DNA of 48,280 nt from an uncultured Neglectibacter sp. (GTDB lineage Bacteria; Bacillota; Clostridia; Oscillospirales; Acutalibacteraceae), in NCBI GenBank assembly GCA_904374805.1, contig CAJFEW010000006.1:1-48280 (forward strand), in the 5' to 3' direction. Both the position numbers and the translations under genes were made by a program. Of this stretch, positions 1 to 48,280 are shown piece after piece. Each line of letters starts with the position of its first letter. Positions within the stretch are counted from its first letter, which is position 1. The notes under the pieces are model-generated. The model ran no database searches, was not told the DNA's origin, and saw nothing but the letters and a program-made list of their open reading frames with translations.

Positions 1-122
1 GGACTCGTCTCCTTTCGGGAGGTACTTGGATTTGTGGTAAAACCATTGTACCATCTGGGCTGACGGGTCCTCAACTTTCATTTAACTTTACAGTCCGTAT
101 TTTTTGTGGGGGAGGAATGACC

Positions 123-545
123 ATGACAAGACGAGAAGCCAGAGAGCAGGCTTTCATTCTGGTATTTGAACAGACCGTGCAGGGCGAATCCATGGACGCC
201 ATTTTGCATGACGCCGCCGAGGCGAGAGACTTTGTGCCCGACTCCTTTGCGGAGAGCGAGGCTCTGGGCGTGGAGGCCCATCGGGAGGAAATCGACGCAA
301 TCATTGAGGCCCACATCCGCGGCTGGAACCTGCGCCGTCTTTCCAAGGTGGCCCTGGCCCTTTTGCGCCTTGCAATTTACGAAATGCGGTGGGATAGCTC
401 CATTCCCGCCAGTGTTTCCATCAACGAGGCGGTGGAGCTGGCAAAAGTGTACGGCGGGAAAAACGACGCCCCTTACATCAACGGCGTGCTGGCCTCTGTA
501 GCCAAGGAGATTTCGCCGGAAAAGCAGGAACCCGCCCATGTGTGA
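123..545 (+). CDS. nusB: Transcription antitermination factor NusB
   Basis: NusB is a small all-helical RNA-binding protein that works with NusE (S10) on boxA RNA to promote antitermination, chiefly in rRNA operons. The 140-residue product has the family start (TRREAREQAFILVFEQ), the central WNLRRLSKVALALLRLAIYE helix and the C-terminal SINEAVELAKVYG...YINGVLASVA block. An ATG at 117 directly abuts the GGGGGAGGA ribosome site, so the ATG at 123, six bases further on, is the better start. The last 8 bases overlap the next gene, which implies co-transcription. Upstream bases 1-116 hold no recognisable gene end. Family assignment is firm; only the start is in slight doubt. Confidence 0.95.
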   Translation: MTRREAREQAFILVFEQTVQGESMDAILHDAAEARDFVPDSFAESEALGVEAHREEIDAIIEAHIRGWNLRRLSKVALALLRLAIYEMRWDSSIPASVSINEAVELAKVYGGKNDAPYINGVLASVAKEISPEKQEPAHV

Positions 546-1476
546 GTGCAGCGTGGGGATCGACACCAGCAATTACACCACCTCCGCCGCCCTGTTTGAC
601 GGGACGCAGGTTCTGCGCAATGGCAAAAAACTTCTCCCGGTGAAGCAGGGGGAAAAAGGGTTGCGGCAGAGCGATGCCGTGTTCCACCATGTGCGCCAAC
701 TGCCCCAGGTGCTGGGTCCCCTTTTGGAGGAGCTCCCTCAGCCGCCGGCAGTGTTGGGGGTCTCCGTTTCCCCCACCGGGGAAGAGGGCTCCTACATGCC
801 CTGCTTTTTGGTGGGGAAAAACACAGGGGAGCTTTTGGGAAAAGCCTGGGGCATTCCTGTGGAGCCTTTTTCCCACCAGCAGGGCCATCTGGGGGCGGCC
901 CTGTATTCCGCGGGAAAGTTGGATCTATTGGACCAGTCCTTTTTGGCGTTTCACGTGTCCGGCGGCACCACGGAGGCGCTGCTGGTAACGCCCGACCGGG
1001 AGGGGATTCCCCAGCCCCGTCGGGTGGCAGGGTCTTTAGATTTGAAAGCGGGACAGGCCGTGGACCGGGTGGGCGTCATGCTGGGGCTGCCCTTTCCCTG
1101 TGGACCAGCTCTGGAGAAGCTGGCGCTTGCATGGGAGGGGAAAATCACCTACCGCCCTGTCCTGAAGAGAAACGATTGCTCCCTTTCCGGCATCGAGAAC
1201 CAGTGCCGGGCCCTGTTGGAGCGAGGCGCCCCGCCCCAGGAAATCGCCCGCTATTGCCTGGAGGCTATTGCCGCCGTGTTGGACCGGATGTGTGAAGGAA
1301 TTCTGCGGGAATGGGGACCTCTCCCTGTGGTGTTTTCCGGAGGGGTTTGTTCCAACTCCCTGTTGCGAAAGCGTTTGGGTGACAAATATGGCGCCTGGTT
1401 TGCCGCCCCGGAGTTTTCTTCGGATAACGCCGCCGGCGTGGCGGTATTGGCGTGGAAGAAGAGGTTTGGAAGATGA
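538..1476 (+). CDS. TsaD/Kae1-like (glycoprotease-fold) paralogue
   Basis: This 312-residue ASKHA-fold protein is related to TsaD/Kae1, the catalytic subunit of tRNA t6A synthesis. It keeps an N-terminal GIDTSNYTTSAAL phosphate loop, an HQQGH metal pair (H113, H117), a LKAGQAVDRVGVMLGLPFPCGPALEKLA block matching the TsaD AGEAFDKV...YPGGP region, an FSGGVCSNSLLRKRL segment and a C-terminal SSDNAAG aspartate (D296). It is shorter than a usual TsaD (about 335-340), and the equivalent of SGGHT reads SGGTTE. Such paralogues are annotated as Kae1-like proteins in Clostridia, and a genuine tsaD is expected elsewhere. It overlaps nusB by 8 bases and xseA by 4 (ATGA). The substrate is unknown; a role in t6A synthesis is inference. 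Confidence 0.8.
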   Translation: MCECSVGIDTSNYTTSAALFDGTQVLRNGKKLLPVKQGEKGLRQSDAVFHHVRQLPQVLGPLLEELPQPPAVLGVSVSPTGEEGSYMPCFLVGKNTGELLGKAWGIPVEPFSHQQGHLGAALYSAGKLDLLDQSFLAFHVSGGTTEALLVTPDREGIPQPRRVAGSLDLKAGQAVDRVGVMLGLPFPCGPALEKLALAWEGKITYRPVLKRNDCSLSGIENQCRALLERGAPPQEIARYCLEAIAAVLDRMCEGILREWGPLPVVFSGGVCSNSLLRKRLGDKYGAWFAAPEFSSDNAAGVAVLAWKKRFGR

Positions 1477-2702
1477 AGACAACGGTGCTCACTGTGTCCC
1501 AGGTCAATTTTTTTATTAAGTCCCTGCTGGAAGGGGACGGGCGTCTGCAAAGTGTGTTGGTTTCCGGCGAACTTTCCAACTTTACAGACCATTACCGGTC
1601 CGGGCACTTGTACTTCTCTTTGAAAGATTCCAAATCTGTCCTGAAGGGGGTTATGTTTGCCTCAGCGGCCCGACGGCTGCAGTTTCACCCCAAGGATGGT
1701 ATGAAAGTGCTCATTCGGGGAAGGGTATCCGTATACGAGCCCTCCGGCCAATACCAGCTCTACGCGGAGGACATGCAGCCGGAGGGGGTGGGGGCCTTGA
1801 GCCTTGCCTTTGAGCAGCTGAAGGAAAAACTGGCCCAAGAGGGGCTGTTTTCCCCAGAGCATAAAAAACCGATCCCTCCTTTTCCTGAGAGAATTGGCGT
1901 GATTACATCCCCCACTGGGGCGGCCGTGCGGGACATTTTGCAGATTACTGCCCGCCGGTGGCCCCTGGCCCAGATTGTTTTTGCCCCCGTGTTGGTGCAA
2001 GGGGACCAAGCCGCCGGACAGATTGCCGAAGCTTTGCGGGAAATGGACCGGAAAAAGGCCTGCGATGTGGTGATTGTGGGAAGGGGCGGCGGCTCCTTGG
2101 AAGACCTTTGGGCCTTCAACCAAGAGGAAGTGGCCCGAGCGGTGTTCGACTGCCACATCCCTGTGGTCTCCGCCGTGGGGCATGAGACAGATTACACCAT
2201 CTGCGACTTTGTGGCGGACCTGCGGGCGCCCACGCCCAGCGCGGCTGCAGAGCTCTGTACCCCGGAGGAACGGGAACAGCGCGCACAGCTGCTGGCCTAT
2301 CACCGCTATTTCCACGAGGAAGCGGGAAATTTCGTGGAGTACCTTCGCCAGAGCGTGGATATTTTAGTGGAGTCCTCTCCTCTGGGGTCACCCCAGAGCT
2401 TGCTGGAGCAGCGAAAGGAGAACCTGCGGGATCTTTCCGGCAGGATGCAGGAAACGGTCCAGCGGCGTCTGACCGAGAGGAAAAAAGAGTTTGAAGCGGC
2501 GGTGGGACAATTGCACGCCTTGAGCCCCTTGGGTGTGTTGGCTCGCGGGTATGCCGTGGTCAGCGACGGTAAGGGAAGGGTGCTGAAAAGCGCCGGGGAA
2601 ATCTCTCCGGGAGAAATGGTGCACATTCGTTTGCAAGAGGGCGGTTTGACCGCTCAAGTGATAGAAGGGCAGGTGGAACCCCATGGCAAAATGGAAGTTT
2701 GA
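1473..2702 (+). CDS. xseA: Exodeoxyribonuclease VII large subunit
   Basis: XseA is the catalytic and DNA-binding subunit of exonuclease VII, which degrades single-stranded DNA to oligonucleotides. The 409-residue product begins with an OB-fold domain (TVSQVNFFIKSLLEGD...SGELSNF...GHLYFSLKD), then the conserved core FPERIGVITSPTGAAVRDI, VVIVGRGGGSLEDLWAFN and VSAVGHETDYTICDFVADLRAPTPSAAAEL, then a long coiled coil and the C-terminal LARGYAVV element. The start at 1473 forms an ATGA overlap with the stop of the preceding gene and begins MKTTVLTVSQVN. An in-frame ATG at 1452 lies inside that gene and has no better ribosome site. It overlaps xseB by 20 bases, as expected for coupled subunit synthesis. 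Confidence 0.96.
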   Translation: MKTTVLTVSQVNFFIKSLLEGDGRLQSVLVSGELSNFTDHYRSGHLYFSLKDSKSVLKGVMFASAARRLQFHPKDGMKVLIRGRVSVYEPSGQYQLYAEDMQPEGVGALSLAFEQLKEKLAQEGLFSPEHKKPIPPFPERIGVITSPTGAAVRDILQITARRWPLAQIVFAPVLVQGDQAAGQIAEALREMDRKKACDVVIVGRGGGSLEDLWAFNQEEVARAVFDCHIPVVSAVGHETDYTICDFVADLRAPTPSAAAELCTPEEREQRAQLLAYHRYFHEEAGNFVEYLRQSVDILVESSPLGSPQSLLEQRKENLRDLSGRMQETVQRRLTERKKEFEAAVGQLHALSPLGVLARGYAVVSDGKGRVLKSAGEISPGEMVHIRLQEGGLTAQVIEGQVEPHGKMEV

Positions 2703-2904
2703 AGAGGCAATGCAGCGGCTGCAGGCCATTGTGGAAAAGCTGGAAAGCGGCGAGGAGACGTTAGATAGCTCCATGAAGCTGTATGAGGAGGGCGCGAAGC
2801 TTTCCGCTCAGTGCTATCAAATGCTGGACAAGGCTGAGCAGAAAATAACGGAACTGGCAAAAATTCCAGACAGGGGAGAAGAGAGCGATGAAGCAAACCT
2901 TTGA
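2683..2904 (+). CDS. xseB: Exodeoxyribonuclease VII small subunit
   Basis: XseB is the small helical subunit that binds several-fold to each XseA coiled coil in exonuclease VII. The 73-residue product has the family signature: FEEAMQRLQAIVEKLESGE, then TLDSSMKLYEEG and LSAQCYQMLDKAEQKI. Length is normal. Its start lies 20 bases inside xseA and its end overlaps ispA by 17 bases, so it is embedded in a translationally coupled run. The C-terminal dozen residues are acidic and unconserved, as is common. Confidence 0.95.
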   Translation: MAKWKFEEAMQRLQAIVEKLESGEETLDSSMKLYEEGAKLSAQCYQMLDKAEQKITELAKIPDRGEESDEANL

Positions 2905-3766
2905 GCGCTATTTGACCATGGTGGAGCAGGCCCTGGAAGAGGCGGTGCCCGCCCCGAAGGAAGAGAGTCTGGACCGAACGGTGTGGGAGGCTATGCGCTA
3001 CAGCCTGTTGGTGGGCGGAAAGCGCATTCGTCCGGTGCTGACTTTGGCTTTTGCAGAACTTTGCGGGGGCTCCGCCCAGCAGGCGCTGCCTTTCGCCTGC
3101 GCGGTCGAGATGGTCCACACCTATTCTCTGATCCACGACGATCTGCCCTGCATGGACGACGACGATCTGCGCCGTGGCAAACCCACCAACCACAAAGTGT
3201 TTGGGGAAGCTATGGCCCTTTTGGCCGGGGACGGCCTTTTGACCCGGGCGTTTGAGCAGGCCTTGGCTTTTTCCGGCCCCAGCTCGGATGCCGTTCGGGG
3301 AGCTTCCGTCCTGGCCCGCTGCGCCGGTGCATCCGGCATGGTGGGGGGGCAGTGCGTGGACCTGAGCGCTCAGGGGAAAGAGGTGGATCTCTCCCTGCTG
3401 CAGCAGATGGACCAGGGAAAGACGGTGGCACTGATTTCCGCTGCCTGCCAGATGGGCTGTATTGCTGCGGGGGCCGGAGACGGCCAGCTGGAGGCAGCCC
3501 GCCATTACGCCGAAGGCCTGGGTATGGCCTTTCAGATTCGAGACGATATTTTAGACGTAGAAGGGGACGCTAAAACCCTGGGGAAAAACGTGGGCATGGA
3601 TTCCGCCCGGGACAAGCGCAACTACGTTTCCCTGCTGGGGGTGGAAGAAGCTCAGCGGCTGGTGGAGTCCTACACAGATCAGGCCATCTCCGCGTTGGAG
3701 GCCTTTGCCGGCGACACTGCTTTCCTGCGGGAACTGGCGGTCTCTTTGGCCACCCGGGAAAAATGA
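2888..3766 (+). CDS. ispA: Farnesyl/geranyl diphosphate synthase
   Basis: This prenyl synthase condenses isopentenyl diphosphate with dimethylallyl or geranyl diphosphate to make farnesyl diphosphate, precursor of undecaprenyl phosphate and quinones. The 292-residue protein has the first aspartate-rich motif DDLPCMD (84-90) followed by DDLRRGKPTNH, the second DDILD (219-223), GGKRIRP near residue 45 and a KTLGKNVGMDSARDK C-terminal loop. Length and order are typical of the bacterial short-chain FPP synthases that follow xseB in Firmicutes. dxs and tlyA, which often come next in Clostridia, are absent. It overlaps the following pseudouridine synthase by 4 bases. FPP versus GGPP chain length was not resolved from sequence. 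Confidence 0.93.
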   Translation: MKQTFERYLTMVEQALEEAVPAPKEESLDRTVWEAMRYSLLVGGKRIRPVLTLAFAELCGGSAQQALPFACAVEMVHTYSLIHDDLPCMDDDDLRRGKPTNHKVFGEAMALLAGDGLLTRAFEQALAFSGPSSDAVRGASVLARCAGASGMVGGQCVDLSAQGKEVDLSLLQQMDQGKTVALISAACQMGCIAAGAGDGQLEAARHYAEGLGMAFQIRDDILDVEGDAKTLGKNVGMDSARDKRNYVSLLGVEEAQRLVESYTDQAISALEAFAGDTAFLRELAVSLATREK

Positions 3767-4644
3767 GCCGCGCTCTTTCCTATGTAGTTCCCCCTTCTTG
3801 GGAGGGGAGAACGGTTCAGGACTTCTGCCGCCGGTATCTGGGGCTTTCCTCACGGGCCTTTGTCAAGCAAAAGCATCTGCCGGGAGGACTGCTGCGCAAT
3901 GGGACCCCTTGCCGCAGCGTGGACGTTCTGGCCCAGGGGGATGTGCTGGTGCTGCAGCTGCCCCAGGATGCAGCTGTGTATGAGCCCCAGGAAGGCCCTC
4001 TTTCCGTAGTGTGGGAGGATGAGGACTACCTGGTGGTGGATAAGCCGCCCCATATGCCCATTCATCCTTCCCCGGGACACTCCCGGGACAGCCTGTTGAA
4101 TCGGGTGGCTTTCTACTACGAAAAAGCCGGGCAAACCCCTCTGTTTCGCCCCTTATACCGCTTGGACCGGGATACGAGCGGTTTGGTGGTGCTTGGTAAA
4201 AACAGGGTGGCTGTCTCCTCTGCGCAAGTGGGAAAAAGATACTATGCCCTCTGCCAGGGGACGTTGGCTGGAGCGGGCACGATCCGTGCCCCCATCGGTC
4301 TGGAGCCTGGCAGCAAAATCAAGCGTTGCTGCCAAGAGGGAGGCGATCCGGCGGTCACCCATTGGAAAGCATTGGCCTCTAACGAGGGGCACACGCTGCT
4401 GGAGCTGTCCTTGGAGACGGGGCGCACCCACCAAATCCGGGTGCATTTTGCCAGTTTGGAACACCCGTTGGCCGGGGACGACTTATATGGGGGAAGCCGG
4501 GTGTTGCTTTCCACCCAAGCGCTGCACTGCGGACGGGTGCAGCTTACCTGTCCGCCGTTGGGAGCCGCCCTCCATTGGGAAAGCCCCTTCCCCCAAGAGT
4601 GGAGAGAGGCCTTTCCCTGGGTGCAGACCTGGTCCCCCGCCTAA
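3763..4644 (+). CDS. RluA-family RNA pseudouridine synthase
   Basis: Members of this family isomerise uridine to pseudouridine in rRNA or tRNA. The 293-residue protein has an S4-like N-terminal RNA-binding part (about residues 10-70), then EDEDYLVVDKPPHMPIHPS, the catalytic RLDRDTSGL motif (Asp135) and the LETGRTHQIRVHFASLEHPLAGD block. These three motifs in order define the RluA/RluC/RluD type. The exact target uridine cannot be read from the sequence, so no symbol is given. It overlaps ispA by the 4 bases ATGA. The C-terminal 60 residues (HCGRVQLTCPPLG) are as in the family. Confidence 0.92.
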   Translation: MSRALSYVVPPSWEGRTVQDFCRRYLGLSSRAFVKQKHLPGGLLRNGTPCRSVDVLAQGDVLVLQLPQDAAVYEPQEGPLSVVWEDEDYLVVDKPPHMPIHPSPGHSRDSLLNRVAFYYEKAGQTPLFRPLYRLDRDTSGLVVLGKNRVAVSSAQVGKRYYALCQGTLAGAGTIRAPIGLEPGSKIKRCCQEGGDPAVTHWKALASNEGHTLLELSLETGRTHQIRVHFASLEHPLAGDDLYGGSRVLLSTQALHCGRVQLTCPPLGAALHWESPFPQEWREAFPWVQTWSPA

Positions 4645-4672
4645 GAGAATATCATGGAAAGGAGAATGTCCT

Positions 4673-5539
4673 ATGCCTGCCTGTTTGACCCACTCCTGTT
4701 TTGCCCAGGTGGTTAAAGACCAAAAGGGCGATGCATTTGCCATAGATCCCTGCGCCTACGCTTGGGGAGCTCAAGGGCCGGATTTCTTTTTCTGCCATCG
4801 TTTTCTTCCCTTTCAAAAGGGGGAATCCCTCCAGGCCTATGGCAACCGTCTTCATGAAGAACTTCCCTCTAAGGTGCTGGGGGCGCTGCGAGACTTTTTA
4901 CGCAAGCATTCAGGAAAAGTGTACCGCTCCTATGTGGAGGGGTTTGTGTGCCACTATGCCTTGGATTCCACTGCGCACCCGTACATCAACTGGAAAGCGC
5001 GGGAACTGGTGCGCCGGTTCCCCTGGGAAACACCGGACACGCTGCATGGGGAGATAGAGGCCGCCCTAGATGCCATTGTCCTGCGGTATGAAACGGGTAA
5101 ACTGCCCTCCGAAGTGCGTCTCAAAGACATGTTTCCCAAAAACGAGGCAGTGCAGCGGCAGATTGCCCACCTGTATCGGGAGGTGCTGTTTGCGATGTAC
5201 GGGGAGTCGGTTTCCGAGAAACTTCTGTATCAGGCCACACAGGACGCTCATGGGATTTTTGCCCTTCTGCAGGATCGGTCCGGGCTGAAAAAGCGCGTGG
5301 TGGCTCTTTGGGAAAAAGGGCGGCCTCATGCCATCTCCAGCCATTTTGTTCCTCTCACAGAGCGGGAGGACGTGGACTTTGCCAATGTGGGGCAGGAGCC
5401 CTGGGGATCTGGGCCGGAGCGTTCCCAGCAGGATTTTTTCGCGCTGTACAAGGAAGCTCAGGAACGGGCGTGTGTCATCCTTGCTGGGTTTGACCAGGGG
5501 GATCTTTCCCGCTTGACAGAAGAGAAACCCTTCGGGTGA
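4673..5539 (+). CDS. Zinc-dependent phospholipase C-like protein
   Basis: The 288-residue product resembles the zinc-dependent phospholipase C/S1-P1 nuclease fold found in many Clostridia. Visible features are an early THSCF histidine, a GPDFFFCHRF segment, SYVEGFVCHYALDSTAHPY with two histidines spaced as in the zinc-binding helix, and an acidic HGEIEAALD stretch. No signal peptide is apparent, unlike secreted clostridial alpha-toxins, so an intracellular role is likely and the substrate is unknown. The start at 4673 is set by an AAAGGAG ribosome site about 8 bases upstream; the reading frame extends further upstream only as an antisense-free artefact inside the pseudouridine synthase gene. 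It closes the first operon before the rpmB terminator. Confidence 0.75.
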   Translation: MPACLTHSCFAQVVKDQKGDAFAIDPCAYAWGAQGPDFFFCHRFLPFQKGESLQAYGNRLHEELPSKVLGALRDFLRKHSGKVYRSYVEGFVCHYALDSTAHPYINWKARELVRRFPWETPDTLHGEIEAALDAIVLRYETGKLPSEVRLKDMFPKNEAVQRQIAHLYREVLFAMYGESVSEKLLYQATQDAHGIFALLQDRSGLKKRVVALWEKGRPHAISSHFVPLTEREDVDFANVGQEPWGSGPERSQQDFFALYKEAQERACVILAGFDQGDLSRLTEEKPFG

Positions 5540-5584
5540 CATGGAAAACGCCTTCGCGCCGGTGATTCAGGCTAAAACAAAAAA

Positions 5585-5623
5585 GAATGAGAAAAAGGGC
5601 CATTCCCAAAAAGGGAATGGCCC
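5585..5623 (-). terminator. Rho-independent terminator of rpmB
   Basis: A perfect 11-bp stem (GGGCCATTCCC at 5597-5607 with GGGAATGGCCC at 5613-5623) encloses a five-base loop. On the minus strand the stem is followed by CTTTTTCTCATTCTTTTTTG, a good U-rich tail for termination downstream of rpmB. The plus-strand tail is poor, so use for the phospholipase-like gene is less sure. Confidence 0.85.
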
Positions 5624-5671
5624 TGGTTTCTCAGCCGTGCATATTCAACGGCAAAAGCGCAGGCAGAAATC

Positions 5672-5860
5672 TTACACAGCCCGGGTCACTTTGCCGGAAC
5701 GCAAGCAACGGGTGCAGGCGTACACGCGCTTGGGAGTTCCATTGACGACCGCCTTCACGCGCTTGATGTTGGGCTTCCAAGTCCGGTTGGAACGACGGTG
5801 GGAGTGGGAAACTTTGATGCCAAAGGAAACATCCTTGCCGCAGAAATCACATTTTGCCAT
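5672..5860 (-). CDS. rpmB: 50S ribosomal protein L28
   Basis: L28 is a small 50S subunit protein. The 62-residue product starts MAKCDFCGKDVSFG and contains VSHSHRRSNRTWKPNIKRV and YACTRCLRSGKV. The two CxxC pairs (C4/C7 and C48/C51) make this the zinc-binding form of L28. A strong AAGGAGGTG site precedes the ATG on the minus strand. It has its own promoter (5910-5938) and terminator (5585-5623), so it is monocistronic. In Bacillus subtilis rpmB lies beside spoVM; here spoVM is about 19 kb away. Confidence 0.97.
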   Translation of the reverse strand: MAKCDFCGKDVSFGIKVSHSHRRSNRTWKPNIKRVKAVVNGTPKRVYACTRCLRSGKVTRAV

Positions 5861-5909
5861 AACTGCACCTCCTTAAAAGCGAGATAATTCCAAATTTGCA
5901 ACGAAAAGA

Positions 5910-5938
5910 ATTATAGCAGATTCCACCGGGAATTGCAA
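5910..5938 (-). promoter_or_regulatory. Promoter of rpmB
   Basis: On the minus strand TTGCAA (5938-5933) is followed by exactly 17 bases and a perfect TATAAT (5915-5910), placing a start near 5903 and a leader of about 40 bases before rpmB. It lies back-to-back with the plus-strand promoter at 5956-5984. Confidence 0.8.
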
Positions 5939-5955
5939 GTTTTTTTTCAAAGGAA

Positions 5956-5984
5956 TTGCAGTTTTCCCAGAAATAGGGTATAAT
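5956..5984 (+). promoter_or_regulatory. Promoter of the site-2 protease/scpAB operon
   Basis: TTGCAG (5956-5961), a 17-base spacer and TATAAT (5979-5984) stand 24 bases ahead of the ATG at 6009, which has an AAGGAGG site. A T-rich and A-rich stretch just upstream (5939-5955) separates it from the divergent rpmB promoter and could serve as an UP-like element. Confidence 0.82.
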
Positions 5985-6008
5985 CCCTTTTGAAAAAGGA
6001 GGATTCCT

Positions 6009-6704
6009 ATGCTTTTTGATGTGATTCGAAGCCTGACCGCTGGTCAGCATGTGGACGTTTGGGCGGTATTGGCCCAGGTGATTTCCGTTGTGTTCGTCAT
6101 CTTGTGCATACTGCCCCTGCACGAATTTGCCCATGGCTGGGTGGCAAATAAATTGGGAGATCCCACCGCGAAGCTGGAAGGGCGGCTCACGCTCAACCCC
6201 CTTGCCAGTGTCGACCCTATGGGTGCAGTTGCCCTGATTCTCTTTGGGTTCGGTTGGGCAAAGCCCGTGCCGGTCAACAGCCGTTACTTTAAAAACCCCA
6301 AGCGTGACATGGCCATCACGGCTCTGGCCGGGCCGGTGTCCAACTTGCTGGCGGCGTTGGTGGGGGCGATTCTGGTGGTCTTGATGGAAGTGTTCTCCCC
6401 TTATAATGCGTTCACAGCGTTCCTGTTTAACGTGCTGTCCTATTATGTGGTGGTGAACATCTCCTTGGCTGTGTTCAATCTGATCCCCATGCCTCCTTTG
6501 GATGGGTCCCGTATTGTAGGAGCTTTTCTGAGCGACAGAGCCCTTTCCACCTATTACCGCTACCAAAATGTGTTCGTCATGATCATGTTTCTGCTGCTTC
6601 TGTCCGGCGCCATGTCGGGGCCCCTGTACACGGTGCAGAGCTTCTTCTACCGGATCATCATGTCTCTGGCAGAGGCTCCCTTCCGCCTGTTCGGACTTCT
6701 GTAA
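6009..6704 (+). CDS. Site-2 protease family (M50) membrane metalloprotease
   Basis: This 231-residue integral membrane protein belongs to the M50B site-2 protease group, which cleaves substrates within the bilayer. It has HEFAH (H38, E39, H42) at the end of an N-terminal hydrophobic helix and the third ligand region NLIPMPPLDGSRI in a later helix, with further hydrophobic segments at about residues 95-125 and 185-205. No PDZ domain is inserted, which places it with the short YwhC-like forms rather than with RseP or SpoIVFB. The substrate is unknown. It is first in the operon with scpA and scpB, a common arrangement in Clostridia. Confidence 0.9.
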   Translation: MLFDVIRSLTAGQHVDVWAVLAQVISVVFVILCILPLHEFAHGWVANKLGDPTAKLEGRLTLNPLASVDPMGAVALILFGFGWAKPVPVNSRYFKNPKRDMAITALAGPVSNLLAALVGAILVVLMEVFSPYNAFTAFLFNVLSYYVVVNISLAVFNLIPMPPLDGSRIVGAFLSDRALSTYYRYQNVFVMIMFLLLLSGAMSGPLYTVQSFFYRIIMSLAEAPFRLFGLL

Positions 6705-6707
6705 GCC

Positions 6708-7421
6708 ATGGAAAAGCTGCAGTACCATTTGGAAGTCTTCGATGGGCCCTTGGATCTGCTTCTCTCCCTGGTGGCAAAAAATAAACTGGATATCTACGAC
6801 ATCCCTATTTCCCAGCTGTTGGACCAATATATGGAACAGATTGACCGTATGCGGGAAGAGAATATGGATGTGGCCAGTGAGTTTCTGGAAATGGCCGCTC
6901 GGCTGGTCCAGATCAAAGCGGCTTCTTTGCTTCCCCATCAGGAAGAGGAGGAGGACCCTCGGGCGGAGCTCACCGGGCAGCTGCTGGAATACGAGCAGTG
7001 CAAGCAGGCGGCAGCCGCCCTTGCCAGCCGGTGCACTTTTGACCAGCTCACCCGCTCGCCGGAGCCCATCCCGGTAGACCCCACGTATAAAAGGCTGCAC
7101 GATCCCCGGGAGTTGGCACAAGCTTTAGCGGCGGCCTGGGGCAAAGGGAGAACCCTGCTGCCGCCAAAGCCGGAGAATTTTTCCGCCCTGGTCTCCCGGA
7201 AGATTGTCTCGGTGGCGTCTCAGGCTGTGGCGATTCTCCGGCTGCTGTGGAAGAAAAAGAGCCTTTCCTTTCAAGAGCTGTTTCGCACCAAACACGACCG
7301 TTCGCAACGGGTGGCAGCCTTTTTAGCGGTGTTGGAGCTGGTAAAAAACCGGCGCCTTCGTGTGGAGGGCGAGGGAGACGCCAGCAGAATTCAATTGTTA
7401 GACAGGGGGAAAAAACGCTGA
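6708..7421 (+). CDS. scpA: Segregation and condensation protein A
   Basis: ScpA is the kleisin that bridges SMC heads in the bacterial condensin. The 237-residue protein begins with the typical LEVFDGPLDLLLSLVAKNKLD-type helix pair and contains DIPISQLLDQY, ASEFLEMAARLVQIKA and a C-terminal winged-helix region (VAAFLAVLELVKNRRLRV). It starts 4 bases after the protease stop and its own stop overlaps the presumed CTG start of scpB by 4 bases. The SMC gene itself is not in the window. Confidence 0.95.
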   Translation: MEKLQYHLEVFDGPLDLLLSLVAKNKLDIYDIPISQLLDQYMEQIDRMREENMDVASEFLEMAARLVQIKAASLLPHQEEEEDPRAELTGQLLEYEQCKQAAAALASRCTFDQLTRSPEPIPVDPTYKRLHDPRELAQALAAAWGKGRTLLPPKPENFSALVSRKIVSVASQAVAILRLLWKKKSLSFQELFRTKHDRSQRVAAFLAVLELVKNRRLRVEGEGDASRIQLLDRGKKR

Positions 7422-7960
7422 ACCAGGAAGAACTTACAGGCAAGACCGAAGCCATCCTTTTTGCAGGGGGCGAACCGGTCTCTCTGGATCGTATTGCCCA
7501 GGTGCTGGGCGTGCGCACGCCTGCTATTGAGGAGATTGTTGCCCAGTTGCAGGAAAAATATAACAGACCAACCAGCGGCATCCACTTGGTGCGGTTGGGG
7601 GAAAGCGCCCAGTTTTGCACCAATCCTGCCTATGTCCAGCCGGTTCGGGATGTGTTGGATTTAAAGCGGGGGGCGCCTTTGTCCCAAGCCGCGCTGGAGG
7701 TGCTGGCAGTTATAGCCTATAACCAGCCGGTGACCAAGGCCTTTGTGGAGCAGGTCCGGGGTGTGGATTGCTCAGGTGTAATTGCCAGTTTGCTGCAGAA
7801 AAATCTGCTGGAGGAGCGAGGCCGGCTGGAGCTGCCTGGCCGTCCCTTGCTGTACGGCACCACCGATACGTTTTTGCGCTGTTTTCAGCTTTCCTCTTTG
7901 GAAGAGCTGCCGCCGCCCCCTTCCAGTGAAGAGGAGGACGCCCCTTCTTCGGAAGCGTAA
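7418..7960 (+). CDS. scpB: Segregation and condensation protein B (CTG start)
   Basis: ScpB dimers bind the ScpA kleisin in the SMC complex. The 180-residue product has the two winged-helix domains of the family: KTEAILFAGGEPVSLDRIAQ at the N terminus, and SQAALEVLAVIAYNQPVTKAFVEQVRGVD with LLYGTTDTFLRCFQL in the second. The frame has no ATG, GTG or TTG near the conserved N terminus. The best start is CTG at 7418, seven bases after AGGGGGA and overlapping the scpA stop as CTGA. An in-frame ATT at 7394 is a poorer choice. The next normal start codons would remove part of the first domain. The C terminus is an acidic Pro/Ser tail. Confidence 0.9.
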   Translation: MNQEELTGKTEAILFAGGEPVSLDRIAQVLGVRTPAIEEIVAQLQEKYNRPTSGIHLVRLGESAQFCTNPAYVQPVRDVLDLKRGAPLSQAALEVLAVIAYNQPVTKAFVEQVRGVDCSGVIASLLQKNLLEERGRLELPGRPLLYGTTDTFLRCFQLSSLEELPPPPSSEEEDAPSSEA

Positions 7961-8033
7961 AGCGGTTTTCTTGGCGAAGGAAAACGCTCTCCTGTGAGGA
8001 ACTTCGCATTTTGTTAGAAAGGCTGTGTGACAT

Positions 8034-8696
8034 ATGGTGGCAATCGGGATAGCGGTGGGGGTGATCGTTCTCCTCCTGGTCTTGCTGCTGGTCCCTGTGC
8101 GTTTGGAGATTTCCTTCCAAAAGACCTTCACGGGGACGGTACGGTACCTCTTTTTCCGGTTCCCCTTTGGCGGCGTTCCGAAAGAAGCAGAGGAACCTTC
8201 CCCGCCGGAAGAAACAAAGGTGTCTCCTGAAAAGGAACCAGGTCTGGGAAAAAAACTGCGGGCAATGCTCCGCCGGGAAGGTCTGGGCGGCTTTCTGCGC
8301 ACTCTGCAGGAGCTGGCGCAGGCGGTGGAGGGCGCTGTGCAGGGATTGCTGAAGCGGGTGCGCTTGGACACCTTCGATCTGTACATCTGCCTGGGCGGGA
8401 AAGAAGACGCCGCCGCTGCCGCTGTTTTATACGGCCAGGTGTGCGCAGCAGTGTACAGTGCCTGCGGCGCAATCTTTCATTGGCGGCCCGGAAAGGCAAG
8501 GCGGGTGAGTGTGGATTTGCAGTACCAGACAGAGGAGCACCAGGTGGATTTTTCCGGCAAAGCTTCCATTCGGCTGTTGTTTTTACTGCAAGAAGGGATT
8601 ATACTACTTTGGAAGGCGCTTCCTTTTTTCAGGAAACTGCAGGCAAACCAAACAGAAAGGATTTCGCAGACGCGAAAGCAGGGTGAAGTAAAATGA
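8034..8696 (+). CDS. DUF2953 membrane protein (YtfI-like)
   Basis: The 220-residue protein opens with one strong hydrophobic helix (IGIAVGVIVLLLVLLLVPV, about residues 3-22) and continues as VRLEISFQKTFTGTVRYLFFRFPF, typical of DUF2953. The middle is charged and variable, and the end contains the LQYQTEEHQVDFSGKASIRL beta segment. In Bacillus the YtfI homologue lies next to ytfJ, and here too the stop overlaps the gerW start by 4 bases. A sporulation or germination link is inferred from that pairing. The ribosome site is only moderate (GAAAGG about a dozen bases upstream), so the start could shift slightly. Confidence 0.85.
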   Translation: MVAIGIAVGVIVLLLVLLLVPVRLEISFQKTFTGTVRYLFFRFPFGGVPKEAEEPSPPEETKVSPEKEPGLGKKLRAMLRREGLGGFLRTLQELAQAVEGAVQGLLKRVRLDTFDLYICLGGKEDAAAAAVLYGQVCAAVYSACGAIFHWRPGKARRVSVDLQYQTEEHQVDFSGKASIRLLFLLQEGIILLWKALPFFRKLQANQTERISQTRKQGEVK

Positions 8697-9154
8697 GCGA
8701 CAATCAAGTGAATCATTTGCTCGGCACCACCATGGACAAGATTAAGCAGATGGTGGACGTGAATACGGTAATTGGAAACCCTGTGACCACGCCGGACGGC
8801 ACCACCGTGATCCCGGTTTCCCGAGTGAGCTATGGGTTCGCCTCAGGTGGAACGGACCTTCCCTCGAAGACCCAGCCTTCCGGAGGGCTGTTTGCCGGAG
8901 GCAGCGGCGCTGGGATCACTATCAGCCCCATTGCGTTTCTGACCATCCGGGAGGGGCATGTCCGGGTTTTGCAAATCGAGCCCTATCTCAGCTCCGTGGA
9001 CCGGGCTTTGGAAAAGGTTCCGGATGTGGTGGATAAGATTTCCGCCCTGTTCCAAAAGGACGAAAAAGACAGTTTTCCCCCGGAGAAAAAGGCCGAAGAG
9101 ACGCCTTTGACCGATGGTGTGGAGCAAGGGGGAGAGCCTGCCCCGGATCTGTAA
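8693..9154 (+). CDS. GerW family sporulation protein (YtfJ)
   Basis: This 153-residue protein is a GerW/YtfJ homologue, a family made in sporulating cells and implicated in spore germination. It contains the conserved TVIGNPVTTPDGTTVIPVSR, then VSYGFASGG, a glycine-rich GGLFAGGSGAGITISPIAFL segment and LQIEP. The C-terminal 40 residues are acidic and lysine-rich and not conserved. Its ATG overlaps the DUF2953 stop, giving translational coupling of the pair. No separate sporulation sigma-factor promoter was recognisable. Confidence 0.9.
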   Translation: MSDNQVNHLLGTTMDKIKQMVDVNTVIGNPVTTPDGTTVIPVSRVSYGFASGGTDLPSKTQPSGGLFAGGSGAGITISPIAFLTIREGHVRVLQIEPYLSSVDRALEKVPDVVDKISALFQKDEKDSFPPEKKAEETPLTDGVEQGGEPAPDL

Positions 9155-9206
9155 ACGCATAGCTGGCCGCCCGCCCGCATACCTTTGTTTGCGAGGCGGG
9201 TGATTT

Positions 9207-10328
9207 GTGTTGGTCAAGCGTATCAAGAGATGGGCCGGCATTCTTTGCTGGATGGGCGTTTTTCTGGGAGCATGCGGCGGTTGGGCGCGGGCGGCGCAGC
9301 CCGCGGTTTCGGCGGAGAGCGCTGTGGTTTTGTTGGCGGATACTGGCGCTGTCCTGTACGAAAAGGAGGCGCACACGCCCCGCCCCATGGCCAGTACCAC
9401 AAAAATCATGACAGCGCTTCTGACGTTAGAAGCCGGCCAGGAGTTGGGGAACCCCGTGGTGGAAATTACAGAAGAGATGGTGGCGGTAGAGGGGTCGTCC
9501 ATGGGGTTGCTGCCTGGGGACCGGGTCACGTTGGAGGGCCTTGCTGCCGGCATGCTGTTGGCTTCGGGGAATGATGCCGCCAACGGGGCGGCACTGTATC
9601 TGGACGGGTCTTTGGAGCAATTTGCTGAGAGGATGAATGCCCGGGCGGCGGACCTGGGAATGGAAGACACTTGGTTTGTCACACCCTCCGGGCTGGATGG
9701 CGTGTCTCCCGAGGGGAGAGAGCATGTGTCCACGGCCTACGATATGGCCCTGCTGGCCCAAGAGGCATTGAAAAATCCCAGCTTCCAAAGGCTCTGCTCC
9801 AGTGTGCGCGCCACCGTGCATATGGAGGATCCAGAGAGGTCGCTCACCTTGACCAATCACAACCGGCTGCTGACCCAATACCAGGGTTGTGTGGGAGTGA
9901 AAACAGGGTTCACGAAAAAAGCGGGGCGCTGCCTGGTCTCCGCTGCCCAGCGGGACGGGGCTCTGCTGGTGGCGGTGACGCTGCACGCCCCCGATGATTG
10001 GAACGACCATGCCCTGCTGCTGGATTACGGGTTTTCCCAGGTGCGCACGGTCTCCCTCGACGAAGAGATTCCCTCCCTGTCGCTGCCGGTAGTGGGATCA
10101 GAGGCAGAATCCGTCTCCGTTAGCTGCAGCGGAGAGGGAACATCCGTTGCCCTGGGCCCGCAGGATGTGCTGGAGCGCCGCGTGTATGGCCCCGCATTTT
10201 TGTACGCTCCCATCCATCTGGGCGATTGCGTAGGGCAAGTGCGCTGGTATGTGGGGGATCGGTGTGTGGCCCAGAAGGACTTGACGGCCCAGGAAGAGGC
10301 GCCCCTCTCTTCCGAAAAAGACGTGTGA
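9207..10328 (+). CDS. Penicillin-binding D-alanyl-D-alanine carboxypeptidase (DacF-like)
   Basis: This serine peptidase trims the terminal D-alanine from peptidoglycan pentapeptides at the outer face of the membrane. The 373-residue precursor has a signal peptide (residues 1 to about 29, basic start then ILCWMGVFLGACGGWA) and the three active-site motifs STTK (Ser63, Lys66), SGN (120-122) and KTG (232-234), followed by the PBP5-type C-terminal beta domain. The start is GTG at 9207 after GAGGCGGG; the neighbouring TTG at 9210 is an alternative. Position after the YtfIJ pair suggests a sporulation-type DacF or DacB role, but the sequence alone does not separate these from vegetative DacA. Confidence 0.92.
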   Translation: MLVKRIKRWAGILCWMGVFLGACGGWARAAQPAVSAESAVVLLADTGAVLYEKEAHTPRPMASTTKIMTALLTLEAGQELGNPVVEITEEMVAVEGSSMGLLPGDRVTLEGLAAGMLLASGNDAANGAALYLDGSLEQFAERMNARAADLGMEDTWFVTPSGLDGVSPEGREHVSTAYDMALLAQEALKNPSFQRLCSSVRATVHMEDPERSLTLTNHNRLLTQYQGCVGVKTGFTKKAGRCLVSAAQRDGALLVAVTLHAPDDWNDHALLLDYGFSQVRTVSLDEEIPSLSLPVVGSEAESVSVSCSGEGTSVALGPQDVLERRVYGPAFLYAPIHLGDCVGQVRWYVGDRCVAQKDLTAQEEAPLSSEKDV

Positions 10329-10344
10329 GAAAGGCGAGTGACCT

Positions 10345-11151
10345 ATGGAAGAAAAAAGCCGCATTCAAAAAATATTGGCTGCCAGCGGGGTGGCTTCCCG
10401 ACGCAAGGCAGAGGAACTGCTTTCTCAAGGCAGGGTGACGGTAAACGGCCGTGTGGCCCATGTGGGCGACAGCGCCATCCCGGACAAAGACCGGCTTGCT
10501 GTGGACGGCCAGCCGGTGGTAACGGGCGGAAAGAAGATCTATCTGGCCCTGCACAAGCCCCGGGGGTTTGTCACCACCCTGCACGATGAGCGGGGACGCC
10601 GGTGTGTGGCCCAGCTGGTAGAGGATGTGGGAGAGCGGGTCTATCCGGTGGGCCGTTTGGACAAGGACTCGGAGGGATTGCTGCTCCTTACCAACGACGG
10701 GGAATTTGCCAACCGGGTAGCCCACCCGAAACGGCATGTGGCCAAAACCTACCGGGTCACAGTACGTCCTTCCGTCACAGAAGAGCAGCTCAATCAAATC
10801 AGCACCGGGATTGTGATTGAAGGCCGCCGGACGGCCCCTGCAAAAGTCCGGGTTCTGCAGCAGGAGCTGGGGCGGGTTGTGCTGGAAATTGTCTTGTACG
10901 AGGGAAGGAACCGGGAGATCCGGAAAATGTGTCAGGCTTTGGGATTGGAAGTGGCCAGGCTCAAACGCATTGCCGTGGGACCGGTTCGTCTGGGCATGCT
11001 GCCCCAGGGCAAGTACAGAGAGCTGACGAAAGAGGAACTGCGGGCACTGACCGCGGAAGTGAAGAAAGGGGAGAAGTCGTATGATTCAGGTGAAACCCAT
11101 GGAAAATCGGGAAGAAGAGAATCGTCTGCTGGCAGAGGCAGACGCCGCTGA
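10345..11151 (+). CDS. RluB/RsuA-type 23S/16S pseudouridine synthase
   Basis: The 268-residue protein has an N-terminal S4 domain (RIQKILAASGVASRRKAEEL...GRVTVNG), the IYLALHKPRGFVTT strand, the catalytic GRLDKDSEGLLLLTNDGE motif (Asp106) and the LYEGRNREIRKMCQALGLEV block. This places it in the RsuA/RluB/RluE/RluF group; RluB (23S rRNA, peptidyl transferase region) is the most usual member in Firmicutes. The last two dozen residues are unconserved and end in a Gly/Arg/Ser tail that reads 71 bases into the next gene in another frame. Confidence 0.9.
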   Translation: MEEKSRIQKILAASGVASRRKAEELLSQGRVTVNGRVAHVGDSAIPDKDRLAVDGQPVVTGGKKIYLALHKPRGFVTTLHDERGRRCVAQLVEDVGERVYPVGRLDKDSEGLLLLTNDGEFANRVAHPKRHVAKTYRVTVRPSVTEEQLNQISTGIVIEGRRTAPAKVRVLQQELGRVVLEIVLYEGRNREIRKMCQALGLEVARLKRIAVGPVRLGMLPQGKYRELTKEELRALTAEVKKGEKSYDSGETHGKSGRRESSAGRGRRR

Positions 11152-11467
11152 GGAGAGCCGCGTGCTTCTGATGGAGGACCGGGGGGAGAAAGTGGGCTAT
11201 GTGGTGGTCCGGTTAGAAGGCAGCACGCTGCACCTGCACAAACTCCAGGCCTTCGGGTACGACGGCTCTGAGAGACCCCAGGGGGAGACGCTGTTTATTT
11301 TGGACACCCTTATGCGCTCTGCCGCCTCCTATGGGGAGAACAACGGCGCCGATTGGATTATCACAGATTTCCCCGACTTTTATGATTTTTTCCGAGCTCG
11401 GGGCTTTACGATAGAGGACGGTTTTGCCTCCACACCCATGAGCACCATTGTCCGCTATGAAGGATAA
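11081..11467 (+). CDS. Small GNAT-like protein of unknown function
   Basis: The 128-residue product is predicted alpha/beta: VLLMEDRGEKVGYVVVRLEG forms a beta hairpin like the core of GNAT acetyltransferases, and LFILDTLMRSAASYGENNGA looks like the following helix; DFYDFFRARGF resembles the C-terminal YxxxGF found in GNATs. No clear acetyl-CoA Q/RxxGxG/A loop is visible, so catalysis is doubtful. An AAAGGGGAG site at about 11063 supports the ATG at 11081 even though it lies 71 bases inside the preceding gene. Adjacent position to the pseudouridine synthase suggests co-transcription only; the function is unknown. Confidence 0.7.
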   Translation: MIQVKPMENREEENRLLAEADAAEESRVLLMEDRGEKVGYVVVRLEGSTLHLHKLQAFGYDGSERPQGETLFILDTLMRSAASYGENNGADWIITDFPDFYDFFRARGFTIEDGFASTPMSTIVRYEG

Positions 11468-11535
11468 AGGAGACCGTCCTTGGGGCATGTTTGCCAGGGC
11501 CTTTCTTAAGAATCTGTGAAATTGGCCGAAATGAG

Positions 11536-11564
11536 TTGCATTGCGTTTCGGGGAATGGTAAAAT
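11536..11564 (+). promoter_or_regulatory. Promoter of the yicC-remA-gmk-rpoZ-priA run
   Basis: TTGCAT (11536-11541), 17 bases and TAAAAT (11559-11564) precede the yicC ATG (11621) by about 57 bases. The 153-base gap from the preceding stop holds no gene. This is the only promoter I can see upstream of the long co-oriented run to 25 kb. Confidence 0.7.
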
Positions 11565-11620
11565 ACTAGGATAGAATAGCCAAGTATTGTTCGCACTTGC
11601 AAAGAACAGGGGGACATGGT

Positions 11621-12499
11621 ATGCTCCGCAGCATGACGGGATACGGCCGTGGGGAACGCACCCTAGGAGGCCGTCACATCGTTTTTGAAATAAAGTCAGT
11701 CAATCACAAATATTTTGAATGCAACGCCCGCATTACGCGGGGGTACCTTTTTTTAGAGGACAAGCTGAAAGCCTATGTACAAAGCAAGATTTCTCGGGGC
11801 AAGGTAGATGTCTTTCTGCAGATTGAAACCTTGGAGGAGACCGACGTGCAGGTGCTGGTCAACCACTCCCTGGCTTCCGCCTATGTACAAGCTTTTCAAG
11901 AGCTGAAGGAACGCTATGGCCTGGCAGACGAGGTGTCTCTGCCTCTTTTGTCCAAATACACCGATATTTTTTCCGTGCACAAGGCTCCCGAAGACGAAGA
12001 GGCTGTGTGGGAGTCGGTGCGGCAGGTGGCCGACGAGGCCATTGCCTCTTTCCTGCGGATGCGAGAGACAGAAGGGGCTCGCCTGAAGGAGGACATTTTG
12101 GAAAAAGCAGAGGCCATTGTCTCTCTGGTGGAGCAGGTGGAACAGATCACCCCAGAAACGGTAGATGCATACCGGGAACGGCTGCGGACTAAAATCGAGG
12201 AACTCTTGGAGGACAACCGGTTCGACGAGCAGCGTCTGCTTACAGAGGTGGCTATTTTTGCCGACAAGGTGGCGGTAGATGAAGAGACCGTCCGGCTGCG
12301 CAGCCATTTTCTGCAGCTGCGCAAGCTGCTGGAATCCGATGGGCCCGTGGGAAGAAAAATCGATTTCCTGGTGCAGGAGATGAACCGGGAGGCCAACACT
12401 ATTGGCTCCAAATCCGTCAATGCGAAAATCGCCTATTTGGTGGTGGATATCAAAGCCTTGATTGAGAAAATCCGGGAACAGGTGCAAAATGTGGAATAG
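11621..12499 (+). CDS. YicC family endoribonuclease
   Basis: YicC proteins are endoribonucleases conserved across bacteria (yloC in Bacillus subtilis). The 292-residue product starts MLRSMTGYGRGE, the family hallmark, and includes EIKSVNHKYFECNARI, RGKVDVFLQIE and the C-terminal KIDFLVQEMNREANTIGSKS block, followed by VVDIKALIEKIREQVQNVE. The ATG at 11621 follows AGGGGGA; an in-frame ATG at 11597 lies upstream of that site and is rejected. It heads the segment that is syntenic with B. subtilis yloC-remA-gmk-rpoZ. Confidence 0.95.
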   Translation: MLRSMTGYGRGERTLGGRHIVFEIKSVNHKYFECNARITRGYLFLEDKLKAYVQSKISRGKVDVFLQIETLEETDVQVLVNHSLASAYVQAFQELKERYGLADEVSLPLLSKYTDIFSVHKAPEDEEAVWESVRQVADEAIASFLRMRETEGARLKEDILEKAEAIVSLVEQVEQITPETVDAYRERLRTKIEELLEDNRFDEQRLLTEVAIFADKVAVDEETVRLRSHFLQLRKLLESDGPVGRKIDFLVQEMNREANTIGSKSVNAKIAYLVVDIKALIEKIREQVQNVE

Positions 12500-12511
12500 G
12501 CAGGTGGAGCA

Positions 12512-12784
12512 ATGAAATTGGTAAATATCGGCTTTGGCAACCTGGTGTCTGCAGACAAAGTGGTGGCAGTGGTAAGCCCCGACTCCGCGCCCATCAAGCG
12601 GATGGTGCAGGAGGCAAAAGAGCAGGGTGTCTTGATCGACGCCACCTTTGGGCGCCGGACAAAAGCCGTGTTGATTATGGACAGCGACAATGTGGTTCTT
12701 TCCGCCATTTCCCCGGAGACCGTGGCCGGGCGGTTTAACGACAGGGAGGAGCCGGCCGCAGAAGGAGGAGAACGTCATGGCTAA
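12512..12784 (+). CDS. remA: Extracellular matrix regulator RemA (DUF370)
   Basis: RemA is a small DNA-binding protein that activates matrix and osmoprotection genes in Bacillus subtilis. The 90-residue product carries the family start [20 protein letters not shown] and the [23 protein letters not shown] block. Its place between yicC and gmk matches the Bacillus order exactly. It overlaps gmk by 8 bases. What it regulates in this organism is not known; matrix control is transferred from Bacillus. Confidence 0.93.
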
Positions 12785-13385
12785 AGGATTATTGCTGGTG
12801 ATTTCCGCGCCCTCCGGCGGCGGAAAGGGCACCATCCTCAAAGAGCTTTTCGCTCAGGAGGAAAATTTGCGCCTGTCTGTTTCTGCCACAACCCGGCAGC
12901 CCCGCCCCGGAGAGGAGAACGGCAAGCAGTATTTCTTTCTCTCCCGAGAGGAGTTCGAAACAAAAATCCAGACCGGTCAGATGCTGGAATACGCCGAATA
13001 TGTGGGCAACTATTACGGGACGCCCCGGGAACCGGTGGAACGCTGGATGGACCAGGGCAGAGACGTGGTTTTGGAGATTGAGGTCAAAGGCGGCGCCCAG
13101 GTGAAAAAACTCATGCCGGAATGCGTCTCCATTTTTATTCTTCCCCCCTCCATGCAGGTTCTGGAAAAACGCCTGCGGGGCCGGGGAACGGAAGAGGAAG
13201 CCACCATTCAACAGCGGCTTGCCAAGGCGCGGGAGGAAATCCCTCACGCGAAAGAGTACGACTATGTGGTCTTTAACGACCGCCTGGAGGACGCTGTAAG
13301 CGACCTGCGGGCGATCATTCACGGGGAAAAACTGAAGTTTTCCCGCAATACAGATTCAATTGAAAGGGTGCTGGAACATGCTTAA
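12777..13385 (+). CDS. gmk: Guanylate kinase
   Basis: Guanylate kinase phosphorylates GMP to GDP with ATP. The 202-residue protein has the P-loop APSGGGKGT (residues 11-19, where many homologues have GPSGVGKST), [13 protein letters not shown] for GMP binding, [23 protein letters not shown] and the lid region [17 protein letters not shown]. The ATG at 12777 follows a strong GAAGGAGGAG site inside the end of remA. It overlaps rpoZ by 8 bases, coupling nucleotide metabolism and transcription genes as in Bacillus. Confidence 0.96.
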
Positions 13386-13593
13386 ACCGTCTGCTAACAT
13401 TATCACCGTCCCTCACAAGAGCTACTACTCCTTGGTGATTGCCGTGGCCAAACGTGCCCGGCAGATTGCCGAAAAAGCGGAAAAAGAGGGGACCATCCTG
13501 ATGGACAAGCCTGTGGACATGGCTGTGCAGGACTTCGTCCAGGGAAAATACCGCATTCTTGAGCCGGAGATGATTACGGAAGAGGATGCATAA
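13378..13593 (+). CDS. rpoZ: RNA polymerase omega subunit
   Basis: Omega assists folding and assembly of the RNA polymerase beta-prime subunit. The 71-residue product has [30 protein letters not shown] and PVDMAVQDFVQGKYRIL, the usual short Firmicutes omega. The true ATG at 13378 follows GAAAGGGTG and overlaps the gmk end; an in-frame ATG at 13360 lies upstream of it. coaBC, which separates rpoZ from priA in Bacillus subtilis, is missing, and priA begins 8 bases before the rpoZ stop. Confidence 0.93.
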   Translation: MLKPSANIITVPHKSYYSLVIAVAKRARQIAEKAEKEGTILMDKPVDMAVQDFVQGKYRILEPEMITEEDA

Positions 13594-16033
13594 CGCTCCT
13601 TTTGCCCAAGTGGCCGTGGAGAACACGGCCTACCACTTTGACAAACTGTTTACCTACAGGATTCCCTCCGCCTTGCGGGGCAAAGTGCAGCCCGGTATGC
13701 GCGTCAGTGTCCCGTTTGGCACGGGCAATCGGCTGCGGGTGGGCCTTGTGTTTGCCCTGACCCAGGAGGGGGGAGAGAAGGTAAAAGACCTTCACAGCCT
13801 GCTGGACCCTGAGCCTGCGCTGGATGCGTCCATGGTGGAGTTGGCCCGGTGGATGAGTGAGCGATATTACTGCACGTTGTTTGAGGCCACTAAAGGGATG
13901 ATTCCCACAGGCTACCACTTGCGGCTGAAAAAACAGGTTGCCCTGTGCCCCGTCTTTACAGATTTTGACCGGCAGAATTACACAGACGCCCAGTGGTGTG
14001 TGATCCAAGCTCTGCAGAGAGCCAAGCAGCCCCTTCCCTTGGAAAAGGTATGTGAGGTTTCCGGCTTGGAGGAAAAATCTCCGGAGTTTTCGGATTTGCT
14101 GGAACGCGGTGTGGTGCAACCTGTGCACACGGCGGCCAGCCGTGTGGGAGATGCCGCTGCCAGAAGACTTCGTCCGGTGGCCGGGTTTTCCGGCAAGCTC
14201 ACTCCGCGCCAACAAGAGGTGTTCCGCACGCTCCAGGATGCGGGGGAAGCTTCAGAAAAGGAGCTCTGCTACTTTACAGGGGCTTCCGCCGGTGTGGTCC
14301 GGGCCCTGCTGGACAAAGGCGCCGTGGAGGCCTTTACCTATGAAGTCTATCGCCGTCCCGCCTTCTTTGACGAGGAGGTATCCCTTTCCGAAAAGATGGC
14401 CCTTTCCCCGGAGCAGGAGCAGGTTTTTGCCTCTCTTCGCAGGGAGTGTGAGGACCCGGCAGGATTCCACTGTGCGCTGCTGTACGGGGTGACCGGCAGT
14501 GGGAAAACCGCCGTCTTTCTCAAGCTGGCGCAAGCCGTCCGGGACCAGGGGAAAGGCGTTATCGTCATGGTGCCGGAAATTTCCCTGACAGGCCAGGCTA
14601 TCCGGCAGTTTCGCCGGTGGTTTGGGGATTCTGTGGCAGTGTTTCACAGCGGCCTTTCCCTGGGAGAGCGGCTGGACGAGTGGAAGCGCGTCAAACGAGG
14701 GGAAGCCTCCGTCGTGGTGGGCACCCGCTCCGCTGTTTTTGCCCCTGTGGCCCACTTGGGCTTGATCGTGGTGGACGAGGAGCAGGAGCACACCTATAAG
14801 TCGGAGACCAGCCCCCGGTACGATGCCCGAGAGGTGGCCCGCTACCGTTGCGGTCAGGAAGGGGCTTTTTGCCTGCTCTCCTCCGCCACCCCCTCTGTGG
14901 AGTATTTTCGCATGGCCCAGGAGGGAAAAATCGGTTTTCATAAGCTGAAAGCCCGGTTTGGCGACGCGCAGCTTCCCCAGGTGCAGGTTGTGGACCGAAA
15001 CCAGGAGGGGGTGAGAGACGGGGGCAATTTCGGCCCTGTCCTGGCAGGCGCCCTGCAGGAGAATTTCCGGTTGGGCCGCCAATCGATCCTTCTTCTGAAC
15101 CGGCGGGGCTATCACACCTTTGCCTCCTGCCAAAATTGCCACGAGGTGGTGGTCTGTCCCCACTGCAGCATCTCCCTCACGTATCACAGCGCCAATGGGA
15201 GACTGCTCTGCCATTACTGCGGTTATTCGGTGCCTTTTTCACACCGCTGCCCTTCCTGCGGGAAGGAAGCGGTCACCTTTCGGGGAACGGGCACCCAAAG
15301 GGCGGAGGCGGAGCTGCGGGAACTGCTGCCGGAAGCCCGGGTGCTGCGGCTGGACACCGATGCGGTGGGGGCCAAATACGCCCTGGAAAAAATGCTGGAT
15401 CAGTTTGCCCGAGGGGAATATGACGTGATGGTCGGCACCCAAATGGTGGCCAAAGGGCTGAACTTTGAAAATGTTACGCTGGTGGGAGTGCTCTCTGCAG
15501 ACCAAGCTCTATACAGCGATGATTTTCGCAGCAACGAGCGGACGTTTGACCTGCTCACCCAAGTTGTGGGCCGGGCTGGCAGAGGACGGTTTCCTGGCAC
15601 AGCCATTGTGCAGACCTATGTTCCGGAGAACCCGGTGCTGCATCTGGCAGCCCGGCAGGACTACGAGGCCTTTTACCAACAGGAGCTCCTGTTTCGCCGC
15701 GCCATGTTGTATCCCCCCTTTGTAGATCTACTGGTGATCGGGTTTGTGGGAGAAAAGGAACCGTTGGTGCGGGAGAGTGCGGAGACCTTTTTGCGCAGGC
15801 TGGGAGAGCTTGCCCGGGAGAAGTACAGTGAACTGCCTCTGCGGGTTCTGCGGCCCTCTCCGGCGGCCGTGGCAAAAGTCAACAATAAATACCGCTACAA
15901 GCTCTTGATTAAGTGCCGCAATTCTTCCGCCCTGCGCACCATGATTGCCCAGCTTTTGCGGGAATTTGCAGGGCTGCGGCGGTATCATGCTGTGACGGCG
16001 TACGCCGATCCCAATCCCTATCGGATTTTGTAA
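13586..16033 (+). CDS. priA: Primosomal replication-restart helicase PriA
   Basis: PriA recognises stalled or branched forks and reloads the replicative helicase. The 815-residue protein has the N-terminal 3'-DNA-binding domain (FDKLFTYRIP...GMRVSVPFG), a winged-helix region, then the superfamily 2 helicase core with GVTGSGKT (301-308), VGTRSAVFAP and the DEEQEH box (397-402). The zinc-binding insertion has paired cysteines (SCQNCHEVVVCPHC and CHYCGYSV...RCPSCG, about residues 514-560). Motifs V and VI read GTQMVAKGLNFENVTLVGVL and QVVGRAGRGRFPG. All expected parts are intact and full length. Confidence 0.97.
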   Translation: MHNAPFAQVAVENTAYHFDKLFTYRIPSALRGKVQPGMRVSVPFGTGNRLRVGLVFALTQEGGEKVKDLHSLLDPEPALDASMVELARWMSERYYCTLFEATKGMIPTGYHLRLKKQVALCPVFTDFDRQNYTDAQWCVIQALQRAKQPLPLEKVCEVSGLEEKSPEFSDLLERGVVQPVHTAASRVGDAAARRLRPVAGFSGKLTPRQQEVFRTLQDAGEASEKELCYFTGASAGVVRALLDKGAVEAFTYEVYRRPAFFDEEVSLSEKMALSPEQEQVFASLRRECEDPAGFHCALLYGVTGSGKTAVFLKLAQAVRDQGKGVIVMVPEISLTGQAIRQFRRWFGDSVAVFHSGLSLGERLDEWKRVKRGEASVVVGTRSAVFAPVAHLGLIVVDEEQEHTYKSETSPRYDAREVARYRCGQEGAFCLLSSATPSVEYFRMAQEGKIGFHKLKARFGDAQLPQVQVVDRNQEGVRDGGNFGPVLAGALQENFRLGRQSILLLNRRGYHTFASCQNCHEVVVCPHCSISLTYHSANGRLLCHYCGYSVPFSHRCPSCGKEAVTFRGTGTQRAEAELRELLPEARVLRLDTDAVGAKYALEKMLDQFARGEYDVMVGTQMVAKGLNFENVTLVGVLSADQALYSDDFRSNERTFDLLTQVVGRAGRGRFPGTAIVQTYVPENPVLHLAARQDYEAFYQQELLFRRAMLYPPFVDLLVIGFVGEKEPLVRESAETFLRRLGELAREKYSELPLRVLRPSPAAVAKVNNKYRYKLLIKCRNSSALRTMIAQLLREFAGLRRYHAVTAYADPNPYRIL

Positions 16034-16049
16034 AGAAAGGAAATGCAAC

Positions 16050-16535
16050 ATGGCAATTCGGAATATTGTGAAATTTGGCGATGAGGTTTTGGAAAAAGAG
16101 TGCAGAAAAGTGGAGAAATTCGACGCCAAACTGCACCAGCTGCTGGAGGACATGAAAGAGACGCTGGCTGACGCCAATGGGGCTGGTCTGGCTGCTCCCC
16201 AGGTGGGTATTCTCCGTCAGGTCTGTGTGGTGGATGTGGGAGAAGGCCCCATAGAGCTGGTCAACCCGGAAATCATCGCCACCGAAGGGGAACAGAATGG
16301 GGCAGAGGGCTGCCTCTCCTATCCGGGAGAATACGGCTTGGTGAAGCGTCCTATGAAGGTGACTGTCCGCGCCCAGGACCGAAACGGAAACTGGTTTGAG
16401 AAAACCGGCGAGGGATTGTGCGCCCGGGCTTTCTGCCATGAGATCGACCATCTGCACGGGATTTTGTTCACCTCCCATGTGAGCCGTATGCTGACTCGGG
16501 AAGAACTGGAAAACGGGATGGATGACGAGGACTGA
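16050..16535 (+). CDS. def: Peptide deformylase
   Basis: Deformylase removes the formyl group from the initiator methionine of nascent proteins. The 161-residue metalloenzyme has all three motifs: GAGLAAPQVG, EGCLSYPGE with the metal-binding Cys, and CHEIDHLHGILF with the two histidines and catalytic Glu. Compared with the common EGCLSxP it keeps every ligand. Length is near the family norm. A GAAAGGAAA site precedes the ATG. fmt follows immediately, giving the usual formylation/deformylation pair. Confidence 0.96.
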   Translation: MAIRNIVKFGDEVLEKECRKVEKFDAKLHQLLEDMKETLADANGAGLAAPQVGILRQVCVVDVGEGPIELVNPEIIATEGEQNGAEGCLSYPGEYGLVKRPMKVTVRAQDRNGNWFEKTGEGLCARAFCHEIDHLHGILFTSHVSRMLTREELENGMDDED

Positions 16536-16539
16536 GAAC

Positions 16540-17475
16540 ATGCGCGTTGTATTTATGGGAACCCCTGATTTTGCGGTCCCTTCCTTACAAATATTGCTGG
16601 ACCACGGGTATGAGGTCTGCGCGGTGTACACCCAGCCGGACAAACCCAAGGGCCGGGGCCACAAGCTGCAGCCTCCCCCTGTAAAGGAGCTTGCTTTGCA
16701 GCACCAAATTCCCGTCTTCCAGCCTGCCACCTTGCGCAAGGAAGAGGTGCAGGCGGAAATTCGGTCCTGGAATCCGGACGTGATTGTGGTGGTGGCCTAC
16801 GGCAAACTGCTGCCCAAGGCCGTGCTGGACGCTCCCAAACTGGGCTGTGTCAATGTGCACGGCTCCCTGCTGCCCCAGTATCGGGGCGCTGCACCCATTC
16901 AGTGGACTGTGCTCAACGGGGACAAAGTGGCCGGCGTTACCACCATGTTTATGGCAGAGGGCATGGATACGGGGGACATGCTTCTGAAGGCGGAGACGCC
17001 GGTGGGAGAGGAAGAGACCTCTGGACAACTGTTTGACCGCCTCAAAGACCTGGGGGCGGATCTGCTTTTGGAAACCCTCCAGGGGCTGGAGGCGGGAACG
17101 CTCACCTCTGTTCCTCAGGACGAGGCTCAGGCCACCCGAGCGCCTATGCTCTCCAAGGAGCTCTCCCAGGTCGATTGGACTAAGTCCGCTCAGCAAGTCC
17201 ATGACCTGATCCGGGGATTGAACCCCTGGCCCTCTGCGGTTTCCTATCTAGATGGGAGAAAGCTGAAACTGCACGCTTCCCGGGTGCGCGAGGGGAGCGG
17301 CGAGGCTGGCAAGGCCTTCGCGCAGGATGGCGCATTGTGGGTATATTGCGGGCAAGGAGCTCTGGAGCTGACAGAGATCCAAACAGAAAACGGCAAGCGC
17401 ATGGACGGCAAAAGCTACTTGCTGGGTCATCCGCTGCAAGAGGGTTCCCACTTTGGAGGACCGGAAAACGGATGA
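16540..17475 (+). CDS. fmt: Methionyl-tRNA formyltransferase
   Basis: Fmt uses 10-formyltetrahydrofolate to formylate initiator Met-tRNA. The 311-residue protein starts MRVVFMGTPDFAVPSLQ, carries YTQPDKPKGRGHKLQPPPVK, the catalytic core VNVHGSLLPQYRGAAPIQW and MAEGMDTGDML, and a C-terminal OB-like domain (IRGLNPWPSAV...KLKLHASRV). The ATG at 16540 gives the canonical N terminus. An in-frame ATG at 16522 overlaps def but adds unconserved residues. The gap after def is only 4 bases. Confidence 0.96.
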   Translation: MRVVFMGTPDFAVPSLQILLDHGYEVCAVYTQPDKPKGRGHKLQPPPVKELALQHQIPVFQPATLRKEEVQAEIRSWNPDVIVVVAYGKLLPKAVLDAPKLGCVNVHGSLLPQYRGAAPIQWTVLNGDKVAGVTTMFMAEGMDTGDMLLKAETPVGEEETSGQLFDRLKDLGADLLLETLQGLEAGTLTSVPQDEAQATRAPMLSKELSQVDWTKSAQQVHDLIRGLNPWPSAVSYLDGRKLKLHASRVREGSGEAGKAFAQDGALWVYCGQGALELTEIQTENGKRMDGKSYLLGHPLQEGSHFGGPENG

Positions 17476-17679
17476 TACAGGGAGAGGCCGCCTTGTGTTT
17501 AAAAGCGGGGCGATCCCCCATGGCAGGGAATGGCACGTGGTGGTGGAATGGCCGTACCCTTTGTGGCCTGTCTGACGTCGGCCAGCGCCCCGCTGAGCCT
17601 CCTACCAGAGCAAGATGACAAGCCTTTTGTGGAAACATTGCTTTTTGAAAATGCACGATCTAGAGAAGGAGCGTTGCCC

Positions 17680-17877
17680 ATGTTTCAAAAGAAAGAGGAT
17701 CGTTTCCTGGTAAAAAGCAGGGAAGGGTTTCAAGGCGGAGATTTAGTGGTCCTGGTGGATAAGCAGACCGGTGTCAACTACGTGTCTTTTGTGGGACTGG
17801 GCGCCGCTACCTTTACCCCTCTGGTAGACCGGGACGGCAAACCTCTGACAGATTCCCTGCCTCTAGAAAACTTGTAA
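17680..17877 (+). CDS. DUF6440 family small protein
   Basis: The 65-residue product reads as one compact beta-rich domain: KEDRFLVKSREGF, LVVLVDKQTGVNYVSF, GAATFTPLVDRDGKPL. The VDKxTGVNY and TPLVDRDGKP elements match the DUF6440 pattern I know from Clostridia; the function is unknown. The ATG at 17680 is preceded by GAAGGAG, which decides it against longer in-frame starts reaching into the 200-base gap behind fmt. Insertion of this gene between fmt and rsmB is not seen in Bacillus. Confidence 0.75.
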   Translation: MFQKKEDRFLVKSREGFQGGDLVVLVDKQTGVNYVSFVGLGAATFTPLVDRDGKPLTDSLPLENL

Positions 17878-17895
17878 CCCAAGGAAAAGAATGCT

Positions 17896-19233
17896 ATGAA
17901 AAACAACGCACGACACACCGCCTACCAAGCGCTGCTGCACATGGCGGAAAACGAGGGCTATTCCCATATTGTCATCGACAAGGCGCTACGTGAGGCCAGG
18001 CTGGACAGCCGGGACGCAGGCCTTGCCTCCACGCTCTTTTACGGGGTGTTGGAAAAAAGGCTGCCCTTGGAATACTTTCTGCGGGGCTGTCTGCGGGATC
18101 CCAAGAAAAAAGTGGATCCGGCGGTGTGGGTGCTGCTCCAGTGTGCGGCGTATCAAATCCTCTACTTGGACCGGGTGCCCGACTCCGCCGCCGTGAACGA
18201 GGCGGTGCAGGAGGCAAAGACCATTAAAAAAGGCGCCTACACAGGTTTGGTCAACGGAGTTCTCCGCAGCCTGTGCCGGAAAAAGCCGGAGTTGTCCCTG
18301 CCGGAAGGGGATTCCCTGTGGGCTCTGAGCCTTCGGTATTCCATTCCGGAAGACTTGATTGCCCTTTGGCAGCGGTCTTACGGCCGTGAACTCACCGGCA
18401 AACTGCTGGCCTATTTTCAGCTGCGGCCGGTGGTGTACGTGCGCAGGAACCCCTTGCGCGCCACGGAGGAGGACTTGTCCCAAAAGCTGCTGGAAGAGGG
18501 GTTCGTACTGCGACCGCTGGTTAACCCGGTGGGGGCTGCCATTCTGGACGGGGAGGGATCCCCCGCCGGGTTGGCTAGTTTTCAAGAGGGACTTTTCCAT
18601 GTGCAGGACCTTTCCGCCCAGCTTGCCTGCCAGCTGTTGGAACCCAGGCCGGGGCAGCGGTTGGCCGACTGCTGCGCCGCCCCGGGAGGAAAGACCTTTA
18701 CCCTGGCGGAGATGCTGGAAAACACAGGAGTTGTCTATTCCTTTGACTTGTACAAAGGCCGCGTGCGATTGATCCGCCAAGGTGCGGAGCGCTTGGGACT
18801 TTCCTGTGTGGAGGCTCAGCTCCACGACGTCACGCTTCCCTACGAAAACCTGCCGCCCTTGGATGGGGTGCTGTGCGATGTGCCCTGCTCTGGGTATGGA
18901 GTGATTCGCCGCAAGCCGGAAATTCGCTATAAACCCGTATCATCCACCAGGGAACTGCCCAAACTCCAATATACCATCTTGGAACATGGCGCCGCTCTGG
19001 TGCGGCCGGGAGGACTTTTGGTTTACTCCACCTGCACGTTGCATCCTGCGGAAAACGGGGAAGTGGCAGAGCGGTTTTTGCAGGAGCATCCGGAGTTCGA
19101 ACCGGCGCCGTTCCAACTTCCGGAGATACAGCGCTGTGTAGAGGAACCTCTCCATACGCTGACCTTGTTCCCCTTTTCCGGGGGGTCCGACGGATTTTAC
19201 GTGGCCAGGTTCCGCAGAAAGGAAGAGCTATGA
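17896..19233 (+). CDS. rsmB: 16S rRNA (cytosine-967-C5)-methyltransferase
   Basis: RsmB methylates C967 of 16S rRNA with S-adenosylmethionine. The 445-residue protein has an N-terminal NusB-like helical domain (about 1-140, ending YTGLVNGVLRSL), then a Rossmann methyltransferase domain with CCAAPGGKTFTLAEML for SAM binding. The two family cysteines lie in DVPCSGYGVIRRKPEIRY and YSTCTLHPAENGEV. Length and order are normal. The stop overlaps the rlmN start by 4 bases. Confidence 0.95.
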   Translation: MKNNARHTAYQALLHMAENEGYSHIVIDKALREARLDSRDAGLASTLFYGVLEKRLPLEYFLRGCLRDPKKKVDPAVWVLLQCAAYQILYLDRVPDSAAVNEAVQEAKTIKKGAYTGLVNGVLRSLCRKKPELSLPEGDSLWALSLRYSIPEDLIALWQRSYGRELTGKLLAYFQLRPVVYVRRNPLRATEEDLSQKLLEEGFVLRPLVNPVGAAILDGEGSPAGLASFQEGLFHVQDLSAQLACQLLEPRPGQRLADCCAAPGGKTFTLAEMLENTGVVYSFDLYKGRVRLIRQGAERLGLSCVEAQLHDVTLPYENLPPLDGVLCDVPCSGYGVIRRKPEIRYKPVSSTRELPKLQYTILEHGAALVRPGGLLVYSTCTLHPAENGEVAERFLQEHPEFEPAPFQLPEIQRCVEEPLHTLTLFPFSGGSDGFYVARFRRKEEL

Positions 19234-20297
19234 AGGAAGACGCTGTAACGCCATGGGAAGCATGGGATATTAAATCGAAAACTCTGAAAGAGCTGCAAGA
19301 GGAGTTTGCGCAAAAGGGCCTTCCTAAATTCCGGGCTCTGCAAGTCTTCCGCTGGCTTCATCGAGGCGTGGGAGATTTCTCCCAGATGACAGACCTGTCT
19401 AAGGACCTGCGCCAGGATTTGGCCCAGAGCTACCGCATTGTAACGGCCGAGGTGGCCCAAAAGCGGGTTTCCAAGGACGGCACGGTCAAGTATTTGTTCC
19501 GGCTTTTTGACGAGGAGTATGTGGAGTCTGTGCTCATGCACTATAAATATGGAACTTCCATTTGCATTTCCACCCAGGTGGGGTGTAAAATGAACTGTAG
19601 TTTTTGCGCTACGGGGAAGAGTGGGTTTTCCCGCAACTTGGCCGCCTCAGAGATTTTGTCCCAGGTGCAGGCGGCTTCCCAAGACGCAGGGGTGCGCATC
19701 TCCCACATTGTGCTCATGGGTATGGGGGAGCCCCTGGACAACTACGAAAATGTCCTGCGCTTTTTGGAGCTGGTCACCTCTCCGGAGGGGCTGCAGATCG
19801 GCATGCGGCATATCTCCCTGTCCACCTGTGGAATCGTGGACAAAATCTACGATCTGGCAGATCGAAAATACCAGCTCACCCTTTCTGTGTCCCTGCACGC
19901 CCCCAACGACGCGATCCGTTCCCGCACCATGCCGATTAACAATCGTTGGAACATAGGGGAATTGCTGCAGGCGTGCAAGTACTACGGGGCGAAAACAGGG
20001 CGGCGCATCTCCTTTGAGTATGCGCTGATCCAGGGGGTCAACGACACAGACGCGTGCGCTTTGGAACTGGCGGGAAGGTTAAAAGGCATTTTGGCCCATG
20101 TGAATTTGATTCCCGTAAACGATGTGACGGGTACAGGGTACCGGAAGAGCAGAATAGAGCAGCAAAAACGGTTTGTCTCCCTGTTGGAGTCCCGAGGGAT
20201 ACCGGCTACGGTGAGACGAACCTTAGGTTCTGATATAGAGGCTTCCTGCGGGCAGCTGCGGCGTAAAGTTGAAGGAGGGAACGACCATGAGAGTTGA
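19230..20297 (+). CDS. rlmN: Dual-specificity radical SAM rRNA/tRNA methyltransferase RlmN
   Basis: RlmN makes 2-methyladenosine at A2503 of 23S rRNA and A37 of some tRNAs. The 355-residue enzyme has the 4Fe-4S motif CKMNCSFC (C119, C123, C126), GMGEPLDNY, the HISLSTCG strand and LSVSLHAPNDAIRSRTMP. The methyl-carrying C-terminal cysteine is C340 in ASCGQLR. N-terminal helices (LPKFRALQVFRWLHRG) are those that grip RNA. It overlaps rsmB and the phosphatase gene, as in the Bacillus order. Confidence 0.96.
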   Translation: MKEDAVTPWEAWDIKSKTLKELQEEFAQKGLPKFRALQVFRWLHRGVGDFSQMTDLSKDLRQDLAQSYRIVTAEVAQKRVSKDGTVKYLFRLFDEEYVESVLMHYKYGTSICISTQVGCKMNCSFCATGKSGFSRNLAASEILSQVQAASQDAGVRISHIVLMGMGEPLDNYENVLRFLELVTSPEGLQIGMRHISLSTCGIVDKIYDLADRKYQLTLSVSLHAPNDAIRSRTMPINNRWNIGELLQACKYYGAKTGRRISFEYALIQGVNDTDACALELAGRLKGILAHVNLIPVNDVTGTGYRKSRIEQQKRFVSLLESRGIPATVRRTLGSDIEASCGQLRRKVEGGNDHES

Positions 20298-21024
20298 TTT
20301 TGAAACCGATGTGGGCGCAGTCCGAAGTGCCAATCAGGACAGCTGCGAGTGCGGGATCTTTGACTCCGGCGAGGCGTGGGCCATTGTTTGCGATGGCATG
20401 GGAGGCGCTAAGGGAGGCAATGTGGCCAGCTCTATTGCGGCAAAAACCATTCGGGAAGAGCTGGAAGCAGGGTTTGACAGCTCTCTCAGCCAGCCCAATG
20501 TGAAAAATCTGCTGATCAACGCTGTGCGCCGGGCCAACGACGCGGTGCACCAGGCGGCCAGCCAGACGCCGGATCTGCAAGGAATGGGCACCACGGCTGT
20601 GGTGCTGCTGGCGGCCCAGGGAGTTCTGCATGTGGTTCATGTGGGAGACAGCCGGGCCTATTTGCAGCACCAGGGCGTCCTAAGCCAGATCACCATGGAT
20701 CACTCCTATGTACAGGATCTTGTAAACTTTGGGCAGATTACTCCGGAGGAGGCTCGCGTCCACCCCAAGCGGAACATCATCACCCGGGTTTTGGGGGTTC
20801 ACGAGCAAGTCCAGTGCGATTACGGCCTGTGGGACTTGGAGCCTGGGGACATCGCTCTGGCCTGCTCCGACGGATTGAGCAACTATATGGACGAAGCGCA
20901 AATGGAACAGTATTTGGAACAGTATGGGGAAGACGGAAAAGTTTTGTCCCAGGAGTTGATCCGCTTTGCTGTGGAAAGCGGCGGGTCGGACAATATTACG
21001 GTTGCGGTCATTTCGGACATTTGA
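20287..21024 (+). CDS. stp: PP2C-type Ser/Thr protein phosphatase (PrpC/Stp)
   Basis: This metal-dependent phosphatase reverses phosphorylation by the PrkC kinase encoded next. The 245-residue protein has the PP2C motifs in order: GAVRSANQDS, CDGMGGAKGG, GMGTTAVVLL, VGDSRAYL, LACSDGLSNY and GGSDNITVAVI, giving the acidic metal ligands expected of the bacterial class. The start at 20287 follows GGAGGG; an in-frame ATG at 20269 contains that site. The gene overlaps rlmN by 11 bases and lies 37 bases ahead of prkC. Confidence 0.95.
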   Translation: MRVDFETDVGAVRSANQDSCECGIFDSGEAWAIVCDGMGGAKGGNVASSIAAKTIREELEAGFDSSLSQPNVKNLLINAVRRANDAVHQAASQTPDLQGMGTTAVVLLAAQGVLHVVHVGDSRAYLQHQGVLSQITMDHSYVQDLVNFGQITPEEARVHPKRNIITRVLGVHEQVQCDYGLWDLEPGDIALACSDGLSNYMDEAQMEQYLEQYGEDGKVLSQELIRFAVESGGSDNITVAVISDI

Positions 21025-21061
21025 ACTGGGAGAATTCTAGAGAAAGGTTTGGTAACTGTTT

Positions 21062-23134
21062 ATGGATAAATTCATCGGAAAGCGCCTGGATGGCCGGTAC
21101 GAGATCCACGAGCTGATCGGTGTAGGCGGCATGGCCTATGTGTACAAAGCCTACGATCGGGTAGAGGACCGCTGGGTGGCCATCAAGATTCTCAAGGAAG
21201 AGTTTTCCAACAACAGCGATTTCCTCCGCCGTTTCCGCAACGAGTCCAAGGCTATTGCCGTGCTGTCCCACCCCAATATTGTCAATGTGTACGATGTGAG
21301 CTTCGGCGACCAGCTCCAGTATATTGTCATGGAGTACATCGACGGAATCACCCTTAAGGAATACATTGAGCAGGAAGGCGCCATTCGCTGGAACGAAGCG
21401 GTGCATTTCACCATGCAAATTTTGATGGCGCTGGAGTGCGCCCATGAAAAGGGAATCATTCACCGGGACATCAAGCCCCAAAACATTATGCTGCTGCAGG
21501 ACGGCACCATCAAGGTGGCCGACTTTGGCATCGCCCGGTTCCTGCAAAGCGAAACCACGACCATGACCGACAAGGCCATTGGTTCGGTGCACTACATTGC
21601 TCCGGAGCAGGCCCGCGGCGACTACATCACCGATAAGGCCGACATCTACTCCGTGGGCGTGATGCTCTATGAGATGCTCACTGGCAAGCTGCCCTTTGTG
21701 GCGGACAACGCTGTGTCGGTGGCCTTGATGCAGCTGCAGGCAAAGGCGGTCAAGCCCCGGGAGCTCAATCCCTCCATCCCTCTGGGGCTGGAGCAAATTA
21801 CCATGAAGGCCATGGAGAAAAATCCCGCGGACCGGTTCCAATCTGCGGGGGAGATGCTGGATGATCTGGATCAATTCCGCCGTAATCCCAACACCGTGTT
21901 CCACTATGACTTGCAGTCGGCGGGTGCCCGCTACGACGCGGCCCGCACTATGCAGTCCTATGACTCTTCCCGGCAGGCGCCGGCCTATAACGACGACTAT
22001 GAATACGAGGAAGAGCTGGTTCGGTCCCGCCGCAGTGCCAAGGGCGCCATGGCGGTCAAAGGCGTGTTGGTGGCGGTCATCATTGTGGGCCTGGCCGTGG
22101 CGGCCATTTACTTCCTCAATTGGTGGAACAACCGTCCCACCGAGGAAAACGATCAAATGGAAATGCCGCAGCTGGTGGGGCAGCTCTATGAGGATGTGAT
22201 CAACAACGAAGAGTATGCCGACTTCCATTTTGAGGTAACAGAAGGTAACGATCCCGAACTGCAGCCGGGAGAGATTATGCACCAGAACCCGGAGGCAGGC
22301 ATCATGGTTCGCCGGGATGCGGATGTAGAGCTCCTGGTCAACGGCGGTGTGGAAAAGGTCACTGTACCGGATGTGACGAACGACACCTTAGAAGAGGCGC
22401 AGACGGCTCTGGAAAACGTCGGGCTGCACAGCAAAGTGGAAAATGTGGCGGATGATGAGGTGGAAGAAGGTCACGTGATCTCCACCGATCCCCAGGCCAA
22501 CACAGAGGTAGACGCTGGCTCTACTGTCACCTTGCGGGTGAGCACAGGCCCTGCGGAAACCATGGTCACCGTTCCCTCCGACCTGGTGGGAGATCTGCTG
22601 TACAATGTGACGGCCAGGCTGGAAGACGCCGGCTTAAGCGTAGGGAATATTACTCGGGATGATTCCAGCACAGAGCCTGCAGACACAGTCATCAGCACCA
22701 ACCCGGCAGGGGGCTCCGAAGTGTCCGAGGGTACCTCTGTGGACATTGTGGTGAGCTCCGGCGCCAATTCCCCCAAAGTGCTGACGTACAGTGTGCCCTT
22801 GCCCAGCGGGGTCAACGAGGACGTCTCCCTGACCGTGTACCGCAACGGAACCCAGGTGGATTCCCAGATTGTCAACCCCTCCTACAACAACAGCTATAAT
22901 TTGAGCTTTACCGGTACTTCCGGTACGGAGACGATTGTGGTGGAATTGAACGGCCAGACCTATATGGAGCTGCAGTTTAACTACGACAGCCAGACCACCC
23001 AGGTCACCCGCACGTACGATTTCCAAACGTCGGAAGGCAGTGAAAGCAGCGAATCCTCTGGCAGTGAAAGTTCGCAGGAGACACCTTCCGGCGAAGGGGA
23101 GAATAGCTCTTCCGACGAGGAGGGCGTCCAGTGA
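21062..23134 (+). CDS. prkC: PASTA-domain Ser/Thr protein kinase PrkC
   Basis: PrkC is a membrane kinase that senses peptidoglycan fragments or lipid II through extracellular PASTA repeats. The 690-residue protein has an N-terminal kinase domain with GVGGMAYVYKA, VAIKIL (Lys42), HRDIKPQN (134-141), DFGIAR (Asp154) and a full activation segment, so it should be active. A transmembrane helix follows at about 334-354. Three PASTA units lie outside (from about residue 368 to 570), then a further beta domain and a Ser/Glu-rich C-terminal tail. It stands between its phosphatase and rsgA and overlaps the latter by GTGA. Confidence 0.96.
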   Translation: MDKFIGKRLDGRYEIHELIGVGGMAYVYKAYDRVEDRWVAIKILKEEFSNNSDFLRRFRNESKAIAVLSHPNIVNVYDVSFGDQLQYIVMEYIDGITLKEYIEQEGAIRWNEAVHFTMQILMALECAHEKGIIHRDIKPQNIMLLQDGTIKVADFGIARFLQSETTTMTDKAIGSVHYIAPEQARGDYITDKADIYSVGVMLYEMLTGKLPFVADNAVSVALMQLQAKAVKPRELNPSIPLGLEQITMKAMEKNPADRFQSAGEMLDDLDQFRRNPNTVFHYDLQSAGARYDAARTMQSYDSSRQAPAYNDDYEYEEELVRSRRSAKGAMAVKGVLVAVIIVGLAVAAIYFLNWWNNRPTEENDQMEMPQLVGQLYEDVINNEEYADFHFEVTEGNDPELQPGEIMHQNPEAGIMVRRDADVELLVNGGVEKVTVPDVTNDTLEEAQTALENVGLHSKVENVADDEVEEGHVISTDPQANTEVDAGSTVTLRVSTGPAETMVTVPSDLVGDLLYNVTARLEDAGLSVGNITRDDSSTEPADTVISTNPAGGSEVSEGTSVDIVVSSGANSPKVLTYSVPLPSGVNEDVSLTVYRNGTQVDSQIVNPSYNNSYNLSFTGTSGTETIVVELNGQTYMELQFNYDSQTTQVTRTYDFQTSEGSESSESSGSESSQETPSGEGENSSSDEEGVQ

Positions 23135-24039
23135 GTGAGAGCAGGCATTTGGAAGGATTGGTGCGCAAAGGGATCGGCGGGTTTTATACGGTGGAAACCC
23201 CAGAGGGTATATACACCTGCACTGCCCGCGGAAAATTCCGCAAGGCGCGCATCTCTCCCTATGCGGGAGACCGGGTGAGAATTCTGGGAGAGGAAGACGG
23301 CACCGGCGCCTTGGAGGAGATTCTTCCCCGAAAGAACTTTCTGGTGCGCCCCCCCATTGCCAACATCGACCAGCTGTTTATTGTCACCTCTCTCCGGGAC
23401 CCCTCTCCGGACCCGCTGATTTTGGATAAAACCATTGCGGCAGCCGAACTGGAGCAGATCGCTCCGGTTTTGGTCCTGACAAAAACCGATTTGGACGACG
23501 CTTCCTCTTTGCAGGAAATCTACAGCGTGGCCGGCATCCCTTGTTTTGCAGTGTCTTCCGTGACGGGAGAGGGGGTAGATCAAGTGGGAGCGCTTTTAGA
23601 GGGGCGCATCTCTGCTTTCACCGGCAATTCCGGGGTGGGAAAGTCCACCTTGCTCAACGCTTTGTTTCCCGACTTACAGCTCAAAACAGGGGAGATCAGT
23701 CAAAAACTGGGGCGCGGCAGGCACACCACTCGCGAGGTGGAACTGTACAAACTGGAGGGTGGCGGCTATGTGGCTGACACGCCGGGCTTTTCCACCTTTG
23801 ACATTGAGCGCTACCGCATGACCGACAAAGAGAAGTTGGCTTTCGGCTTTCGGGAATTCGCCCCCTACTTGGGCGCGTGTCAGTTCTCCTCCTGCTCCCA
23901 CACCTGCGAAAAGGGCTGCGCGGTGCTGCAGGCGGTAGAAGAGGGGAAAATCCCCCGTTCCCGCCACGAAAGCTATTGTGCAATGTATCAAGAGGTAAAG
24001 GATGTCAAGCAATGGCAGCAAAAAAGCAAACGTGTATGA
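23131..24039 (+). CDS. rsgA: Ribosome small-subunit-dependent GTPase RsgA (CpgA)
   Basis: RsgA is a circularly permuted GTPase that checks late 30S subunit assembly. The 302-residue protein has an OB-fold N terminus (GLVRKGIGGFYTVETPEG...RVRIL), then G4 VLTKTDLDD, G1 GNSGVGKSTLLNAL (from residue 165), the G3 DTPGFSTF and a C-terminal zinc knuckle (CQFSSCSHTCEKGC). The GTG start overlaps the prkC stop. rpe, present downstream in Bacillus, is replaced directly by thiN, which begins 28 bases inside this gene. Confidence 0.95.
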   Translation: MSESRHLEGLVRKGIGGFYTVETPEGIYTCTARGKFRKARISPYAGDRVRILGEEDGTGALEEILPRKNFLVRPPIANIDQLFIVTSLRDPSPDPLILDKTIAAAELEQIAPVLVLTKTDLDDASSLQEIYSVAGIPCFAVSSVTGEGVDQVGALLEGRISAFTGNSGVGKSTLLNALFPDLQLKTGEISQKLGRGRHTTREVELYKLEGGGYVADTPGFSTFDIERYRMTDKEKLAFGFREFAPYLGACQFSSCSHTCEKGCAVLQAVEEGKIPRSRHESYCAMYQEVKDVKQWQQKSKRV

Positions 24040-24656
24040 TATTAGGGGCTGCTCCCATTGAGGACAGCAAAATTTTCCAGGAATTTCCCCCGGAGGATCA
24101 CTACGTGATCTGCGCAGATGCAGGGTACGAAACCGCGGCTCAATACGGCATTGTGCCGGATCTGATTGTGGGCGATTTTGACTCTGCCAAGGAACTGCCT
24201 CCCCAAGGGCAGAAGGTGGCGCGGCTTCCGGTGGAAAAAGACGTTACAGACACCATGTACGCCGCCATGCGGGGATTGACCAAGGGCTTCCGCAGCTTTG
24301 TGCTGCTGGGATGTCTGGGGGGCGCTCGGTTTGACCACTCCTTGGCAAACTTGGAGGTGCTCCAGTTTCTTCTGGCCCATGGAGGCCACGGCGTCATGGC
24401 GGACAACCATACGAAGATCTTTTTAATTCGTGACAGCCGCCTCCGTCTTACGGAGATGAAGGGAGCAACCCTGTCCGTGTTCCCTTACGGCGTTCCCAGT
24501 TGTATGGTGTCTTACGAGGGGCTGCAATATCCCCTCACCCATCGCAACCTGACCTCTGGCGGTGTTCTCATGGGTGTGAGCAACCGCATTGTGGCCGACA
24601 CGGCGGAAATCCTGGTCCATGAAGGCACGGCCCTGGTGGTTGTCTACCAGGAGTGA
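24012..24656 (+). CDS. thiN: Thiamine diphosphokinase
   Basis: This enzyme pyrophosphorylates thiamine to the cofactor thiamine diphosphate. The 214-residue protein has CADAGYETAAQYGIVPDLIVGDFDS, LPVEKDVTDTMYAAM and LGCLGGARFDHSLANLEVL, the conserved catalytic aspartates of the family, and the C-terminal thiamine-binding beta domain (LTSGGVLMGVSNRI). The ATG at 24012 gives the standard N terminus (TCMILGAAPIED). No TPP riboswitch was seen upstream; expression should follow the operon. Confidence 0.94.
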   Translation: MAAKKQTCMILGAAPIEDSKIFQEFPPEDHYVICADAGYETAAQYGIVPDLIVGDFDSAKELPPQGQKVARLPVEKDVTDTMYAAMRGLTKGFRSFVLLGCLGGARFDHSLANLEVLQFLLAHGGHGVMADNHTKIFLIRDSRLRLTEMKGATLSVFPYGVPSCMVSYEGLQYPLTHRNLTSGGVLMGVSNRIVADTAEILVHEGTALVVVYQE

Positions 24657-24726
24657 GCAGGAACACTTTTCTCCCTTTTGGATATACTGGAAGAGAACGA
24701 GAAAAACGGCAAAGGGGGAATGGCTG

Positions 24727-24924
24727 GTGGCCTTTACAAAGAGGTGCCGCTGCGCCTGTCTTCGAGACTACCAAGGCAGGTGCCTGTGCGCGGTATGTTT
24801 CGGGCTTGGCATGTCCCTTTCCTGTTTTTGCCCCATTGGGCTGACCCTCTTTTTCTGCGCGGTGATTTTAGTGGCCCTGGGGATTTCGTTACTACGCCAT
24901 GAAAACGGGAGGCAATCGGGATGA
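24727..24924 (+). CDS. Cysteine-rich single-pass membrane microprotein
   Basis: I do not recognise a named family. The 65-residue product starts at GTG (24727), ten bases after a strong AAAGGGGG site, and ends with an ATGA overlap on spoVM. It has nine cysteines, all in the first two thirds (CRCAC, CLCAVC, CFC and one in the helix), then a hydrophobic helix (GLTLFFCAVILVALGISLL, about residues 39-57) and a short polar tail. A competing ATG at 24720 in another frame gives a proline- and arginine-rich product without these features. The coupling to spoVM and the clean membrane helix support a real gene. The role is unknown; a part in sporulation is inference. Confidence 0.6.
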   Translation: MAFTKRCRCACLRDYQGRCLCAVCFGLGMSLSCFCPIGLTLFFCAVILVALGISLLRHENGRQSG

Positions 24925-25010
24925 AAGTGGTCGTGGTGGAAAAACGGAAAGGGTTTGTGGCATTTCTGCTTCGCAGATGGTGTGGAATGAAAAAAGTGGA
25001 GGCGGCCTAA
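24921..25010 (+). CDS. spoVM: Stage V sporulation protein M (29 aa)
   Basis: SpoVM is an amphipathic micro-peptide that marks the convex forespore membrane and anchors SpoIVA, starting coat assembly. This 29-codon gene begins MKVVVVEKRKGFVAFLLRRW, then CGMKKVEAA, with a hydrophobic strip followed by basic residues as in known SpoVM. GGGAGG stands 8 bases upstream and the ATG overlaps the preceding stop as ATGA. The location after thiN is exactly that of spoVM in Bacillus subtilis. Position 9, a functionally important proline in B. subtilis, is arginine here. Length, start motif (MKVVVV) and synteny carry the call. Confidence 0.8.
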   Translation: MKVVVVEKRKGFVAFLLRRWCGMKKVEAA

Positions 25011-25040
25011 CCAGGTCCTCATCCAACATAAACAGGGAAT

Positions 25041-25077
25041 GGGGCGGAGGAGTGTTCTCTTCCGTCCCTCTTTTTGT
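25041..25077 (+). terminator. Terminator of the spoVM operon
   Basis: An 11-bp stem with two G-U pairs (GGGGCGGAGGA at 25041-25051, TCTTCCGTCCC at 25058-25068), a 6-base loop and TCTTTTTG lie 30 bases after the spoVM stop. It ends the 13-kb co-oriented run. Confidence 0.75.
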
Positions 25078-25160
25078 GTCCTTGTCCCAGGTTAACGTTC
25101 ACCACTTGCCCAGGGGGAGGACCTGCACGAGGGAGGCAGAGCGTCTCTTCTAAAAAAGCA

Positions 25161-25195
25161 AAGGGGGCCGTTGCTTTGCACAACAGCCCCTTTTT
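25161..25195. terminator. Bidirectional terminator between spoVM and the phosphorylase gene
   Basis: GGGGC-GTTG at 25164-25173 pairs with CAAC-GCCCC at 25181-25190 (one mismatch, 7-base loop). TTTTT follows on the plus strand and CTTTGCTTTTTTAG on the minus strand, so it can stop the convergent phosphorylase transcript and back up the spoVM terminator. Confidence 0.75.
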
Positions 25196-25233
25196 AGCTC
25201 CATTCTGACAATGAACGGACATTTTCTTTTTCT

Positions 25234-26769
25234 TTACTGCTCCATGGAAAAGACAACCTTTCCGTGAGCATCGGTTAGGCAAGCGGAAAAACCACAGGTG
25301 GCCAGGTCCGCATCCAACTGCGCCCGCTGGGCGTCTTTTTCCCACACAAACTGCAAGCGGCTCCCTTGGGCCTGTACAGAAATGGCGGCGTCTTCTGCAA
25401 ACACCGGGAAGGAGGCGCGGGCCTGTAAAAGCGCCAATTGATTTTGTACCACAGGCTGCTGCAATCCACGGGCCATGTCCTCTTTCGAGAGGTTGGTCCG
25501 GTTGATCTCCTTGTGTCCGCCGGCTCCGGCCCGCTTCATGGCGGCGTAGTCGTTCTTCCCGGCGAACAGGTCCAGGTACCACACCTGCGGTTTGCCCGGC
25601 ATGAACAGCTGCAAGGCTCTGGCAAGCAGCATGCGCCGGTCGTCCTCGCCCAAGGCGCTGTAATAGGTGGCGTTCACCTGGTAGTAGACGTTTTTGGCGC
25701 CGTGCAAGTCTTTTACGAAACCGCCCCGGCTCACTAGAGTGTCAATGAGCCCCTGGATGCGCTCTTCCGGCAGCAGTCCTTTCAGATCCAGCAGGGGAAT
25801 GCCGTCGTGGCAGCCCAGCATGTTTACGGTCTTCATGCCGCTGTCCACAATCTCCTTGGCCCAGGCAGCCAGCGTCTCTCCGGATTTCTGTTCCAAAGCG
25901 TCCAGCACTAGACCTGGCAGGAAGAAGTCATACACCATGTATCCCTTTTGGGCGATGGTCCGGTAGGTGCCCTCTTGGTAGCTGGCGTGAATTTCCGGCA
26001 GCAATGCCACGCCATAAGGCTGTGCCATTTGGGCGATCTGCTCCAAAAAGTTCCAGGTACCTGGGTCATTGAGGAAGTTTTTGGCGCCAACCTCCTTAGG
26101 CGCATAGGCGAAGGCGTCCAACCGGACGATTTTCGCGCCATAGGCTGCCAGCGTGGCTAAAGTCTGCCGATAAAAGTCCAGCACCTGGGGGGATTGGATA
26201 TTTACGTCCATTTGGCCCAGATAGTGCTTTTTGCCCGTCTCGTCCACATCCACCTGTTGGTAGAAGGTGTTCCAATAGGGCCGCTTGGTGCCGTCGGCAA
26301 ATTCCACCACCAACACCGGCAGGCCTGGTTTGCGGAAGAACATGTCCTGGATATATTCCTGCCGGGGCACGAGCACCCCTTCTTCATTTACATTGCCGCA
26401 GCCTGCCCAGAACTTGTTCCAATCTATAAAGAAGTCCTTATAGGCGGACGCATCGCCTTTTTCCAACAAGTCCTGAAACTGCGGGGATTGCACCGAAAGG
26501 TGGTTCAGAATAAAGTCCAGCTTAACATCGATCCCCAGAGCCTGCAGGTCCTGCAGGTCCTCTTTTTTTGCCAGGCTTTCTTCAAGGCCATAGTCGATCA
26601 CAGAAAAGCCCCGGTCCAAGTCTGTGTGAAACAAACTGGGCAAAATGTAAAAGGAGGAGAAAGCGCCCCGTACCGCGTCCTCTCGGAGGAACTCTACTGC
26701 GTCGGCGAGGGTGCCTCCCAAACTGTCGGGATAGGCGTTGAGCATGGGACCCCAATTCGATTTGTTCAT
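25234..26769 (-). CDS. GH13_18 sucrose-phosphorylase-like glycoside phosphorylase
   Basis: Subfamily GH13_18 enzymes split sucrose, sucrose 6-phosphate, glucosylglycerol or glucosylglycerate with phosphate to glucose 1-phosphate. The 511-residue protein has the nucleophile in IVRLDAFAYA (Asp218), acid/base in LLPEIHASY (Glu259), and the transition-state pair in LGCHDGIPLLDLKG (His321-Asp322). VNATYYSALG and FAGKNDY...INRTNL also match sucrose phosphorylase. No signal peptide, so it is cytoplasmic. It follows a P-loop kinase gene with a 4-base gap, with AGGTGA as ribosome site. Which acceptor it uses cannot be decided from sequence. Confidence 0.88.
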   Translation of the reverse strand: MNKSNWGPMLNAYPDSLGGTLADAVEFLREDAVRGAFSSFYILPSLFHTDLDRGFSVIDYGLEESLAKKEDLQDLQALGIDVKLDFILNHLSVQSPQFQDLLEKGDASAYKDFFIDWNKFWAGCGNVNEEGVLVPRQEYIQDMFFRKPGLPVLVVEFADGTKRPYWNTFYQQVDVDETGKKHYLGQMDVNIQSPQVLDFYRQTLATLAAYGAKIVRLDAFAYAPKEVGAKNFLNDPGTWNFLEQIAQMAQPYGVALLPEIHASYQEGTYRTIAQKGYMVYDFFLPGLVLDALEQKSGETLAAWAKEIVDSGMKTVNMLGCHDGIPLLDLKGLLPEERIQGLIDTLVSRGGFVKDLHGAKNVYYQVNATYYSALGEDDRRMLLARALQLFMPGKPQVWYLDLFAGKNDYAAMKRAGAGGHKEINRTNLSKEDMARGLQQPVVQNQLALLQARASFPVFAEDAAISVQAQGSRLQFVWEKDAQRAQLDADLATCGFSACLTDAHGKVVFSMEQ

Positions 26770-26773
26770 GGTA

Positions 26774-27730
26774 TCACCTGCCTGCAGCCATTTGCTGCTT
26801 GTATTGTTCGTAGTTTAGCAGTTCGCAGGATTTGGAGACAATCACCTGGGCAAAGGGAGCTCGGGCCTCCAGTTTCTGCTGCTCCAGCTCCAACACCATG
26901 GTGATGAAGGCCGTATCTGCGTTGGCGTCTCTGCCGCGGGCAAGGCGGTACTCTCGGGTTTCCGCTGGAGTGCTGGAAAGGAGAATGGGGACGTCCACAC
27001 CGTCAAATTTACCGGAGTTGCCGTGAGTCCACTCCAGCACTACTACGGAGATCTTGGAAAAATCCTTCTCCTCATACCACAGGGCCGTGTCATCCCGTCC
27101 CATGCGCTTGAGCCAGATCTTTTCCTGCCCCTCTTTAAACTGGCGGAGCACCTGTTCTATCTGCTCATATTCCTGCTCTTGTTCCGTTCCCAGGTATTGG
27201 AAGAGTTCCTCCCGTCCTGCTTTCTGGTAGGCGGCCAGCCAGGGGTACTCTGCGCACTGAGCCGGATCCGGATCCAGGTCCTTCTGCTGCAGTTCTTTCA
27301 AAAGGGCGGCGCGTTCCGGCGTGTAGACGCCTTCCCGCACCATGCCGCGCACACCTCCCAGCCGGAAAATCCGCGTACGTTCTGCGTCATTTAGCTCCGG
27401 AAAGCGCCTGGGATAGTTGTCGCCCGACAGGGTGAAAGCGCCCACACCCAGCTGATTGAGGTAGTAGGTGAGCAAAGCGGAAACACAGGTTTTTCCTACG
27501 CCGCTGCCACCGGAAACCGAAAGCACTGCTTTGGAACAGGGGTTGTTTTCCAGGGCCTGCACCAGCAGGGGCAGAGCGGCCCGAAATGCCACTTTGCCCT
27601 TGGCAATGGACTGGGGGCCAATCCAAACTTTGTCTCCCGGCATATCCCCCTGGGGAATATCCGGAGGAACTTGGGGAGGCTGCCAAGTCTCCAGGGCTTG
27701 CTGCAGCCGTTTCACAGGGTGATCCATCAT
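26774..27730 (-). CDS. P-loop kinase (uridine kinase/phosphoribulokinase-like)
   Basis: The 318-residue product has a central P-loop SGGSGVGKT (ending Thr81), then FTLSGDNYPRRFPE, an aspartate-containing segment placed like the substrate Asp of uridine kinase and phosphoribulokinase. Later segments include VVVLEWTHGNSG and VPILLSSTPAETREYRLARGRD, resembling the second half of that fold. It is sometimes labelled adenylylsulfate kinase-like in related genomes, but I see no PAPS-kinase signature. It is the first gene of a two-gene minus-strand operon with the GH13_18 phosphorylase, so a kinase for the sugar-derived product is a reasonable inference. GGAGGA precedes the start by about 8 bases. 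Confidence 0.7.
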   Translation of the reverse strand: MMDHPVKRLQQALETWQPPQVPPDIPQGDMPGDKVWIGPQSIAKGKVAFRAALPLLVQALENNPCSKAVLSVSGGSGVGKTCVSALLTYYLNQLGVGAFTLSGDNYPRRFPELNDAERTRIFRLGGVRGMVREGVYTPERAALLKELQQKDLDPDPAQCAEYPWLAAYQKAGREELFQYLGTEQEQEYEQIEQVLRQFKEGQEKIWLKRMGRDDTALWYEEKDFSKISVVVLEWTHGNSGKFDGVDVPILLSSTPAETREYRLARGRDANADTAFITMVLELEQQKLEARAPFAQVIVSKSCELLNYEQYKQQMAAGR

Positions 27731-27801
27731 GTACCATTCCTCCTTTGTGGGTGCGCCGCGAACCGGGATACCCCTGGGTGGGTCCGCAGCAGTCTGTCCT
27801 T

Positions 27802-27830
27802 ATTATACAATAGCCGGAAGAAAAAGGGAA
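27802..27830 (-). promoter_or_regulatory. Promoter of the kinase-phosphorylase operon
   Basis: On the minus strand TTCCCT (27830-27825), 17 bases and TATAAT (27807-27802) lie about 70 bases upstream of the kinase start. The -35 match is weak and the -10 perfect, so activation by a regulator is plausible. Confidence 0.5.
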
Positions 27831-27859
27831 GCTGCTCTCTGGGAAACGGGGAAGAGGCG

Positions 27860-27888
27860 TTGCATTTGCCGGGGAAACATGCTATACT
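27860..27888 (+). promoter_or_regulatory. Promoter of the fucosidase gene
   Basis: TTGCAT (27860-27865), 17 bases and TATACT (27883-27888) lie about 45 bases before the ATG at 27935, which has an AAAAGGGGAG site. It is divergent from the kinase-phosphorylase promoter, with about 30 bases between the -35 elements. Confidence 0.7.
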
Positions 27889-27934
27889 CACCCAAAACAG
27901 TGGTTTTTAGTTTATAGAAAAAAGGGGAGTTTGT

Positions 27935-29308
27935 ATGCGTTCTTTTTTACAAGAGGCTGCCAGGGTGCGCCCCACCCAGAAACAGCTGGATTGGTTTTCC
28001 ATGGAGATGTACGCGTTTGTGCACTTCAGTCCCAACACGTTTACCGATTTGGAATGGGGAACAGGCAAAGAGCCGGAAGCGCTTTTTTGCCCCACCAAGT
28101 TGGATTGTGATCAATGGGTGGAGGCGATTAAATCTGCAGGTCTGCAGGGCATGGTGCTGACGGCGAAACATCACGACGGCTTTTGCCTGTGGCCTTCTAA
28201 GTATACGGAACACAGCGTTAAAAACAGTCCTTTAGGCCGGGATGTGGTGCGGGAGGCCGCGGATGCCTGCCGTCGGGGTGGCATCAAGTTTGGGTTTTAT
28301 CTTTCCCCCTGGGATCGGAACTCCCCCTACTACGGGACACCGGCGTACAACGACTATTTCTGTAACCAGCTTACAGAGCTTTTGACAGAGTACGGGGAGA
28401 TTTTCTATGTTTGGTTTGACAACGCCTGCGGGGAAGGCCCCAACGGCATACGGCAGGAGTATGACTTTCCCCGGTATTTCCGGTTGATTCGGGAGCTGCA
28501 GCCCAACGCCTTGATCTTCAACGACTACGGTCCGGATGTGCGTTGGTGCGGCAACGAAGCAGGCGTGGGCCGCCACGCAGAGTGGGCGGTGGTTCCCACC
28601 GAGCTCTGTCACTATGCCCCTGTGCAAACGGGCCCCGGGCCTCTGGCGGAAGAGGGAGACCTCTCTTATCTCTACAACACGGCCCAGGAGATTGGCGCCT
28701 TGCCCACGATCCTGTACAGCAAAGGTTTGGCCTTTGTCCCGGCGGAAATTGACATGTCCATTCGGCCCGGTTGGTTCTGGCATCCCCAGGAGGAGCCTCA
28801 CTCCTTAGAGCGACTGTTCCAAACGTATTTGGCCTCCGTGGGCAACAACGCCTGTTTTCACCTCAATATTCCCCCTACCCGTGAGGGGTTGTTCGATCCA
28901 AGGGACGTGCAGCGGCTTCGGGAGTTTGGGGAGCTTCTGCGGCGGGAGTTTGGAACGCCCCTTCCCGCCACCGTGGAACAGGTGCCCCACTGTCCGCCCA
29001 CCCAAGCCCAGTATACGGTAACGTTTCCCCAGCCCCGCAGCGATGTGCGCTATGTGGTTTTGCAGGAGGATATCGCGCAAGGCCAACGCATCGAAAGTTT
29101 TCGCATTACAGGGTACTTTGCCAGTGGCAGACAGTATGTGCTGTACCAGGGGACCTGTGTAGGAAACAAGCATATTTGCCGCCTGCAGGATCCCTTTGCC
29201 GGCCAAAACCCGCTGACCATTGACAGCAATCCAAACATCTGTCAGTTGACCGTGCACGTCACCGCCGCCCGGGATGAGGTGCACATGAAGAACATCCAGG
29301 TGTTTTAA
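27935..29308 (+). CDS. GH29 alpha-L-fucosidase
   Basis: GH29 enzymes release alpha-linked L-fucose with retention of configuration. The 457-residue protein contains FVHFSPNTFTDLEWGTGKE, TAKHHDGFCLWPSKYTEHSV and the nucleophile strand VWFDNACGEG (Asp162), then PAEIDMSIRPGWFWH and LNIPPTREGLFD of the barrel end, and a C-terminal beta domain ending HMKNIQVF. This order is typical of GH29 enzymes from gut Firmicutes and Bacteroidetes. There is no signal peptide, so substrate must be imported as an oligosaccharide. Linkage preference is not readable. Confidence 0.9.
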   Translation: MRSFLQEAARVRPTQKQLDWFSMEMYAFVHFSPNTFTDLEWGTGKEPEALFCPTKLDCDQWVEAIKSAGLQGMVLTAKHHDGFCLWPSKYTEHSVKNSPLGRDVVREAADACRRGGIKFGFYLSPWDRNSPYYGTPAYNDYFCNQLTELLTEYGEIFYVWFDNACGEGPNGIRQEYDFPRYFRLIRELQPNALIFNDYGPDVRWCGNEAGVGRHAEWAVVPTELCHYAPVQTGPGPLAEEGDLSYLYNTAQEIGALPTILYSKGLAFVPAEIDMSIRPGWFWHPQEEPHSLERLFQTYLASVGNNACFHLNIPPTREGLFDPRDVQRLREFGELLRREFGTPLPATVEQVPHCPPTQAQYTVTFPQPRSDVRYVVLQEDIAQGQRIESFRITGYFASGRQYVLYQGTCVGNKHICRLQDPFAGQNPLTIDSNPNICQLTVHVTAARDEVHMKNIQVF

Positions 29309-29337
29309 TCGCTACCTCTGCAGGGGAAGGAGGACCT

Positions 29338-30264
29338 ATGATTCTCAGCGCCAGTCGCCGGACCGACATCCCCGCCCTCTACGGGGAGTGGCTTGTCAAC
29401 CGTTTGGCTGCCGGGGAAGTGCTGATTCCCCAGCCATACCGGGCTCATCACGCCACGCGTCTGCTTTTTTCTCCGGAAACCGTGGACGTTCTGGTGCTGT
29501 GGTCCAAAAACCCCGCCCCCTTTTTTACAGCGTTGGACCGTGTGGAAAATTTGGGGTACAAGAATTTGGTGTTTCAGTACACGATCACAGCGTTTGACGC
29601 TCCCTGGGAACCCCATCTTCCGCCGCTGAAACAACGGGTGCAGACTTTTTCCCAACTGGCCTGGCGGCTAGGACCCGCCCGCGTCGATTGGCGTTTCGAC
29701 CCGATTTTGCTGGATTCCGAGCACACGCCGGCATGGTATGGAGTGCGCTTTCAGAAGCTATGCGAGGAGCTGGCTTCCTGTACCACCCGGTGTATCCTCA
29801 GTTTTGCCGATCTCTACCCCCACCAGGGTCACCTGTTTCAAGAGGCCTCCCAGGCTCAAATGGAGGAAACCATCTGCCGCCTGGGAGAAATTGCCCAGCG
29901 TTTTGGCCTGCCCCTTTTTACCTGTGCTGAAGCGGGCGATTTCACCGCTTGGGGCATTCGTCCGGGAGCGTGTTTGGATCAAAAGCGCTTGGAAAGCGTG
30001 GTGGGCTGTTCCCTAAAGACGAGAAAGGATCCCGGCCAGCGGCCTGCCTGCGGCTGTGTGGAGAGTGTGGACCTCGGCGTGTACAACACCTGTATTCACG
30101 GGTGCGCCTACTGCTACGCCACCCGCAGTTTTTCCCAGGCAAAGCGCAGGTACGCTTCCCACGATCCCCATTCCCCTTTGCTGACCGGCTGGCCAAGCCC
30201 TGACTGGAAAATTACAGAGAAGCGTCCTGGTTCTCTCAAAACCGGCCAGCTCTCTCTTTTTTAA
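29338..30264 (+). CDS. DUF1848 protein with C-terminal Cys cluster
   Basis: The 308-residue protein starts ILSASRRTDIPALYGEW and contains RLLFSPETVDVLVLWSKNP, FQYTITAFD, RVDWRFDPILLD and ILSFADLYP, the pattern of DUF1848. The C-terminal part has NTCIHGCAYCYATRS, a CxxxCxxC group (C252, C256, C259) of the radical-SAM type followed by an aromatic residue, plus further cysteines in CGCVESVD. Spore photoproduct lyase-type proteins carry a similar group, so an Fe-S cluster and radical chemistry on nucleic acid are possible but not shown. It follows the fucosidase by 29 bases and is probably co-transcribed. The function is unknown. Confidence 0.82.
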   Translation: MILSASRRTDIPALYGEWLVNRLAAGEVLIPQPYRAHHATRLLFSPETVDVLVLWSKNPAPFFTALDRVENLGYKNLVFQYTITAFDAPWEPHLPPLKQRVQTFSQLAWRLGPARVDWRFDPILLDSEHTPAWYGVRFQKLCEELASCTTRCILSFADLYPHQGHLFQEASQAQMEETICRLGEIAQRFGLPLFTCAEAGDFTAWGIRPGACLDQKRLESVVGCSLKTRKDPGQRPACGCVESVDLGVYNTCIHGCAYCYATRSFSQAKRRYASHDPHSPLLTGWPSPDWKITEKRPGSLKTGQLSLF

Positions 30265-30284
30265 GGGGAGAGGAAAGTTTTTGC

Positions 30285-30313
30285 TTGTACATTTCCTGCA
30301 GTTGTGAAATAAT
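30285..30313 (+). promoter_or_regulatory. Promoter of the flavin reductase gene
   Basis: TTGTAC (30285-30290), 17 bases and AATAAT (30308-30313) stand about 40 bases before the ATG at 30355. The -10 is one base off consensus. Confidence 0.55.
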
Positions 30314-30354
30314 AAGAGTATGGCAGTTATTACTATGGAATGGGAGGTAGTTTC

Positions 30355-30864
30355 ATGGATGAGAAAGCGTTGTTTAAAGTAACCTATGGGCTGTATGTGG
30401 TATGCGCCCAGGCAGAGGGCCAGCGCAGCGGCTGTGTGGTCAACACCTTGCAGCAGGTGACAGCGGAGCCGGTGCGCCTGGCGGTGACGGTGCACAAGGA
30501 CAATCTCACCTGCCAGCTCATAGAAAAAGCGGGACGTTTTGCCGCTGTGGCTTTGGACCAGCGGGCGGATATGCTGTTCATCGGTCGGTTTGGATTCCGG
30601 ACGGGGAAGAACTTCGAAAAGTTTGCGGATATTTCCTTTGCGGAGGATCAGGCGGGCATGCCCTACCCCTTGGACGCCTCTTGCGCCCATTACAGCTGTA
30701 AAGTGGAACAGACGCTGGATCTGGGGACGCATATACTCTTTGTGGGTGTGGCGGAAGAAGCGGAGATCCTCAGCGAGGAAGAGCCTTTGACCTACGGGTA
30801 CTACCGGAACGTGATCAAAGGACGCACGCCTAAAACCGCCCCGTCTTACCAGAAAAATCATTGA
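30355..30864 (+). CDS. Flavin reductase family protein (rubredoxin-less)
   Basis: The 169-residue protein binds FMN in the split-barrel fold: it starts MDEKALFKVTYGLYVV and continues GCVVNTLQQVTAEPVRLAVTV, FIGRFGFRTGKNFEKF and ILFVGVAEEAEIL. It ends YYRNVIKGRTPKTAPSY, the joint at which clostridial homologues often continue into a rubredoxin domain; here the protein stops, so it must rely on a separate electron donor. The ATG at 30355 follows GGGAGG; an in-frame ATG at 30340 contains that site. Likely role: NAD(P)H-linked flavin or oxygen-scavenging electron transfer in an anaerobe. Confidence 0.85.
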   Translation: MDEKALFKVTYGLYVVCAQAEGQRSGCVVNTLQQVTAEPVRLAVTVHKDNLTCQLIEKAGRFAAVALDQRADMLFIGRFGFRTGKNFEKFADISFAEDQAGMPYPLDASCAHYSCKVEQTLDLGTHILFVGVAEEAEILSEEEPLTYGYYRNVIKGRTPKTAPSYQKNH

Positions 30865-30898
30865 GATCCCTCTTTTTCAAGAAAAACTTGGAGCGAGG

Positions 30899-30934
30899 AG
30901 GAGGCTGCCGCATTCTGCGGCAGCCTCCTTTTTT
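30899..30934 (+). terminator. Terminator of the flavin reductase gene
   Basis: A perfect 14-bp stem (AGGAGGCTGCCGCA at 30899-30912 with TGCGGCAGCCTCCT at 30916-30929) with a three-base TTC loop and a T6 tail lies 35 bases after the stop. Confidence 0.92.
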
Positions 30935-31038
30935 GATGAAGGGCACTTTTCTATGGTTCCCGCATACCGGGCAGGTTTGCAGCATAGATCTTGTAAAAAA
31001 GAGGGGTGCACGCCCTATTGGCGGGGAGGACAAAAGAG

Positions 31039-33669
31039 ATGGATTTTTACAGCTGCAGCACGGACGAGGTTTTGCAGGCGTTGCAAACAGACGCCCGCCG
31101 GGGTCTGGGGCGAGGAGAATGGCAGCGCAGGCAGGTTCGGTATGGGCCCAATCGGCTCCGCCAGGAAAAGCGGCAGGGGCTGCTGCGCCGGTTCTTGGGG
31201 CAGTTTCAGGATTGCATGGTACTGATCCTGCTGGCCGCTGCGGGAGTTTCCTTTGGCGTCTCCTGGTTTCGAGGAGATGGAGAGTACGTAGATTCTCTCA
31301 TCATTTTGGCAATTGTGGTGGTAAACGCCTGTATCGGCACCGTACAGGAGCTGCGGGCAGATAAAGCCATCGAGGCGCTGAAAAAACTGTCCTCGCCCCA
31401 CGCCCAGGTCATTCGGGAGGGCAGACGCCAAAAGGTGGAGAGCTGGGAGCTGGTTCCCGGGGATGTGGTGGTCCTCCAAGCGGGGGATTTGGTGCCGGCA
31501 GACCTTCGGCTTCTGCAAAGCGTGGAGCTGAAGGTGGAGGAATCCGCCCTGACAGGGGAGTCCGTCCCGGCGGAAAAGGATGCCCAAAGCTGCTGTTCCT
31601 CTCGTGCCACCTTGGGAGAACGGACCAACATGGTGTTTGCTTCCACAGGTGTGGTGGCGGGAGCCGGCGTAGGCGTTGTGACCGCCACGGGAATGGATAC
31701 CGCCATGGGCGGAATCGCCCGCATGTTAGAGCGAGAAAAAGCGCCTCAAACCCCCTTGCAGCTGCGTCTGAAACAGACCGGCAAGGTATTGGGCATCGGG
31801 GTTGTGCTCATCTGCGGCGTCATTTTCCTGCTGGGGCTGCTCCAACACATGGAGCCTCTGGAAATGTTTTTGATCGCTATCAGCCTGGGCGTGGCCGCCA
31901 TTCCCGAAGGACTCACCGCTGTGGTAACCATTGTGCTGGCCATGGGCATCAAGCGCATGGCGCAGAAACGAGCCATTGTGCGGCATCTGCCTGCAGTGGA
32001 GACACTGGGGAGCACCCAGGTGATCTGCTCCGACAAAACCGGAACCCTCACCCAAAATAAAATGACAGTGCAGGTGTTTTCCGGCCCCAGGGGAGAGGAG
32101 AGTTTGAACAGCCCGGAGGCCCAGTTTGCCTTGGAACTGGCAACCCTGTGCAACAACTCCCGGGAAGAGGCCGGGAAACTGGTGGGAGATCCCACGGAAA
32201 CAGCGTTCCTGCAGGCCTGTGCACGCAGCAAAAAGGAGCTGGAGCAGGATTATCCCCGCAAAGGAGAAATCCCCTTTACTTCGGCCCGAAAAAGGATGAC
32301 CACAGCCCACCAAGGACCGCAGGGTATCCGGGTGATTACAAAAGGCGCGCCCGATGTACTTTTGGCCCGATGCACCGCCATGCTGCGGGGCGGCACGCCG
32401 GTTCCGCTTAGCGGTGCCATGAAAGCAAAGCTCCTCTCCGACAACGACCGGTTGGCCCAGCGTGCCCTGCGGGTATTGGCAGTGGCCTATAAGGATGTGC
32501 CTGCACTTCCGTCGGAAGATCGGGAGGCGGAAAGCGAGTTGGTCTTCTGCGGGCTGATTGCCATGGAAGACCCGCCCCGGCCTGGCGTTCGGGAGGCGGT
32601 GGCCCAGTGCAAACAGGCGGGCATTCTCCCGGTGATGATCACCGGAGACCATGCGGCCACGGCCCTGGCCATTGCAACGCGGCTGAAGATTGCTGAAAGC
32701 CCCAGCCAAGTGATGGTAGGCCAGGAGTTGGACCGGTGCAGCGAACGTGAACTCAGCGAAAAAATCCTTCAATACCGTGTGTTTGCCCGCGTCTCTCCGG
32801 AGCATAAGGTGAAAATTGTCAAAGCCTTCCAGCGCCGGGGCATGGTGGTGGCCATGACGGGAGACGGGGTGAACGATGCCCCCGCCCTGAAAACCGCGGA
32901 CATTGGCTGTGCCATGGGAAAAAATGGGACCGAAGTTGCCCAATCCGCGGCGGATATGGTTCTCACAGATGACGATTTCTCCACCATTGTGGCAGCGGTT
33001 CGAGAGGGGAGAGGCATCTATCAAAACATCCGCAAAACGGTGCACTTTCTCCTTTCCTGCAACATTGGGGAGATCCTAGTGGTGTTTGCTGCCTTTCTCT
33101 TGCAGGTACCTACCCCTTTGCTGGCCATACAGCTGCTGTGGGTAAACTTGGTCACCGATTCGCTGCCGGCCCTTGCCCTGGGCGCCGACCCGATTCGCAG
33201 TGACGTGATGAGAGACCCCCCTCATAAAAGGGAGGAAGGCCTTTTTTCCGGCGGCATGGGTTTTTCCTTGGCGGTGGAAGGATGCCTTGTGGGCGCCTTG
33301 GCGCTGCTTGCCTACACGCTGGGGCGGGTCTTTTTCGATGAAAATCCCGCTGAGCCTGTGGTGGGGCGAACCATGGCTTTTTGTGTGCTCAGCCTGTCAC
33401 AGCTGGTCCACAGCTTCAATATGCGCTCGGAGCACTCTGTTTTAAAGATGGGCCTTTTCTCCAATCGAAAACTGGTGAGCGCCTGTGGGCTCTGTGCGCT
33501 GCTGATGGTGAGCGTGGTGCTGTTTCCGCCCCTGTCCGCCCTGTTTCAAACTACACCGCTCACGTCATTTCAATGGCTTCTCGTGGTGCTTTTGTCCCTG
33601 TGTCCCCTCCTGGTGGTGGAAGGCGAAAAACTTCTGTGGGAGCATTTGCCCGGCAAAAAGAAAAACTGA
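31039..33669 (+). CDS. Calcium-type P-type (P2) ATPase
   Basis: This membrane pump exports a cation, most likely Ca2+, at the cost of ATP. The 876-residue protein has the N-terminal cation-ATPase domain (residues 1-60), ALTGESVPAEKD in the actuator domain, IPEGLTAVVTIVLAMG in M4, the phosphorylation motif SDKTGTLTQNKM (Asp332), MITGDHAATA, TGDGVNDAPAL and NLVTDSLPALALGAD in M6. The PEGL motif and the N/D pair in M6 match PMCA/SERCA-type bacterial pumps. Ten hydrophobic segments can be drawn. The ATG at 31039 follows GGGGAGG. No neighbouring sensor or partner is evident. Confidence 0.92.
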   Translation: MDFYSCSTDEVLQALQTDARRGLGRGEWQRRQVRYGPNRLRQEKRQGLLRRFLGQFQDCMVLILLAAAGVSFGVSWFRGDGEYVDSLIILAIVVVNACIGTVQELRADKAIEALKKLSSPHAQVIREGRRQKVESWELVPGDVVVLQAGDLVPADLRLLQSVELKVEESALTGESVPAEKDAQSCCSSRATLGERTNMVFASTGVVAGAGVGVVTATGMDTAMGGIARMLEREKAPQTPLQLRLKQTGKVLGIGVVLICGVIFLLGLLQHMEPLEMFLIAISLGVAAIPEGLTAVVTIVLAMGIKRMAQKRAIVRHLPAVETLGSTQVICSDKTGTLTQNKMTVQVFSGPRGEESLNSPEAQFALELATLCNNSREEAGKLVGDPTETAFLQACARSKKELEQDYPRKGEIPFTSARKRMTTAHQGPQGIRVITKGAPDVLLARCTAMLRGGTPVPLSGAMKAKLLSDNDRLAQRALRVLAVAYKDVPALPSEDREAESELVFCGLIAMEDPPRPGVREAVAQCKQAGILPVMITGDHAATALAIATRLKIAESPSQVMVGQELDRCSERELSEKILQYRVFARVSPEHKVKIVKAFQRRGMVVAMTGDGVNDAPALKTADIGCAMGKNGTEVAQSAADMVLTDDDFSTIVAAVREGRGIYQNIRKTVHFLLSCNIGEILVVFAAFLLQVPTPLLAIQLLWVNLVTDSLPALALGADPIRSDVMRDPPHKREEGLFSGGMGFSLAVEGCLVGALALLAYTLGRVFFDENPAEPVVGRTMAFCVLSLSQLVHSFNMRSEHSVLKMGLFSNRKLVSACGLCALLMVSVVLFPPLSALFQTTPLTSFQWLLVVLLSLCPLLVVEGEKLLWEHLPGKKKN

Positions 33670-33688
33670 GAGGATGCCTCTCTCAGTT
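33655..33688 (-). terminator. Terminator of the lipocalin-like gene
   Basis: AACTGAGAG (33664-33672) pairs with CTCTCAGTT (33680-33688) around a 7-base loop. On the minus strand TTTTTCTTTTTG follows, giving a good tail that lies within the last codons of the opposing ATPase gene. Confidence 0.7.
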
Positions 33689-33696
33689 TGCAGTTG

Positions 33697-34185
33697 TCAC
33701 TGTATCCGCCGGGCGAACACCTCGCAGTTTACCTGGAGGCCCTCCGCCTGTTTTGTCACATTCTGCCAGTGGAAAGTGTCCTCCGTTACCTTCACAAACC
33801 GCCACTGGTTGGAAGGCTTCTCCAGCACCGTGCAGGCGATGACGTCCCCCTCCTTTCGGACCTCCAGTCGGGTGGTGCCCTTAGAGCAGATGTACGTCAT
33901 GTCATAGCAGCGGCGCTCCGGGCTGTACATCCGCACCGCCGCGCCGTACTCCCCGTCCGGCTGAGGATTTTCCTCCCGGGTGTCACGGGAGGGGCAGATG
34001 AACAAGTCTTCCATGGCCATGCCGTCCAATGCCCGGCGGAAGTACCACTCGCCTTTCAAGCGGCGGCCGTCCCTGTCCCGATAGTCAAACTTCCAGTCCC
34101 CCAGCAATGGGGCAAACCAGTCATCTTCTGCCGGCAGGGCGGTGTTTGCTTGCTGACTGAGCAGTGCTTCTGCAAATCGATCCAT
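33697..34185 (-). CDS. Lipocalin-like beta-barrel protein (DUF1579-like)
   Basis: The 162-residue product looks like a single ten-strand barrel: WFAPLLGDWKFDYRD, GRRLKGEWYFRRALDGMAM, EDLFICPSRDTREENPQPDG, YGAAVRMYSPERRCYDMTY and FHWQNVTKQ. The LLGDW/EWYF/ALDG/HWQ pattern is that of DUF1579 and related lipocalin folds; many have no known ligand. The ATG at 34185 is preceded by AGAGGAG, which decides it over an in-frame ATG at 34233. It is separated from nfo upstream by 95 bases, with no strong promoter visible, so read-through from the nfo transcript is likely. Confidence 0.6.
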   Translation of the reverse strand: MDRFAEALLSQQANTALPAEDDWFAPLLGDWKFDYRDRDGRRLKGEWYFRRALDGMAMEDLFICPSRDTREENPQPDGEYGAAVRMYSPERRCYDMTYICSKGTTRLEVRKEGDVIACTVLEKPSNQWRFVKVTEDTFHWQNVTKQAEGLQVNCEVFARRIQ

Positions 34186-34280
34186 GCTTCTGGCTCCTCT
34201 CGAAAAATCTGCACCCATTCTACCATAGACCAAAGGAAAAAGAAGTGATTGAACCCACTAAAAAAAGCGCAGCCATTTGC

Positions 34281-35114
34281 TTATTCTTGGTAGGCCTCTT
34301 TCATCCTGGCAATCTCCTGGGCGTACCCTTCCAAGTCGTTGGGAGTTTCCAAATAGAAAGGAAGCTCTCGCAAGGCAGGATGGTTCACAATGCGGGTCAG
34401 AGCCTCCATGCCCAAATATCCTTCTCCCAGCTTTTCGTGGCGGTCCTTGTGGCTTCCCAGGGGATTTTTACTGTCGTTCAAGTGAATGGCTTTTAAGCGG
34501 TACAGACCCAGAACCCGGTCGAACTCTTCCAAAACCTGGTCCAACTGCTGGACAATGTCGTATCCCCCGTCGAAGACATGGCAGGTGTCCAGGCACACTC
34601 CCAGCTTGTCCGACAGTTCCACCCGGTCGAGGATGGCTCGCAGCTCCTGAAAATTCCGTCCTACCTCAGAGCCTTTTCCTGCCATGGTTTCCAGCAGCAC
34701 GGTGGTAGAGAGTGTGGGGGTTAAGATGGCGTTTAAGTGTTCCGCAATGCGGGCAATACCTGTTTCCACGCCCTGTTTTACATGACTGCCGGGGTGAAAG
34801 TTATACATGCATCCCGGGATATGTTCCAGTCGAGCCAAATCATCGGCCATAGTTTCTCGGGCGAAGGTGCGCAGGTTTTCATCGGCGGCGCAGGGGTTTA
34901 AGGTGTAGGGAGCGTGGGCCAGGATGGGGAAAAGGCCCTGTTCCTGGGCGAAGCTCCCATAAGCGGTCATGTCTTCCAAGTTGAGCGGTTTGGCTTTGCC
35001 GCCCCGAGGATTTCGTGTGAAAAACTGAAAGGTGTTGGCGCCAATCTTTACAGCCTCACGGCCCATGGCCAAATATCCCTTGGCGCTGGACAAATGACAG
35101 CCAATTTTTAACAT
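34281..35114 (-). CDS. nfo: Endonuclease IV (AP endonuclease)
   Basis: Endonuclease IV cuts at abasic sites and removes 3' blocks in base-excision repair. The 277-residue TIM barrel has [10 protein letters not shown], the metal ligands in [39 protein letters not shown] and [24 protein letters not shown]. All nine three-zinc ligands appear to be present. The ATG at 35114 follows AAGGAGAG and overlaps the preceding gene by 7 bases. Length is normal for Firmicutes. Confidence 0.94.
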
Positions 35115-35479
35115 GGTGGATCTCTCCTTTTTTCTTTCGGCTTTGTGAGCTGCCAGCTCTCCAGCAGCATGGTCTGTATGTCCTCCGGCGGCACGGTGCC
35201 GTCCAGCACAATGGTGTTCCAGTGGCTTTTGTTCATGTGGTAGGCGGGACGCACAGCAGCATAGGTGTCTCGCCAAAAGAGCAGCCATTCCGGGCTGCAC
35301 TTTACGTTGACCCAGACGTGCCCCTCCCGCTCGTAGAGAAAGGCAAACCCCTTTGTGTTTCCCCAGTGCCGCAGAACCGTCCAGTTCTGATCGTGAAAGG
35401 GATAGTCCTCCCGCACATCCGGGGAAATCCCTTTACAAAAGTCAATCACGGTTTTTCGCTTTGTCCAATCCTCTTTCAT
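35108..35479 (-). CDS. MmcQ/YjbR family protein
   Basis: The 123-residue product belongs to the small MmcQ/YjbR family, with a double-wing DNA-binding fold and unclear role. It has [45 protein letters not shown] and [22 protein letters not shown], the family pattern. The ATG at 35479 is inside the end of the upstream membrane-protein gene (38-base overlap), and its ribosome site (GGAAAGG) is rather distant. It overlaps nfo downstream, so the three genes form one transcript. Confidence 0.83.
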
Positions 35480-37070
35480 GGAAAAGCCCGCCTTTCCCCA
35501 AATGGTTGGATTCCGCGCCGCTGTGGCGCGCGGCATACCAGGCGCTGGTTTTTGCCGCCCGTTCCTCCGAAGACCGAGCCAATCCGGCAAGCCCATAAGC
35601 AGCCAGCAGAGCCAGGAAAGGAACGCCTGCGTAATGGTACCGAGTGGCCACCTCTACCAACATCTGCGCCATAGTCAGCCCCAGAAGAAACAGTGGAAAC
35701 AAATACGTGAAACTCTGCCCCTTCCGACGGAAGAGATACCATGCTCCCACCAAGCTGCCAATCCAAGTAAGATAATAAAAGCCATTGCACTGGGCAGAGA
35801 GTTTTTCCGGTTGCTCCATCACGGTTTTTCCATAAAAAATCGGGGCGTCATCTGTCTGCCAGAGAACGGTCAGTTTCTCATAAAACAGCTGAGAAAAGTC
35901 AATCGTTCCGGATGTAATGCGCTGTACGGCTTCTTTCAGCATGGCGCTTTGGACCTCTCGCGCAGACAAGCTTTCGTCCTGGTTGTACTGAACGAGGGTA
36001 TCGCTGTCGTCCTGGTTCCATTTTCCATCCGATTCCACATTAAACCCCACGTAGATGTTATACCCTGGAGTGGTGGCGGGGGCCTCGCCTACCCTATGGG
36101 TAAACAGCCAATTGTTTGCGGTTCCCACCGCCGAAAACAGCAGGCACATGGTGAGAAAGAGCAGGGCCTTTTTTCCGGTGTCAGGTTTTTTGGCCAAGGG
36201 TTCCACTACAAAAAACAAGATGGCCGCCGCTATGAGGATAATGGCGGCAATCGGCCGGGTCGTGTTTGCCAAGCCCAATAGTATCCCCAGGGGGATCCCT
36301 GCCACAGCGGATTGCCAGAAGGAGAACTTGGAAAGCCGCTGCCGAATCCACAGAAGCAAAGCCAAGCTTGCCAGAAGAAGCATGGTGTAGTAAGGCTCTG
36401 ACAAGACGAACATATTAAACAGGATCTGCGAAGGGTAAAAAATCCAAAGCAGAGAGACCGCCACAGCCATAAACCGGCCGGAAAGTCGCAGCCCTATGTA
36501 GTAGAGCAAGGCCATGGAGATGGTGGAGAGAACCACGTTTGTCACCGCTGCCACAAAGGGAGACGGGCCAAAGAGGGTAAAGAGTACGCTTAAAAAGGAT
36601 GCGTAACCAAAAATATGGGGAAAGAGGGCCAAATAACGAGGGAGACTTTCCTCTAAATCCGCGATGGAAAAGTTTTCAGCCAAAGTTTCCGCGGCATGGT
36701 AGAAGGTGTAGTAGTCTGAGGCAGGGCCAATGGGATTTTGCACCACCCACACATAGCGGACCAAAAAGCACAGGAAAAGTAGGACCACAAACAGGGAGCG
36801 GAAAACAATGGTCTCTGGAAAAGAACAAGAGGGAAATTTGGATCGAAAGTAAACCCGCCCCTTTCCCCAAAGCAGGAGAAACGCAGCTGCAACCGCTATG
36901 CCCACTAATACAAGTAAGAGAGACTCATAGGAGATTTGGTCATATGCCGCTGGTGTGAACAGAGCACTCCATAGAACCAGCCCTCCAAGGCACAAAAAGA
37001 GAACCGTGATCCCCGCTTTGGCAAAAAGAGAGAGAAATTTCAAAAATGCTTGCATGCGTGTGGCGTTCAT
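35442..37070 (-). CDS. Polytopic GT-C-like membrane glycosyltransferase
   Basis: The 542-residue protein has around a dozen hydrophobic helices, beginning ITVLFLCLGGLVLWSALF. A loop with NPIGPASDYYTFYHAAETLAE follows the third helix, like the acidic external loop of GT-C enzymes that use polyprenyl-phosphate sugars (GT39/ArnT-like). A soluble region lies at about residues 320-430 (GYNIYVGFNVESDGKWNQDD). The last 40 residues are hydrophilic. The sugar and acceptor are unknown. It heads the minus-strand operon with mmcQ and nfo and has its own promoter at 37108-37136. Confidence 0.7.
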   Translation of the reverse strand: MNATRMQAFLKFLSLFAKAGITVLFLCLGGLVLWSALFTPAAYDQISYESLLLVLVGIAVAAAFLLLWGKGRVYFRSKFPSCSFPETIVFRSLFVVLLFLCFLVRYVWVVQNPIGPASDYYTFYHAAETLAENFSIADLEESLPRYLALFPHIFGYASFLSVLFTLFGPSPFVAAVTNVVLSTISMALLYYIGLRLSGRFMAVAVSLLWIFYPSQILFNMFVLSEPYYTMLLLASLALLLWIRQRLSKFSFWQSAVAGIPLGILLGLANTTRPIAAIILIAAAILFFVVEPLAKKPDTGKKALLFLTMCLLFSAVGTANNWLFTHRVGEAPATTPGYNIYVGFNVESDGKWNQDDSDTLVQYNQDESLSAREVQSAMLKEAVQRITSGTIDFSQLFYEKLTVLWQTDDAPIFYGKTVMEQPEKLSAQCNGFYYLTWIGSLVGAWYLFRRKGQSFTYLFPLFLLGLTMAQMLVEVATRYHYAGVPFLALLAAYGLAGLARSSEERAAKTSAWYAARHSGAESNHLGKGGLFHERGLDKAKNRD

Positions 37071-37107
37071 AGGGCATCCCTTTCCTACCGGTTAAGCTAT
37101 CTGCTCT

Positions 37108-37136
37108 ATTATAAAACACCCTGCTTCAGGAAGCAA
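37108..37136 (-). promoter_or_regulatory. Promoter of the GT-C/mmcQ/nfo operon
   Basis: On the minus strand TTGCTT (37136-37131), 17 bases and TATAAT (37113-37108) lie about 38 bases upstream of the membrane-protein start. It is divergent from the promoter at 37164-37192. Confidence 0.72.
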
Positions 37137-37163
37137 GAAGGCAGCTGTGTATCTTTTTCTATC

Positions 37164-37192
37164 TTGTGCAGAGAGCATTTTCTCGATATAAT
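37164..37192 (+). promoter_or_regulatory. Promoter of the arginase-fold gene
   Basis: TTGTGC (37164-37169), 17 bases and TATAAT (37187-37192) lie about 37 bases before the ATG at 37230. A small inverted repeat (ATTTTCTC at 37177 and GAGAAAAT at 37193) flanks the -10 and could be an operator. Confidence 0.7.
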
Positions 37193-37229
37193 GAGAAAAT
37201 ACGGGAAAGTGGACGAAGGAGGAGTTTCT

Positions 37230-38138
37230 ATGGTGACCATTTTAGAGTGCGACTACGTGTACAATGCCTGGCGTGCAGAGCGCACAGCCCAGGGCTGGCA
37301 TTTGGTGTCCCAAGAGAAGGGGCATCAAAACAGGCCTTTCACCGAGGAATATGCCCTGTGCGGCGTTTACCGCCAATCGGGAGAGCCGTATACCCTGGAA
37401 AAAATCACCCGGGACGCCTATCCGGACCTCCCTGCCCACCAGGCGGTGCCCCGCAGTTTTTCGGACCGGGTGGCCCATGCGGTTGCCCAAGGGAATCGGG
37501 TGCTCACTCCCAGCGGGTACTGCATCTACGCCCCGGCGGTACTGGGAGGAATCCAGCGCGCTTTGGGAGAGGATAAGGTCCTGGGCGTAGTGTGGATCGA
37601 TGCCCACACGGATAATTTTATTTTGGAGGACACCGCCAAGGATTCCGTCACATTGGTGGGTGTGCCTCTCTCTACGCTGCTGGGGCAGACGATGGAGCGC
37701 TGGCGGGTGGAGGATTGCGGCCTGCGTGTGCCTTGCCGGGGAGAAAATGTGCTGGTAAGCGATGCCAGAAGAGCCGGGGAAGAGGGGATCCGCAATCTGA
37801 AAGCCTCCGGCGCCCGATGGCTCAACGAGGAGGAGTTTGAAGATACTTCCCGTTGGCGCAGGGAGGTGCAGGCCTTGGCCCGGCGCGTGGATGCCCTCTA
37901 TGTAATGCTGGACGCGGATATTCTGCACGCCTCTTACATTCCCGCCTATTTTCGTCAGGAGCCGGGAGGCCACACGTGGGAGAAGGTGGCGGAAAACTTG
38001 GGGGCTGTTATGGAGACAGGCAAGGTAGCGGCTTTTTCCGCCTTCTGTTTTGATTTTGACAAGGCCCATTCCGGGGAGGAAACCACGGTGCTCAACGCTA
38101 TGCGCATCCTGGGAGCCGGTCTTTCCGCCTGGAAGTAG
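37230..38138 (+). CDS. Arginase-fold protein with altered metal site
   Basis: The 302-residue protein has the ureohydrolase layout: VVWIDAHTDN (Asp124, His126, Asp128) and YVMLDADILHASYIPAYF (Asp228, Asp230), followed by FSAFCFDFDKAHSGEETT, where arginases have an EINP-type strand. The first metal ligand motif GGDHS is replaced by SGYCIY, giving Cys98 in place of histidine. Arginase, agmatinase and formimidoglutamase activity are all uncertain. No signal peptide. The start is fixed by GAAGGAGG. It has its own promoter and terminator (38225-38265), so it is monocistronic. Confidence 0.75.
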   Translation: MVTILECDYVYNAWRAERTAQGWHLVSQEKGHQNRPFTEEYALCGVYRQSGEPYTLEKITRDAYPDLPAHQAVPRSFSDRVAHAVAQGNRVLTPSGYCIYAPAVLGGIQRALGEDKVLGVVWIDAHTDNFILEDTAKDSVTLVGVPLSTLLGQTMERWRVEDCGLRVPCRGENVLVSDARRAGEEGIRNLKASGARWLNEEEFEDTSRWRREVQALARRVDALYVMLDADILHASYIPAYFRQEPGGHTWEKVAENLGAVMETGKVAAFSAFCFDFDKAHSGEETTVLNAMRILGAGLSAWK

Positions 38139-38224
38139 ACGTAGCTGGTTCTAAGACCGTGGACGAGACAGCCGGTCCGCCTGAAATGACCGATGGCTCT
38201 GTGTTAGAGAGATGGGATGCCGTG

Positions 38225-38265
38225 AAAAAGCAGGTGCTATGGAATGACACAGCACCTGCTTTTTT
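38225..38265. terminator. Bidirectional terminator between convergent genes
   Basis: AAAAAGCAGGTGCT (38225-38238) pairs exactly with AGCACCTGCTTTTT (38251-38264) around a 12-base loop. The A-tract and T-tract ends serve the arginase-fold gene on the plus strand and the MGMT-family gene on the minus strand. Confidence 0.9.
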
Positions 38266-38275
38266 GCGGGAATGT

Positions 38276-38602
38276 TTAAGGGTTCCAGGGATTGTCTGCC
38301 GGCTGCCAGAGGCACTGCCGCAAGTTTACCCGTCCGTCCGGAAGAAACAGGACGCCCTCCTTTTCCAACAGCCGCCGCTGCACCTCTTTTCCGCCAAAGG
38401 CCTGCTGGCAGCAGAGGCTGCCATCTCGGTAGAGCACCCGATGGCAGGGAAGCCCTGCCGGCGCCTTGGCTAAGGCGGCGCCTACAATGCGGGAGGCACG
38501 AGGGCTGCCTGCCAACAGGGCCAGCTGTCCGTAGGTAGCCACTTTGCCCGAAGGGATCGTTTTCACAAGCTGATAAATTTTTTGCGGGAATGTTTCCTCC
38601 AT
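38276..38602 (-). CDS. MGMT-family (O6-alkylguanine transferase-like) protein
   Basis: The 108-residue product contains only the C-terminal helix-turn-helix domain of the Ada/MGMT family: YQLVKTIPSGKVATYGQLA, ASRIVGAALAKAP and the alkyl-acceptor motif PCHRV (Cys53), followed by DGSL. In full alkyltransferases this domain is preceded by another of about 70 residues. Short proteins that keep the cysteine may repair, while those with Trp in its place (ATL) flag lesions for excision. Because PCHRV is intact, residual alkyl transfer is possible. AGGAG lies about 10 bases upstream of the ATG. Confidence 0.88.
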   Translation of the reverse strand: MEETFPQKIYQLVKTIPSGKVATYGQLALLAGSPRASRIVGAALAKAPAGLPCHRVLYRDGSLCCQQAFGGKEVQRRLLEKEGVLFLPDGRVNLRQCLWQPADNPWNP

Positions 38603-38749
38603 GGAAATCCAACTCCTGTATACTTTGGTTTGCCTGTAGGTGAAGTGTGCCGCCGGCTGTACTTGTCTTCCAATCTACCACCGGAGGGAAACTTCTGTCA
38701 AGTAGGGAGGCAGAAGAAAAGGATGTAAATAAATTTTTAACAATTCTCT

Positions 38750-38778
38750 TGCATTGGCTCGGCAAGTTTGCTATAATG
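38750..38778 (+). promoter_or_regulatory. Promoter of the sugar ABC operon
   Basis: TTGCAT (38750-38755), 17 bases and TATAAT (38773-38778) predict a start near 38785 and a leader of about 75 bases before the ATG at 38861, which has an AGGAGG site. The rest of the 258-base gap (38603-38860) shows no gene or riboswitch that I recognise. Confidence 0.8.
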
Positions 38779-38860
38779 GCCAAGGAAACGGGCGGAAGTT
38801 TCCACAATCTGGATTTCTGCCCACTTTACATGAGGTTATTTGAACTAGGAGGCACAAACC

Positions 38861-39940
38861 ATGAAGAAAGTACTTTCCCTGGTGCTGGCTCTGGCTCTGG
38901 TCTGCGTGACCTTTGCTGCCTGCGGCACGGAAACCACCAGCTCCACTGGCTCTGAAAGCCAGACTTCTGAGAGCGTCGCTGAAGAGAGCAGCGCAGCAGA
39001 CAGCAGCGTTGCCGAAGAGAGCAGCACTGCCGAGGACAGCAGCACTGCTGAGACCAGCGATACCGCTACTGGCGAGACCTTCAAGCTGGGCATCCTCGCT
39101 CCCGCTACCACCCACGGCTGGGTGTCCGGCGTGGCTTACTACGCTCAGGAGCGTTGCAAGCAGCTGCAGGAAGAGGGCGTGCTGGAGTACAACCTGCTCA
39201 CCAGCAACAACGCAGAGGAAATGACCGATCAGATCGACCAGCTGCGCACTTGGGGCGCCCAGGCCGTTGTGGCCTATCCCCAGTGGGAAGGCATGGAAGA
39301 TCCCATCCAGAGCCTGATCGATGACGGCATTCCGGTTGTCAACTTTGACATTGTGATCGACGCTGAAGGCGTGTACCATGTGGCCGGCGACAACGAGGGC
39401 ATGGGCGCTGCTTGCGCAGAGTACATTGTGGATAAAATCGGCACCACCGGCACTGTGGTGATGCTGAATGTTCCCTCCTCCGGCTCTGTTTCCGAGCTCC
39501 GTCAGAAGGGCTTTGAGGACAAGATCGCTGAGATCGCTCCCGACATGAATGTGATCACCTACGCTACCGAGTTCACGCGTGAGGCTGGCCTGTCTGACTT
39601 CTCCGACGTGCTGGCTGCCAACGCTCAGATCGACGCTGTGTTCTCCATGGATGACGAGACTTCCATCGGCGTGCTGCAGGCTATCGAAGAGGCTGGCCGC
39701 ACCGATATCAAAGTTGTCACTGGCGGCGGCGGTATGCAGGAGTACTTCAACATGATGTCTGAGAACCAGGATATCTGGATCCAATCCGCCACCTACAGCC
39801 CCTCTATGATTGAGGATGCTGTGGATATGGCCGTTTCCATTATGAACGGCGAAGAGGTGGAGCAGGAAGTCATTATCCCCACCACTGTTGTGGATCGCGA
39901 CAACGTGGAGGAGTTCCTGGACGCCAGCGCTCCTTACTAA
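38861..39940 (+). CDS. Sugar ABC transporter substrate-binding lipoprotein
   Basis: This lipoprotein captures a sugar outside the cell for the CUT2-type importer encoded next. The 359-residue precursor has a lipoprotein signal ending VTFAAC (Cys21), then a Ser/Ala/Glu/Thr spacer of about 45 residues made of repeated EESS and DSS units, and a periplasmic-binding fold (FKLGILAPATTHGWVSGVAYYA...GDNEGMGAACAEYIVDKIG...VVTGGGG). The codons are strongly biased, as in highly expressed genes. The sugar cannot be read from sequence. A hairpin at 39985-40022 follows and should lower expression of the downstream transporter genes. Confidence 0.92.
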   Translation: MKKVLSLVLALALVCVTFAACGTETTSSTGSESQTSESVAEESSAADSSVAEESSTAEDSSTAETSDTATGETFKLGILAPATTHGWVSGVAYYAQERCKQLQEEGVLEYNLLTSNNAEEMTDQIDQLRTWGAQAVVAYPQWEGMEDPIQSLIDDGIPVVNFDIVIDAEGVYHVAGDNEGMGAACAEYIVDKIGTTGTVVMLNVPSSGSVSELRQKGFEDKIAEIAPDMNVITYATEFTREAGLSDFSDVLAANAQIDAVFSMDDETSIGVLQAIEEAGRTDIKVVTGGGGMQEYFNMMSENQDIWIQSATYSPSMIEDAVDMAVSIMNGEEVEQEVIIPTTVVDRDNVEEFLDASAPY

Positions 39941-39984
39941 AAAACACGCGCCTTGAAAGCGCAAAGAAATTCTGAACATTCCGG

Positions 39985-40022
39985 AAAAGGCTATGGCGCT
40001 TGGCTGCCCATAGCCTTTTTCC
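39985..40022 (+). terminator. Partial terminator after the binding-protein gene
   Basis: AAAAGGCTATGG (39985-39996) pairs with CCATAGCCTTTT (40008-40019), with an 11-base loop and TTTTTCC following. It lies between the lipoprotein and ATPase genes with no new promoter seen, so it may act as an attenuator or as a 3' stabilising hairpin that makes more binding protein than transporter. Confidence 0.75.
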
Positions 40023-40043
40023 AAAAGAAGCGGAGGGCGTTCT

Positions 40044-41552
40044 ATGACGCTGGAAATGCGCAATATCTTTAAGTCGTTTGGAGCCAACGATGTGCTCCGG
40101 GATATTGACTTTACCATCAGCGGCGGAGAAATCTGTGCCTTGTTGGGAGAAAACGGCGCAGGTAAGTCCACCCTGATGAATATTCTGGGAGGCGTTCTCC
40201 CGGCGGATTCCGGTACCATCTCTTTGGATGGAAAGCCGGTTTCGTTTCACAACCCGGCGGATTCTCTGCAGGCGGGCATTGCCTTTATCCATCAGGAGCT
40301 GAATCTTGTCAACGACCTGGCGGTTTTTGAAAATATGTTCATTGGCCGCGAGATCAAGACAAAAAGCGGCCTTTTGGACGCAAAGACCATGTGCCAGCGC
40401 TGCAAGGAAGTGTTCCAGCGCATGGATGTGGACCTGGATCCGCGCACATTGGTGCGCAACTTGGACGCTTCCTATAAGCAGATTGTGGAGATCGCCCGGG
40501 CGCTCTTGGCGGAGGCCTCCATCATTATTATGGACGAGCCAACCACGTCTCTGACGGAGTTGGAGATTGAGCGTGTTTTTGACATGATGCGCACCGTTCG
40601 GGAGCAGGGCGTTGCCATTATCTTCATCTCCCACAAATTGAAAGAGGTCATGGAAATTTGTGACCGGTATACCGTTCTGCGGGACGGTGTTATGGTGGCG
40701 CAGGGGAGTGTCTCCGAAACCAATGTGAACGAATTGGCCCGTTTCATGGTGGGCCACGATGTGCGAACAGAGTCTTTACGCCGGGAACGGAAGTTGGGCG
40801 CAGAGGTGCTTCGGGTGGAGAACCTCTCCCAGCCGGGCCGATTCTCAGATATCAGCTTTTCTGTTCGCGGCGGAGAAATCCTTGGCTTTACAGGCCTGCT
40901 GGGAGATGGACGCAGCGAGCTGTTCCAGGCCGTGTTTGGCAGCGGGGGAAAATACACTGGCCAGATCTACCTGGAGGGAAACCCCGTGCGGATTCATAGT
41001 ACCCAGCAGGCGGTGGCTTTGGGAATTGGCTATGTGCCTCGGGACCGGAAAGAAAATGGCATCATCAAAGACATGAACATTTTGGAAAACGGTTCCATCG
41101 TCACCTGGCCCCGCTGCGGTAAGTGGGGATGGATTTCTTGGAGCCAAGTAAAAGCAGCTTTCCAGCGTCAGGCGGAACGGCTGAAAATCAAGATGGACGA
41201 TGAGAACCATCCCATCGGCAGTTTGTCCGGCGGCAATCAGCAGAAAGTTGTTTTGGCCAAGTGGCTCAACGCAGAGCCCAAGCTCCTGATTTTTGACAAC
41301 CCCACCCAAGGCGTGGATGTGGGCGCCAAAGAGGACATTTATGATACCATTCTGGAGCTGGCCCACCAGGGCATTGCGGTGGTGGTCCTCTCCAGCGAGG
41401 CCCAGGAGATCATTCGCATTTGCGATCGGACCATGGTGCTCTATCACGGGAAGGTCCAAGGAGAACTGGTAGGGGATGCCATGACCGACCAGGAAATCAT
41501 GCGCCTGGCAACAGGTGGAGAAAGAGAAGAGAGGGTGGCCATCAGTGGATAA
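40044..41552 (+). CDS. Sugar ABC transporter double ATP-binding protein
   Basis: The 502-residue protein has two fused ABC domains in the RbsA/MglA manner. The first has GENGAGKST (about residues 35-43), LDASYKQIVEIARALL and IIIMDEPTTSL. The second has a degenerate P-loop GLLGDGRSE, a signature LSGGNQQKVVLAKWL and LLIFDNPTQGVDVGAK, in which the Walker B glutamate is replaced by Asn. Degenerate second domains are common in CUT2 transporters. It lies between binding-protein and permease genes and overlaps the latter by 8 bases. Confidence 0.94.
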   Translation: MTLEMRNIFKSFGANDVLRDIDFTISGGEICALLGENGAGKSTLMNILGGVLPADSGTISLDGKPVSFHNPADSLQAGIAFIHQELNLVNDLAVFENMFIGREIKTKSGLLDAKTMCQRCKEVFQRMDVDLDPRTLVRNLDASYKQIVEIARALLAEASIIIMDEPTTSLTELEIERVFDMMRTVREQGVAIIFISHKLKEVMEICDRYTVLRDGVMVAQGSVSETNVNELARFMVGHDVRTESLRRERKLGAEVLRVENLSQPGRFSDISFSVRGGEILGFTGLLGDGRSELFQAVFGSGGKYTGQIYLEGNPVRIHSTQQAVALGIGYVPRDRKENGIIKDMNILENGSIVTWPRCGKWGWISWSQVKAAFQRQAERLKIKMDDENHPIGSLSGGNQQKVVLAKWLNAEPKLLIFDNPTQGVDVGAKEDIYDTILELAHQGIAVVVLSSEAQEIIRICDRTMVLYHGKVQGELVGDAMTDQEIMRLATGGEREERVAISG

Positions 41553-42591
41553 TGTAAAAAAAGAAAAACAGGGAGTTCTGGCCCGCTTTCAGGAACTGTG
41601 GAAAACCACGCCCCTGTTCAGTACGGGTATTGCTTTAATCGTTATGGTGGTGGTCCAGACGCTGGCCCTCACATTCAACTCCAGCTATGACTCCTTTGGC
41701 GGCTGGTTTATGAACTGGCTGAACAACTGGATTTCCCTTCTGAGGGGCAATGCCGCCATTGGCATCATCTCCCTGGGCATGACGTTTGTCATCATTTCCG
41801 GGGGCATTGACCTGTCTGTGGGCTCTGTCTACGTGGCGGTGGGCGCCTTTACCATGGTCCTGTTGGATACCGGTGCAGGCGGCTGGCTGGGGGCCCTCGG
41901 TCTGGGCGGAGTTCCCGCTATCCTCATCGCGCTGGTTGCGGCCATGCTGTTTGGAAGCCTGCTGGGGGAAGGGAACGGTTTGCTGATTTCCTACGGCAAA
42001 ATGCCGCCCTTCATTGCCACGTTGGGTTCCATGCAGATTCTTCGGAGTGTGACCCAGTACTTTATGAAAACCCAAAGCCCCTCTCTTCCGGACGGCTATA
42101 AGGAAATCGCCCGGTTTTCTATCGGCGGTCAGCAGCTGATGCCCATTCTTTACTGGGCGATTGCCGCTGCAGTCATGTACTTTGTGTCCAAGCACACCAC
42201 CTTTGGCCGTTACGTGTATGCCATTGGCTCGAACGAGCGCACCACCCGGCTTTCCGGTGTGAACGTGCGGAAAGTGAAGCGCCGGGTTTACGCCCTCACC
42301 GGTCTGTTGGTGGCCATTGCCGCCATCATCCAGACCTCCCGTATTGGCTCCATGGACTATGCCAGCGCTGGCAGCGGTTTTGAAATGGACGCCATTGCGG
42401 CGGTGATTGTTGGCGGCACCAGCATGTCCGGTGGCCGCGGCTCTGTGATCGGCACCGTATTCGGCACCCTCATTGTAGCGGTGATGAACAACTTGCTGAA
42501 TCTGATCGGTGTGGACCCCTATCTGAGTTCCGCATTTAAGGGCGCCATTATTATCTGCGCCGTGCTGCTGCAAAGAAAGGACAACAATTAA
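41545..42591 (+). CDS. Sugar ABC transporter permease (RbsC-like)
   Basis: The 348-residue permease has about nine hydrophobic helices and the CUT2 signature FVIISGGIDLSVGSVYVAVG, plus GNGLLISYGKMPPFIATLG, YAIGSNERTTRLSGVNV and IVGGTSMSGGRGSVIGT. The first helix is preceded by 20 basic residues. The GTG at 41545 lies 8 bases upstream of the ATPase stop and follows GAGAGGG; an in-frame ATG at 41515 is too far inside that gene. The operon ends here, and a new promoter for the aldolase begins within 15 bases. Confidence 0.93.
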   Translation: MDNVKKEKQGVLARFQELWKTTPLFSTGIALIVMVVVQTLALTFNSSYDSFGGWFMNWLNNWISLLRGNAAIGIISLGMTFVIISGGIDLSVGSVYVAVGAFTMVLLDTGAGGWLGALGLGGVPAILIALVAAMLFGSLLGEGNGLLISYGKMPPFIATLGSMQILRSVTQYFMKTQSPSLPDGYKEIARFSIGGQQLMPILYWAIAAAVMYFVSKHTTFGRYVYAIGSNERTTRLSGVNVRKVKRRVYALTGLLVAIAAIIQTSRIGSMDYASAGSGFEMDAIAAVIVGGTSMSGGRGSVIGTVFGTLIVAVMNNLLNLIGVDPYLSSAFKGAIIICAVLLQRKDNN

Positions 42592-42602
42592 CGCGCGGGG
42601 AG

Positions 42603-42631
42603 TTGATTTTTCCCGGTTTGTCCAGTATAAT
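42603..42631 (+). promoter_or_regulatory. Promoter of the aldolase gene
   Basis: TTGATT (42603-42608), 17 bases and TATAAT (42626-42631) lie about 40 bases before the ATG at 42672, separating its expression from the transporter operon. Confidence 0.72.
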
Positions 42632-42671
42632 AAAATCAGTCAAAATTCTACCGTTTTGGGAGGCACGCTTT

Positions 42672-43535
42672 ATGTTAGTTTCCGCAAAAGAAATGCTGCA
42701 AAAGGCCAAGGCTGGCAAATATGCTGTTGGCCAGTTTAACATCAACAACCTGGAGTGGACCAAGGCAATCCTGCTCACTGCACAGGAGTGCAATTCCCCT
42801 GTGATTCTGGGTGTGTCCGAGGGCGCCGGCAAGTATATGTGCGGCTATAACACTGTCGTCGGTATGGTGAACGGCATGCTCAAGACCCTGAACATCACGG
42901 TGCCCGTGGCTCTGCATCTGGATCACGGCTCCTATGAGGGCGCTCTGCAGGCTATGGAAGACGGCTTCTCTTCCGTCATGTTCGACGGCTCTCATTATCC
43001 CATCGACGAGAACATTGAGAAGACCAAGGAAATTATCCGCATCGCCACGGAAAAGGGCATCTCTGTGGAGGCTGAGGTCGGCGCCATCGGCGGCGAGGAA
43101 GACGGCGTCGTAGGCGGCGGCGAAGTGGCCGATCCCGACGAGTGCAAGATGATTGCTGACCTGGGTGTGACCATGCTGGCTGCCGGCATTGGCAACATCC
43201 ACGGTGTGTATCCTGAAAACTGGACCGGCCTGAACTTTGACGTGCTGGCTAAGATCCAGGAGAAGACCGGCACCATGCCTTTGGTGCTCCACGGCGGCAC
43301 CGGCATTCCTGCCGAGATGGTGAAGCAGGCCATCACCCTGGGCGTTTCCAAGGTGAACGTGAACACCGAATGCCAGCTGTCCTTTGCTGCTGCTACCCGC
43401 AAGTACATTGAGGCTGGCAAGGATCAGCAGGGCAAGGGCTTTGACCCTCGGAAGCTGCTGGCTCCTGGCACGGAAGCCATCAAGGAGACCGTCAAGGAAA
43501 AGATGGAGCTGTTTGGCTCTGTAGGCAAGGCCTAA
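42672..43535 (+). CDS. fba: Class II fructose-bisphosphate aldolase
   Basis: The enzyme splits fructose 1,6-bisphosphate to dihydroxyacetone phosphate and glyceraldehyde 3-phosphate using zinc. The 287-residue protein has the zinc and catalytic residues in ALHLDHGSYEG, the SVMFDGSHYPIDENIEKT block, GNIHGVYP and LVLHGGTGIP, and the phosphate-binding VNVNTECQL. It closely resembles clostridial glycolytic Fba, but tagatose-bisphosphate aldolases share these motifs. Codon bias is strong. The ATG at 42672 follows GGGAGG. Confidence 0.9.
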   Translation: MLVSAKEMLQKAKAGKYAVGQFNINNLEWTKAILLTAQECNSPVILGVSEGAGKYMCGYNTVVGMVNGMLKTLNITVPVALHLDHGSYEGALQAMEDGFSSVMFDGSHYPIDENIEKTKEIIRIATEKGISVEAEVGAIGGEEDGVVGGGEVADPDECKMIADLGVTMLAAGIGNIHGVYPENWTGLNFDVLAKIQEKTGTMPLVLHGGTGIPAEMVKQAITLGVSKVNVNTECQLSFAAATRKYIEAGKDQQGKGFDPRKLLAPGTEAIKETVKEKMELFGSVGKA

Positions 43536-43552
43536 GGAATTGTAATTCTAAG

Positions 43553-43586
43553 GAGGGCATGGGTTTCCATGCCCTCTTTTGTTTTG
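43553..43586 (+). terminator. Terminator of the aldolase gene
   Basis: GAGGGCATGG (43553-43562) pairs with CCATGCCCTC (43567-43576) with a 4-base loop, followed by TTTTGTTTTG. Confidence 0.9.
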
Positions 43587-43632
43587 CTTTCAGGTTGCTG
43601 GCAGGCCTGGTCCTGGGGTCCGCCGGAGGTTC

Positions 43633-43661
43633 TTGTGTTTTTGCTGAGCCTGTGGTATAAT
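43633..43661 (+). promoter_or_regulatory. Promoter of the pseudokinase-WYL unit
   Basis: TTGTGT (43633-43638), 17 bases and TATAAT (43656-43661) predict a leader of about 65 bases before the ATG at 43733. The repeated string CATAGAAATTT (43665 and 43696) occurs twice in the leader. Confidence 0.72.
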
Positions 43662-43732
43662 TACATAGAAATTTCGTGTCCGCCCTTTCTTTCTCATAGA
43701 AATTTGGTGAAAGGGTGAACCTGGAGGGGAAC

Positions 43733-45337
43733 ATGGAGAGCAATCTGTGCATGAATTGTTTTGCCGGCCTAGAGTCCGGAAGCGCTACCTGCCCGGCCTG
43801 CGGCTGGGACAACACAAACACACAGCCGGAGCAGGCCTTGGAGTATCTGTGTATAGTTGCCTCTCGTTACCAGGTGGGACGGGTCAAAGCCAGGAACGGG
43901 GAAGGCTTTACGTACGCTGCCTTAGATCTGACCACCCACAAGGAAGTGGAGCTGCGGGAGTTCTTTCCGGACGCCTTGGCGGAGCGGGCCAAGGACGGTG
44001 TGCGGGTAATCCCCTTTCAAGGGCAGGAAGACGCTTTTGAAGACTGCTTGGACGCTTTCGTGGAACTGATGAAAAACGTCAGCCGCTTGCGGGAGGTGTC
44101 CGTCGTTCACTCGGTCCTCGATATTTTTGAAGAAAACTACACAGCCTACGCTGTCTATGAATTTGTGCCATCCGTCACCCTTCGGCGCTATGTGGGGGGA
44201 GTGGGGGGCAGCTTGCCTTGGAACACTGCCAACCCCATGTTCCTGCCAGTGCTGACAGCCCTTGGGCTGTTCAATTCCTTAGGGGTTTCCCATTTGGGAA
44301 TTTCTCCCGATACCCTGCGGGTAACCAAAGACGCCACACTGCTGATCACCGGATTTTCCATTCCCGCTGCTCGCCGGGCCGGCACGCCTTTGGCAGCAGA
44401 CTTGGCGCCGGGCTGCGCTGCCTTGGAGCAGTTTAGCGCCAAAGCCACCTGTGGGGAGATCAGCGATGTGTATGGATTTGCCGCCACCTTGTTTTTTGCT
44501 CTGACCGGAGAAACACCGGCGGACGCTCCCAGGCGGTTAAAAGATCCCAAGCTTATGATTTCTAAAGACGTGCTCCATTCGCTGCCGCCCTTTGCTGTAA
44601 CGGCCCTGGCAAACGCTCTGCAGGTGCGGCCGGCTCAACGCACCGCCAGTTTTGAGCGGTTCAAAACAGAGCTTTCCGCTGCACCCACTCTTGCTGCAGA
44701 GGTGGATCAAACAGAGGCCATCCGCCGCATTCCGCCTCTGGATATCCACGTTCCTCAGGGGCGGGGCCTGCCTCCCTTTGTTTGGCTCATAGGGTCCGGT
44801 GTGGTGACTTTGGTGGCCTTGGTGATTGTGGCCTCCCTGTGGATGGGGGACCGGGGCATGTCCTTTTCCGATTTAACCCAGCTTTTTTCCGAGAGCAGTT
44901 CCTCCGTTCCCATGGAAACAGTGCCTAACTTGGTCAACACCAATTACGAAGAGTGCCTGCAAAAAGTGGAGAGTGGGGAATACCCCTTTCAGCTGGAGAT
45001 AACCGAGCAGGAATTCAACGAAACCGTTGCAGAGGGTTGCATCAGCAGTCAGGTCCCCTTCTCTGGAGAGCCCATTCCCGAAAATGGCGTGGTGACTGTG
45101 ACAGTCAGCCGGGGCAGCGCCCAGCGGACCCTGCCGGATTACACCGGCGTCAGCTATGAAAAGCTGGAAGAGCTCCTCACGGATAACGGCTTTGTACCCC
45201 AGCGGGTGGAAGAAGCCAGCGAGGATATTGAGGCGGGCTATGTGGTGCGGTATGAGGGCCACGCAGCGGGAGACTCTCTGGACTATGGATCTTCCATAAC
45301 GGTGGTGGTCAGCACCGGTCCTGCTGTGGCTGAATGA
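43733..45337 (+). CDS. Zinc-ribbon pseudokinase with TM helix and PASTA domains
   Basis: The 534-residue protein has an N-terminal zinc ribbon (Cys6, Cys9, Cys20, Cys23), a kinase-like domain (about residues 48-310), a transmembrane helix at about 348-371 and two PASTA units (about 393-530). The kinase fold is recognisable from ALDLTTHKEVELREFFP, YAVYEFVPSVTLRRYVGG and GEISDVYGFAATLFFALTGETP, but key residues are lost. The beta3 lysine is Arg75, HRD is HLG (187-189) and DFG is TGF (206-208). It is therefore probably inactive and acts as a sensor or scaffold. ATG 43733 follows GGAGGGG, which decides it against GTG 43715. A WYL regulator follows after 16 bases. Confidence 0.85.
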   Translation: MESNLCMNCFAGLESGSATCPACGWDNTNTQPEQALEYLCIVASRYQVGRVKARNGEGFTYAALDLTTHKEVELREFFPDALAERAKDGVRVIPFQGQEDAFEDCLDAFVELMKNVSRLREVSVVHSVLDIFEENYTAYAVYEFVPSVTLRRYVGGVGGSLPWNTANPMFLPVLTALGLFNSLGVSHLGISPDTLRVTKDATLLITGFSIPAARRAGTPLAADLAPGCAALEQFSAKATCGEISDVYGFAATLFFALTGETPADAPRRLKDPKLMISKDVLHSLPPFAVTALANALQVRPAQRTASFERFKTELSAAPTLAAEVDQTEAIRRIPPLDIHVPQGRGLPPFVWLIGSGVVTLVALVIVASLWMGDRGMSFSDLTQLFSESSSSVPMETVPNLVNTNYEECLQKVESGEYPFQLEITEQEFNETVAEGCISSQVPFSGEPIPENGVVTVTVSRGSAQRTLPDYTGVSYEKLEELLTDNGFVPQRVEEASEDIEAGYVVRYEGHAAGDSLDYGSSITVVVSTGPAVAE

Positions 45338-45353
45338 GAGAGGGGTGTCCTTT

Positions 45354-46331
45354 GTGCCAAATGTTTCCCTGAAAAAACTGAAACTCCTGTATCTGCTTCA
45401 GATGCTGTGGGAGAACACCGACGATCAACACGCGTTGACTCTTCCCCGCATGTTGGAGGAGTTGGAACGTTTGGGAATTTCTGCAGAGAGGAAAAGTCTG
45501 TACGATGACATAGAAACTCTTCGCCAGTTTGGAGTTCCCATTGAGACCCGCAAAGGACGCACCTTCGAATATTTTATTGCAGAGCGCCCGTTCACCCAGA
45601 GTGATGTGCACTTGTTGGCTGAGTCTGTGCTGCAGGCACCCTTTCTTTCCTCCCACAGAGCTGCGCAGCTGAGAAAAAAGCTGACCTTGCTGGGAAGCGT
45701 CTACCAAGGGGAACAGCTGCTCCAAAGCGGGGGCAGGGAGGAACCGGCGCTTCTAGAACAAGAGGCGGATGAAACCGGCGCCCAGGAGCCGGTTCCGGTG
45801 GAGGAGAGCCCTTCCACGGAAGAGCTGGTGCGGGCTGCTATGGAGCGAGATGTGCAGGTGGTTTTGCAGCTGTCGCCCTGGCGTCTCCACGCCGATGGAA
45901 AGCTGGTGCGTTCCCGCAAAACGGTTGTGGTCAGCCCCTGGAGAATTTTACGGCGCGCTGCTGTTTTGTCTCTGTACGCTTACGGGAGCGAGGAAAAAAG
46001 ATTTCTCTCCCTGCCTCTCGAGGAAATTCACGGGGTGGAGCTGTTGAGCAATCCCAGAGAAGGGGAGAAAAAACTCCCTGGGTGGGAACGGCTGACGCTG
46101 GAGTTTCCTGTGGGACGCTTGGAAGAGGTGTGCCGGTTCTTCGACGGGGCTATGGAAACAGAGCCATTTGGAAAGGGGAAAATCCGGGCGGTGGTGCAGA
46201 CCCAGTTGGATGCAGAATTTTTTGCCTGGCTCTTTTCTCAAGGCCCGGAATTGCGCCTGACCGCCCCCAAGAAGGCTGCGGAGCAATTTCGGGAGCGGGC
46301 AAAATCTTTGGCGAAGGCCTATAAGCCGTGA
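45354..46331 (+). CDS. HTH/WYL-domain transcriptional regulator
   Basis: The 325-residue protein has an N-terminal winged helix-turn-helix (KLKLLYLLQMLWENTDD...RKSLYDDIETLRQFGVPIETRKG, residues 1-70), a charged linker, and a WYL-like sensor domain with SPWRILRRAAVLSLYAYGSEEKRF (from about residue 195). The C-terminal extension has the usual alpha/beta layout (LTLEFPVGRLEEVCRFF). WYL domains sense ligands such as ssDNA or nucleotides in known members; the ligand here is unknown. The start is GTG at 45354, 9 bases after GAGAGGGG; GTG 45345 would overlap the site. It shares the pseudokinase transcript and ends at a terminator (46374). Confidence 0.82.
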   Translation: MPNVSLKKLKLLYLLQMLWENTDDQHALTLPRMLEELERLGISAERKSLYDDIETLRQFGVPIETRKGRTFEYFIAERPFTQSDVHLLAESVLQAPFLSSHRAAQLRKKLTLLGSVYQGEQLLQSGGREEPALLEQEADETGAQEPVPVEESPSTEELVRAAMERDVQVVLQLSPWRLHADGKLVRSRKTVVVSPWRILRRAAVLSLYAYGSEEKRFLSLPLEEIHGVELLSNPREGEKKLPGWERLTLEFPVGRLEEVCRFFDGAMETEPFGKGKIRAVVQTQLDAEFFAWLFSQGPELRLTAPKKAAEQFRERAKSLAKAYKP

Positions 46332-47929
46332 GAGGACGTCTGGGTGTCGAGGTCTCTTCTGTTGTGTTTTGCGGTGCTGCAAAAGCTCTCTTTTGCGGCA
46401 CTTTTTTGTGCTTTTCTCCGGGCTTTTCCAGTGTTTTTCTGCATAAACCCGGTGCAGCCTCCGTAAGACAGCAAAAAGATACTGCCGCACACAAGCAACT
46501 CGCAGCTAATTTCCCACAGCGGCTGGGAGAAAGGAAAGGGGGCCAGCAGCTTCTTTCCTATCCAAAGAGAGAGGCCGGCACACAGCAGGGGAAGGAGCAC
46601 GTGCTGGGACAGGGATAGACGGACTTGTGTCACCTGCAGCAGGCGGTGCAAGCTCAGCGCCGCGTTGAAGATGGTGCTGAAAAACAGGATGCCCACATAG
46701 CTTTCCAACCCGAAAAACCGCAGCAGACACAGCACAAGCGTCACCCGCAGCAGAGAGTCCGCCAAGTTGTATTTCATGGAGTTGAACTGTTCGTCCATGC
46801 CTTTGAGCAGGCTGTCTACCACCACGTCAAGATATACCAAGGGAGCCAAAGGCGCCAGAACCTGCAAATAGGCGCCGGCGTTTTTATTGCCGTACAAGGC
46901 GATTCCCCAGCTATCCCCAAAGGTCAAAAATAGCCCGGCGAAAAAGATCCCAAAGGCTAGCGCCAGCCGCAGGGCCTTTCCTGTAATGTGGGCCACAGCC
47001 CTCTGGTGGTGCAACTCCCGCTCCTTGGCAATTTTGGGAATCAACAGGGAAGCAAAGGAGGAGAGCAGGGAAGAGGGAAAATACAGCATGGGCATGGCCA
47101 TGCCCTGAAGCAATCCGTATTGGGAGAGAGCTCCACTGTAGCTCAAGCCATATTTTTGCAGCTCCTTGGGAATCAGCAGGTTTTCCCCGGTATTCAAAGC
47201 GCTGCGGGCAGCGGAGCTCAAGGTGCAGGGCAGGGCGATGTGGGCCAGTCCCTGGAGGACACCTTTCGCTTTTTCTCGGTTCTTGGGAGTGTTCCGGCGC
47301 AAACTGCTGCGGTAAGCTGCCCAGCTGCACACAAAGGACGTTGCCTCCCCCAAGGTGGAGGCAAGCATGGCGGCAAAGCAGGCTGCCTCCAGGCTTTGGG
47401 GGGCAAATCTCCAAAAAAGGAACACCGTGGCTCCAATGGTCAGCGCCTGCTCCATGGCGTCGGAAAAGGCGGTGGAGAGAGATTCGTCCACCGCTAAAAA
47501 GTACCCTTTCATGCAGGTGCACAGGGACATGAAAGGCAGCCCCACCCCCAAGATTCGCAGGCAAGGCGCCGCCTGGGCGGTTCCTAAAAACACCGCCGCT
47601 GCAGGCTCTGCCAGGAAAAACAGCAGCAGAGCAATGGACAGGCTGACGGAGAGGCAGAACCCAAAGCACCGGGCCACCGTGGAACGCACCACCTGCCGTT
47701 TTCCTGTGGCCATGGCCGCAGTGACCATCCGTGTCACCGCCAGGCTGATGCCTGAGGTGGACAGAGTTACGGTTAAGGTGAAAATGGAGAAGATCAGTTG
47801 ATAGAGGCCCATCCCCGCGGAGCCCATCTCCTGAGAGAGAAAGGAGCGGTAGCCCATGTTGCTGATGCGCAAAAGCAGGGAGACCGCTGTAAGCACGGCC
47901 CCCTGGATCAGAAATTTTTGTTTCGTCAT
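46319..47929 (-). CDS. SpoVB-like MOP-superfamily flippase
   Basis: The 536-residue integral membrane protein belongs to the polysaccharide-biosynthesis/MurJ-like branch of the MOP exporters, close to SpoVB of sporulating Firmicutes. It starts KQKFLIQGAVLTAVSLLLRI, then MGYRSFLSQEMGSAGMGLYQLIF, TLSTSGISLAVTRM and MKGYFLAVDESLSTAFSDAMEQ; about 14 hydrophobic helices can be counted. SpoVB acts in spore cortex precursor transport. The last 40 residues are basic and poorly conserved, and the gene end overlaps the WYL gene on the other strand by 13 bases. ATG 47929 follows GGAGG; other in-frame starts upstream lie in prmA. Confidence 0.88.
   Translation of the reverse strand: MTKQKFLIQGAVLTAVSLLLRISNMGYRSFLSQEMGSAGMGLYQLIFSIFTLTVTLSTSGISLAVTRMVTAAMATGKRQVVRSTVARCFGFCLSVSLSIALLLFFLAEPAAAVFLGTAQAAPCLRILGVGLPFMSLCTCMKGYFLAVDESLSTAFSDAMEQALTIGATVFLFWRFAPQSLEAACFAAMLASTLGEATSFVCSWAAYRSSLRRNTPKNREKAKGVLQGLAHIALPCTLSSAARSALNTGENLLIPKELQKYGLSYSGALSQYGLLQGMAMPMLYFPSSLLSSFASLLIPKIAKERELHHQRAVAHITGKALRLALAFGIFFAGLFLTFGDSWGIALYGNKNAGAYLQVLAPLAPLVYLDVVVDSLLKGMDEQFNSMKYNLADSLLRVTLVLCLLRFFGLESYVGILFFSTIFNAALSLHRLLQVTQVRLSLSQHVLLPLLCAGLSLWIGKKLLAPFPFSQPLWEISCELLVCGSIFLLSYGGCTGFMQKNTGKARRKAQKSAAKESFCSTAKHNRRDLDTQTSSHGL
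46374..46407 (+). terminator. Terminator of the pseudokinase-WYL unit
   Basis: GTGCTGCAAAAG (46374-46385) pairs with CTTTTGCGGCAC (46390-46401), one G-U pair, a 4-base loop and a T6 tail. It lies 42 bases past the WYL stop and inside the C-terminal coding sequence of the opposite flippase gene. Confidence 0.85.
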
Positions 47930-47940
47930 AGCGCCTCCGG

Positions 47941-47969
47941 TTGCAAGGGGATGGGGAATCAGGTATAAT
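47941..47969 (+). promoter_or_regulatory. Promoter of prmA
   Basis: TTGCAA (47941-47946), 17 bases and TATAAT (47964-47969) stand about 32 bases before the ATG at 48002, which has a GAGGGAAG site. The -35 is directly beside the ribosome site of the divergent flippase gene. Confidence 0.75.
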
Positions 47970-48001
47970 ACGGGAAGAAACCGTGAAACGAGGGAAGATC
48001 C

Positions 48002-48280
48002 ATGAATGAGAACTGGACCGAACTGAAAATCAAAGTGCCCGCCCCCCAGGCGGACATTGCCGGCGCCATCGCCAACATGGTGGTGCCCTACGGCATCTAT
48101 ATGGAGGACTACTCCCATTTAGAAGAGGAGGCCATGGAGATTGCCCACATCGACCTCATCGACGAAGAGCTTCTCCAAAAAGACCGGGAGCACGCCATCA
48201 TCCACATCTACATCAGCCCCGAGGCCAACCCCGCCGAGGCTGTCTCCTTCCTGGAGGAGCGCTTCCAGGCGGAAAATATC
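48002..48280 (+). CDS. prmA: Ribosomal protein L11 methyltransferase, N-terminal part
   Basis: PrmA trimethylates ribosomal protein L11. Only the first 93 codons are in the window; the gene runs off the right edge. The visible part starts MNENWTELKIKVP and contains IANMVVPYGIYMEDYSHLEE and IAHIDLIDEELLQKDREHAI, the N-terminal substrate-recognition domain as found in Oscillospiraceae PrmA. The SAM-binding domain is not in the window, so the call rests on the N terminus. Confidence 0.75.
   Translation, partial: MNENWTELKIKVPAPQADIAGAIANMVVPYGIYMEDYSHLEEEAMEIAHIDLIDEELLQKDREHAIIHIYISPEANPAEAVSFLEERFQAENI

Follow-up and report, generated by a model that had tools for sequence, protein, structure and literature searches.

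The stretch of DNA analysed here (the window) is 48,280 nucleotides in length and forms contig C6 of a 2.27 Mb draft genome; in a search of genome contigs, its closest named relatives were uncultured Clostridia, Firmicutes and 'Neglecta' MAGs. Two plus-strand genes of the window form the subject of this study. The first (43733–45337, ATG start) encodes a protein of 534 residues, which contains a zinc ribbon, a pseudokinase domain, one transmembrane (TM) helix and two PASTA repeats. The second (45354–46331, GTG start) encodes a regulator of 325 residues, composed of helix-turn-helix (HTH), degenerate WYL and WCX parts. In agreement with a preliminary description of the sequence, the two genes are 16 bases apart, as counted from the stop of the first gene to GTG 45354; an alternative in-frame start, GTG 45345, is also possible for the regulator.

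A candidate promoter is located at 43633–43661 of the plus strand; as read from the sequence, it consists of a weak -35 element (TTGTGT), a 17-base spacer and an extended -10 element (TGG-TATAAT). The -35 element matches at three of six positions, which is below the -35 threshold of the promoter scan, and the site is missing from the scan's list for this reason. In the upstream alignment with relatives, the TTCTTGT...TATAAT pattern is kept in four sequences (L004, L005, L006, L010) and in part in a fifth (L007), which supports the promoter proposed previously. As inspected by eye, no conserved palindromic operator was seen in the common upstream region, where the promoter elements alone align. 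The proposed terminator was recovered by the terminator scan, as an intrinsic one with a 13-pair stem and a T run at 46373–46402 of the plus strand.

The zinc ribbon of the window protein (43748–43801, plus strand as for all of its features) is built by C6, C9, C20 and C23. These four Cys residues are invariant in 84 of 84 aligned family members; Pfam zinc-ribbon models gave sub-threshold matches to the window protein. The pseudokinase domain (about residues 45–316; 43865–44680) has NGEG at its G-loop, Arg75 at the position of the β3 Lys and Leu112 at that of the αC Glu; HRD is replaced by HLG (residues 187–189) and DFG by TGF (residues 206–208). The zinc-ribbon Cys residues, Arg75, HLG and TGF were thus all read as first described. 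The domain is followed by the juxtamembrane stretch EVDQTEAIRRIPP (44702–44740), a candidate phospho-Thr or FHA-ligand-like motif, and by the TM helix (about residues 351–372; 44783–44848), a hydrophobic stretch read from the sequence and kept across the homologues. The two PASTA repeats (about residues 396–531; 44918–45325) were matched by Pfam PF03793 in two stretches, with an E-value of 4.1e-19, and both they and the TM helix agree with the preliminary description. Following one TM helix, the PASTA repeats are predicted to be extracellular, as in the PrkC/Stk1 kinases.

The Pfam kinase model has no match to the window protein at E≤10; the kinase homology of the protein and its family is supported by NCBIfam, by PDB profile search and by Pfam matches of relatives. 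A kinase homologue that has lost at least one of the VAIK Lys, the HRD Asp and the DFG Asp is generally regarded as a pseudokinase, and the window protein has lost them all. Like PrkC, PknB and Stk1, it has a kinase fold inside, one TM helix and PASTA repeats outside, and NCBIfam NF033483 matches it with an E-value of 7.6e-31, the best stretch running through the TM and PASTA parts. However, the score of 107.7 bits is below the curated cut-off of 450, and, different from the PrkC/Stk1 definition with intact HRD and DFG, the catalytic residues are lost (HLG and TGF). Searched with the window protein, its own genome gave matches, besides the protein itself, in PrkC only; that PrkC differs from the pseudokinase in having neither the N-terminal zinc ribbon nor the REFFP motif. 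The search of genome contigs returned seven close relatives with 57–74% identity over the alignment. Arg75 and HLG are kept in all seven and the DFG Asp is gone in six (L004 reads TDF); recurring in this way, the residue changes are not due to chance.

The wider family was collected by profile search. At E≤1e-60, matches were present in 347 of the 398 same-family genomes, covering 119 of 135 genera; order-wide, 73 of 394 genomes matched at this cut-off, all within families f1 and f26, and the protein thus also exists in a second family of this order. Among the matches listed, which leave out 31 same-family genomes without a match, all but two genomes have one match each, at a threshold that misses weaker second copies. 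Sixty-five loci, minus one duplicate genome, were combined with 20 further proteins into the alignment of 84 members; 19 active kinases served as comparators, namely PrkC and 18 readable loci outside f1 and f26 (L206 was unreadable). Neither the HRD Asp nor the αC Glu is present in any of the 84 members, and the canonical residue is kept at the β3 Lys in 11, at the DFG Asp in 10 and at the DFG Gly in two; all five catalytic residues are present in 19 of 19 comparators. None of the five is kept by 63 members and one by 20; L079 keeps three, namely the Lys, the DFG Asp and the DFG Gly. At their G-loop tip, 79 of 84 members carry an acidic residue, compared to Phe in 17 of 19 comparators. Pfam analysis of 25 diverse members, the window protein included, identified PASTA in all of them and Pkinase in 24, and annotation pipelines are therefore likely to call members active kinases. 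The dN/dS of the pseudokinase gene is 0.04–0.14 over five pairs, as a rough estimate with high synonymous distances, and open frames were found in nearly all matches listed. As judged from the sequences, the family of the window protein is an old one of Oscillospiraceae-like Clostridia, consists of pseudokinases and is under purifying selection.

When 40 members were placed in a quick tree together with 17 active kinases, with the motif columns removed, the members formed one clade with an SH-aLRT value of 100. A more careful tree, with 20 of the 84 pseudokinases and 18 active kinases (two PrkC and 16 of the 18 other active ones), again grouped the members in one clade, with support of 98/100. 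The single clade is most simply explained by one loss of catalysis, after which the dead form was retained. With the catalytic positions lost across one clade under purifying selection, the pseudokinase nature proposed in the preliminary description is strongly supported.

The quick tree seemed to place this clade beside the zinc-ribbon kinases and away from PrkC. In the careful tree, however, the forks at the base of the clade are weak, and joining the clade to PrkC rather than to the zinc-ribbon kinases is acceptable by the AU test (p 0.675). The active zinc-ribbon kinases of Clostridia carry GGFGITY, IKEYFP, HRDISPDN and LLDFGAAR motifs. Like the pseudokinases, 16 of 18 have an N-terminal CxxC...CxxC ribbon (L192 is N-terminally cut and L205 has none), and they contain a KEYFP-like motif; different from the pseudokinases, they keep the catalytic residues in 18 of 18 cases and have no PASTA within their last 60 residues. 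PrkC lacks the zinc ribbon and the REFFP/KEYFP motif, which the pseudokinases have in common with the zinc-ribbon kinases. Moreover, the best zinc-ribbon kinases outscore PrkC on the family profile: L187 reaches 214 bits over the ribbon and kinase part, compared to 112 bits for PrkC with its PASTA part included. Owing to the common ribbon and KEYFP-like motif and the higher scores, we favour attachment of the clade to the zinc-ribbon kinases, although the history of the PASTA part may be a separate one. The origin of the clade leaves the scaffold reading given below unaffected, because that reading builds on domain content and residue loss.

Seven bacterial pseudokinase families were described in a 2025 review, and in its accessible text none of them is described with a zinc ribbon together with PASTA (PMC12599244). 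ActPs2 is characterized by an HRD Asp to Asn change, a DFG deletion and a long activation loop, GLW by GLW in place of HRD, DYD by a DYD motif and DLHK by a retained HRD Asp; as compared by these motif descriptions, the family with its HLG and xGF belongs to none of the four (PMC12599244). ActPs1 has all three motifs changed and a PQQ domain or a missing G-helix, ActPs3 has an activation-loop deletion, and CP1 has a COG3899 domain without TM; compared to these descriptions (PMC12599244), the present family differs in lineage and in accessory domains, Pfam finding mainly PASTA and kinase models in its members. Like the DYD kinases, about 60% of which are pseudokinases, the family has Firmicutes members, a β3 Lys to Arg change, no αC Glu and membrane association; the DYD kinases differ in their DYD motif and canonical HRD and/or DFG, whereas mostly xGF and no HRD Asp are found here (PMC12599244). 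EssB/YukC is likewise a transmembrane pseudokinase of Firmicutes with a scaffold role, but it is part of type VII secretion, and PASTA and zinc ribbon are not in its description in the accessible text (PMC12599244). The MviN pseudokinase (ActPs3), which acts with FhaA, is also a membrane pseudokinase and belongs to a cell-wall pathway in which the PASTA kinase is another protein; it is actinobacterial and part of MviN, and neither zinc ribbon nor PASTA is in its description in the same text (PMC12599244).

The term 'zinc' is absent from the text of the 2025 review (PMC12599244), and also from the accessible part of a C. difficile phosphoproteome paper, whose authors allow that CD2148, the second kinase, might be a pseudokinase (PMC9674922). 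A 2005 survey of prokaryotic kinase architectures noted PASTA kinases and counted sequences lacking the catalytic Asp (PMC1262709, accessible part). As searched by title and opening of the abstract in the open-licence literature, which covers few subscription papers, no description was found of a zinc-ribbon/pseudokinase/PASTA family; the same search of open-licence titles and abstract openings gave none of an FHA-SEDS fusion. Pseudokinases and PASTA receptors are thus both known, and their combination with a zinc ribbon was not found described in the open-licence literature searched.

The window also encodes the active PASTA kinase that the preliminary description had placed at 21–23 kb. This PrkC-type protein (21062–23134, plus strand) has intact motifs, three PASTA stretches and a Pkinase match with an E-value of 1.2e-57, and no other protein of the draft genome matches Pkinase at E≤0.01; its gene is preceded by that of a PP2C phosphatase (20269–21024). 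In our best reading, which is drawn from sequence, the window protein would be a catalytically dead, single-pass PASTA receptor, and we lean towards its acting in the PrkC pathway without catalysis, as a scaffold or PASTA co-receptor. Because the protein is kept in many genera, mostly without the regulator gene, it is probably a non-enzymatic partner in cell-wall signalling. The outer PASTA repeats would place or gate the receptor at peptidoglycan. Its cytoplasmic pseudokinase fold would carry out no phosphorylation and would serve the PrkC/PP2C cell-wall circuit as an allosteric partner or scaffold. It might pair with PrkC, or a juxtamembrane Thr phosphorylated by PrkC might be presented to another protein. 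Signalling of this non-phosphorylating kind alongside PrkC is plausible. Against this reading, nucleotide binding is possible in some members, since Lys75 persists in 11 of 84 and the DFG Asp in 10, with three catalytic residues together in L079, and residual or unusual catalysis is possible as well. We infer PrkC as the partner; it need not be the sole one in G202, G427 and G461, as these genomes combine a pseudokinase member with further zinc-ribbon kinase matches at weaker E-values.

If true, this co-receptor or scaffold role would make the family a clear example, from many genera of gut Clostridia, of bacterial pseudokinases whose signalling role is conserved and non-enzymatic; where members are annotated as active kinases, phosphoproteomic studies could go looking for an activity that would not exist. 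The family also supplies its own test set, which comprises active zinc-ribbon kinases for comparison, one PrkC in the genome that encodes the pseudokinase, and lineages that have or lack the regulator.

A more specific version of such a scaffold resembles MviN and FhaA: PrkC would phosphorylate the juxtamembrane Thr327 (in DQTEAIRR), which would then recruit the FHA domain of an FHA-SEDS polymerase. The precedent is the phosphorylation of the MviN pseudokinase tail by PknB, to which FhaA binds (PMC12599244, accessible text). The draft genome has a single FHA match at E≤0.01, which lies in a fusion with a SEDS (FtsW/RodA-type) peptidoglycan polymerase; among 58 relatives, 55 have FHA matches, and the fusion accounts for 20 of the 30 FHA loci inspected there. 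The pattern [DE]xTxx[ILVM] is present in 22 of 84 juxtamembrane stretches compared to 4.9 expected by shuffling, a count that is no probability, as the motif was chosen after viewing the sequences and the rows are related. Its carriers are mostly near the branch of the window protein. However, the motif is absent from 62 of 84 members, and G134 has the pseudokinase and an adjacent WYL regulator with no FHA match. A PrkC target motif common to IreB was also considered and found no support: the N-terminus of the genome's own IreB (MDSNNTITFS) has no DQT sequence, which likewise speaks against this phospho-dependent recruitment. We consider it unlikely on balance.

The preliminary description proposed that the pseudokinase receives a cell-wall signal and, through direct contact, hands it on to the WYL regulator made from the same transcript. 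In this regulator, the WCX domain is matched by Pfam (PF25583, 1.7e-5), whereas the HTH_11 match (0.0077) is sub-threshold and the WYL domain (PF13280) is absent from the Pfam matches of the window regulator, its WYL part being recognisable by homology and alignment to relatives alone. The sole PDB profile match, an mTERF protein, has an E-value of 0.37 and was taken as chance. Pfam finds WYL just above the cut-off in L004, not in L007, and clearly in L046 and L048. The pocket motifs of the relatives, NYYLxxYD and KHFRVDKM, read AVLSLYAYGS and LSLPLEEI in the window regulator, and the NYYL and RVDKM residues are gone in the clade of the window (seven genomes, L005 being partly unreadable). The dN/dS of the HTH is 0.04–0.08 (four measurable pairs) and that of the middle region 0.26–0.39 (three pairs). 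Since the pocket residues are lost and the DNA-binding domain is kept, the regulator of the window lineage is likely controlled otherwise or constitutive.

Such a degenerate sensor with a kept HTH would suit a regulator driven by a protein partner, and the promoter footprint and terminator fit a single transcript. In nine of 65 loci (64 genomes), the regulator lies directly downstream on the same strand; these are the window, L004, L005, L006, L007, L008, L010, L046 and L048, with gaps of about 9–68 bases and at least three genus groups, and five of the loci counted as lacking it end less than 1.5 kb past the pseudokinase gene, so that a regulator could lie beyond. A tree of the nine adjacent and 20 non-adjacent regulators allows, weakly, one origin of the adjacent ones (62/87). 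Co-transcription of a WYL-type regulator with the pseudokinase is probably present in a few lineages.

However, the self-contained unit described previously is not general. Because the two genes are adjacent in some relatives, the proposal escapes the refutation by lack of adjacency that the preliminary description had named, but in most loci read the pseudokinase stays without the regulator, also within the genus: G125, G217, G282 and G376 have the pseudokinase and no WYL-profile match at E≤1e-25. Regulator-profile matches at that threshold are present in 250 of 398 same-family genomes; as compared by eye among the matches listed in both profile searches, they are beside the pseudokinase only in G000, G334, G199 and G134. 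Neighbour clustering of the 20 non-adjacent WYL loci, covering flanks of about 2 kb wherever the contig reached that far, identified no pseudokinase and no gene common to most of them. Around the pseudokinase itself (65 loci minus L004 and L061), neighbours recur only as synteny, with no functional partner among them. Two of the nine adjacent regulators, the outer cases L046 (G199) and L048 (G134), keep an intact WYL domain, so pairing does not require loss of the WYL pocket. The regulator is also less conserved than the pseudokinase (43–58% compared to 61–74% identity to the window proteins in the same six genomes), its middle region being the least constrained. Judging from these sequence comparisons, the regulator is not part of the pseudokinase core, and direct relay, a lineage-specific possibility, appears improbable, somewhat more so than the recruitment of an FHA-SEDS polymerase. 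Equally improbable is a combination of the two, in which the pseudo-PASTA receptor would be a phospho-switched docking platform of PrkC for the FHA-fused polymerase, and some lineages would have captured a sensing-less WYL regulator that is now driven by the pseudokinase.

The fold might also serve as a repurposed enzyme, with the nucleotide pocket kept for other chemistry such as AMPylation or glutamylation, as in SelO and SidJ. Gly49, Tyr61, Asp65, Glu76, His187, Glu232, Gln233 and Arg303 are conserved, on the pocket side and elsewhere; however, Tyr61, Glu76 and His187 are also present in active relatives, and no conserved alternative acidic residue takes the place of the HRD or DFG Asp. The acidic G-loop tip of 79 of 84 members should disfavour phosphate binding, for which VRK3 is the comparison. 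Precedents exist in SelO and SidJ (PMC12599244, accessible text), and we give such repurposing a slightly lower chance again than direct relay. A decaying gene pair without function, to which the missing catalytic residues and the fast-changing WYL middle region could point, is hardly credible, being contradicted by open frames in nearly all matches listed and by the dN/dS of 0.04–0.14.

The WYL-type regulator encoded at 45354-46331 forms one clade with its counterparts in the close relatives (loci L004, L005, L006, L007, L008 and L010); the pocket residues are gone in this clade, and the DNA-binding domain is retained. This 'pseudo-WYL' state is unusual in itself.

In the window, the pseudokinase-regulator pair is flanked on its 3' side by a convergent gene on the minus strand (46319-48118), which encodes a polysaccharide-flippase-type protein (Polysacc_synt, 4.2e-17); this flippase-type gene (neighbour cluster c6) adjoins the pair in several close relatives too. 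The region upstream of the pseudokinase (40044-43535) encodes an ABC ATPase, a BPD_transp_2 permease and a class-II fructose-bisphosphate aldolase, forming a sugar-uptake-like cluster that has no known link to the pseudokinase. Outside the window's genus, the gene immediately 5' of the pseudokinase is often one that we take, from its sequence, to be YebC-like (L048, L049, L051, L053, L056 and others); clustering of the neighbours placed these genes in one cluster, c1, with 15 members, and their adjacency to the pseudokinase is taken as synteny.

The sole FHA match in the window's own draft genome (E<=0.01; G000:C9:39693-39884, loci L106 and L108) is part of a protein that also contains a polymerase domain of the SEDS type (FtsW/RodA/SpoVE). 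Among the 30 FHA loci inspected from relatives, 20 carry the same fusion; in the remaining FHA loci, no SEDS fusion was found. Some genomes each have two or three additional matches to zinc-ribbon kinases that lie near each other on a single contig (G427:C18, G461:C99, G202:C43 and G996:C68), apparently as clusters of related kinases.
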